Shown: in pieces, positions 1 through 37,520 of the stretch
Layout: each line of letters starts with the position of its first letter
Position numbering within the stretch: the first letter of the stretch is position 1
Origin: Oscillospiraceae bacterium
GTDB lineage: Bacteria > Bacillota > Clostridia > Oscillospirales > Ruminococcaceae
Length of the DNA stretch: 37,520 nucleotides
Reading direction: 5' to 3'
Assembly (NCBI GenBank): GCA_017396665.1
Contig: JAFQLH010000008.1
Location: 1-37,520 of the forward strand
Notes under the pieces: generated by a model
Database searches by the model: none
What the model was told of the DNA's origin: nothing
What the model saw: the letters and a program-made list of their open reading frames with translations, nothing else
Position numbers and translations under genes: made by a program

Positions 1-636
1 CAAGCGTTTTATTCCTCGCCCTTGTATTTGTACGACGCAGCGACAGACTAGCTTTTTGCTACCACTCACTTTACGGAACGGCTTTCTCTACCGCTAATTT
101 CCGACGTGCCGACTGACAAACCTTCTTTCTGTAAAAGCTTATCGGAGGCACAATCGGGTCAAGCGTAATTCCTCGCCCTTGTATTTGTACGACGCAACGA
201 CAGAGTAGCTTTTTGCTATCACTCACTTACGGAGCGGTTTTCTCTACCGCTAATTTCCGACGTGCCGACTGACAAACCTTCTTTCTGTAAAAGCTCATCG
301 AAGGCACAAACGGGTCAAGCGTATTATTCCTTGCCCCTATATTTGTACGACGCAGCGACAGAGTAGCTTTCTGATAACGCTAGCTTTATGGGGCGGTTTT
401 CTCTACTACTTTTTCCGACGTGCCGACTGACAAACCTTCTTTCAGTAAAAGCTTATCGGAGGCACAATCGGGTCAAGCGTAATTCCTCGCCCTTGTATTT
501 GTACGACGCAGCGACAGACTATCCTTTTACTATCACTCACTTTATGGGGCGGTTTTCTCTACCGCTAATTTCCGACGTGCCGACTGACAAACCTTCTTTC
601 AATAAAAGCTTATCGGAGGCACAATCGGGTCAAGCG
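1..636. repeat. Four tandem ~157-bp repeats, running off the left edge
   Basis: Four head-to-tail copies each begin with CAAGCG, at 1, 160, 316 and 474 (units of 159, 156, 158 and 157 bases), and a fifth start lies at 631-636. Copies share long identical blocks such as GACGTGCCGACTGACAAACC and differ by scattered substitutions and small indels. Units 2 and 4 contain a small hairpin, GCGGT/ACCGC around a 7-base loop; it is damaged in units 1 and 3. No reading frame persists through all copies with a ribosome binding site, so I read the array as non-coding. It abuts the 3' end of the methyltransferase gene: that gene's stop codon lies at the first bases of the fifth repeat start. The true copy number is unknown because the array continues beyond the window. 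Confidence 0.93.
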
Positions 637-1500
637 TCACGCTTGCCAGATGGCAGTCGAGCCACATGGAAGCGGCATAGCTGACTTTCTGACAGGGAGT
701 CCGATTTCCTCGGCTGTTACCTCTCCGCCGAACTTCTCGGTCAGCACTTCGCTTAAGATATACGCCATAACCGACGGCGAGAGTCCCGTAGTGTAGCTGT
801 TGAGCAGGAAGAAAAGCGGCTTGTCGGAAAGCACACCTGCACACAGCTTAACGAGGTCATAAACGCAGTCCTCAAGCTTCCATACCTCACCGCCCGGACC
901 TCTGCCGTAGCTTGGCGGGTCCATAACGATTCCGTCGTAGAAGTTGCCTCTGCGTATCTCTCTTGCGACAAACTTTTCGCAGTCGTCAACAAGCCACCTT
1001 ATCGGCTTGTCTGAAAGCCCCGATGCCTGAGCGTTTTCTCTTGCCCACTGAACCATACCCTTTGAAGCATCGACATGCGACACACTCGCACCCGCCTTTG
1101 CGCAGGCAAGCGTTGCACCGCCTGTGTACGCAAACAGATTGAGCACCTTTATCGGTCTGCCTGCGTTTCTTATAAGCTCCTGCATATAGTCCCAGTTGAC
1201 AGCCTGCTCGGGAAACAGTCCCGTGTGCTTAAAGCCTGTCGGTCTTATAATAAACTTAAGTCCCTTGTAGGAAACAGTCCAGCTTTCAGGAAGCTTCTTG
1301 CGAAACTCCCACTCGCCTCCGCCCTTTACTGAACGGTGGTAAATGCCGTCTGCCTTGTTCCACAAATCACTCTTGTACTCAGTTTTCCATATAATCTGCG
1401 GGTCGGGTCTTACAAGCACCTTGTCACCCCAGCTCTCAAGCTTCATTCCGTCTGAGGTGTCGTGGATTATGTAATCCTTCCAGTCATTTGCTATTCTCAT
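637..1500 (-). CDS. Class I SAM-dependent rRNA methyltransferase-like protein (COG1092/RlmI-related)
   Basis: This 287-residue protein is probably a SAM-dependent methyltransferase acting on rRNA. Its middle carries the SAM-binding motif NLFAYTGGATLACAKAGA at about residues 120-137, an acidic residue (HVDAS) at the end of the next strand, and the catalytic-type motif DPPSYGRGP near residue 195. That arrangement is typical of the COG1092 family, in which RlmI makes m5C in 23S rRNA. No N-terminal PUA domain is obvious, so it is shorter than RlmI and its exact target base cannot be assigned. The gene starts 22 bases after the upstream membrane-protein gene and is the last gene of the ruv-glmM run. 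The ending CGSTAIWQA looks natural, so the abutting repeat array does not seem to have truncated it. Confidence 0.85.
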   Translation of the reverse strand: MRIANDWKDYIIHDTSDGMKLESWGDKVLVRPDPQIIWKTEYKSDLWNKADGIYHRSVKGGGEWEFRKKLPESWTVSYKGLKFIIRPTGFKHTGLFPEQAVNWDYMQELIRNAGRPIKVLNLFAYTGGATLACAKAGASVSHVDASKGMVQWARENAQASGLSDKPIRWLVDDCEKFVAREIRRGNFYDGIVMDPPSYGRGPGGEVWKLEDCVYDLVKLCAGVLSDKPLFFLLNSYTTGLSPSVMAYILSEVLTEKFGGEVTAEEIGLPVRKSAMPLPCGSTAIWQA

Positions 1501-1522
1501 AATTTAAATTCCAATCCTTAGT

Positions 1523-2428
1523 TTATCCAAGCTGTGAGAAGCTCACAAGCCCTCTGTATGTGTCAATTATTACACACGATGAATGTGCGTGGTCGTAGCC
1601 GAGCCTTATGAGATAGACCTCACAGCCCTTTGCATTATCCGTTGCACGCATATTTTCGGAAACATACAGACTTATATTTCTGTGCTGTGTGATTTCAGAC
1701 CACTCGATATCTATTCTTTCTAAATTGTGGTCCTCGTCAAAGGTTAGTGTAGTCTCTGGCATACTGCCGTCAATTCCGTACATCTGATAGGACTCCCAGT
1801 AGCCCATTTCCTTGAGGTATCTCTTGAAAAGCTCCTGCTCTACCTCTTCGCTGTAATCTGCGTTATGGTAGTCATTAAGCGTAAAGCTTGCAAACGCCAG
1901 CTTAGAATACTCGTTTCTTACCTTTTCGATATCCTGCTCGCTGAGCTTCATATCAACCGCAAGGCAACCGTTTCCCTGCATAACCGATGGCATAAAGGTT
2001 ATGTCATACTCCTCTGCTGAGTCGTACAGCTTGTCGGGGAAAAACTCAAGATAGGTAAGCGAATTGTATGAGCTTATATACTTCATCTGCCACTCATACT
2101 GCCCCTTGAAGCCATTATAAATCGGAGAAGGTGTTGACACCACAAGGAACACAAGTACAACTACAAGCAGGGCGCTGACCGTCATAAATTTCAGGTTGTC
2201 CTTCGGGAACTTTTTTCTTGCAACCCTTACAGCCGTTGTGACAGCCATAACGGCAAAGAAAATTCCGAAGCCGAGATATCCTACCGCAAACAAGAGCAGG
2301 TAGACAACAAGGAAGGCTACTGCAACAAGCGAATATACGGCAAGCAGAATCTTCTGTGCGACAAGCTTCTTTTTATACTGAGCTTCGTTTGTCAGAAGCT
2401 CTTCATTTACTGTAGTATTTTCACTCAT
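1523..2428 (-). CDS. Membrane protein of unknown function
   Basis: I do not recognise this 301-residue protein. I chose the ATG at 2428 because an AAAGGAC ribosome binding site sits about 9 bases upstream; a longer frame exists but would overlap glmM. After a short charged N-terminus there are two close hydrophobic stretches (about residues 24-65) and a third (about 77-97). A mainly hydrophilic C-terminal domain of about 200 residues follows, rich in Tyr, Asp and Glu, probably outside the membrane. No catalytic motif is visible. It lies 25 bases after glmM and 22 before the methyltransferase gene, so it is probably co-transcribed with both, but that does not identify its job. Confidence 0.8.
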   Translation of the reverse strand: MSENTTVNEELLTNEAQYKKKLVAQKILLAVYSLVAVAFLVVYLLLFAVGYLGFGIFFAVMAVTTAVRVARKKFPKDNLKFMTVSALLVVVLVFLVVSTPSPIYNGFKGQYEWQMKYISSYNSLTYLEFFPDKLYDSAEEYDITFMPSVMQGNGCLAVDMKLSEQDIEKVRNEYSKLAFASFTLNDYHNADYSEEVEQELFKRYLKEMGYWESYQMYGIDGSMPETTLTFDEDHNLERIDIEWSEITQHRNISLYVSENMRATDNAKGCEVYLIRLGYDHAHSSCVIIDTYRGLVSFSQLG

Positions 2429-2453
2429 TGCATTTGTCCTTTCCGGAAGTGCT

Positions 2454-3806
2454 TTAAGCCTGTGCAAACTCCCTTATCTTGTTTGCGATATTTGTAGCAT
2501 ACTCGGTAATAATACCATTGCTCTTTCCTTCAATCATAACTCTTACGAGTGGCTCTGTACCGGACTCACGGATTAAGATTCTTCCGTCGTCGCCGAGCTT
2601 TGTTTTATACATTTCGACAGTCTTTGAAATTTCCTCGTCCTGCTCCCACTTTCCCTTCTTATCAGCAGGAATTTCGACGTTTATAAGAATCTGAGGGTAA
2701 GAGGACATTATACCTGCAAGGTCAGAAGCTCTTGCCTTTGTCTTTGCCATAATTTCGAGGAGCTTTGCACCTGTAAGCTCACCGTCGCCTGTATTTGCTT
2801 CATCGAGGAAGATGATATGGCCTGACTGCTCACCGCCGAGGTTATAACCGCCTCTAAGCATTTCTTCGAGGACATATCTGTCGCCGACGCCTGTTGTTGC
2901 GACGATAACACCGCTTTCCTTAGCAAACTTAAAGAAGCCGAGGTTTGTCATTACTGTAACAACGCAAGCGTTATGGCGGAGCTTACCCTGAGCCTTCATA
3001 TATCTTGAGAAGATTGCGAGGAGCTTGTCGCCGTCTATAACGTTACCCTTTTCGTCGCAGGCGATACATCTGTCTGCATCTCCGTCAAACGCAAGTCCGA
3101 GGTGACATTTATTATCGACAACAGTTCTGCAAAGCTTATCCATATAGAGCGAGCCGCAGTCCTTATTGATATTTGTTCCGTCAGGAGTATTATTGACAAA
3201 CACACAGTTTGCGCCCATACCCTTAAACAGCTTTTCTGCACATGATGAGGAAGCACCGTTTGCGCAGTCGATAGCGACCTTGAGACCTCTGAAGTCGCCG
3301 TCTATATTTTTCATGATATATCTCACATAGTCCCACTCTGCATTCTTTTCATACACTACTCTGCCGATGAGGGTACCGCTTGAAAGGCAGATATCGCTTG
3401 GGTTATCGAGAACGAGGTCTTCTATTTCCTTTTCAATAGCATCGGGGAGCTTGAAGCCTTCTCCGGAGAACAGCTTGATGCCGTTGAATTCTACCGGATT
3501 ATGCGATGCGGAAATCATAACGCCTGCGTCTGCCTCATACTTCTTGACGAGCATTGCAACGGCAGGGGTTGGGACTACGCCGAGGATATGAGCATCTGCT
3601 CCGACTGAACAGATACCTGCTACGAGAGCGGCTTCGAGGACATCTCCTGAAACTCTTGTATCCTTACCGATAAGAATCTTAGGCTTCTTGTTTGTTGTCT
3701 TTGTGAGCACGAGTGCGGCAGCTCTGCCTATATTCATTGCTGTTTCGCAGGTAAGCTCTGTAATAGCGATACCTCTTGCTCCGTCTGTTCCGAATAGTCT
3801 TCCCAT
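2454..3806 (-). CDS. glmM: Phosphoglucosamine mutase
   Basis: GlmM interconverts glucosamine-6-phosphate and glucosamine-1-phosphate in the cytoplasm, a step toward UDP-GlcNAc and hence peptidoglycan. The 450-residue length is normal. It begins with the family signature MGRLFGTDGARG. The phosphorylated serine is S101 in the SASHNP motif, followed by the metal-binding DGDADR loop, the sugar-binding GEQSGH loop, and the phosphate-binding RESGTEPLVRVM near the C-terminus. Serine rather than threonine before GTEP and the overall length favour GlmM over other phosphohexomutases. A clear AAAAAAGGAG site precedes the ATG. It follows ruvB by 39 bases on the same strand with no terminator between, so it appears to be expressed with the ruv genes. 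Confidence 0.97.
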   Translation of the reverse strand: MGRLFGTDGARGIAITELTCETAMNIGRAAALVLTKTTNKKPKILIGKDTRVSGDVLEAALVAGICSVGADAHILGVVPTPAVAMLVKKYEADAGVMISASHNPVEFNGIKLFSGEGFKLPDAIEKEIEDLVLDNPSDICLSSGTLIGRVVYEKNAEWDYVRYIMKNIDGDFRGLKVAIDCANGASSSCAEKLFKGMGANCVFVNNTPDGTNINKDCGSLYMDKLCRTVVDNKCHLGLAFDGDADRCIACDEKGNVIDGDKLLAIFSRYMKAQGKLRHNACVVTVMTNLGFFKFAKESGVIVATTGVGDRYVLEEMLRGGYNLGGEQSGHIIFLDEANTGDGELTGAKLLEIMAKTKARASDLAGIMSSYPQILINVEIPADKKGKWEQDEEISKTVEMYKTKLGDDGRILIRESGTEPLVRVMIEGKSNGIITEYATNIANKIREFAQA

Positions 3807-3845
3807 AATAATTCTCCTTTTTTCTGTTTATATTTTTATGTAATG

Positions 3846-4880
3846 TTACTTGCTTTGCTGCTTTGTTATTCCAAGGTGATTATACGCTAAGTCCGTTGCA
3901 CATCTGCCTGACTTTGTTCTTGCCAAAAATCCGAGCTGGAGGAGATACGGTTCACACACGTCCTCGAGTGTTACCGCTTCCTCGCCGATTGCGGCGGCGA
4001 GAGTTTCAAGACCGACAGGGCCACCGTTATAGCCATTGATTATCATTTTCAGAAATCTTCTGTCGAGGTTATCGAGACCGAGCTCGTCTACCTCCATTCT
4101 GTCCAGGGCAATCTTTACGATATCCCGGGTAAGTCTTCCGTTACCCATAACCTCTGCATAGTCTCTTGCTCTTTTGAGGAATCTGTTTGCGATTCTCGGT
4201 GTACCTCTTGAACGTGAGGCAAGCTCCATTGCTCCGCCCTTATCACAAGGTATTCCGAGTATTACAGACGAACGCATTATGATATCGCAAAGCTCTTCCT
4301 TCGAATAAAGCTCAAGTCTTAATACGACTCCGAATCTGTCACGCAGCGGTGCGGTAAGCTGGCCTACTCTTGTTGTTGCACCAACGAGTGTAAACTTATT
4401 AAGGTCAATTCTGATACTTCTTGCGGCAGGGCCTTTTCCGACGATGATATCGAGAGAATAGTCCTCGAGTGCGGGATAGAGGACTTCCTCGACGGCTCTT
4501 GAGAGTCTGTGTATTTCGTCGATGAACAACACGTCTCCGTCCTGGAGGTTTGTGAGCAGTGCTGCCAAATCGCCCGGCTTTTCTATAGCAGGTCCTGAGG
4601 TTGTTCTGATATTTGTACCCATTTCGTGGGCGATGATTGTTGAGAGGGTTGTTTTACCGAGTCCCGGAGGGCCATAGAGCAAGACGTGGTCGAGCACGTC
4701 GCCTCTTTTCTTAGCCGCTTCGATATAGATGCTCAGGTTTTCCTTAGCCTTTGTTTGTCCGATATACTCAGACAGCATTTTAGGTCTCAAGCCGACGTCG
4801 ATATCGTCGATTGAGTCCTGCTTTATCACTTCAGGGGCAACTATTCTGTTTTCAAAATCAAAATCTCTTGATTCAATCAC
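3846..4880 (-). CDS. ruvB: Holliday junction branch migration helicase RuvB
   Basis: RuvB is the hexameric AAA+ ATPase that drives branch migration of Holliday junctions together with RuvA. The 344-residue protein has Walker [10 protein letters not shown] at residues 70-78, Walker B with D121/E122 in FIDEIHR, a sensor region GATTRVG, the arginine-finger region PLRDRFG, and the [15 protein letters not shown] segment. The C-terminal winged-helix domain ends in the typical [13 protein letters not shown]. The start is GTG at 4880, with a GGGGG-containing site about 10 bases upstream. It follows ruvA by 15 bases. All expected motifs are intact. Confidence 0.98.
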
Positions 4881-4895
4881 GTTATCTTAACCCCC

Positions 4896-5504
4896 TTACA
4901 TTCCTGCGAGTGTTCTTAAGGCACCCTTTATAAGCTGTTCGACTGACTTATCGCTTCCCTGCTTTGCAACTGCTGTTGCGGCATCCGACTGGGAATAGCC
5001 CAGTGAGATAAGTGCTGCGACTGCTTCGGATGCTACTCCGCCTGCTGCTGCGTCTGCGACTCCCTGCAGCTCACTTGCAGAAACAGACAGAAGCTCGTTT
5101 CCGTTTGTTACCTTTGATTTTAGGTCAATGACAATTCTCTGGGCGGTTTTTGTTCCGATACCCTTAAGCTTTGTAAACGCCTTCGCATCACCTGATGCAA
5201 TTGCGAGGGCAAGTGCGCTGACAGTCATTCCCGAAAGGATTGTGAGTGCGGCTTTTGCACCAACACCTGAAACTGTTATAAGCTGTCTGAACCAATGAAG
5301 CTCGTCATATCCTGCAAAGCCGTAGAGGTCTGCGCTATCCTCTCTTATGATGAGGTGGGTATAGAGTGTAACATCACCTGTGATACCGCTTATTGCACTT
5401 ATTGTTGTGAGCGTTGTCTTACATGCATAGCCTACTCCGCCACAGTTTATCACTGCAAGCTCAGGCTCTGTATGCACGAGCTTTCCTGTTACGCTGTAAA
5501 TCAT
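4896..5504 (-). CDS. ruvA: Holliday junction DNA-binding protein RuvA
   Basis: RuvA forms the tetramer that binds four-way junctions and loads RuvB. The 202-residue length is standard. The N-terminal OB-fold opens with MIYSVTGKL and contains the characteristic YTHLIIREDSADLYGF. Two helix-hairpin-helix elements follow, seen as TVSGVGAKAALTIL and LKGIGTKTAQRIVIDLK. The C-terminal domain that contacts RuvB carries ALISLGYSQSDA. An AGAGAGG ribosome binding site lies 9 bases before the ATG. It is 15 bases from ruvC and 15 from ruvB, the middle gene of a complete ruvCAB operon. Confidence 0.97.
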   Translation of the reverse strand: MIYSVTGKLVHTEPELAVINCGGVGYACKTTLTTISAISGITGDVTLYTHLIIREDSADLYGFAGYDELHWFRQLITVSGVGAKAALTILSGMTVSALALAIASGDAKAFTKLKGIGTKTAQRIVIDLKSKVTNGNELLSVSASELQGVADAAAGGVASEAVAALISLGYSQSDAATAVAKQGSDKSVEQLIKGALRTLAGM

Positions 5505-5519
5505 AGTTCAAATCCTCTC

Positions 5520-6011
5520 TTACTTTATATACGCACTTAACGAATAGGCTGTATGTCCGTGGGTAATTGCTATACCGAGCGCGTCTGCTGTATCGTCGGG
5601 CTTTGGCACCTGCGAGAGCCCGAGCATTTGTCTTGTCATTTCCTGGACTTGCTTTTTCTCAGCTCTGCCGTAGCCTGTTATAGACATCTTTACCTGGAGC
5701 GGTGTATACTCGCTTATTTCAATACCACGCTGTATTGCAGGCAGGAGTGTTACTCCTCTTGCTTGGGCTACAGCGATGGCGGTTGTTTCGTTTGTATTGA
5801 AAAACAGCTTTTCAATACCCATCTGGTCCGGTTTATATTTATCAAGAATCTGCGACATATCGTCGTATATCATCTTGAGGCGCTGCGAAAACGGAGCGTC
5901 GGCGGGAGTTGTTATTGCACCAAAGCCGACTATCTCAAAGCTATGTCCGTCGTAGTCCAGAACGCCGAAGCCGATTATTGCATAGCCTGGGTCTATTCCG
6001 ATTATTCTCAT
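5520..6011 (-). CDS. ruvC: Crossover junction endodeoxyribonuclease RuvC
   Basis: RuvC cuts Holliday junctions symmetrically once RuvAB has migrated them. The 163-residue protein has the RNase H-like fold signature, with acidic catalytic residues D7 in IGIDPGY, E67 in GIEKLFF, and D140/D143 in PDDTADALGIAITH. That spacing matches the four conserved carboxylates of the family. It is the first gene of the operon, with a well-formed promoter at 6064-6092 giving a leader of about 45 bases. Firmicutes such as Bacillus lack RuvC and use RecU; Clostridia commonly have RuvC. Confidence 0.97.
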   Translation of the reverse strand: MRIIGIDPGYAIIGFGVLDYDGHSFEIVGFGAITTPADAPFSQRLKMIYDDMSQILDKYKPDQMGIEKLFFNTNETTAIAVAQARGVTLLPAIQRGIEISEYTPLQVKMSITGYGRAEKKQVQEMTRQMLGLSQVPKPDDTADALGIAITHGHTAYSLSAYIK

Positions 6012-6063
6012 CAGTATTTTCCCTTTCTTTACGTATGGGCATAGTTCCCCACACTAATAATTT

Positions 6064-6092
6064 ATTATAACATTTTTCTTCCGCTTTTGCAA
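6064..6092 (-). promoter_or_regulatory. Sigma-A type promoter for ruvC operon
   Basis: On the minus strand a TTGCAA -35 element (6087-6092) and a perfect TATAAT -10 element (6064-6069) are separated by exactly 17 bases. Transcription would start near 6057, about 45 bases before ruvC. Confidence 0.8.
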
Positions 6093-6180
6093 TAGCCGAA
6101 GCGCCGTTTTTCACCGTTTTTTGATGCTTTGCAGACAATATATACAACATATAGCGAAATCGTTTGAGTAAGGTACACAA

Positions 6181-6222
6181 AATCAAGTATTTTTTTCTCA
6201 AGTGTGCCAAAAAGACTTGATT
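6181..6222. promoter_or_regulatory. Inverted repeat overlapping the murA promoter (operator candidate)
   Basis: AATCAAGT at 6181-6188 is matched by its exact reverse complement ACTTGATT at 6215-6222. The second arm contains the -35 element of the murA promoter. Two 8-base arms 26 bases apart could bind a dimeric regulator, but no regulator gene is adjacent, so the role is only a guess. Confidence 0.3.
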
Positions 6223-6245
6223 TCTTTCTCAAAATATGCTATGAT
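6217..6245 (+). promoter_or_regulatory. Sigma-A type promoter for murA
   Basis: TTGATT (6217-6222) and TATGAT (6240-6245) are separated by 17 bases. Transcription would start near 6252, leaving an unusually long leader of about 225 bases before murA. Confidence 0.65.
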
Positions 6246-6476
6246 AGAAAAAATAATGGCTGCAAAGCCTGTCTTTGTTGCGTGCCTTTCCCGCATTTTT
6301 CTTTGCGTGGCACTTCAAAGGCATCAGAGAGAGAAAATTTGAGAGAATGAAATTATTCCATAAAAGGTAATTGTAATTACACTTTTTATTTTAGAAACAA
6401 AAGAGAAATAATATTGAAAGAAAGAAGACTTATGCTTCCTTGACTTTTTGGGAGCACGAACGGAGGAGCTTGAACT
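6246..6476 (+). other. Long untranslated leader of murA
   Basis: No supported gene lies between the murA promoter and its start. The stretch contains possible base-paired segments: GTGCC near 6283 with GGCAC near 6308, and GTAATT/AATTAC near 6367-6380 followed by a T-rich run that resembles a weak terminator. It ends in a strong GGAGGAG at 6462-6468. I cannot match it to a known riboswitch class by eye. Confidence 0.4.
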
Positions 6477-7766
6477 TTGGAAAAGATAGTTATTAACGGC
6501 GGTCGCAGACTGACCGGCGAGGTTGCTATCAGCGGTGCCAAGAATGCTGCTGTTGCAATTGTTGCTGCTACTATTCTCTGCGATGAGCCTTGTATTGTAG
6601 AAAACGTACCTGAAATCAGTGATATCGCTATTTGCCTTCGAATATTCAAGGCTATGGGCGCTGACATTCAGGTTATCAATAAAAACACCATTCGCTTTGA
6701 CACAAGAAACATCAGAAAGCCCAGTGTTCCATATGAGCTTGCAAGAACCATGAGGGCATCGAGCTACTTCCTTGGTACACTTCTGGGAAGATTCCACGAG
6801 GCTTTTGTTCCGCTGCCTGGCGGATGCGACCTTGGTGACAGACCTATTGACCAGCACCTCAAGGCATTCTCTGCTCTTGGTGCAAAGGATGACATAGTTA
6901 ACGGTTGTGTACATGTAAAGGCTGACGAGCTTATCGGCAGTCAGATTTACTTTGACTTCAACACTGTCGGCGGTACAATGAATGCAATCTTTGCTGCTGT
7001 TAAGGCACAGGGACTGACAATCATTGAAAACGCTGCTAAGGAGCCACACATCGTTGACCTTGCAAACTTCCTCAACGCTATGGGTGCTGACATCAGAGGT
7101 GCAGGTACTGACGTTATCAAGGTAAGAGGCGTTGAGTATCTCAAGGGTACAACATATGCAGTTATTCCTGACCAGATTGAAGCAGGAACATATATGGTTG
7201 CGGCTGCGGCTTCAAGAGGCGATGTTCTTATAAAAAATGTTATTCCTAAGCATCTTGAATCTATTACTGCAAAGCTTCGTGCAATGGGCATAAGCGTACA
7301 GGAATTTGACGACAGCGTGAGAGTTTCGGTTGGTGACGGTCCGTTCATCAGAACGAACATCAAGACCATGCCTCATCCGGGCTTCCCGACAGACATGCAG
7401 CCACAGTTCTCTACACTGCTCACTCTTGCTGAGGGCACAAGCACAGTTATCGACGACATTTTCGACAACCGTTTCAGATATGCTTCTGAGCTTCGCAGAA
7501 TGAGTGCTGACATTCAGGTTAAGGGCACTGTTGCTACAATTCAGGGTGTAAAGAGACTGACAGGTGCTCCTGTCAAGGCTACTGACCTCAGAGCCGGTGC
7601 TGCGATGGTTATTGCCGGACTTGCTGCTGAAGGAACAACAGAAATCAGCGATATTTACCACATTGAACGTGGATACGAGGGCATTGTTGATAAGCTTTCC
7701 GCTCTCGGTGCTGACATCAAGCTTGTTTACACACCGTCGAATGACGAGCTTGCGGTAAGCGTTTAA
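6477..7766 (+). CDS. murA: UDP-N-acetylglucosamine 1-carboxyvinyltransferase
   Basis: MurA transfers enolpyruvate from PEP to UDP-GlcNAc, the first committed step of peptidoglycan synthesis. The protein has 429 residues, normal for the family. K22 and N23 lie in the conserved SGAKNAA segment, and the active-site cysteine is C117 in PGGCDLGDRPID, the residue alkylated by fosfomycin in sensitive enzymes. The start is TTG at 6477, chosen because GGAGGAG lies 8 bases upstream and the family N-terminus MEKIVINGG begins there. Firmicutes often have two MurA paralogues; which one this is cannot be told here. It has its own promoter and a terminator just downstream. It diverges from the ruv-glmM operon, and GlmM lies in the same precursor route. 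Confidence 0.97.
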   Translation: MEKIVINGGRRLTGEVAISGAKNAAVAIVAATILCDEPCIVENVPEISDIAICLRIFKAMGADIQVINKNTIRFDTRNIRKPSVPYELARTMRASSYFLGTLLGRFHEAFVPLPGGCDLGDRPIDQHLKAFSALGAKDDIVNGCVHVKADELIGSQIYFDFNTVGGTMNAIFAAVKAQGLTIIENAAKEPHIVDLANFLNAMGADIRGAGTDVIKVRGVEYLKGTTYAVIPDQIEAGTYMVAAAASRGDVLIKNVIPKHLESITAKLRAMGISVQEFDDSVRVSVGDGPFIRTNIKTMPHPGFPTDMQPQFSTLLTLAEGTSTVIDDIFDNRFRYASELRRMSADIQVKGTVATIQGVKRLTGAPVKATDLRAGAAMVIAGLAAEGTTEISDIYHIERGYEGIVDKLSALGADIKLVYTPSNDELAVSV

Positions 7767-7778
7767 ATTTCAAAATCA

Positions 7779-7816
7779 ACGGGCGACAGGCAGAAGCTGT
7801 CTGCCCGTTTTTATTT
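7779..7816 (+). terminator. Rho-independent terminator after murA
   Basis: ACGGGC-GACAG pairs with CTGTC-T-GCCCGT around a short loop and is followed by a T-rich run (TTTTTATTT). It closes the murA transcript, so walJ-rlmH may need readthrough or its own promoter, which I did not find. Confidence 0.88.
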
Positions 7817-7834
7817 AATCGGGAGTTGGTATTT

Positions 7835-8617
7835 TTGGCAAGGGTTTATCCCCTTTTCTCCTCGAGCGAGGGCAATGCGACATACATAGGAAATTCAAAA
7901 AACGGAATACTAATTGACTCGGGTGTTTCGGGCAAGAAGCTTTTAACGGCGCTTTGTGACAACGGGATTGGCATTGAGGCTGTAAAGGCGATATTTATTA
8001 CGCACGAGCATTCTGACCACATCAAGGGGCTGAGGACACTTACTACACGCTTTGAGATTCCTGTTTACGCACAGGAGCTGAACGCTCAGTATCTTTGCGA
8101 AAACGGGTTTATAGGAAAAAAGTCGGAGTGCTTTGTGATTGACTCCGATACTGAGGTTGCGGGGTTTTCGGTAAAGGCGTTTTCCACGCCGCACGACACT
8201 AGGCAGAGCTGTGGTTATCGAATTGAAACTCCTGACGGGAGGACTGTTTCGGTTTGCACAGACCTTGGTGAAGTGACTGATACAGTTCACGAAAATCTGC
8301 TTCATTCAGACCTTGTACTGCTTGAGGCTAACTATGATTATAATATGCTGAGAAACGGTCCGTATCCATATCCGCTAAAGCAGAGAATTGCCTCGTCGCA
8401 CGGACACCTTGACAACAGGGATTGCACGAGGGAGCTTTCGGAGCTTATAAAGACGGGAACGACGAGGGTTATAATCGGTCACCTGAGTCTTCACAACAAC
8501 CGTCCGCAGATTGCTGAGGACACAGTTATAAACGGGCTTTGTGACATGAAGCGTAACATGGACTACATACTGCTTACTGCACCGACTGAGACGGGGGGAG
8601 AGGTTGTCATAGTATGA
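7835..8617 (+). CDS. walJ: MBL-fold metallohydrolase, WalJ/YycJ family
   Basis: This is a metallo-beta-lactamase-fold hydrolase of about 260 residues. The metal-binding signature is THEHSDH near residue 55, supported by further conserved segments: FSTPHD, CTDLGEVT, LLEANYD, SSHGHLDN and IIGHLS. In Bacillus and relatives this family (YycJ/WalJ) is linked to the WalRK wall-stress system and to exonuclease activity during cell division; the biochemical role here is inferred. I prefer the TTG at 7835 because GGGAG at 7821-7825 is then 9 bases upstream; an earlier TTG at 7826 would touch that site. Its stop overlaps the rlmH start in an ATGA, so the two are translationally coupled. The walJ-rlmH neighbourhood is seen in other Firmicutes. 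Confidence 0.9.
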   Translation: MARVYPLFSSSEGNATYIGNSKNGILIDSGVSGKKLLTALCDNGIGIEAVKAIFITHEHSDHIKGLRTLTTRFEIPVYAQELNAQYLCENGFIGKKSECFVIDSDTEVAGFSVKAFSTPHDTRQSCGYRIETPDGRTVSVCTDLGEVTDTVHENLLHSDLVLLEANYDYNMLRNGPYPYPLKQRIASSHGHLDNRDCTRELSELIKTGTTRVIIGHLSLHNNRPQIAEDTVINGLCDMKRNMDYILLTAPTETGGEVVIV

Positions 8618-9099
8618 TTTCAGTAAACATTATTTGCGTCGGAAAGCTCAAGGAGAGCTATCTGAGAGAGGCGATTGCTGAATACTCAAAGAGGCTGTCG
8701 GCTTACTGCAGGTTCACCATAGCAGAGCTGCCTGAGAGCAGGCTGTCAGACAATCCTTCCGACAAGGAAATCTCCTCTGCGTTATCGCAGGAGGCAAAGC
8801 TCATGCAGTCTTATCTCACTGCAAAAGGGGTATACAACATTGCGATGTGCATTGAGGGAAAGCAGATGTCCTCCCCTGCACTTGCAAAGCACATAGAGAA
8901 AATATCTGTTGACGGATTTTCGACGATTAACTTTGTTATAGGCTCGTCCTTTGGAATTGACGAGGGAGTCAAGGCACAATGCAGGGGGCGTCTTTCGATG
9001 TCGGAGATGACCTTCCCGCATCAGCTTGCGAGGGTTATGCTTGCAGAACAGATATACAGGGCTTTCTCTATTCTTTCAAATTCAAAATACCACAAATAA
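8614..9099 (+). CDS. rlmH: 23S rRNA pseudouridine-1915 N3-methyltransferase
   Basis: RlmH is a small SPOUT-class enzyme that methylates pseudouridine 1915 in helix 69 of 23S rRNA on assembled 70S ribosomes. The 161-residue length and C-terminal signature fit closely: FVIGSSFGIDEGV, then MTFPHQLARVMLAEQIYRAF, and the terminal YHK. The SPOUT trefoil-knot SAM site is the VIGSSFG region. It overlaps the end of walJ by four bases and is followed by a terminator shared with the converging LCP gene. Confidence 0.96.
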   Translation: MISVNIICVGKLKESYLREAIAEYSKRLSAYCRFTIAELPESRLSDNPSDKEISSALSQEAKLMQSYLTAKGVYNIAMCIEGKQMSSPALAKHIEKISVDGFSTINFVIGSSFGIDEGVKAQCRGRLSMSEMTFPHQLARVMLAEQIYRAFSILSNSKYHK

Positions 9100-9100
9100 C

Positions 9101-9138
9101 AAAAGCACCCGAAGGCTTAATACCTTTGGGTGCTTCTC
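9101..9138. terminator. Bidirectional terminator between rlmH and the LCP gene
   Basis: GCACCC-GAAGG pairs with CCTT-T-GGGTGC around a 7-base loop. T-rich sequence follows on the plus strand and, on the minus strand, CTTTTGTT, so it can stop both converging transcripts. Confidence 0.85.
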
Positions 9139-9139
9139 T

Positions 9140-10930
9140 TTACGCAGCCGACGGCTGTGCTTTTGTTGTGGTGGTTGTTGTGGTAGACTCTGTCGGAGTT
9201 GTTGTTGACGAAGTTGTTTCTGACGGTGTAGAAACAGACGGCGTTGACACATCCGATGAGCTTATGTACGACGACGAGCCTGTATCTGAAGGAGATGTTT
9301 CAGAAGGAGGTGTCGTACTTACGCCGCTATCCGAAGACACATCTGACACATCAGAGCCGGGCACTGATGATTCAGAAGGCGGTGTTGTTTCACTGCTTGT
9401 ATCACTCGAAGTTGTTTCGCTAGGCGGTGTAGTAGTTGTCGTCGTAGTTGTAGTAGGGGGTGTTGTGGTGGTTGTTGTTGATGTTGACGGCGGGAGGTAG
9501 TAGGTTGTCGTTGACGATTCAGGGTCAATAAGTGTGTGTCCGTAGACTGCGAGCTGAAGAATTTCGATATTCTTCGCAAAATCAGGACAGAGACAATCCA
9601 TACCTCTGATTTTCTGTGTAGTAAACGTACCGCTGGCCGGGATTCTTACGTCCTGGATTTCATAGTTACGGTAGTAGTCGAACGCATTCATAAGCAGTGA
9701 GAGAACGTCGCTTTCGCTCAAATCCCACTTGATATCCTCGCTATCCGTAACGTCGTCGAGGAGATTTTTCATTTCAGCGAGGCTCATATCACGGCTCTTT
9801 TCAATCATCTTTCTGATGACCTCACGCTGACGCTGTGTTCTTCCGTAGTCATCGCCTACGCCGTGTCTGATTCTTGCATAGCCGAGTGCCTGGTTACCGT
9901 TGAGCAGGTATGTTCCGGGTTCTTTGATAAGGTCCTGACTTGACTTATTGCCGAGATACATATTCTGTTCTCTCATAGGACCGTCGAGAGCCCAAACCAT
10001 TTCCTGTGTGATTTCCGCCTCGATACCGCCGATTGCTTCGACGATTTCTATGAAGGTATAGAAGTTTACTATTACATAGTTATCAATTGACACGCCGAAA
10101 TTCTGCTCGATTGTATCCTTGAGAAGCTCTGCACCGCCGATTGCATATGCGGCATTGAGCTTTGTTGAATACTGTCCCGGAATATAGAGATAGATATCTC
10201 TCATAAACGAGGTGAGCGTAATTTTCTTTGTTTCATTATTGATTGAAATGAGCATCATAACGTCGGTATTACCTCTGCTCTGCTCACTTGTATCACGCAG
10301 GTCTTCGCCGACGAGCAGGATATTATAAACTTCCTTCGAGCTCATAATATCGTCATACGGTCTGAGCTGGTTTTCAAGCCATTCCTCGTACCCCTCGACG
10401 TCGCTTACTGTATCCTCGCTGTTGACATCAGGTCTGCTGTACTCAATGATACTGTTATTACCTTCAGGAATTCTGTTATAATAATGCTTGAAGATAATGA
10501 CTGCTGCAAGGACTGCCACGCACAAAAGAAGAACGAGTATAAGTCCTGCGATAATGAACTTGAGCTTATGCCTATGGAAGAAGGCTGCAACCTTTCCACG
10601 AGGCTTTCTTTCCTCGTCGTCCTCGTCAAAGTCCTCTTCGTCATCCGAGTAATCGTTTCCGTCTTTTTCGTAGATATCAGACTCGGACACAAAATGCTCA
10701 CCGGGGTTTTTCTTTCCCTGAGCCTTTGCCTTGACTGCCTTTGCGACCATTGCCTCTATATCATTATCATCATTTTCGCTCAGATTAGCTGAAGGCTCTT
10801 TATACGCTTCTGCGAAATAATCCTTCTTACTGTCTGAAAGATTCTGCTGTTGTTTTTTCTTCATCGCTGATGCAATGAGGTCATTGAGAGATTCCTCATC
10901 GCCCAGAGGTTTGTTAAAATTATCAGGCAT
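9140..10930 (-). CDS. LytR-CpsA-Psr (LCP) family cell-wall polymer ligase with Ser/Thr-rich tail
   Basis: LCP enzymes move lipid-linked anionic polymers or capsule onto peptidoglycan outside the membrane. The first ~125 residues are cytoplasmic and strongly acidic (SDDEEDFDEDDEE near 99-111). One membrane segment follows (about 127-151), then the LCP domain (about 205-430) with the expected arginine and aspartate motifs: GNTDVMML, SFMRDIYLYIPG, and YARIRH with DYGRTQRQREVI. From about residue 475 the rest is low-complexity Thr, Ser and Pro, ending KAQPSAA; such a tail probably spans the wall. The start is uncertain: ATG at 10930 has AAAGGGAA almost touching it, while an in-frame GTG at 10942 has no good site. 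It has its own promoter at 11115-11143 and converges on rlmH. Confidence 0.92.
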   Translation of the reverse strand: MPDNFNKPLGDEESLNDLIASAMKKKQQQNLSDSKKDYFAEAYKEPSANLSENDDNDIEAMVAKAVKAKAQGKKNPGEHFVSESDIYEKDGNDYSDDEEDFDEDDEERKPRGKVAAFFHRHKLKFIIAGLILVLLLCVAVLAAVIIFKHYYNRIPEGNNSIIEYSRPDVNSEDTVSDVEGYEEWLENQLRPYDDIMSSKEVYNILLVGEDLRDTSEQSRGNTDVMMLISINNETKKITLTSFMRDIYLYIPGQYSTKLNAAYAIGGAELLKDTIEQNFGVSIDNYVIVNFYTFIEIVEAIGGIEAEITQEMVWALDGPMREQNMYLGNKSSQDLIKEPGTYLLNGNQALGYARIRHGVGDDYGRTQRQREVIRKMIEKSRDMSLAEMKNLLDDVTDSEDIKWDLSESDVLSLLMNAFDYYRNYEIQDVRIPASGTFTTQKIRGMDCLCPDFAKNIEILQLAVYGHTLIDPESSTTTYYLPPSTSTTTTTTPPTTTTTTTTTPPSETTSSDTSSETTPPSESSVPGSDVSDVSSDSGVSTTPPSETSPSDTGSSSYISSSDVSTPSVSTPSETTSSTTTPTESTTTTTTTKAQPSAA

Positions 10931-11015
10931 TTCCCTTTGCACTTCTTAACAAGTAAGAAATACTCTCCTTTCCGATGTCTTTCCCTTTCAGTTGCACAAA
11001 GCTCTGAATTTTCAT
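10923..11015 (-). CDS. Possible 30-residue leader peptide overlapping the LCP start
   Basis: An ATG at 11015 opens a 30-codon frame that ends in a TGA inside the first codons of the LCP gene, in a different frame. Its own ribosome binding site is weak (CGGGA about 10 bases upstream). The only strong Shine-Dalgarno in the leader, AAGGAG at 10965-10970, lies inside it. Termination here could re-deliver ribosomes to the poorly sited LCP start. This is speculative and may be chance. Confidence 0.2.
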   Translation of the reverse strand: MKIQSFVQLKGKDIGKESISYLLRSAKGNA

Positions 11016-11114
11016 AGTTTATTATTCCCGAAAGCGTTCAATTCTTTCTCTTTTCCCATTCCTTTTTATAGCAGCTTTCAGTCTTTTTACATCAACTATT
11101 CATAGCTAACATTT

Positions 11115-11143
11115 ATTATAACACATTCTTTTACTTTTTGCAA
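11115..11143 (-). promoter_or_regulatory. Sigma-A type promoter for the LCP gene
   Basis: TTGCAA (11138-11143) and TATAAT (11115-11120) are separated by 17 bases on the minus strand. The leader to the LCP start is about 180 bases and contains no other supported gene. Confidence 0.8.
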
Positions 11144-11153
11144 TATAAAAATA

Positions 11154-11184
11154 CAAACCCCGAAGGAAACATCCCTCGGGGCTT
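11154..11184 (-). terminator. Terminator after the PrsA-like gene
   Basis: On the minus strand AGCCCCGAGGG pairs with CCTTCGGGGTT and runs into a T-rich stretch (TTTGTATTTTTAT). It lies directly after the stop of the lipoprotein gene and just before the LCP promoter. Confidence 0.85.
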
Positions 11185-11188
11185 AAAA

Positions 11189-12469
11189 TTATCTGTTCTT
11201 TTCTGCGTAGTCCTGGTAATCCTCGTAGATATCCTCTGCTGAATATCTCTTATAAGCCTTTTCGTTTCTTGTAACGTTATAGCTTTCTACCCAACTATCT
11301 ACCATCTTTTCGAAATCCTCAGACTTCATTTCGCTGATAAGCGCTTCCCTGTTGTCCTTTGAATACTTTTCGTGCTTTACAGGGTCAAGCTTCTGAATTA
11401 CGTACCAGCAATCGTCATCCTCAAATGTTTCAATGTCGCCATCCTCCATCTTTTCATCGACGTGCTTTACGACCTCAAGCTCAGAGTAGCTCTTGCTTGT
11501 CTTATTGATGATGATATTGTAGTCTGTTTCTTCCTCTTCCTTATCATCCTTGTCGTCTGTAGCGGATGAGCTATCTGTCTTGGATGAGCTATCTGTTTCG
11601 GAAGAGCTATCTGTTTCGGATGAGCTATCTGTTTCAGATGAACTGTCTGTTTCAGATGAGCTGTCTGCTTCGGATGAGCTGTCTGTTTCGGATGAGCTGT
11701 CTGTTTCGGATGAGCTATCTGTCTTGGATGAGCTGTCTGTCTTAGAAGAATCGTCCTTCTTATCCTCTTCCTTCTTCTCTGCTTCCTTTCTTGCTTCCTC
11801 GTCTGCTTCGAACTTAGCGATAACCTCGTCGAACTCCATTTCCTCTGTCATAGCGAGATATTCCTTAGCTCTCTTGCTTGCTTCGCTGCTGTCCTCTCCC
11901 TTGTCGATAGCAATCATCTTAAAGCAGAGGTAGTTATCTGTGAGGTGCTTATTGATATCCTCGTCAGTTACCTCTTCTATACCGCCTTCAAAATAGTAAG
12001 CTGCGAAGACCTTGTCGTTCATTGTTGAGAACTCCTGAATCTGAGTAAGAGAAGACTTTGCGATACCGAGTGATTCATAGTATTCCTTATCCCACGCCTG
12101 CTCGACAGTATCCTCGATAATTTCAAGCTCGTCTTCTGTAAACTCAAGTCCGAGCTCCTTGAACTTTTCAGCAACTGCTACCATTTCGACACAGTTTGTA
12201 TAAGCAAACTGCTCTGCGTGCTCGCCTACTGTAAGAGTACCGTCGCCATAGGAAGCAGCGAGGATATCCTCAGGGACACTTCCTGTTGAATAGTAGATTG
12301 AGTACATCTGATTATTGATTTCATTGAGCACAAAATAGATATACACGCCTGCATTTACGTCATAGTTTTCGGTACTGCAGATATGCATTGTATCCTTGCC
12401 GCAGGACACGAGTGATGCTGCCATAATGACTGCACAAGCTGCGGCTGCCAAACGCTTTTTAATTGACAT
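11189..12469 (-). CDS. PrsA/SurA-like foldase lipoprotein with a hexapeptide-repeat insert
   Basis: This 426-residue protein has a lipoprotein signal: positive N-terminus MSIKKR, hydrophobic core, and lipobox ending LVSC with C23 as the predicted lipidated residue. It should sit on the outer face of the membrane. Residues ~30-180 resemble the helical SurA/PrsA N-terminal region. From LCFKMIAIDK (~181) through SEASKRAKEYL and later VVKHVDEKMEDGDIE with WYVIQKLD, the pattern suggests a divergent parvulin peptidyl-prolyl isomerase domain. An acidic Ser-rich insert (about 241-304) of ~10 copies of TDSSSE splits it. A final helical segment follows. I infer a folding role for exported proteins; catalytic residues are not clear enough to claim isomerase activity. 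AAGGTGA lies 7 bases before the ATG. It has its own promoter and terminator. Confidence 0.75.
   Translation of the reverse strand: MSIKKRLAAAACAVIMAASLVSCGKDTMHICSTENYDVNAGVYIYFVLNEINNQMYSIYYSTGSVPEDILAASYGDGTLTVGEHAEQFAYTNCVEMVAVAEKFKELGLEFTEDELEIIEDTVEQAWDKEYYESLGIAKSSLTQIQEFSTMNDKVFAAYYFEGGIEEVTDEDINKHLTDNYLCFKMIAIDKGEDSSEASKRAKEYLAMTEEMEFDEVIAKFEADEEARKEAEKKEEDKKDDSSKTDSSSKTDSSSETDSSSETDSSSEADSSSETDSSSETDSSSETDSSSETDSSSKTDSSSATDDKDDKEEEETDYNIIINKTSKSYSELEVVKHVDEKMEDGDIETFEDDDCWYVIQKLDPVKHEKYSKDNREALISEMKSEDFEKMVDSWVESYNVTRNEKAYKRYSAEDIYEDYQDYAEKNR
11558..11749 (-). repeat. In-frame 18-bp minisatellite (about 10 TDSSSE copies)
   Basis: About ten 18-base units, each encoding TDSSS plus E, K or A, lie inside the lipoprotein gene. 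They are nearly identical, which favours copy-number change by slippage, and every gain or loss would keep the frame. Confidence 0.92.
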
Positions 12470-12532
12470 TCTAAATCACCTTATTCTTACCGCTTAAATC
12501 GGGTATCTTTCTTGTTTTAAACAACTCTTTGT

Positions 12533-12561
12533 ATTATACTATACTTTTATGAAAAAGTCAA
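12533..12561 (-). promoter_or_regulatory. Sigma-A type promoter for the PrsA-like gene
   Basis: TTGACT (12556-12561) and TATAAT (12533-12538) are separated by 17 bases on the minus strand. Transcription would begin near 12526, about 57 bases before the ATG. Confidence 0.82.
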
Positions 12562-12580
12562 CACAGCCCGTATTTCAGAT

Positions 12581-12615
12581 AAAAAAAGGCGCCGTAGCCT
12601 ATAGAGCCCGGCACC
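12581..12615 (-). terminator. Terminator at the end of the aro operon
   Basis: On the minus strand GGTGCCG pairs with CGGCGCC (one G-T wobble) and is followed by TTTTTTT. It lies 8 bases after the stop of the DUF4364-like gene and just upstream of the next promoter. Confidence 0.85.
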
Positions 12616-12622
12616 GTAAATT

Positions 12623-13216
12623 CTATTCATTGTCTGTATATTCGGGAACATACTCCTCGTTCTCGATGAGATAATCGACAATCTTGCTATAAAACGCAGA
12701 GGGGTTCTCCATAATCTTTCTCTGCATATACTCCGCCTGCTGTTTATCAGGGGCAAAGAGTGATATTCTCATAAGCTCAAGCTCCTCGTTATCATGGCAG
12801 ACACAGTTGAGCATACAGCCGATTTTCTTTTCCTCTATAGAAAAGTCAACCGAGCTTTCGTCCTTGAGTCTTGCAAACAGCTTTAGTCCTGCTGACATAA
12901 TTCTGTCTCTGAAGCTCTGCGGAACGATTGACTTGAACTCAATGGCACATCTTTTTCCCTTTTCCTGCAGCACATACTGTGGGACACCGTTCGGGTACTC
13001 TAGCGTCATCATATTTGTTTCGAGCATTGATGACACTGCTTCCATAAAGAAAAAGTAATTTACGAGCCCGTCGCCTGTAGCGATTTCGGTGAGCTGCTTT
13101 GGAGAAACAGGGCGGTTAATCTGGTTAAGAAAATAGCTTATCAGAACCTTGACCGCATAGATGTCATTGAGCGAGAGCATATTCGGGGTTACATATTTAT
13201 CAAAATTAGAGTCCAT
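12623..13216 (-). CDS. DUF4364-like protein
   Basis: This 197-residue protein resembles the Clostridia family DUF4364. Residues ~20-100 look like a winged-helix unit: an early helix (VKVLISYFLNQI), then PVSPKQLTEIA and a region that reads as helix-turn-helix (NYFFFMEAVSSMLETNMM). A mixed C-terminal half of unknown function follows. No catalytic residues or membrane segments are seen. I chose the ATG at 13216 because GAGAGG lies 7 bases upstream; a longer frame would run into aroC. It begins 13 bases after aroC and is the last gene of the operon. A DNA-binding role is suggested by the fold but not shown. Confidence 0.7.
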   Translation of the reverse strand: MDSNFDKYVTPNMLSLNDIYAVKVLISYFLNQINRPVSPKQLTEIATGDGLVNYFFFMEAVSSMLETNMMTLEYPNGVPQYVLQEKGKRCAIEFKSIVPQSFRDRIMSAGLKLFARLKDESSVDFSIEEKKIGCMLNCVCHDNEELELMRISLFAPDKQQAEYMQRKIMENPSAFYSKIVDYLIENEEYVPEYTDNE

Positions 13217-13229
13217 ACTCAGCCTCTCT

Positions 13230-14321
13230 TTAGAAATGCGGGTAGTCGAGCATATGTGACAAGAGTGCGATATTAACTGCAGCCTCGACACATGGTACAG
13301 CTCTTGGGACTACACATGGGTCATGTCTTCCTGTAATCTTGAGTGTTTCCTGAGTCATCTTTGACATATCAACGGTAGCCTGCGGCTGAGAGATTGAAGG
13401 TGTTGGCTTCATAGCAACTCTTACTGTGATAGGCATACCTGAGGATATACCGCCTAAGATACCGCCGTGGTTATTTGAACGGGTAACAACGTGGCCCTGG
13501 TCATTTACATAGAACTCGTCGTTGTTTTCGCTTCCGAGCATTTTTGCACAATTGAAGCCCACGCCGAACTCTACGCCCTTGACTGCAGGGATACCGAACA
13601 GGAGCTGTGCGATACTGTTCTCAAGACCGTCGAAGATAGGAGAGCCGATACCGGCAGGTACGTTTACCGAGATACACTCGATAATTCCGCCGACGCTATC
13701 ACCGCACTCTGCAGCTTTCTCGATATCCTTCTTCATTCTCTTTCCCTTTGCGTCGTTGAGCACAGGGAAGCCCTTCTTACGAAGCTCGATAATATCGTCT
13801 CTTGTTGTTGTGATTGAATCAAAGCTGTCGTCCTTGATTTTATGGATTTCAGCGATATGTGCACCTGTATAGATTCCACGGCGTTCAAGAATCTGACCTG
13901 CTACTGCACCTGCAAAGCAGAGCGGTGCGGTAAGTCTTCCTGAGAAATGTCCGCCGCCTCTTGGGTCATTGAAGCCGTTATATCTGAGTGCGCCTGTATA
14001 GTCAGCGTGTCCCGGTCTTGCGAGCTTTGACACCTTGAGGTAATCTGTTGAATGCGGGTCATCGTTATGGATGAACGCACAAAGCGGTGTACCTGTTGTC
14101 TTGCCGTTATAGAAGCCTGACATAATATTAGGCATATCCTTTTCTCTACGCTGTGTAGAGGTCTTATCCTTCTTAGGGGCACGTCTTGCCATAAAAGTAA
14201 GAAGCTGCTCCATATCGATATACTCTCCTGCGGGGAGTCTGTCTATAACCACGCCTATTGCTGGACCGTGGCTTTCTCCGAAAATTGAGACGGATATTCC
14301 CTTATTCCATATTGATGACAT
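13230..14321 (-). CDS. aroC: Chorismate synthase
   Basis: AroC converts 5-enolpyruvylshikimate-3-phosphate to chorismate using reduced FMN, the last step of the shikimate pathway. The 363-residue protein begins with the family signature FGESHGPAIG and contains the conserved GRLTAP, the DPRGGGHFSGR segment, the SNNHGGILGGISSGMPI motif and the C-terminal GRHDPCVVPRAVPC. A GGAGG site lies 8 bases before the ATG, inside the end of aroA. Its first 20 bases overlap aroA, so the two are probably translationally coupled. It sits with aroA and aroB, covering three of the seven pathway steps. Confidence 0.98.
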   Translation of the reverse strand: MSSIWNKGISVSIFGESHGPAIGVVIDRLPAGEYIDMEQLLTFMARRAPKKDKTSTQRREKDMPNIMSGFYNGKTTGTPLCAFIHNDDPHSTDYLKVSKLARPGHADYTGALRYNGFNDPRGGGHFSGRLTAPLCFAGAVAGQILERRGIYTGAHIAEIHKIKDDSFDSITTTRDDIIELRKKGFPVLNDAKGKRMKKDIEKAAECGDSVGGIIECISVNVPAGIGSPIFDGLENSIAQLLFGIPAVKGVEFGVGFNCAKMLGSENNDEFYVNDQGHVVTRSNNHGGILGGISSGMPITVRVAMKPTPSISQPQATVDMSKMTQETLKITGRHDPCVVPRAVPCVEAAVNIALLSHMLDYPHF

Positions 14322-15522
14322 TTACGATACCTCCAAGTTTTTTATAGTCCTCAAAGAAGCACGGGTACGATTTTTTCACGCATCCTGCGTCTTCGATAAT
14401 TACGTCTTCATCGCAGACTGTTGCGGCGATTGCGGCACTCATAGCGATTCTATGGTCATTATGAGAGCTTATTCTTCCGCCTCTGAGTCCGCCTTTTCCG
14501 AGGATTATTATTTCATTTTCCTTTTCTATTGCTTCACCGCCGAGCTTATTGACAAGCTCGCAGGAAACTGCTGCTCTGTCGCATTCCTTTATACGAAGTC
14601 TTGCGATATTCTTAAGTGTTGTTTTACCCTTTCTGCATGCTGCGAGGACTGAGAGCACAGGCACACAGTCCGGTATATCCGAGCAGTCGAGTGTAAAGCC
14701 TTCGTCCAAATTATCCTTACACAGCTCTCTTACTATACTGTCGCCCTGCACGGTTTTTTCGGGCATACAGCTAAGGTCTATATTACTTCCCAGGGCATTT
14801 GCGACATAGAAAAAAGCAGCCTGGGAGAAGTCACATTCAGTTTTACAGTTGCAAGGCGATAGCTTTTTTCCGCCTATAATTTCATAGCCGAAGTCTGTAA
14901 CCTTCACACTTGCGCCGAACAGCTCGAGGCTGTTTATTGTAATATCGACATACGGCTTTGACTGCAGCTTTGAGGTCAGTATAAGCTTTGAGTTGCCCTC
15001 AAGGATACCGAGTCCCAAGATAAGTCCTGTCACGAACTGCGACGAGATATCGCCTGCGACAGAGAACTCACCGCTTGTGAGCTTTCCGCTTATGGTAAAC
15101 GGCATTGTACCGTTATAGTCAAACGTTACGCCATTCTTTGAAAGCTCTGTTACATACGGCGTAATAGGTCTTTGCGGGAGCTTTCCCCTACCTACAAAGG
15201 TAGCTGTTACACCGAGGGCGGCTACAACGGGGATAATAAATCTCAGTGTTGAGCCTGACTCACAGCAGTCGATAGTTACGCTTTCAGTCGGGACATTTTC
15301 AATGCCTTTGACTGTTACTGTTGTACCGCTTACCTTAATATCTGCGCCGAGGGTATTCATAGCGTTTATAGTTGCCTCGATATCCTGCGACATACTGACA
15401 TTTTCTATAACGCTTTCGCCCTTTGCGAGAGCGGCACAAATAATCTGCCTATGAGCAAAGCTTTTTGACGAGGGAACCTGCACCCTGCCGCTAAGCTTTG
15501 ATTTTGTTAACTGCAAATCCAT
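14302..15522 (-). CDS. aroA: 3-phosphoshikimate 1-carboxyvinyltransferase (EPSP synthase)
   Basis: AroA joins PEP to shikimate-3-phosphate to give EPSP, the substrate of AroC. The protein has 406 residues from the ATG at 15522, slightly shorter than the usual ~430. It shows the N-terminal PSSKSFAHR motif, the SGSTLRFIIP loop (in place of GNAGT-type sequences), GQLPQRP-like GKLPQRPI, and C-terminal RIKECDR and SHNDHRIAM motifs. An upstream in-frame extension of 25 residues lies inside aroB and looks non-native, so I rejected it. The start is 4 bases after the aroB stop; the ribosome binding site is weak, consistent with coupling. EPSP synthase is the glyphosate target; sensitivity class is not assigned here. 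Confidence 0.96.
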   Translation of the reverse strand: MDLQLTKSKLSGRVQVPSSKSFAHRQIICAALAKGESVIENVSMSQDIEATINAMNTLGADIKVSGTTVTVKGIENVPTESVTIDCCESGSTLRFIIPVVAALGVTATFVGRGKLPQRPITPYVTELSKNGVTFDYNGTMPFTISGKLTSGEFSVAGDISSQFVTGLILGLGILEGNSKLILTSKLQSKPYVDITINSLELFGASVKVTDFGYEIIGGKKLSPCNCKTECDFSQAAFFYVANALGSNIDLSCMPEKTVQGDSIVRELCKDNLDEGFTLDCSDIPDCVPVLSVLAACRKGKTTLKNIARLRIKECDRAAVSCELVNKLGGEAIEKENEIIILGKGGLRGGRISSHNDHRIAMSAAIAATVCDEDVIIEDAGCVKKSYPCFFEDYKKLGGIVNVINME

Positions 15523-15526
15523 AGCA

Positions 15527-16645
15527 TTACATTCTTTCGATAATTTCTTCGATTTCCTTTTCGGTAGTAGGTCTTGCGTAGCCTGCTCCGTCTTCATCGG
15601 AATAAAAAACGTCGCCTATGCCCTTCTGAAGAACAAATCTGAGCTTTCCGTCCTTGACCTTTTTATCTGTATAGAGCTTCTTTACGAGCTCTTTTTTATC
15701 TATATACTCAGGGATTACTGTCGGGAGATTTGCTCTTATGAGAAGCTTCTCGAGTCTTTTGACCTGCTCATTTGTTACAAAGCCAAGTGACTGGGATAGC
15801 TTTGCGGCGGCTACGAGGCCTATTGACACAGCCTCGCCGTGGAGCAGCTTATAGTTGCTGACAGTTTCGACTGCTCTGCCCACAGTATGTCCGAGGTTGA
15901 GTATTTCACGCAGAGAGCTTTCTCTTTCGTCCTTCATAACCACCTCATACTTGATACGGCAGTTTGTATGGGCGATATGCTCACACGTCTTTTCGTCGAG
16001 CTCCATTGCTTTTTCGATATTCTCTTCGAGGTAGCAGAAGAACTCCTCGTCTGCGATGAGGGCATGCTTTACTGTTTCAGCCATACCGCAGCTCACATCA
16101 CGCTTTGTGAGTGTACGCCATGTATTGATATCAATATACACCTTTTTCGGCTGGTTGAAGAGGCCGATAAGGTTTGTAGCGAGCGGAGTATCCACTGCGG
16201 TTTTTCCGCCTATTGAAGCGTCTGCTGCTGACAGCAGGGTTGTAGAATAGATGACAAACGGCACACCTCTGCCGAAGGTTCCTGCGACAAAACCTGCGAG
16301 GTCAGACACGACACCTCCGCCCACTGCTACAATCATACAGTCACGGCGGAAGCCACAGCCGAGCATTGAATCCTCGATACACGCTTTCACGTCTCTTGTT
16401 TTACTTTTCTCTCCTGCTTCGAAGCAGAAAAGCTCTGCGTAAAATCCGTTGTCACGCAGTTTATCAACGATATTCTGAGCATAGAGCGGCATAACATTTG
16501 TATCTGTTATGACAGCAAACTTCCTTATCCTGCCGAACTTTCCTTCGCTGATTTCGCTCACGAGCTTATCGGACAAATCTCTGCCGATTTCGATATCGTA
16601 GCTATCATCAACAGTTCTGACAAGCTTACACTCAAAGAGGCTCAT
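15527..16645 (-). CDS. aroB: 3-dehydroquinate synthase
   Basis: AroB cyclises DAHP to 3-dehydroquinate using NAD and a divalent metal, the second step of the shikimate pathway. The 372-residue protein has the NAD-binding GGGVVSDLAGFVAGTFGRG, then PTTLLSA-like STTLLSAADASIGGKTAVD, the GMAETVKHALI motif with metal-binding Glu and Lys, and NLGHTVGRAVE plus LLHGEAVSIG carrying metal-binding histidines. A GGAG site precedes the ATG. Its start overlaps the stop of the upstream membrane-protein gene in an ATGA, and aroA begins 4 bases after it. No aroG, aroD, aroE or aroK gene lies in the window. Confidence 0.97.
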   Translation of the reverse strand: MSLFECKLVRTVDDSYDIEIGRDLSDKLVSEISEGKFGRIRKFAVITDTNVMPLYAQNIVDKLRDNGFYAELFCFEAGEKSKTRDVKACIEDSMLGCGFRRDCMIVAVGGGVVSDLAGFVAGTFGRGVPFVIYSTTLLSAADASIGGKTAVDTPLATNLIGLFNQPKKVYIDINTWRTLTKRDVSCGMAETVKHALIADEEFFCYLEENIEKAMELDEKTCEHIAHTNCRIKYEVVMKDERESSLREILNLGHTVGRAVETVSNYKLLHGEAVSIGLVAAAKLSQSLGFVTNEQVKRLEKLLIRANLPTVIPEYIDKKELVKKLYTDKKVKDGKLRFVLQKGIGDVFYSDEDGAGYARPTTEKEIEEIIERM

Positions 16646-17259
16646 ATTCTATCGCTCCAATTCTTCTCAAAGCCATCCTCATCGAAGTCGTCGTCTTCGA
16701 TGACGTTATAGCTTTTCTTAGGGTAATGGATAATCTCATACAGCTCGTTTATCAAAAACAGCTTTGTCTTGGTTGTTCTGATAATGACTGTAACAGTCCT
16801 TTCGCTTTTGCGGGCAGTTTCCTTCTTCTTTTTAATATCGGTAACGCTTGCAGAAGACTTATCAGACAGCTCAAGCACGAGATTTCCCACGCTGTCCTGA
16901 TACGATTTTCGGGCATCAGTCAGCTTTATTTCAAATCTTCTTTTTCCGCCCTTCATAAGAGCAGTTGTATGAATCAGCTTATAGTCATCATAAATAACAG
17001 TTTCCTCTGTTTCAAAGCTCACGAGAGATATTCTGACCGCCACGACGCTCACCAGGAGACTTATTGCTGACAGCAAAAGCAGCAGCACAGTTGCGGCTAC
17101 GTTATGCGAAAATACGGCAATCACGGCGATTACAACCGACACTGCGACAGACAGGTACAACCTTCTGAGCAGTTTTTTTCTTGCTGCGAGTCTTTTGGGC
17201 ATTTCTCGTCTTGCGAGCTGTTTATCCTTTGCAGAGGGATACTGATAGATAGTTGACAT
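16642..17259 (-). CDS. Small membrane protein of unknown function in the aro operon
   Basis: I do not recognise this 205-residue protein. A basic N-terminus (about residues 1-33, many Arg and Lys) is followed by two hydrophobic segments (about 34-54 and 56-77) forming a membrane hairpin. A cytoplasmic-looking C-terminal domain of about 125 residues is mixed beta/charged and ends in an acidic stretch (EDDDFDEDGFEK). The architecture is reminiscent of bacterial PH-like membrane proteins, but that is only an impression. AAGGA sits 7 bases before the ATG. It starts 3 bases after the acyl-CoA synthetase stop and overlaps aroB by 4 bases, so it is tightly built into the operon. Confidence 0.8.
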   Translation of the reverse strand: MSTIYQYPSAKDKQLARREMPKRLAARKKLLRRLYLSVAVSVVIAVIAVFSHNVAATVLLLLLSAISLLVSVVAVRISLVSFETEETVIYDDYKLIHTTALMKGGKRRFEIKLTDARKSYQDSVGNLVLELSDKSSASVTDIKKKKETARKSERTVTVIIRTTKTKLFLINELYEIIHYPKKSYNVIEDDDFDEDGFEKNWSDRI

Positions 17260-17262
17260 AGG

Positions 17263-18915
17263 TTAATCCTTATTTTCGTCAGACTTACGGATTGCTTTTC
17301 TTATAATCTTACCGCTGATTGTTTTTGGAAGCTCGTCTACGAACTCGATAACTCTTGGGTACTTATAAGGTGCGGTTGCATTCTTAACGTAGTTCTGGAG
17401 CTCCTTGACAAGCTCATCAGACGGCTTGAAGTTCTTTGTGAGGACAATTGTAGCCTTAACAACCTGACCTCTGATAGCGTCCTTAACACCTGTTACGGCG
17501 CATTCAAGAACAGAAGGGTGCTCCATAAGAACAGATTCGATTTCAAACGGACCGATACGGTAGCCTGAGGACTTGATAACGTCATCAACTCTGCCTACAT
17601 ACCAATAGTAGCCGTCCTCGTCCTTCCATGCTGTATCGCCTGTATGGTAGAGGTTATTATGCCATGAATCGTTTGTATCCTGTTCGTTACGGTAGTAGCA
17701 CTTAAGCAGGCCCTTATGGTACTGTCCGTCGGTTCTGATACAGATTTCGCCTGTTTCACCGACATTAACTTCGTTGTCATTTTCATCAACGAGGACAACA
17801 TCATAGAGAGGTACAGGCTTACCCATTGAGCCCGGCTTAGGGGTCATATTTCCGAGGTTTGCGACAATCGGAACTGTTTCAGTCTGGCCGAAGGCTTCCA
17901 TAAGCTTAAGACCTGTATACTCGAAGAATCTGTTATAAACCTCAGGGTTTAAGGCTTCGCCGGCTATACAAGCTCTTTCGAGTGAAGAAAGGTCATAATT
18001 CTCGATACCCTCCTTGATAAAGAAGCGGTACATAGTTGGTGGTGCACAGAACGAAGTGATTCTGTACTTTTCTATCATTGAGAGCATTTTTGCACTATTG
18101 AATCTATCAAAGTCATAGATAAACTCACAGGCACCGCAGGTGAACTGACCGAACAGCTTACCCCATGCACACTTACCCCAGCCTGAGTCAGAGATTGTGA
18201 GGTGGAGAGTTCCTTCGTGAACACAGTGCCAATGCTTTGCTGTAACGATATGTGCAGCAGAATAGTAATAGCTATGGAGAATCATCTTAGGGTAGCCTGT
18301 TGTACCCGAAGAGAAGTAGAGGAACATAGGCTCATCGACGAGAGTTTCAACTCTTTCGAACTCGTCGGAATACTTTTCGATTTCCTCGTCGAAGCTTGTC
18401 CAGCCGTCACGGCTTCCTCTTGCGATAAACTTTTCCTGCAAGTCCTTATACTTTTCGCAGGAAGCGTCGATATGCTCGGTTACTTCACCCTCGGCAGTTG
18501 CTACAACATACTTAACTGAAGCAGACTCAAAGCGGTAGGTATAGTCCTTTTCCATGAGCTGATTTGTTGCAGGGATAGAGATTGCGCCGAGCTTCATAAG
18601 TCCGTAAACGCACAGCCAGAACTGGTAGTGACGCTTAAGAACGAGCATTACCATATCGCCCTTCTTTACACCGTGTGCTCTGAACATATTTGCTACCTTA
18701 TTTGTGAGCTTTGAAAGCTGGGCATAGGTGAATTCTCTTTCCTCTCCGCTTTCGTGAACCCAATGGATTGCTTTTTTATCAGGTTTAATTTTTGCGATAC
18801 CGTCGATTACGTCATACGCAAAGTTATAGTTAGCAGGGCAATTGAGCTCAAACTTTATGAGTCTTCCCTTATGGTCATATTCTTCATTTACAAAATTCTT
18901 GTAAAAATTATTCAT
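17263..18915 (-). CDS. AMP-forming acyl-CoA synthetase (medium-chain/aryl type)
   Basis: This 550-residue enzyme belongs to the adenylate-forming superfamily: it activates a carboxylic acid with ATP and transfers it to CoA. The phosphate loop is YFSSGTTGYPKM, followed by the A5 motif LMEAFGQTE, the ribose-binding A7 motif YHTGDTAWKDEDGYYWYVGR, the hinge VDDVIKSSGYRIGPFEIES and the C-terminal catalytic lysine in PKTISGKIIRKAIR. Its length and HWHCVHEG-WGKCAWGK region suggest the medium-chain acyl/aryl-CoA group rather than acetyl-CoA synthetase; the substrate is unknown. I chose the ATG at 18915 (GGAG about 12 bases upstream) over a TTG six codons earlier that lacks a site. It lies 29 bases after an XRE/cupin regulator that probably controls it. 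Confidence 0.9.
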   Translation of the reverse strand: MNNFYKNFVNEEYDHKGRLIKFELNCPANYNFAYDVIDGIAKIKPDKKAIHWVHESGEEREFTYAQLSKLTNKVANMFRAHGVKKGDMVMLVLKRHYQFWLCVYGLMKLGAISIPATNQLMEKDYTYRFESASVKYVVATAEGEVTEHIDASCEKYKDLQEKFIARGSRDGWTSFDEEIEKYSDEFERVETLVDEPMFLYFSSGTTGYPKMILHSYYYSAAHIVTAKHWHCVHEGTLHLTISDSGWGKCAWGKLFGQFTCGACEFIYDFDRFNSAKMLSMIEKYRITSFCAPPTMYRFFIKEGIENYDLSSLERACIAGEALNPEVYNRFFEYTGLKLMEAFGQTETVPIVANLGNMTPKPGSMGKPVPLYDVVLVDENDNEVNVGETGEICIRTDGQYHKGLLKCYYRNEQDTNDSWHNNLYHTGDTAWKDEDGYYWYVGRVDDVIKSSGYRIGPFEIESVLMEHPSVLECAVTGVKDAIRGQVVKATIVLTKNFKPSDELVKELQNYVKNATAPYKYPRVIEFVDELPKTISGKIIRKAIRKSDENKD

Positions 18916-18944
18916 TATAAAACTTATCTCCAATCAATAAAACA

Positions 18945-19511
18945 TTATTTGTCGATAAGAACAGCCAGAAATTCGCAGTCCTCACCGTCTACGGCAATCA
19001 TGCCGTGAAGCTTGCCAGAGTCATAGTAAACAGAGTCGCCCTCTGAGAGCACGACCTCATGTTCTTCGATAATGACTCGCAGCTTGCCCTTTAAGATGTA
19101 GTCCCACTCCTGTCCTTCGTGGGATGACATCTTAATCGGCCTGCCCTGTTCTTCTTCGATATAAGGTGCACGCACGAGCATTGGCTCGATACGCTTATCC
19201 TTGAACAGATAAGCAAGCAGGTGGTATTCAAATCTGTCACGTCTTGCCACAGGAAGTCCCTTTCCTGCCTTTACGACGCAATAGTCAGAAAGCTTAGGGT
19301 ATACGCCCGTCAGTATCTCCACCATATCGACTCGGAAAATTTCTGCGCATTTATATAGGAACGAAACGGAAAAATCCTTTTCGCCGTTTTCTATCTTTTC
19401 ATAATCTTCTTTAGAAATATCAGTAAGATTACTGAATTCCTCTACTGAAAGGTCACAGGACATACGGAGGCCCTTTAATCTTTGTGCAACTTCCTTGATA
19501 TTGTATTCCAT
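18945..19511 (-). CDS. XRE/cupin transcriptional regulator
   Basis: This 188-residue protein has an N-terminal helix-turn-helix of the XRE/Cro type (about residues 5-62, with VAQRLKGLRMSCDLSVEEFS and YEKIENGEKDFS). A C-terminal cupin barrel (about 110-185) follows, with SSHEGQEWDYILKGKLRVII, EGDSVYYDSGKLHG and a terminal strand. Regulators of this two-domain type bind DNA through the first part and probably sense a small molecule with the second. The ATG at 19511 has AAGGTGA 8 bases upstream. It is the first gene of the operon. Pairing with an acyl-CoA synthetase is frequent in anaerobes, so the ligand may be the acid or the acyl-CoA; this is inference. An inverted repeat lies over its likely promoter. 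Confidence 0.9.
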   Translation of the reverse strand: MEYNIKEVAQRLKGLRMSCDLSVEEFSNLTDISKEDYEKIENGEKDFSVSFLYKCAEIFRVDMVEILTGVYPKLSDYCVVKAGKGLPVARRDRFEYHLLAYLFKDKRIEPMLVRAPYIEEEQGRPIKMSSHEGQEWDYILKGKLRVIIEEHEVVLSEGDSVYYDSGKLHGMIAVDGEDCEFLAVLIDK

Positions 19512-19556
19512 AATTAATCTCACCTTTCAAAAATAATACTTCAGGATATTAGCTAG

Positions 19557-19600
19557 AATATTATATCATAAGAGTATTAACATTTTATGAATAATATATT
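19557..19600 (-). promoter_or_regulatory. Promoter region with inverted repeat upstream of the XRE/cupin gene
   Basis: A perfect TATAAT lies at 19560-19565 on the minus strand, about 50 bases before the gene; the -35 region at correct spacing is poor. Imperfect arms at 19557-19571 and 19585-19600 (cores TCATAA/TTATGA) flank a 13-base spacer and cover the -10. This would suit autoregulation. Confidence 0.4.
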
Positions 19601-19631
19601 GCTGTATTGTTTACTTGTTCGCTTCCAGTGC

Positions 19632-19672
19632 AAACAACAAACCCCCGACATAGTGTCGGGGGTTATGATTGT
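19632..19672 (-). terminator. Terminator of CAA cassette 2
   Basis: On the minus strand AACCCCCGACA pairs perfectly with TGTCGGGGGTT around a 3-base loop, followed by TGTTGTTT. The same hairpin occurs at 23478-23518. Confidence 0.9.
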
Positions 19673-19674
19673 TT

Positions 19675-19806
19675 TTAGCCCTGGCCAGGTCCGAGCGGGG
19701 TGTCTCCGCCTTCCTCGGTCCAGTCTTCTCCGCTCATTGTGATTACGTCAGCTGTGCCGAGTACCTTGATAAGCTCGAAGCTTGGTTCTGTATACATTTC
19801 CTTCAT
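19675..19806 (-). CDS. 43-residue peptide of CAA cassette 2
   Basis: This short gene is well supported: GGAGG lies 8 bases before the ATG, it begins 19 bases after the large exported protein, and a terminator follows the stop. The 43-residue product begins MKEMYTEPSFEL, has a middle section ADVITMSGEDW, and ends in an acidic Gly/Pro-rich tail closing GPGQG. It has no signal peptide, membrane segment or cysteine. The second cassette carries a sister peptide with 39 of 43 residues identical, all differences in the last 14. The pattern of conserved front and variable tail recalls precursor peptides, but no modification or export gene is adjacent. Short proteins with a Y-x-x-P-x-x-E start and a D-V-I-T stretch are known to me from related Firmicutes only as hypothetical proteins. 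Confidence 0.85.
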   Translation of the reverse strand: MKEMYTEPSFELIKVLGTADVITMSGEDWTEEGGDTPLGPGQG

Positions 19807-19825
19807 TTTAGTTGCCTCCGTTTTC

Positions 19826-22800
19826 TTACTTCTTGAGTGTCCAGAAGTTGTTGCTGTTCATATTAAGAACGTAGTTTCCGTGCAGGTATTCCTGACCGTT
19901 TTCGTCATAGTAGTATGCATTGATGTAGAGATTTTCGTTCTCGAATGCTTCTGCAGGGAGTACCATTCTTACCTGTCTGTATCCATCGTAATCCTCCATG
20001 AAGCTATCATTTCCGAGGAGTGATGTTCCGCTGAGGCCTGATGAATGGATACCGAATGCACAGAACTTATCTATCAGGTTAGCTGTATCTGCGCTGTGGG
20101 TTACTGTTCCTTCGTAGATATATTTCTTGCTTGTGAGGCTTTCTGTAGAAATTGTGAACCTTGTGCTTGCTACTGCGTCGTTATCTACGCCGAGTACCAT
20201 TGATACCATGAAGTACTTGCCTTCTGTATCTGCTGCGAGTGCTTCAAGACTATCGATTCCGATAAGTGTAAAGTCGCTTGTTGTCTGGTCGTATGCCATT
20301 CTCTGAGCTACCTTATTACCAGGAATGTAGTGCTTTCCATTGAAGCTGATGATGTTGAAGTGTACTCTTGGGGTTGAAGTTTCATTCTTCAAAACCACTG
20401 CATAGAGGTCTGTATCAGCAGCAGGGTATGTGAAGTTTGAGTTTACAGGGTAGTAAACATTCTTGATTGGGTCATACCATACAGTCTTATAGGTATTGTT
20501 ATTGTTGTTAAGGTTGATGTATGGGAGATTTGTTGTAGAACCTGCAGCCTTGTCGAGCATATAGTCAAATCCGCTCAAGAGGTCACCGTTTGCATCGTGG
20601 AATCTGAGGTCATAGAGGTTTGAAAGAACAACTGTGTAAGCGATATCTCCCTTATTGAGAGGATTGTTACCAAAGTAGGTATTATCCTGTGAGATTGTTT
20701 CAGCAGTAATGCTTTCAACTCTGTAGCCTGCCGGAATTGTGATAAGTTCGAGGTCAGATGAATCATATGAGCCGCCTGCGATATCATTTGCGATAAGCAC
20801 TGACTTTGTTTCGTTTCCGTTCATATTATTGGTTGAAACGTTTGTCTGTGGAGCAGCATTTCCGTCAGCCTGCATTGCGTCCATAAGAACGTCAACTGCT
20901 GTACGGCCTGAGTTGTTGTTGCCGTCGTTGTATACAACCTTAACATAAGCATCAACGTAGTTATCAACAACCTTGATTGTGTAGGTGTTTGTTTCGTCGT
21001 CGAAGGTTATTTCCTTGATTGTAAAGTTCGGGTCATTGAGCTCTGCTTCGAGTGAGTAGACTACTTCTGCTCCCGTGTCTGGGTCAACGATAGCCATATT
21101 ATTGAATAAATCAGATTGACCGTCGTTATAGAGTGTAGTTGAACCAACTTCCATACCGTCAGCATAGAGCTTAGCGGTTACTTCGCTGAAGTTCTGTGGA
21201 TAGTCGCTTTCAACCTCAACTACAACATCGTAAACTACTGTATTGTTGTAAAGGTAAATAACAGCCTTTCCGTCTGTGAGGTCTGTATCAGCTTCCTTGT
21301 ACTCGATATATCCCATCGGAATTACGTATTCCAGGTCGGTTCCGTCAAACTGTGAGAGGTAGTCGATAACCTTTCCTTCATCATCAAATACAGGAAGACC
21401 TGTATCAAGGCTTACTTCAGTATTTGTGATATCAACAGTTTCTGAATTGCCGAACACATCCTCTTCCTCGAATGAAATTACATCCATAGATGTGTAACCG
21501 AAACTTTCAAGCAGTGACTCTGTAGCAGAAGTAGTATACCCTACTTCTCCTCTTTCGCCGTCTTCATCATTGTTGTCAGCGTAGTGAACTTCAACGTCAA
21601 CAGTTACATCTGTTCTCATAGAGTCAACATCAACTACGAAGTAAATATTAGAGGATGTACCTGTTCCGGAAACATCAGGGAATGTGAATGTTTCACCAGC
21701 GTTAGCACCACTGTACTTGATGAGGTATGAATCATCTACAGTTACATCATTGGTATTGATATCCAAGAGAGTTGGGATATTAGAAATGAAAGTTTCGCTG
21801 CCGATATCCTCTGCGACACTTTCACCTGTGCCGTAGGTGTGATCGATGTCGGCAAAATATTCCCAGTAAACATCAGCGCCTGCATATACATCGAGTCCTG
21901 AAGCTGCAGCGATATCATCGCCTGTGAGGACATCGAGAGTATCGCCCATCTTATATGCATTTCTGAGGTCTGTTACACTACCCGGAACATAGATTTCTTC
22001 ATCGATGAGCTCCTTATAGGAAAGTGTTTCGTAATCCCAGTAATAGAAGTGTGCAACATAGTAATCCTCAACGGTCTCGCCATACTTTTCAACATAGTTG
22101 TTATAGTATTCTGTTGGCATAGTGAAGGAGAAGTAGCCCTGCTCTGCGTCGATTGTGATTGTTTCACCGATAAGCTGGCTTCTGTTATGTCCTGCACCGC
22201 CTGAAATCTTAGCGTTTGGAGCAAAGATTACACCACGGTAGATTTCGTTTGTGGATACTGTTTCAGCTTCATAGAAGTTGAAAACAACATTTGAGTTTGC
22301 ATTTGAGGTATTACCAATCTGATTTCCGTTGTATGCAAGCTCCTTCTGGAGAACTGTAGGGTTCTTTCCGGGAACGTTGATTACAACATAAGAGCCGTCT
22401 GGAACAACAAGGTTAATCTCGTTCTGTGCAATCTCATCCCACTCTTCAGTTGTGAAAGTAAACACATTAAGCTGTGAATCGGTGCCTGTGATTGTAGTCT
22501 GGTTATGTTCGTTTGTTACCACTGTACCGAAGTTTGCAGGGAGAGTAGCGAGCTTAGCGCTCTTTTCCTTGAGCATCTGCATTTCAGCATCAAAGTCGAT
22601 GATGAAGTTATCCTTATCAGATACATATACAACATCACCGGAATCAGCCGCATTGAGAGCATTCTTATGTCCAGTACCGAGCTGTGTAACCGCATCAGAA
22701 AGTACAACATATCCGTGAGCTGCACTCCACTCGAGAACTATATTTGCATCATTTTCGCAGATAACTGCAGCCGCACCGCTGAGTGTGTTCTGTGAGTTCA

Positions 22801-23212
22801 TCCAATTCTTGGCATGGTAACCTGTTGAGCCAGTATCATTCTTAAGTGTCTGAGCAGCGATTCTTCCTTCTGTGTCAGCACCGTGAACAACAGTTACATC
22901 CTTACCGAAGATTGTGAAGAATGAAGCTGTTCCGAAGAAGTAGTCATCAGGGTTAACGCTTGTTGAACCATAGATAAGTGTCTTTGCGAGGTCGCTGTCC
23001 TTCTCAACTATCGGCAGTTCATAGCCTGTTGCTGTTGAGTCGATTGCTACATCACCGTCTGCAGCGTAGCCATTTACATTTACAACGCCTGTTGTTTCAG
23101 GGGTAGAATTGCTGCCGGAAGTATTAAGAGCAACCGCACCTGCAACAACGCCAGCCGCAATAACGTGGCTTGCAGTAGCAGCGACAATTTTCTTTGCTGT
23201 TAAATTTGTCAT
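19826..23212 (-). CDS. Choice-of-anchor-A-type exported protein, cassette 2
   Basis: This 1128-residue protein is probably secreted or surface-bound. It begins with a basic stretch and a hydrophobic segment rich in Ala and Val (about residues 8-30), a likely signal. Residues ~88-380 look like a choice-of-anchor A domain: the opening YFFGTASFFTIFGKDV, EGRIAAQ, then VVINVPGK, FNFYEA and GVIFAPNAKISG. A beta-rich middle includes a Cna-B-like segment (KLYADGMEVGSTTLYNDGQ) ending VDNYVDAYVKVVYNDG. The last 181 residues, from PRVHFNIISFNGK to WTLKK, differ at only 16 positions from the cassette 1 protein. No LPXTG, dockerin or membrane tail is visible. AGGAGG lies 8 bases before the ATG, under a strong promoter. 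Function is unknown; adhesion is a family-level guess. Confidence 0.85.
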   Translation of the reverse strand: MTNLTAKKIVAATASHVIAAGVVAGAVALNTSGSNSTPETTGVVNVNGYAADGDVAIDSTATGYELPIVEKDSDLAKTLIYGSTSVNPDDYFFGTASFFTIFGKDVTVVHGADTEGRIAAQTLKNDTGSTGYHAKNWMNSQNTLSGAAAVICENDANIVLEWSAAHGYVVLSDAVTQLGTGHKNALNAADSGDVVYVSDKDNFIIDFDAEMQMLKEKSAKLATLPANFGTVVTNEHNQTTITGTDSQLNVFTFTTEEWDEIAQNEINLVVPDGSYVVINVPGKNPTVLQKELAYNGNQIGNTSNANSNVVFNFYEAETVSTNEIYRGVIFAPNAKISGGAGHNRSQLIGETITIDAEQGYFSFTMPTEYYNNYVEKYGETVEDYYVAHFYYWDYETLSYKELIDEEIYVPGSVTDLRNAYKMGDTLDVLTGDDIAAASGLDVYAGADVYWEYFADIDHTYGTGESVAEDIGSETFISNIPTLLDINTNDVTVDDSYLIKYSGANAGETFTFPDVSGTGTSSNIYFVVDVDSMRTDVTVDVEVHYADNNDEDGERGEVGYTTSATESLLESFGYTSMDVISFEEEDVFGNSETVDITNTEVSLDTGLPVFDDEGKVIDYLSQFDGTDLEYVIPMGYIEYKEADTDLTDGKAVIYLYNNTVVYDVVVEVESDYPQNFSEVTAKLYADGMEVGSTTLYNDGQSDLFNNMAIVDPDTGAEVVYSLEAELNDPNFTIKEITFDDETNTYTIKVVDNYVDAYVKVVYNDGNNNSGRTAVDVLMDAMQADGNAAPQTNVSTNNMNGNETKSVLIANDIAGGSYDSSDLELITIPAGYRVESITAETISQDNTYFGNNPLNKGDIAYTVVLSNLYDLRFHDANGDLLSGFDYMLDKAAGSTTNLPYINLNNNNNTYKTVWYDPIKNVYYPVNSNFTYPAADTDLYAVVLKNETSTPRVHFNIISFNGKHYIPGNKVAQRMAYDQTTSDFTLIGIDSLEALAADTEGKYFMVSMVLGVDNDAVASTRFTISTESLTSKKYIYEGTVTHSADTANLIDKFCAFGIHSSGLSGTSLLGNDSFMEDYDGYRQVRMVLPAEAFENENLYINAYYYDENGQEYLHGNYVLNMNSNNFWTLKK

Positions 23213-23477
23213 AATGTTATCCTCCTATTCTATTCTTATTGAGACATAGTTCCGCATTTTTGTAGTTTGATTTTATCACAAAGAAAGTAATTTGTCAATA
23301 AATTTTCGTAAAAAAATATTCATTTTTTGACCTAAAAACGTTTTCTTTTTAAGCACACTGTGTGCTATTTAATTTTGTTTCCTTGATATTCCATTTTCCC
23401 TCAGCCACAGCTTTTGTGTCATTTTTGCCTATTAGTAAAATATTAAATATCGATATTTTAAGTTATATTATCATATT
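23213..23477 (-). other. AT-rich upstream region of cassette 2
   Basis: No gene is seen. Besides the promoter at 23270-23298, it holds a perfect hairpin-type palindrome AGCACACTGTGTGCT at 23352-23366 and a 14-base palindrome AAATATCGATATTT at 23445-23458. Either could be a protein binding site, and neither is followed by a T-run on the relevant strand. Confidence 0.5.
23270..23298 (-). promoter_or_regulatory. Strong sigma-A type promoter for cassette 2
   Basis: A perfect TTGACA (23293-23298) and TAAAAT (23270-23275) are separated by 17 bases on the minus strand. This gives a leader of about 50 bases before the AGGAGG site and ATG. Confidence 0.85.
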
Positions 23478-23518
23478 AAACAACAAACCCCCGACATAGT
23501 GTCGGGGGTTATGATTGT
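23478..23518 (-). terminator. Terminator of CAA cassette 1
   Basis: This is the same hairpin as at 19632-19672, AACCCCCGACA/TGTCGGGGGTT. It ends the cassette 1 transcript before the cassette 2 promoter. Confidence 0.9.
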
Positions 23519-23520
23519 TT

Positions 23521-23652
23521 TTAGCCCTGGTCAGGTCCGAACGGGTTGTCTCCGCCTTCCTCGCCCCAGTCTTCTCCGCTCATTGTGATTACGTCAGCTG
23601 TTCCGAGTACCTTGATGAGCTCGAAGCTTGGTTCTGTATACATTTCCTTCAT
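23521..23652 (-). CDS. 43-residue peptide of CAA cassette 1
   Basis: This is the sister of the peptide at 19675-19806, with the same 43-residue length, 19-base gap to the large gene and GGAGG site. Residues 1-29 are identical. The four substitutions are at 30 (Thr to Gly), 36 (Thr to Asn), 38 (Leu to Phe) and 41 (Gly to Asp), reading from cassette 2 to cassette 1. At the nucleotide level there are seven differences: two silent in the front 29 codons, five in the last 14 codons, all amino-acid changing. The tail therefore looks free or pressed to vary while the front is held constant. The product may be a signal, a substrate of an unlinked enzyme, or a partner of the large protein. Confidence 0.85.
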   Translation of the reverse strand: MKEMYTEPSFELIKVLGTADVITMSGEDWGEEGGDNPFGPDQG

Positions 23653-23671
23653 TTTAGTTGCCTCCGTTTTC

Positions 23672-26600
23672 TTACTTCTTGAGTGTCCAGAAGTCGTTGC
23701 TGTTCATATTAAGAACGTAGTTTCCGTGCAGGTATTCCTGACCGTTTTCGTCATAGTAGTATGCATTGATGTAGAGCTTTTCGTTCTCGAATGCTTCTGC
23801 AGGGAGTACCATTCTTACCTGTCTGTATCCATCGTAATCCTCGATGAAGTTATCATTTCCGAGGAGTGATGTTCCGCTGATACCTGATGAATGGATACCG
23901 AATGCACAGAACTTTTCTATGAGGTTTGAGTTATCTGCACTGTGGCTTACTGTATTTTCGTAGATGCAAGTCTTGCTTGTGAGGCTTTCTGTAGAAATTG
24001 TGACCTTTGTGCTTGCTACTGCGTCGTTATCTACGCCGAGTACCATTGATACCATGAAGTACTTGCCTTCTGTATCTGCTGCGAGTGCTTCAATACTATC
24101 TATTCCGACAAGTGTAAAGTCGCTTGTTGTCTGGTCGTATGCCATTCTCTGAGCTACCTTATTACCTGGAATGTAGTGCTTTCCATTGAAGCTGATGATG
24201 TTGAAGTGTACTCTTGGGGTTTCGGATGTGTCTCTTACTGTAGTAAGATAGAGGTCTGTATCAGCAGCAGGGTATGTGAACTGTGAGCCGAGTGGATATA
24301 CCTTATTTGCTACAGGGTCAAACCAAACATACTTGTAGCCTGTAGGTGGTTCCTTGTAGTCCGTCCAACCCCATCCACCCAAAAGATTCCTTGGAGTTTC
24401 TGCGAATTGGTCGAGGAATGATTCCTGTCCTGAGATGAGGTTGCCGTTCTGGTCGAAGAATCTGAGGTCATAAAACTCAACACCGAGAGTAATTGTATAG
24501 AGGATATCGCCGTTTTCGAGTGTCTCAACAGTGAGGTCCTTCTGGTAGTAGCCGTTTGCGAGACCCGAGTAGTCAAACTCATCTAATCCGTATGTACCGG
24601 GGAGAAGGTCGTTTCCTATCTGGACTCTTGATGTTGTAGTTGCGGCACCGTCTGTGTAGCTTTGCTGAACTGTTGTTGCAGGAGCGTTATTGCCGTTTGC
24701 CTGCATTGCGTTCATATCGGCACTGAGTGTCGGACGCTTGTAGAAATTATTTGTATACTGCTGGAAGCCGTCGTCATAGATTACCTGAACGTAGGCGTCA
24801 ACATAGTTGTCCTTTACAGTAACAATGAACTTAGGATTGCCGTTGTTGTTGGTTGTTTCTTCTACGCTGTATACATAGAACAGTTCGCCGTTAACAGAAA
24901 CGTCATCTTCGCTCAGAGAATAGAAAATGTCGTCACCTTCATAATCAACCTTCGGAACATCGAAGCTTACTGTCTGACCATCGTATGTAAGCTCTGTTGT
25001 GGAGTTTGCCATACCATCGGCCATAATTGTAGCAAATGCACCGGTGAACAGCTCAGGATAGTTACTTTCAATCTGGAGCTCTACTTCGATATCCATCTTA
25101 TTCTCAGTCATTACGATAGTAAATGAATCATCATTGTTCTGGTGAACTTCAGCGACATACTTATCTCTGTCATATGTGAGACAGTTTTCTTCAAGGTTGT
25201 ATACATACTCGGTGCCATCACTGCTTGCTGCAGGAACCTTGATTTCTGTAACGCTTCCGTTCTGAGAAACTGAGAAATCGTCCTTGTCATCGATAACACC
25301 ATCAACAAGGAAATCACCGGATACTCCCTCAAAGTTGTCTCTGTCTGAGAGTGCAGAAGTATCGAGAACCACGTAAATGCTCTTGAACTCATTCTGCTTG
25401 AGGAAGATTTCAGCCTTAGCGTCGTCCTTGAAGGATACGTCAGCTTCCTTATACTCTGAGTAATGCTCAGGAATCACGTAATCAAGGTCGGAAATCTGAG
25501 CGAGATAATCAATCTCTAAGCCCTTGTCGTCAAATACACGAGCGTTCTCGAAGACAGTTACGGTATCCTTATATACTTCGATAGTGTTGTAACTGCCGTC
25601 GATATCATCGCCGTAAACGCTTTCAATCACATCGAATGCAGTTTCGTAGTCAATCTTGTCGACTGTACCTGTTACAGGGCCTCTTACCTTGTTTTCGTCG
25701 GAATTGTCTGCATAGTGTACATCAACTTCAACCTCGACATCCTTAGTAACGGAGTTAGGGTCAACTACGAAGTATACGTTTGCAGAATAAGAGCCTCCCA
25801 TGTCAACAGGTCCAAACTTATGTGTTTCGCCTTGTGCATAGTAGTAGCCTGTGGTCTGGAATTCGCCGTCAGCGTGAACAATAGTCTTGTCAAGTACATA
25901 GGTGTTGAAGATATCAGTAACAACGCTGTCAACAGGATACTCTGACTTCATCTGCTCGCCGCTTACGATATTGCCTGATTCCTTATCAAGATTTACATCG
26001 TTGTAAGCAACCCAGGCGATGTCAGCATCCTTATACGCATCAAGACCTGAAGCATTATACACGTCTTCAGCAGTGAGGGTATTTATACCGTCGCCCAACT
26101 CAAAGATGTTTTCCTGATTTCCCATTCCGCCCGGAACATAGACATCCTTATCGTTGATTTCTTCGTAAGCACCAGTTTCAGGATTCCAGTAGTAGAAGTG
26201 TGCTACATACTTATTCTCGATTGTACCTACCTGCTCTATATAATCTGTAACCATATTCGCAGGCATTGTGAATGCGAACTTGCCCTGCTCTGTTGTAGCT
26301 GCAAAGCTCTTTGCGTAGATAGCACCAAAGTTATGGTTAATACCAACGTAGTGCTGAGAACCGTCATCAGGAGCATTATCGAGGTTTATATCAGCATTTG
26401 GTGCAAGGATACTTGCCATAAGACATCTGTCAACAAAGTTTGAATCTGTTGCTTCATAGAAGTTAAGGAGAACTCTTTCATTGTCGGTGTTGTCTCTGGC
26501 TTCAAGCTGATTTCCGTTAACAGCGATTGTGTTTGGTGCAAATGTTGCCATTTCACCCGCAATATTGATTACACAATATGCGCCTTCAGGAAGAATGATA

Positions 26601-27370
26601 TTAATCTTCTTGTTAAAGTAGGACTCCCACTGTTCTTCTGTGATAGAAACAACATTAAGACCTGAATTTCCACATTCAAATGTAATAAACTCTTCGCCTT
26701 CAGTTACTATTATATTGGACTTAAGGTTTGAAAGCTCGAGGCTCTTTTCTCTGAGCATTTCAAATTCAGCGTCAAAGTCGATAAGTCCGTCCTCCACGAG
26801 AACAAGACGTCCTGTGAAATCTTCATTTGTTGAAGTGATTCCTGTAGAAGCAACAAGTGGCTTTACCGACTCTTGTACACCGCCGAAGCTATATCCTGAG
26901 TTATCACAAACCAGTGGTGCTTCGCCGTTCTTGGAGCTTGGGAAAATAAGTCCGCCCCCTGTATTTCCAGGTCTGTTGTAATATCCTGCAGCGATTCTTC
27001 CTTCACAGTCAGGGATAGTTGTTACAAGAAGCTCATCCTGAATAAAGAGTGTGAACAGAGATGCTGAGCCGAGATAGTAATCTGTTGTATCTCCGCCATT
27101 GAGGAGAAGCTGTGCTTCAGGGCTTTCTCTGTCATACACTTCATATGTAGCTGTATCGTAATACAGATAGCCACCAAAGCCTTCTTTCTGCTCACCGTAC
27201 TGTACTGTTTGAGAGCCAACTTCGTACACAGATTTTACTACACCTGTTGTTGCCTGTGTTGATGCCTTGTCGGAGTCGCCAAGCATATAGACTGTTCCTG
27301 CTACCGCACTACTAGCGATAACAAGGCTCGCTACTGCTGCTGCGACCTTTTTTGTCGTCATAGTGTTCAT
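23672..27370 (-). CDS. Choice-of-anchor-A-type exported protein, cassette 1
   Basis: This 1232-residue paralogue has the same plan as the cassette 2 protein: a basic, Ala/Val-rich export signal (about residues 5-32), then a choice-of-anchor A domain (about 93-375). That domain opens with DYYLGSASLFTLFIQDELLV and includes EGRIAAGYY, CVINIAGEMATF, LLNFYEA and ASILAPNADINLD. It has an extra Cna-B-like segment compared with its partner: two such units (about 680-830), the first around SGDFLVDGVIDDKDDFSV. The conserved 181-residue C-terminal module also ends WTLKK. No sortase motif, dockerin or transmembrane tail is present. AGGAGG lies 7 bases before the ATG. The 3' module is nearly identical to the partner's while the N-terminal part is not, suggesting recombination after duplication. 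Confidence 0.85.
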   Translation of the reverse strand: MNTMTTKKVAAAVASLVIASSAVAGTVYMLGDSDKASTQATTGVVKSVYEVGSQTVQYGEQKEGFGGYLYYDTATYEVYDRESPEAQLLLNGGDTTDYYLGSASLFTLFIQDELLVTTIPDCEGRIAAGYYNRPGNTGGGLIFPSSKNGEAPLVCDNSGYSFGGVQESVKPLVASTGITSTNEDFTGRLVLVEDGLIDFDAEFEMLREKSLELSNLKSNIIVTEGEEFITFECGNSGLNVVSITEEQWESYFNKKINIILPEGAYCVINIAGEMATFAPNTIAVNGNQLEARDNTDNERVLLNFYEATDSNFVDRCLMASILAPNADINLDNAPDDGSQHYVGINHNFGAIYAKSFAATTEQGKFAFTMPANMVTDYIEQVGTIENKYVAHFYYWNPETGAYEEINDKDVYVPGGMGNQENIFELGDGINTLTAEDVYNASGLDAYKDADIAWVAYNDVNLDKESGNIVSGEQMKSEYPVDSVVTDIFNTYVLDKTIVHADGEFQTTGYYYAQGETHKFGPVDMGGSYSANVYFVVDPNSVTKDVEVEVDVHYADNSDENKVRGPVTGTVDKIDYETAFDVIESVYGDDIDGSYNTIEVYKDTVTVFENARVFDDKGLEIDYLAQISDLDYVIPEHYSEYKEADVSFKDDAKAEIFLKQNEFKSIYVVLDTSALSDRDNFEGVSGDFLVDGVIDDKDDFSVSQNGSVTEIKVPAASSDGTEYVYNLEENCLTYDRDKYVAEVHQNNDDSFTIVMTENKMDIEVELQIESNYPELFTGAFATIMADGMANSTTELTYDGQTVSFDVPKVDYEGDDIFYSLSEDDVSVNGELFYVYSVEETTNNNGNPKFIVTVKDNYVDAYVQVIYDDGFQQYTNNFYKRPTLSADMNAMQANGNNAPATTVQQSYTDGAATTTSRVQIGNDLLPGTYGLDEFDYSGLANGYYQKDLTVETLENGDILYTITLGVEFYDLRFFDQNGNLISGQESFLDQFAETPRNLLGGWGWTDYKEPPTGYKYVWFDPVANKVYPLGSQFTYPAADTDLYLTTVRDTSETPRVHFNIISFNGKHYIPGNKVAQRMAYDQTTSDFTLVGIDSIEALAADTEGKYFMVSMVLGVDNDAVASTKVTISTESLTSKTCIYENTVSHSADNSNLIEKFCAFGIHSSGISGTSLLGNDNFIEDYDGYRQVRMVLPAEAFENEKLYINAYYYDENGQEYLHGNYVLNMNSNDFWTLKK

Positions 27371-27783
27371 TTGCTTTCCTCCTGTTTCATATTACAATAC
27401 ATTCTCTGCTAAGTTGTTATGTCGAATAAACGAATTATTGTCTTTAGGTAATCTTGTCATTAAACGATTACGCATAGTTATTTAGGTTATTTTAACATAT
27501 AGTTATGTATATTTTATTAACATTGTGTTACTAAATATTATATTTTCTCGATTTTCGAAGCAAAATAATAATCTAATCATTTAATCAATGTTGTGTTTAA
27601 TATATTAACATCATAGTCTTCCCATGTCTACCTAAGGCATTCCGGTGTCGTTTTTTCTCTCATAACAGAAATACGCTCTTTATATCAATAAGCATATACA
27701 AAAGCCCTGCCATCGCTTGAAAAGAATCCTGCTGTATGATATAATCCTATTAACCTACTATAAGTAATAAGGAGTGTATATAC
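27371..27783. other. Divergent AT-rich intergenic region
   Basis: This gap separates cassette 1 (minus) from the GH3 gene (plus). It is very AT-rich. The GH3 promoter is clear at 27717-27745. For cassette 1 I found no convincing promoter: a TATAAT-like box near 27536-27541 on the minus strand lacks a well-spaced -35 element, and ATGACA/TAATTC near 27434-27462 is weak. No small gene with a ribosome binding site was seen. Confidence 0.5.
27717..27745 (+). promoter_or_regulatory. Sigma-A type promoter for the GH3 gene
   Basis: TTGAAA (27717-27722) and TATAAT (27740-27745), with TATG immediately before the -10, are separated by 17 bases. Transcription would start near 27752, about 32 bases before the ATG. 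Confidence 0.82.
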
Positions 27784-30108
27784 ATGAACATTGAAAAGAT
27801 TCTTTCCGAGATGACGCTTGAAGAAAAGGCTTCGCTCTGTTCCGGCGCAGATTTCTGGCACACCAAGGGTCTTAAGCGTTTTGACATTGAGCCAATGATG
27901 CTTTCTGACGGACCGCACGGTATGAGAAAGACAAACAAGAAGCACTGCTTTACATGGGCTGAAGATGAAAAGGCAACCGCTGTATGCTTCCCTGCTGCTT
28001 GTGCAACTGCCTGCTCATTTGACAGAAATCTTATTGAGAGAATGGGCAAGGCTCTTGGCGACGGCTGTCAGGAAGAAGACATTGCTGTACTTCTCGGTCC
28101 GGGTATAAACATCAAGAGGACACCGCTTTGCGGAAGAAACTTTGAATACTTCTCCGAAGACCCATACCTTGCGGGAAATCAGGCTACCGCATTTATAAAG
28201 GGCGTACAGAGCAAGGGTGTTGGTACATCGGTCAAGCACTTTGCCTGCAACAACCAGGAGACAAGACGAATGGCTGTTTCGGCAAATGTTGATGAGAGAA
28301 CACTTCACGAGATTTATCTTTCAGCATTTGAAGAGGTAATAAAGAACGGAAAGCCATGGACAGTAATGGCTTCCTACAACAAGCTCAACGGCACATACAC
28401 CACGCAGAACGAATATCTGCTCAAGGAAATTCTCCGTGAAAAGTGGGGCTATGACGGTCTTGTAATGAGTGACTGGGGTGCTGTTGACGAGAGAGAAGAA
28501 GGCATTAAGGCAACGCTTGACCTTCAGATGCCTTCCTACAACGGAAAGAGCGACAGGATTATTGTTGACAAGGTAAGAAGCGGCGAGCTTGATGAAAAGC
28601 TTGTTGACGCTTGTGCGAGAAGAGTTCTTGAGCTTTATGACAAGTACAAGACAAACCACGTTGGCGGTACATACGACAGAGAGGAGCATCACGCACTTGC
28701 AAGAGAGATTGCTTGTCAGTGTGCTGTTCTTCTGAAGAACGACGACAAGCTTCTTCCTCTTTCAGCAGACAAGAAGATTGCGTTCATCGGTGCGTTTGCT
28801 GAAAAGCCACGTTATCAGGGCGGCGGAAGCTCTCACATTGTAAGCACAAAGTACACAAGTGCACTTGAGGCTGTTTCCGAATACTGCGAGGTTAAGTTCG
28901 CACTCGGCTTTGAGGCTGAGAGCTCTGAGCCGGACGAGGCTCTTATCGCTGAGGCTGTTGCACTTGCGAAGGAAAGCGATGTTGCGGTAATCTTTGCGGG
29001 ACTTCCTGAGTCCTTTGAATTTGAGGGCGGCGACAGACAGCATATGGATATGCCACGCTGTCAGAACGTGCTCATTGAAGAGGTTCTGAAGGTTAACAAG
29101 AATGTTGCTGTTGTACTTCACAACGGTTCACCTATTATAATGCCTTGGGCAGATGATGTGAAGGCAATCCTTGAAATGTACCTTGGCGGACAGGCTGTCG
29201 GCGGTGCTGCCTGCGACCTGCTCTTTGGCAAGGAAAACCCAAGCGGAAAGCTTTCAGAGACATTCCCTCTCAGGCACTGTGACACACCTGCATATCTCAG
29301 TGAGTTTGGTGTTGGCAACAACGTTTGGTACAACGAGGGCATATTCGTCGGATACCGCTGGTACGACAAGAGACAGATGGATGTACGCTACCCGTTCGGC
29401 TACGGACTGAGCTACACAGAATTTGAGTACTCAGACATTACAGTTTCATCAAACGAGCTTCTTGACACAGACACTCTTACTGTCGGTGTTACTATAAAGA
29501 ACGTTGGCGACAGATTCGGCAGAGAGGCTGTTCAGCTTTATGTTTCAGATGTTGAAAGCTCTGTTCCGAAGCCTGTCAAGGAGCTTTTCGGATATGAAAA
29601 GGTTGCACTCAATCCGGGCGAGAGCAAGAAGGTATTCTTCCGCCTTGACAAGAGGGCGTTCTCATACTTCAACACTGATATTCACGACTGGTTTGTTGAG
29701 GACGGAAGCTTTGATATTCTTATCGGCAGCTCTTCAAGAGACATCCGACTTTCTGCAAGAGTAAACGTAAGCTCCACTACATTCATTCCTGTGAAGTACA
29801 CTATAAACAACATCATCGGCGACGTTACCTGCTTTGACGAAGGAAAGAAGATGCTTCTCGATTTCATTCACGGAACTGCTGCAAGTGAGGGCAAGGCTCC
29901 TGACTGGCTCAAGACAGAAGAAGACATCGAGCGTTTCTACATGATGTTCGACGACCTCAGTCTGAGAATTACACTCGATTTCATTATGACAGAGGGCATC
30001 ACAAGAGAATCCCTGCAGGCTTGTCTTGACAGAATTACAGAGGTTGCCAACGATACTCCTGAGCTTTTAAAGCAAAAGCGTGACAGCTTCCTTCAGCACA
30101 GAGATTAA
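27784..30108 (+). CDS. Glycoside hydrolase family 3 beta-glucosidase-like enzyme
   Basis: GH3 enzymes remove terminal beta-linked glucose (or related sugars) from oligosaccharides with retention. The 774-residue protein has no signal peptide, so it probably acts in the cytoplasm on imported sugars. The N-terminal barrel contains LSDGPHG, GRNFEYFSEDPYL and SVKHFACNNQE, with the nucleophile D230 in VMSDWGAV. The second domain includes FAGLPESFEFEGGDRQHMDMP, where the acid/base glutamate is expected. A C-terminal Fn3-like domain begins near QLYVSDVESSVPKPVKEL. About 95 residues follow it that I do not recognise. AAGGAG lies 9 bases before the ATG. No transporter or regulator gene is adjacent, so the natural substrate is not indicated. 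Confidence 0.95.
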   Translation: MNIEKILSEMTLEEKASLCSGADFWHTKGLKRFDIEPMMLSDGPHGMRKTNKKHCFTWAEDEKATAVCFPAACATACSFDRNLIERMGKALGDGCQEEDIAVLLGPGINIKRTPLCGRNFEYFSEDPYLAGNQATAFIKGVQSKGVGTSVKHFACNNQETRRMAVSANVDERTLHEIYLSAFEEVIKNGKPWTVMASYNKLNGTYTTQNEYLLKEILREKWGYDGLVMSDWGAVDEREEGIKATLDLQMPSYNGKSDRIIVDKVRSGELDEKLVDACARRVLELYDKYKTNHVGGTYDREEHHALAREIACQCAVLLKNDDKLLPLSADKKIAFIGAFAEKPRYQGGGSSHIVSTKYTSALEAVSEYCEVKFALGFEAESSEPDEALIAEAVALAKESDVAVIFAGLPESFEFEGGDRQHMDMPRCQNVLIEEVLKVNKNVAVVLHNGSPIIMPWADDVKAILEMYLGGQAVGGAACDLLFGKENPSGKLSETFPLRHCDTPAYLSEFGVGNNVWYNEGIFVGYRWYDKRQMDVRYPFGYGLSYTEFEYSDITVSSNELLDTDTLTVGVTIKNVGDRFGREAVQLYVSDVESSVPKPVKELFGYEKVALNPGESKKVFFRLDKRAFSYFNTDIHDWFVEDGSFDILIGSSSRDIRLSARVNVSSTTFIPVKYTINNIIGDVTCFDEGKKMLLDFIHGTAASEGKAPDWLKTEEDIERFYMMFDDLSLRITLDFIMTEGITRESLQACLDRITEVANDTPELLKQKRDSFLQHRD

Positions 30109-30130
30109 ACACAGGAGTTTCATACGTTCT

Positions 30131-30341
30131 TGAGGAAAACCCTTTTGAAAAAGGGTTATTCCTCAAACTCCTTTCCTAAAACTTTTATTATAAATTTCAG
30201 CCCCATAGGGTGTACATCACTAAACAGAGAATTTAAAAACCATTCTCTTGGTGCATACCCTATGGGGCTGAAATCATGTTAAGAGTCTTTGTAATGGGGG
30301 CAATTTAGGGGGGATAAACTTTCTTCAGAAAGGTTTCCCCC
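30131..30341. repeat. Three stacked palindromes between the GH3 gene and spoVM
   Basis: First, TGAGGAA-AACCCTTTT pairs with AAAAAGGGTT-ATTCCTCA at 30131-30165; it may end the GH3 transcript although no T-run follows. Second, 18-base arms at 30194-30211 and 30257-30274 (ATTTCAGCCCCATAGGGT and its exact complement) enclose 45 bases that also partly pair (AGAGAAT/ATTCTCT). Third, GGGGGGATAAACTTTCT pairs with AGAAAGGTTTCCCCC at 30308-30341. No gene is supported here. The block resembles dispersed intergenic palindromic elements or a decayed miniature element. Confidence 0.75.
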
Positions 30342-30475
30342 GAAAATACATATGAGGCTTCTGTGTGAGGATGATGCTTGTATTCTGAAAAGGCGGTATT
30401 CACACAATTTTTCCTCAAGAATATAATGTTATATAGGCACAAAACACCTAAAAAACAGCACGAAGGAGAATTGGT

Positions 30476-30562
30476 ATGAAGATAGTAGTAATAAGAAGTC
30501 CAAAGGTTCTTGCGGGAGTTCTGCGACTTATGTTCGGCATCAAGAAGCAGAAGGAACAGTAA
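30476..30562 (+). CDS. spoVM: Stage V sporulation protein SpoVM homologue (28 residues)
   Basis: SpoVM is a tiny amphipathic helix that recognises the curved forespore membrane, recruits SpoIVA and starts the spore coat. This 28-residue product aligns without gaps to the 26-residue Bacillus subtilis protein as I recall it. Shared positions include M1, K2, I6, P9, K10, L12, G14, R17, M19 and G21. P9, needed for curvature recognition in Bacillus, is kept. AAGGAG lies 7 bases before the ATG and a strong terminator follows. About 60 bases upstream, CACACAAT at 30401-30408 resembles a sporulation sigma-E -10 box (CATACAnT), but the -35 is unclear. It sits near rsgA and prkC as in Bacillus, though on the opposite strand. 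Confidence 0.9.
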   Translation: MKIVVIRSPKVLAGVLRLMFGIKKQKEQ

Positions 30563-30566
30563 ACAA

Positions 30567-30615
30567 AAAGGCACCCGACGTGTTATGCGTTTGCATACCA
30601 TCGGGTGCTTTTATT
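30567..30615. terminator. Bidirectional terminator between spoVM and rsgA
   Basis: GCACCCGA (30571-30578) pairs with TCGGGTGC (30601-30608), with an inner TATGC/GCATA stem. TTTTATTATT follows on the plus strand and CTTTTTGTTT on the minus strand. It overlaps the last codons of rsgA. Confidence 0.88.
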
Positions 30616-31534
30616 ATTGCTTTGATTTTTTGTATTCCCACTCGTTTATCTGCTTTGCCTGTTCGTACATATGGACATAGCTTTCGTGACGTGAGGCAGG
30701 GATTTTACCTTCCTTCACTGCGTCGAGCACAGCACAGCCGACCTCTTTTGTATGGCTGCAATTTACGAAGCGGCATTTTCCGAGGTGCTCTTCAAACTCT
30801 ACAAAGCAGTTCTGGAGCTCGTCCTTGAAGATGATATCGTATCTGTTCGTATCGAAGCTTGAGAAGCCGGGTGTATCGGCAATATATCCGCCCTCTCTGA
30901 GCTTATAGAGAGAAACGTGTCTTGTTGTATGCTTACCTCTGCCGAGCTTTTTACTTATCTGTGCTGTTTTTTCGCTAAGCTCGGGGAACATATTATTTAA
31001 AAGCGAGGTTTTGCCGACGCCCGTATTGCCTGTAAATGCAGACAGCTTTCCGACAAGTCTGCTTCTGAGCTCTGCTGCGCTATCCTTATCGTTGTTGCTG
31101 AGGCAAAAGACCTCTATCCCACAGCTTCTGTAAATCTCGGCATACTTCTCGGCAGAGCCGATATCCGTTTTTGTAAAAACTACGATAGGGTTTATTTTCT
31201 TATAGCTTGCGACTGCGATAAACATATCAAGCAGTGTGAGGTTCGGCGTAGGCTCACAGGTTGATGACACAAACACGAGATTGTCGAGGTTGCAAAGCGG
31301 CGGTCTTATGATTTCGTTTTTACGCTCTGCTATCTCTGTGATTACACCTTTCCCCTCTCCAGTCACCTCTATGACAGCCTTATCGCCACAGCTCGGGGAT
31401 ATTCCTTTTTTTCTGAAAACTCCTCTTGCGGTACATTCATATACATTTTCGGAGGCATCTACATAGTAAATGCCTCCGATTAATTTTACGATAATACCTT
31501 CAAGAGTTGTCGGGTTCTTTTCCGACTCACTCAT
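30614..31534 (-). CDS. rsgA: Ribosome small-subunit-dependent GTPase RsgA
   Basis: RsgA (YloQ/CpgA in Bacillus) is a circularly permuted GTPase that checks late 30S ribosome maturation. The 306-residue protein has an N-terminal OB-fold (about 10-75). The GTPase motifs are in permuted order: G4-like TKTD at 121-124 (often NKxD), P-loop GNTGVGKTS at 169-177, then the switch region GRGKHTTRHVSLY and G3 DTPGFSSF. The C-terminal zinc finger is KCRFVNCSHTKEVGC, with the Cys/His ligands intact. It begins 20 bases after prkC. In Bacillus CpgA is a PrkC substrate and influences wall synthesis, so the pairing is functional as well as positional. Confidence 0.96.
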   Translation of the reverse strand: MSESEKNPTTLEGIIVKLIGGIYYVDASENVYECTARGVFRKKGISPSCGDKAVIEVTGEGKGVITEIAERKNEIIRPPLCNLDNLVFVSSTCEPTPNLTLLDMFIAVASYKKINPIVVFTKTDIGSAEKYAEIYRSCGIEVFCLSNNDKDSAAELRSRLVGKLSAFTGNTGVGKTSLLNNMFPELSEKTAQISKKLGRGKHTTRHVSLYKLREGGYIADTPGFSSFDTNRYDIIFKDELQNCFVEFEEHLGKCRFVNCSHTKEVGCAVLDAVKEGKIPASRHESYVHMYEQAKQINEWEYKKSKQ

Positions 31535-31554
31535 AAATCTATACTGTCCTTTCG

Positions 31555-33759
31555 TTATGCGGCAGCGCCTTCAACAGGCACATCTGCCGGGTCATCTGAT
31601 GGTTCAGTTGGGTCTGTTGGGTCTGTTGGTTCAGTTGGGTCCGTTGGTTCTGTTGGCTCAGTTGGTTCTGTTGGCTCAGTTGGTTCTGTTGGTTCTTCAG
31701 GTGGGTCTGTTACAGGCGGTTCAGTTTCTGAAGATGTTGTAGTGGTTGTTGTAGTTGTATCTGCAACACTGAGGAACTGATCGGCATAAATCTTGTCTGC
31801 TGTAAAGCTATCCTCTGTAAAGTCGACTGTAAATTCTGCGTATCTTGCGCTTGCGTTTGTGCCCTTATTTACAACCTCAATTATAATTTTCTGAGTACCT
31901 GCACCTGTTACTGCAACTGTGATATCTGTACCTGCAACGAGAGCTGCGTTGTCGAGTGACTGTGTAGCAATCTTTGCACCGTTCTGGTATACGTTGATAT
32001 CGAATGCACCCATAGCTCCTTCAGGGATTGGAAGCTTGATATCCACTGTTCCTGCTGCAGCGACACCTGTTGAGATACCGATGATAATCGGCTCATCCTT
32101 TGGCACGAGCTGACCTCTGTCGAAGTTCTGTGAAACTACCTTGCCCTTATCCTCGGCAACGTCAACCTCCTGGAAGGTATAGTTTGTAAACTTCTTTGAT
32201 TCGAGCTCTACGATAGCCTGCTCCTTGGTCATACCGATGAGAAACGGCATTTCAACGCTGTTTGAGAGAGGACCGTTACTGATATAGATTGTGATTGTTG
32301 AGCCGACAGGAGCTTCTGTTCCGGAGCCCGGGTCTACCTTATAGATATAGCCTGCGGCGTACTCTTCAATCCAGTCGGTAACTGTTTTAACCTCAAAGCC
32401 CATCTGCTTGAGTGTATTCTCGACAGAGTCTGTATACTCAAAGCCCACGAGGCTTTCAGGTACTGTTACCATTCTTGTACCCTTACTTACTGTAACATTT
32501 ACAGAAGCGCCGTTTCTTACTACCTTACCTTCAGAGATACTCTGCTCAAAGATAATTCCCTCACCGTACTCGCTGTTATATTCTTCAGTAACGTTGAATA
32601 TGAGCTTTCCTTCCCACTGGTCCTTAGCTTCGCTATATAGTGAGTTTACGAGGTTTGGCATTTCGAATGTATCTGCTGTACTGTCGTCCTTGTCGAATGA
32701 CCTGATTACAACTGCGATTATGATGCAGGCGATAAGCACTACTGCTACTGCCACTGCACAGAGAATCGGGAACACATAGGAACGTCTTTCCTCTTCTTCC
32801 TCTTCCTCTTCCTCGTAGTCGTCATCGACATATTCTTCTCTCTGATTTACAGGAGCAACAGGAGTAAAGTACTTTGTTGTTTCGTCGTCATCATCGAGGT
32901 TTTCCTTTGGAATGTAGCCGAACACTACTGTCTGGTCCATCTTGAAGGTGTCGATATCTCTAATCATTTCTGCGGCTGACTGATAACGCTTAGCTGCGTC
33001 CTTTTCAACTGCGTGCATTACGATTTCTTCGAGAGCCTCAGGTATCGAAGAAACGTAAGTTCTTGGATATGTAGGCTCCTCCTGCATATGCATAAGTGCT
33101 ATTGAAACCGGATTATCTCCGTCGAATATCTTTCTGCCTGTGAGCATTTCGTAGAGCATTGCGCCTACTGAATAGATATCGCTTCTTTCGTCGGTGTAGT
33201 CACCTCTTGCCTGTTCAGGTGAGATATAGTGCACAGAACCGATTGTTTTATCAGAAAGTGTCTTTCCGTCGACTCTTGAGAATCTTGCGATACCGAAGTC
33301 CATGACCTTGATTGTTCCGTCAGGGAAAAGCATAATATTCTGAGGCTTTATATCCCTGTGGACAATTCCTCTGTCGTGGGCATGCTGCAGGGCTCTGAGT
33401 ATCTGTGTTATGAAGTGCAGAGCGTCCTTCCAGCGAAGAGCTCCCTGCTGTTCGATAAACTCCTTAAGAGTAATACCGTCGATATACTCCATTACGATAA
33501 ACTGGATTTCGTCAGAAAAGCCTACATCATAAATCTTCACGATATTAGGATGCGACAAAACTGCGATAGCCTTGCTTTCATTTCTGAATCTGCGGAGAAA
33601 CTCCTCATTTTCAGAAAACTCATTCTTCAAAATCTTAACAGCTACGACGCGGTTCTCCATTATATCGACTGCTTTATAAACATCAGCCATACCGCCGATT
33701 CCGATAAGCTCGGTAATCTCGTATCTTCCGTCAAGCTTCTTGCCTATGTTCAAATCCAT
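31555..33759 (-). CDS. prkC: PASTA-domain Ser/Thr protein kinase (PrkC/StkP type)
   Basis: This 734-residue membrane kinase senses cell-wall fragments or lipid II and phosphorylates cytoplasmic targets. The kinase domain spans about 12-275, with glycine loop IGIGGMADVY, K42 in VAVKIL, HRDIKPQN with D136, DFG at 154-156 and the activation segment SVHYISPEQ. An acidic juxtamembrane stretch precedes one transmembrane helix (about 328-352). Outside the cell are three PASTA units (about 364-427, 430-496, 502-566). An Ig-like beta domain (about 570-665) and a Thr/Glu/Pro repeat tail ending VEGAAA follow; the latter two additions are unusual relative to Bacillus PrkC. AGGAG lies 8 bases before the ATG. 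The cognate phosphatase gene prpC is 26 bases upstream. Confidence 0.96.
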   Translation of the reverse strand: MDLNIGKKLDGRYEITELIGIGGMADVYKAVDIMENRVVAVKILKNEFSENEEFLRRFRNESKAIAVLSHPNIVKIYDVGFSDEIQFIVMEYIDGITLKEFIEQQGALRWKDALHFITQILRALQHAHDRGIVHRDIKPQNIMLFPDGTIKVMDFGIARFSRVDGKTLSDKTIGSVHYISPEQARGDYTDERSDIYSVGAMLYEMLTGRKIFDGDNPVSIALMHMQEEPTYPRTYVSSIPEALEEIVMHAVEKDAAKRYQSAAEMIRDIDTFKMDQTVVFGYIPKENLDDDDETTKYFTPVAPVNQREEYVDDDYEEEEEEEEERRSYVFPILCAVAVAVVLIACIIIAVVIRSFDKDDSTADTFEMPNLVNSLYSEAKDQWEGKLIFNVTEEYNSEYGEGIIFEQSISEGKVVRNGASVNVTVSKGTRMVTVPESLVGFEYTDSVENTLKQMGFEVKTVTDWIEEYAAGYIYKVDPGSGTEAPVGSTITIYISNGPLSNSVEMPFLIGMTKEQAIVELESKKFTNYTFQEVDVAEDKGKVVSQNFDRGQLVPKDEPIIIGISTGVAAAGTVDIKLPIPEGAMGAFDINVYQNGAKIATQSLDNAALVAGTDITVAVTGAGTQKIIIEVVNKGTNASARYAEFTVDFTEDSFTADKIYADQFLSVADTTTTTTTTSSETEPPVTDPPEEPTEPTEPTEPTEPTEPTDPTEPTDPTDPTEPSDDPADVPVEGAAA
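31600..31689 (-). repeat. 9-bp repeats encoding TEP/TDP units in the PrkC tail
   Basis: Ten in-frame 9-base units encode TEP or TDP triplets at residues 691-720. Expansion or contraction would change the length of the extracellular tail without shifting frame. Confidence 0.9.
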
Positions 33760-33785
33760 TTCCTACACTCCTAATCTAAGTTCTA

Positions 33786-34514
33786 TCACTTGTTACACAG
33801 AAGGGCCACTGTAATATTGTCTTTTCCGCCCTTTGAATTTGCACAGTCTATAAGCTCCTCGAGAGCCTCATTCGGCTCTGCGGATTTTACCGTCTTAAGT
33901 ATCATTTCATTGTCACAGAAGTTTGTAAGTCCGTCGGTACACAGAAGCAGGCTATCGCCTTTCTTAAGGTCAACCGTAAAGAAATCGACCTCGACTTCCT
34001 TTTCGACTCCGACCGCCTTTGTTATATAGTGACGCATATCGTGGGTGCTTATTTCTTCCTTGTTTATCTTGCCCTGCTGATAAAGCATTTCGACATAGGT
34101 ATGGTCGCTTGTTATCTGTGATATATCATCGCTTATGAGGTAGGCTCTGCTATCGCCTACGCTTGCGATATAGGCAGTTTCACCACAGGCTACTGCTGCT
34201 ACACAGGTCGTTCCCATTCCCTTCTTTTCGGGCTCATTGACGCTCATATGGTAGACGATTGTGTTAGCGGCACTTACTGCTGTTACGAGGAGGTTCTTCA
34301 TAGACATTTCGCTTGCGTCCTCACGGAAGCCTGTTGAAATTCTTTCTGCTATTTCCTCTGCAGCAACTGAGCTTGCAACGCTTCCTGCGCTTGCTCCGCC
34401 CATTCCGTCGCACACTACTGTATACACCGCATTTTCTGAGAGCGTACCGAGTCTAAAGTTGTCCTGGTTCTCCTTACGCTTCATTCCGATATCACTTTTA
34501 GCACAAATAAACAA
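33786..34514 (-). CDS. prpC: PP2C-type Ser/Thr phosphatase PrpC
   Basis: PrpC removes phosphates placed by PrkC and is the standard partner of that kinase. The 242-residue protein shows PP2C metal-binding motifs: KRKENQDNF near the N-terminus, VVCDGMGGASAG, YIASVGDSRAYL, LLLCTDGLTN and GGKDNITVALL at the C-terminus, which supply the aspartates that bind Mn/Mg. The start is TTG at 34512-34514, supported by an AGGCGGTGA site about 7 bases upstream. It is 21 bases after rlmN and 26 before prkC, all on the same strand. Confidence 0.95.
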   Translation of the reverse strand: MFICAKSDIGMKRKENQDNFRLGTLSENAVYTVVCDGMGGASAGSVASSVAAEEIAERISTGFREDASEMSMKNLLVTAVSAANTIVYHMSVNEPEKKGMGTTCVAAVACGETAYIASVGDSRAYLISDDISQITSDHTYVEMLYQQGKINKEEISTHDMRHYITKAVGVEKEVEVDFFTVDLKKGDSLLLCTDGLTNFCDNEMILKTVKSAEPNEALEELIDCANSKGGKDNITVALLCNK

Positions 34515-34535
34515 GAATAATTCACCGCCTTTTTT

Positions 34536-35582
34536 CTAAATCTCGTATTCTCTTCTGAGCTGTCCACAGGCTGCATTTATGTCTGCTCCCAGCGTTCTTC
34601 TGACCGTTGCATTAAGGCCCAGGTCAGTGAGATACTTTTGAAAGCTCAAGGTTGATTTCTTTGTTGATGTATAGTCCCTCTCGTCTATTTTATTGACGGG
34701 GATAAGGTTAATATGACAGGTAAGTCCCGCCAGAAGCTTTTTAAGTCTTTTAGCGTCCTCAATACTGTCATTGACGCCGTTTATCACGGCATACTCAAAG
34801 CTTATTCTTCTGCCCGTCGTTTCAAAATAGTCACGGCAGGCTCTGACAAGCTCATTTATGTCATACCTGTTGTTGACAGGCATTGTTCTACTTCTTGATT
34901 CATTATCTGAAGCATGGAGTGATATTGACAGAGTCACTCCGAGTTTAAGCTTTGCAAGCTCATATATTTTCGGCACTATTCCGCAGGTTGACAGCGAAAC
35001 GTGACGCAAGCTGAGGTTCATTCCTTCCGGAGAAGAAACAAGCTCAAAGAACCTTATGACGTTATCGAAGTTATCAAGCGGCTCGCCTATTCCCATAAGC
35101 ACGATGCTTGAAATTTTTCTTTTACTGTCACGCTGTGCTTCGTATATCTGGAGCAGTATTTCTGACGGCAGAAGATTTCTTTTAAAGCCTGCTATAGTAG
35201 ATGCGCAGAAGTTACAGCCCATCTTACAGCCGACCTGTGTAGAAACACACAGACTTGTTCCGTGGTTATACTCCATCACGACAGATTCGATATGATTCCC
35301 ATCATAAAGCCTATATAGATATTTTAACGTATTATCAGTACAAGATTCAAGCTTTTTCACTATAAATAGTGAATTTATACAAAACGCCTGTGATAGTTTT
35401 GTACGCAATTGTGCAGATAGATTAGTCATATCGTCAAAGCTTGTCACCTGCTTTGCGTGGAGCCATTCATAGACCTGCTTTGCTCTGAATTTCTTCTCTC
35501 CCATATCGGTCAAAAGCTTTTCGATTTCAGGCAGTGTAAGGCTTAAAATATCAATTTTTCCGTCAATTTCGTATGGCTTCAT
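34536..35582 (-). CDS. rlmN: Dual-specificity rRNA/tRNA adenine-C2 methyltransferase RlmN
   Basis: RlmN is a radical-SAM enzyme that makes 2-methyladenosine at A2503 of 23S rRNA and A37 of some tRNAs. The 348-residue protein carries the CxxxCxxC cluster motif as GCKMGCNFCAST (about residue 120), the family MGIGEPLDN motif and SLHAS. The C-terminal catalytic cysteine lies in NAACGQLR. Together these fit RlmN; I see nothing that points to the related resistance enzyme Cfr. Its ATG shares one base with the rsmB stop (TAATG), indicating coupling. Confidence 0.96.
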   Translation of the reverse strand: MKPYEIDGKIDILSLTLPEIEKLLTDMGEKKFRAKQVYEWLHAKQVTSFDDMTNLSAQLRTKLSQAFCINSLFIVKKLESCTDNTLKYLYRLYDGNHIESVVMEYNHGTSLCVSTQVGCKMGCNFCASTIAGFKRNLLPSEILLQIYEAQRDSKRKISSIVLMGIGEPLDNFDNVIRFFELVSSPEGMNLSLRHVSLSTCGIVPKIYELAKLKLGVTLSISLHASDNESRSRTMPVNNRYDINELVRACRDYFETTGRRISFEYAVINGVNDSIEDAKRLKKLLAGLTCHINLIPVNKIDERDYTSTKKSTLSFQKYLTDLGLNATVRRTLGADINAACGQLRREYEI

Positions 35583-36895
35583 TATTTCACTCTTTTCAGC
35601 TTAGCGATGAAAAATCCGTCGCTTCCTATATCCTTTGGTGTCAGTGTAACAAACGGTGTTTTAAAGAGCTCGCCTCTGTCCTCAAAGACATTGACTGCTG
35701 CAAAGTCGCTATGCTCCTTCAAAAACCTTTCGACTACCTGCTCGTTCTCATTCTTCGAGAGAGTACAGGTTGAATATATAAGTATTCCGTTCTTTTGAAG
35801 ATAGCGTGATGAGGTTTCTAAAATCTCATACTGTATCTGCGGAAGACGTTCAAGCTCTGAGAGCTCCTTATATTTAATTTCCGGCTTACGTCTTATAACG
35901 CCGAGACCTGAGCAGACGACGTCGCAGAGTATTCTGTCTGCTTTTGGCATACTTTCCGAAAACACCTTTGCGTTATTTGTTTGTGCGGTTACATTTGAAA
36001 GGCCGAGTCTCTGAGCACCGCTTTTAATAAGTCTTACTCTGTTTTCGTGAAGGTCAAATGCGAGGACCTTTCCCTGCTTCATTATCTGTGCACAGGTGAA
36101 GGCTTTTCCGCCCGGTGCTGAGCATACGTCGAGCATAAGCTTTGCGTTTTCACATTCGAGCGCTTCACAGCACACCTGACAGGCGATATCCTGCACATGA
36201 AAGAGTCCCTGCCCGAATGCTTTTGTTCCTTCTATTGAGGCGGCATTTTTTATTGTGAGGCAATTTTCGGCATATGGGTTATCGGTTGCCTCTATATTCT
36301 CACTTGCGAGGGCATCAATAAGCTCCTCTTTAGTAATTCTTGCGGTATTGACTCTGACAGTTGTCGGCGGCTGACCGAGGGAGCTTTCGAGCATTGACAG
36401 AACCTGCTCCTTTGAATACTCCTTCTGCCATTTTTCTATAAGCTCCGTCGGGCAGGAATACTCGATAGAGAGGCTATCCGTTTTATTCTTACCTTGCGGA
36501 AGCTTCTTTTCGTTTCTAATAAACGAACGCAGAAGAGCATTCACAAAGCCAGCGGCTGCCGGGTTCTTCTGCTTTTTAGCAAGCTTTACTGCCTCGTCGA
36601 CGGCGGCATTATCGGGGATTGAGTCCATAAACTTAAGCTGATAGAGTCCCATACGGAGAATTGCTCTTATCTCAGCAGAGAGCTTATCCGCCTTTCTGTC
36701 GCACAGGCTTTCTATAATTCTGTCCAGGGTAAGCATACGCTCGGTTACGCCGTAGAAGAGTGCTGCTGTGAGCTTTTTATCCTGTAGGGAAAGCTGTGCA
36801 CGTCTTAGCTCCTCGTCGAGTGCGATATTTGAATATGTCTTATTCTTTTGTGATTTAACGATAAGCTTTAAAGCTGTACTTCTTGCGTCTGCCAT
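35582..36895 (-). CDS. rsmB: 16S rRNA m5C967 methyltransferase RsmB
   Basis: RsmB methylates C967 of 16S rRNA. The 437-residue protein has an N-terminal NusB-like RNA-binding domain (about 1-130, with ALFYGVTERMLTLDRII and DNAAVDEAVKLAKK). The SAM-dependent domain follows, with motif I DVCSAPGGKAFTCAQIM, motif IV DRILCDVVCSGLGV and motif VI YSTCTLSKNENE. The two cysteines needed for m5C chemistry are both present. GAGGA lies 5-6 bases before the ATG. It starts 18 bases after the zinc peptidase gene, and rlmN follows with a one-base overlap. Confidence 0.96.
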   Translation of the reverse strand: MADARSTALKLIVKSQKNKTYSNIALDEELRRAQLSLQDKKLTAALFYGVTERMLTLDRIIESLCDRKADKLSAEIRAILRMGLYQLKFMDSIPDNAAVDEAVKLAKKQKNPAAAGFVNALLRSFIRNEKKLPQGKNKTDSLSIEYSCPTELIEKWQKEYSKEQVLSMLESSLGQPPTTVRVNTARITKEELIDALASENIEATDNPYAENCLTIKNAASIEGTKAFGQGLFHVQDIACQVCCEALECENAKLMLDVCSAPGGKAFTCAQIMKQGKVLAFDLHENRVRLIKSGAQRLGLSNVTAQTNNAKVFSESMPKADRILCDVVCSGLGVIRRKPEIKYKELSELERLPQIQYEILETSSRYLQKNGILIYSTCTLSKNENEQVVERFLKEHSDFAAVNVFEDRGELFKTPFVTLTPKDIGSDGFFIAKLKRVK

Positions 36896-36913
36896 ACTGT
36901 CCTCGTATATTTT

Positions 36914-37520
36914 CTATCTTCTTCTGTTGTTTGAACGCCCCATGATTATGATAAGCAGTCTTAGAATTGTAGCTATTGTTGATGCCAGAGCCGCAACATA
37001 GGTAAGTGCGGCGGCTGAGAGCACCTGTTTTGCACCGTACAGCTCGTCATCGCTGAGGATATTATACCCTTCGAGCGTATTGAGTGCACGGGAGCTTGCA
37101 TTGAATTCAACAGGCAGAGTTATGAGCTGGAACACAGCCACGAGGCTATACAGCGCAACGCCTATAAGGGCGATATTGATACCTGTTTCAAAGGAAGCTG
37201 ACTGAGAAAACGCACTGAGTGCGAGACCTATCATAATAAAAATCATTGAAAATCTCGAGCCGAAGTTTGTTATCGGAACTATAGCGGCACGGATTTTTAT
37301 AGGGGCATAGTTTTTAGCATACTGCACTGCGTGTCCGCACTCGTGTGCTGCGACACCTATTGCGGCACATGAGCAATCGTCATACACGCTGTCAGAGAGT
37401 CTTATGACATTATCCTTCGGGTCATAGTGGTCAGTAAGTCTGCCTGAAACTCTTTCAACTCTGACTTCACTGAGTCCGTTTGCATCGAGTATCATTCTTG
37501 CGGCATCGCTTCCTGTGATA
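36914..37520 (-). CDS. YugP-type zinc membrane metallopeptidase (5' end missing)
   Basis: The gene enters from the right edge, so the N-terminus is missing; the frame stays open to 37520 and the visible part covers about 202 residues. The zinc signature is AAHECGHAVQY, an HExxH-type site. It is preceded by DHYDPKDNVIRLSDSVYDDCSCAAIGV and followed by three or so hydrophobic segments, with LPVEFNASSRAL between them, where a further metal ligand Glu is expected. This pattern fits the YugP family (DUF/peptidase membrane zinc protease), whose substrate is unknown. An internal ATG at 37495 exists, but upstream codons reading TGSDAAR match the family, so the true start lies outside. It is 18 bases before rsmB. 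Confidence 0.9.
   Translation of the reverse strand, partial: ITGSDAARMILDANGLSEVRVERVSGRLTDHYDPKDNVIRLSDSVYDDCSCAAIGVAAHECGHAVQYAKNYAPIKIRAAIVPITNFGSRFSMIFIMIGLALSAFSQSASFETGINIALIGVALYSLVAVFQLITLPVEFNASSRALNTLEGYNILSDDELYGAKQVLSAAALTYVAALASTIATILRLLIIIMGRSNNRRR

Follow-up and report, generated by a model that had tools for sequence, protein, structure and literature searches.

Short peptide genes just downstream of genes for large, usually exported-looking proteins in Clostridia: candidate RiPP-like precursors

What does a 43-codon gene do directly behind a gene for a large, exported-looking protein? This question is raised by the 37,520-nucleotide window that we analysed (positions 1 to 37,520 of contig JAFQLH010000008.1 from an Oscillospiraceae bacterium), in which the arrangement occurs twice in tandem. 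The features of the two units are as follows.

23672..27370, minus strand: large exported-looking choice-of-anchor-A protein, 1232 aa (TIGR04215, E 2.3e-25; PF20597, 1.1e-23), no C-terminal anchor seen, the N-terminus being hydrophobic and the C-terminus not by our own heuristic
23653..23671, minus strand: spacer of 19 nt with a GGAGG ribosome site
23521..23652, minus strand: partner peptide 2, 43 residues, leader-like at 1-25 and with an acidic tail at 26-43
23486..23510, minus strand: terminator-like hairpin, 11 pairs
19826..23212, minus strand: large exported-looking choice-of-anchor-A protein, 1128 aa (TIGR04215, E 3.6e-30; PF20597, 1.3e-28), no C-terminal anchor seen
19829..20410, minus strand: C-terminal 194-aa domain of the 1128-aa protein, in 3/10 genus genomes
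19807..19825, minus strand: spacer of 19 nt with a GGAGG site, identical in sequence to the copy at 23653..23671
19675..19806, minus strand: partner peptide 1, 43 residues, leader-like at 1-25 and with an acidic tail at 26-43
19640..19664, minus strand: terminator-like hairpin, 11 pairs, identical to the copy at 23486..23510
19620..20459, no strand assigned: resembles 23466-24305 at an offset of 3846; the two stretches have probably been homogenised

The preliminary description of this DNA had reported two units of the same order and spacing (large gene, 19-nt gap, 43-codon gene, terminator), a strong ribosome site before each small gene and an identical hairpin behind it, and the coordinates, the GGAGG in both gaps and the two 11-pair hairpins bore this out. 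The correspondence at an offset of 3846 bases in the 3' part was also found, with 60-nt windows 68-100% identical from 19620 to 20459; beyond 20459 the identity of such windows drops to 48% and then to 22-27%. Both large proteins scored far above the cut-off of TIGR04215 and PF20597, and they share 37% identity in their first 550 residues versus 87% in the last 194. Because of this split, the 3' block comprising end domain, peptide and terminator fits a tract that has been homogenised between the copies as one unit.

The 194-aa end domain was present in two of the nine other genus genomes searched and, the window's own genome excepted, the 197 genomes drawn from the family all lacked it. A peptide gene lies 18-22 nt downstream of every copy of the end domain (5/5). 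Since the end domain recurs in the genus and the peptide gene stands behind all five copies, the pairing of the two is not due to chance. The window's genome contains two further peptide loci outside the tandem pair. No relatives were confirmed in the viral contigs searched, and the search of plasmids returned a single chance-level match.

The first reading of the sequence had found no family name to fit the pair, and none of the Pfam and NCBIfam models searched fits the peptide. The family was found in 30 of 297 genomes of the bacterial family and in 45 of 391 of the class; one family genome has 11 matches and one class genome 18. From 80 matching frames, two were dropped for E > 1e-4 and two for length (one with a wrong start, one of 145 aa), leaving 76 peptides, 75 of them distinct. 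Our own heuristics set the peptide starts, the front/tail split and the hydrophobicity limits. The front parts have in common the motif Y-x-x-P-x-(M/L/I)-E-(I/V)...D-(V/I)-I-x-x-S, in which Ser is conserved in 74/74 aligned peptides, Asp in 74/75, Tyr in 72/76 and Pro in 62/76. The tails are short (6-27 residues), variable and, as split by our own pattern, negative in 76/76. A conserved leader followed by a variable core in a short precursor is the form of a RiPP, and it was seen both in the alignment of the 76 peptides and between the two window copies, which differ by two silent and no coding codon changes in the front part and by no silent and four coding changes in the tail.

An ELPFVPxx-type motif (P-hydrophobic-x-P or LP-hydrophobic) occurs in 15 of the 76 tails compared to 3.1 expected by shuffling, a suggestive enrichment for a pattern that was picked after seeing the data. 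The C-termini of small Ser/Thr-rich lipoproteins resemble some of these tails (ELPFVPxx). One lipoprotein, L191, carries the entire peptide motif at its own C-terminus, and a simple leader-removal model therefore does not account for it.

For 56 of the 76 peptides, a same-strand ORF of at least 300 aa ends no more than 80 nt upstream (median gap, 17 nt), and among the 50 complete partner ORFs, 44 have a hydrophobic N-terminus and none has a hydrophobic C-terminus. When one common filter, stricter than that behind the 56/76, was applied to all genes of the same loci, an exported-like ORF of at least 300 aa was found just upstream of 43/76 peptides compared to 7/517 other genes. The pairing recurs, but the proposed link specifically to choice-of-anchor-A genes was not borne out, the partners being of many kinds: in the 47 of the 50 complete partner proteins that were scanned, Pfam domains included LRR_5 (BspA-type) in nine, Transglut_core in five, choice-of-anchor-A in five (all from the window's genus), cellulase in one and dockerin in one. 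A C-terminal domain shared by the partners was considered and rejected, as probabilities were only 2.8, 0.1 and 0.1% when three types of C-terminus were compared profile to profile, and no Pfam family was present in more than 9/47. By our own reading, the 20 peptides that have no ORF of at least 300 aa within 80 nt comprise two at contig ends, four behind another peptide or lipoprotein, four in or beside machinery genes, three with a shorter or farther ORF, one fusion and six with no visible partner; at L194 the partner ORF encodes a glycosyltransferase rather than an exoprotein. Overall, two things recur: immediately upstream, a large protein that in most cases looks exported, and, in the genome, kinase, RRE and peptidase genes.

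An HPr-kinase-like gene was found in 28/30 family genomes with the peptide versus 18/267 without it, and in 44/45 versus 67/346 class genomes, counts that overstate independence since the compared genomes are related; the peptide genomes with no kinase match are G184, G287 and G559. The kinase search was broad, and because 67 of the 111 kinase-positive class genomes have no detected peptide, the HPr-kinase-like gene serves other systems too. Among the best 80 of 569 kinase loci, a PqqD gene lies within 3 kb in 64, PqqD and S24-like (SipW-like peptidase) genes both lie within 3 kb in 54, and some loci of the set also have an ABC exporter and an NTP_transf_5 protein. The SipW-like peptidases are of the Ser/His type, keeping S-M, L-H-R and G-D-N in 9/9 aligned.

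Within the window's genus, only the three peptide genomes (G000, which is the window's own, G001 and G003) contain PF14907 and small PqqD frames that stand alone (94-143 aa). PqqD scores over the cut-off in these small frames, which points to a leader-binding RRE protein of the kind found in RiPP systems; the match over the cut-off in G002 lies within a 486-aa frame. The kinase-PqqD-peptidase operon of the window's genome is located at G000:C5, syntenic with the other two peptide genomes of the genus. It lies apart from the peptide genes, with no exporter seen in its neighbourhood. Its kinase matched no Pfam HPr-kinase model (only AAA_29, 0.035) and its peptidase matched no Pfam family; relatives gave weak matches to HPr-kinase models. 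In G003, the 75-aa precursor of a PqqD/radical-SAM cluster has a front part that resembles that of the peptides, though the score is weak (E 0.03).

From these sequence comparisons, we consider it probable that the peptide of 43 residues is a RiPP-like precursor linked to the exoprotein next to it, in which a kinase would act on, or a peptidase would cut after, the invariant Ser. The preliminary description had left the peptide as a signal, an inhibitor, an assembly factor or a modified product, and the last of the four is now the best supported, though indirectly. The precursor would be made ribosomally, in one unit with a specific large exported protein, and matured by dedicated proteins. 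Of these, the PqqD protein would bind the front part. The kinase-like protein would phosphorylate the invariant Ser, or else the peptidase would cut just behind it. The (T/V)-x-S sequence agrees with the preference of signal peptidases for small residues. The acidic tail would then be exported and, in the most speculative step, the product may help outside the cell to place or assemble the partner exoprotein, which is itself without an anchor.

Other explanations were weighed against this one. Tight coupling of the two genes, with stop/start overlap in some loci (gap of -4 nt in L072, L073 and L204), and the lack of a hydrophobic signal peptide, as judged by eye, would suit an unmodified cytoplasmic chaperone, inhibitor or translation-coupled regulator of the partner to which the kinase set is unrelated. 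Such a role is improbable given that the front part is constant while no Pfam family is found in more than 9/47 partners, that the kinase accompanies the peptide in 28/30 and 44/45 genomes, and that a same-strand peptide gene lies within 1.5 kb of the kinase in 31/80 named loci (the best 80 of 569). The exporter and peptidase genes of many clusters, and the radical SAM proteins among scanned kinase-locus neighbours (9/118), would agree with a secreted signal or bacteriocin-like product for which the large protein is carrier, receptor or target; we regard this as quite improbable, as the tails are short, acidic and hydrophilic and several peptides occur per genome, each with a different exoprotein (in G293, 7/11 lie behind an ORF of at least 300 aa within 80 nt).

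The idea that the peptides are true lasso precursors, with an RRE-bound leader and a core ring-closed by a cyclase encoded elsewhere, has to be set against the known systems that are closest to ours. Lasso leaders are of the type YxxPxLxxxGxxxxxTxG, with the core starting from Gly; in the peptides Y and P are present and the front part has no conserved Gly. According to PMC8498205, phosphorylated and phosphoglycosylated lasso clusters (paeninodin, pseudomycoidin) likewise place a PqqD-type B1/RRE protein, an HPr-kinase homologue, a nucleotidyltransferase and an ABC transporter around a short precursor, and the shared Y-x-x-P also appears in rumen Ruminococcus lasso leaders (PMC7533575). One PqqD protein has the lasso PqqD model as its best NCBIfam match (6.8e-8, below the cut-off). 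The Asn_synthase (cyclase) and lasso (B2) protease families do not appear among the 25 of 202 families listed for 118 scanned of 176 listed kinase-locus neighbours, a list in which a single-member family could be hidden; in contrast to lasso clusters, a SipW-like peptidase belongs to the gene set. The invariant Ser closes the front part rather than the C-terminus and is followed by Gly in only 25/74, the tails of 6-27 residues are all acidic, and the precursor shares one unit with a large exported protein; lasso precursors are not known to be paired with exoproteins. A lasso product is, on this evidence, very improbable. SynChlorMet and PqqD/radical-SAM RiPP cassettes have HprK-like (ScmC) and PqqD-like partners in common with the present system, and one kinase gave a weak NCBIfam match to ScmC (6.2e-5, under the cut-off), but radical SAM proteins make up only 9/118 scanned neighbours here and the precursor differs.

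The window proteins end in NNFWTLKK and NDFWTLKK and have no sortase signal (LPxTG-like motif, hydrophobic stretch, basic tail), and none of the 50 complete partner proteins is TM-like in its last 45 residues. Choice-of-anchor-A proteins with the same exported domain in five other genus species all end in an (S/N/P)PxTG-like motif, a hydrophobic stretch and lysines (10/10), whereas this ending is lacking in the window proteins and in three close relatives, which are followed by a peptide gene instead. The genus therefore contains five peptide-paired proteins without an anchor versus 10 anchored ones without a peptide, a count that excludes the PF20597 genes L037-L039, which are cut off or masked. 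In the fetched loci, a hydrophobic C-terminus was found in 0/47 paired versus 11/54 unpaired exported-like proteins, although 10 of these 11 are genus loci added for the anchor question and a few 'unpaired' proteins have a peptide slightly farther away (L085, L324). Anchor replacement as a general rule is unsupported beyond the genus, as nearly all unpaired exported-like proteins elsewhere in the fetched loci are also without a C-terminal anchor.

We offer only tentatively, and with more doubt than belief, a class-wide exoprotein-finishing system in which many large unanchored surface proteins would each have their own RiPP-like peptide, passed through shared HprK/PqqD/SipW-like maturation. 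Once outside, the peptide would tether, cap or assemble the partner at the surface. The system would replace sortase anchors in this genus, and the ELPFVPxx lipoproteins, one of them fused to a whole peptide, would provide the attachment on the side of the membrane.

RiPPs have mostly been studied as free natural products. Literature searches for a peptide/exoprotein pairing gave no description among the matches listed, and the pairing of a tiny peptide gene with a large secreted-protein gene seems to be undescribed. The RiPP-like reading directly predicts a modification at, or a cut after, one invariant Ser. The pairing could be a new way to finish or place surface proteins in gut Clostridia. 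A RiPP-like precursor that shares a unit with a surface protein would connect the modification of peptides with the biology of the cell surface in bacteria of the gut and rumen, and it would hint at what many unannotated genes of 30-60 codons do.

The preliminary description had reported two tandem two-gene units, and our analysis bore this out: both lie on the minus strand, and each comprises a large exported-looking gene, a 19-nt gap with GGAGG, a 43-codon gene and an 11-pair hairpin.

23672-27370, minus strand, large protein of 1232 aa
23521-23652, minus strand, its 43-aa peptide
19826-23212, minus strand, large protein of 1128 aa
19675-19806, minus strand, its 43-aa peptide

Both large proteins were confirmed as choice-of-anchor-A proteins (TIGR04215, 3.6e-30 for the 1128-aa protein and 2.3e-25 for the 1232-aa one), and the likeness between the copies was confined to the 3' block, with large-protein identity of 37% over the first 550 residues vs 87% over the last 194 (the end domain). 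The two peptides are 91% identical; their front parts (residues 1-25) differ by two silent codon differences, and their tails (residues 26-43) by four amino-acid changes. Comparison of the end domains (19826-20401 vs 23672-24247) showed 25 coding and 5 silent codon differences, a coding excess within an otherwise homogenised tract. Searches of Pfam and NCBIfam with E values as high as 1 gave no match for either peptide. The pairing of peptide and exoprotein was not described among the matches listed by full-text literature searches, which were mostly without subscription papers, so an earlier description is possible elsewhere.

The end domain was found in 3 of 10 genomes of the genus (two copies in the window's own genome, G000, two in G003 and one in G001), and in all five copies a 41-45-residue peptide gene lies 18-22 nt 3' of it. 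The G001 unit is flanked by the same two neighbour genes as the window units, one GH3-like and the other XRE-cupin-like as judged by eye; the two G003 copies are on two contigs, each near a contig end and each beside a different one of these neighbours, which suggests a shared tandem. Ten choice-of-anchor-A genes from five other species of the genus end in PxTG-like sortase signals (three more, cut off or masked, are omitted), and a peptide profile search of their loci gave no match; this contrast is limited to the genus and does not hold beyond it in these data.

At an E limit of 0.1, a profile built from the five peptides had hits in 18 of the 297 genomes of the family. A 27-row profile reached 30 of these at a limit of 0.01 and, across the class, 45 of 391 genomes at a limit of 0.001; every count includes the window's own genome. 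Two more peptides in the window's genome lie 3' of exported-looking proteins of 721 aa (locus L177) and 889 aa (L178). An ORF of at least 300 aa was present within 80 nt upstream of 56 of 76 peptides, and for six of the remaining 20 the partner gene is not visible; an exported-like ORF preceded 43 of the 76 vs 7 of 517 other genes under the same filter. Read by eye, 19 of 20 class-wide loci (mostly the best-scoring among the matches listed, some with upstream ORFs cut by the contig end) had a same-strand upstream ORF of at least 230 aa, with gaps up to 230 nt. The partners are diverse: among 47 scanned with Pfam we found LRR_5 (9), Flg_new_2 (7), pAdhesive_15 (5) and Transglut_core (5), single proteins with cellulase, dockerin, papain-like or other domains, and one glycosyltransferase (L194). 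In Faecalibacterium prausnitzii APC923/51-1 (L281, 12074-13089), two peptides with longer, Cys-containing tails adjoin a long frame of simple ACLL repeat.

At several loci the unit extends further, taking in a gene for a small lipoprotein-like product and genes for a kinase resembling HprK (P-loop SGTGK(S/T)TH), for PqqD, for a peptidase of S24/SipW-like type, for an ABC transporter and for NTP_transf_5; kinase, PqqD and peptidase genes directly follow the peptide in 3 of the 20 class-wide loci (read by eye). In one such cluster (L071), Pfam recognised PqqD (1.3e-13) and NTP_transf_5 (1.8e-37), the kinase matched HPr-kinase models weakly, and the peptidase matched archaeal-type signal peptidase I under the cut-off (2.5e-7). 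In the window's genome the machinery lies apart from the window's units: contig C5 carries kinase, PqqD and peptidase genes in one operon, and NTP_transf_5 is on C41; the kinase and peptidase there have no Pfam model of their own and were recognised by likeness to relatives. A second, stand-alone PqqD context occurs in the same three genus genomes (L111, G000:C26; L114, G001:C50; L118, G003:C39), adjoining two genes named by eye, one transporter-like (640-660 aa) and one resembling cysteine synthase. G003, from a species of the genus, also has a distinct RiPP-like cluster of the radical-SAM kind (L117 4900-8600, G003:C33; read by eye), with PqqD, a radical SAM protein, an ABC transporter and a 75-aa precursor whose front part is similar (KKFEKP...DVITESS) and leads into a long tail.

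The kinase was found in 28 of 30 peptide genomes vs 46 of 297 family genomes overall (Fisher 7e-25) and in 44 of 45 vs 111 of 391 class genomes (2e-26), p-values that are only a guide because the genomes are related; many kinase-carrying genomes have no detected peptide. Coprococcus catus carries the machinery set with an exported-looking 1419-aa gene and a peptide, and Kandleria vitulina carries it with a 117-aa peptide frame. Ruminococcus flavefaciens Y1 has the whole set at its locus, within which the peptide was not detected, and F. prausnitzii has the kinase and two peptides, with PqqD and peptidase not found in the locus.

The front part of the peptide hardly varies in length and keeps its Tyr, Pro, Asp, Ile and Ser residues, and the tail is variable (6-27 residues) and acidic throughout; by sequence, the former behaves like a leader and the latter like a core. 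Together with an RRE protein, a kinase-like protein and a peptidase, this makes a RiPP-like precursor the simplest reading, and the peptide is probably such a precursor, matured by the kinase, PqqD protein and peptidase and tied to the neighbouring exoprotein. By analogy, the invariant Ser would be a candidate acceptor of modification; alternatively, it may be the residue just before the predicted peptidase cut. In a scan of 118 of the 176 proteins listed around the kinase loci, the 25 of 202 families listed included neither a lasso cyclase nor a lasso protease.

Small Ser/Thr-rich lipo- or membrane-protein-like genes adjoining peptides have C-termini (E/T)LPFVPxx, resembling some peptide tails:

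L178, 6844-7371
L217, 9381-9863
L288, 9466-9951
L325, 4251-4889

In one natural fusion (L191 6454-6996, G213:C18), the complete peptide motif is joined to the C-terminus of a small lipoprotein-like protein. This fusion, the C-terminal motif common to some peptides and lipoproteins, the pairing with anchorless exoproteins and the sortase contrast in the genus point to a bolder and less probable reading, in which the product of the RiPP-like precursor would have a role at the cell surface.
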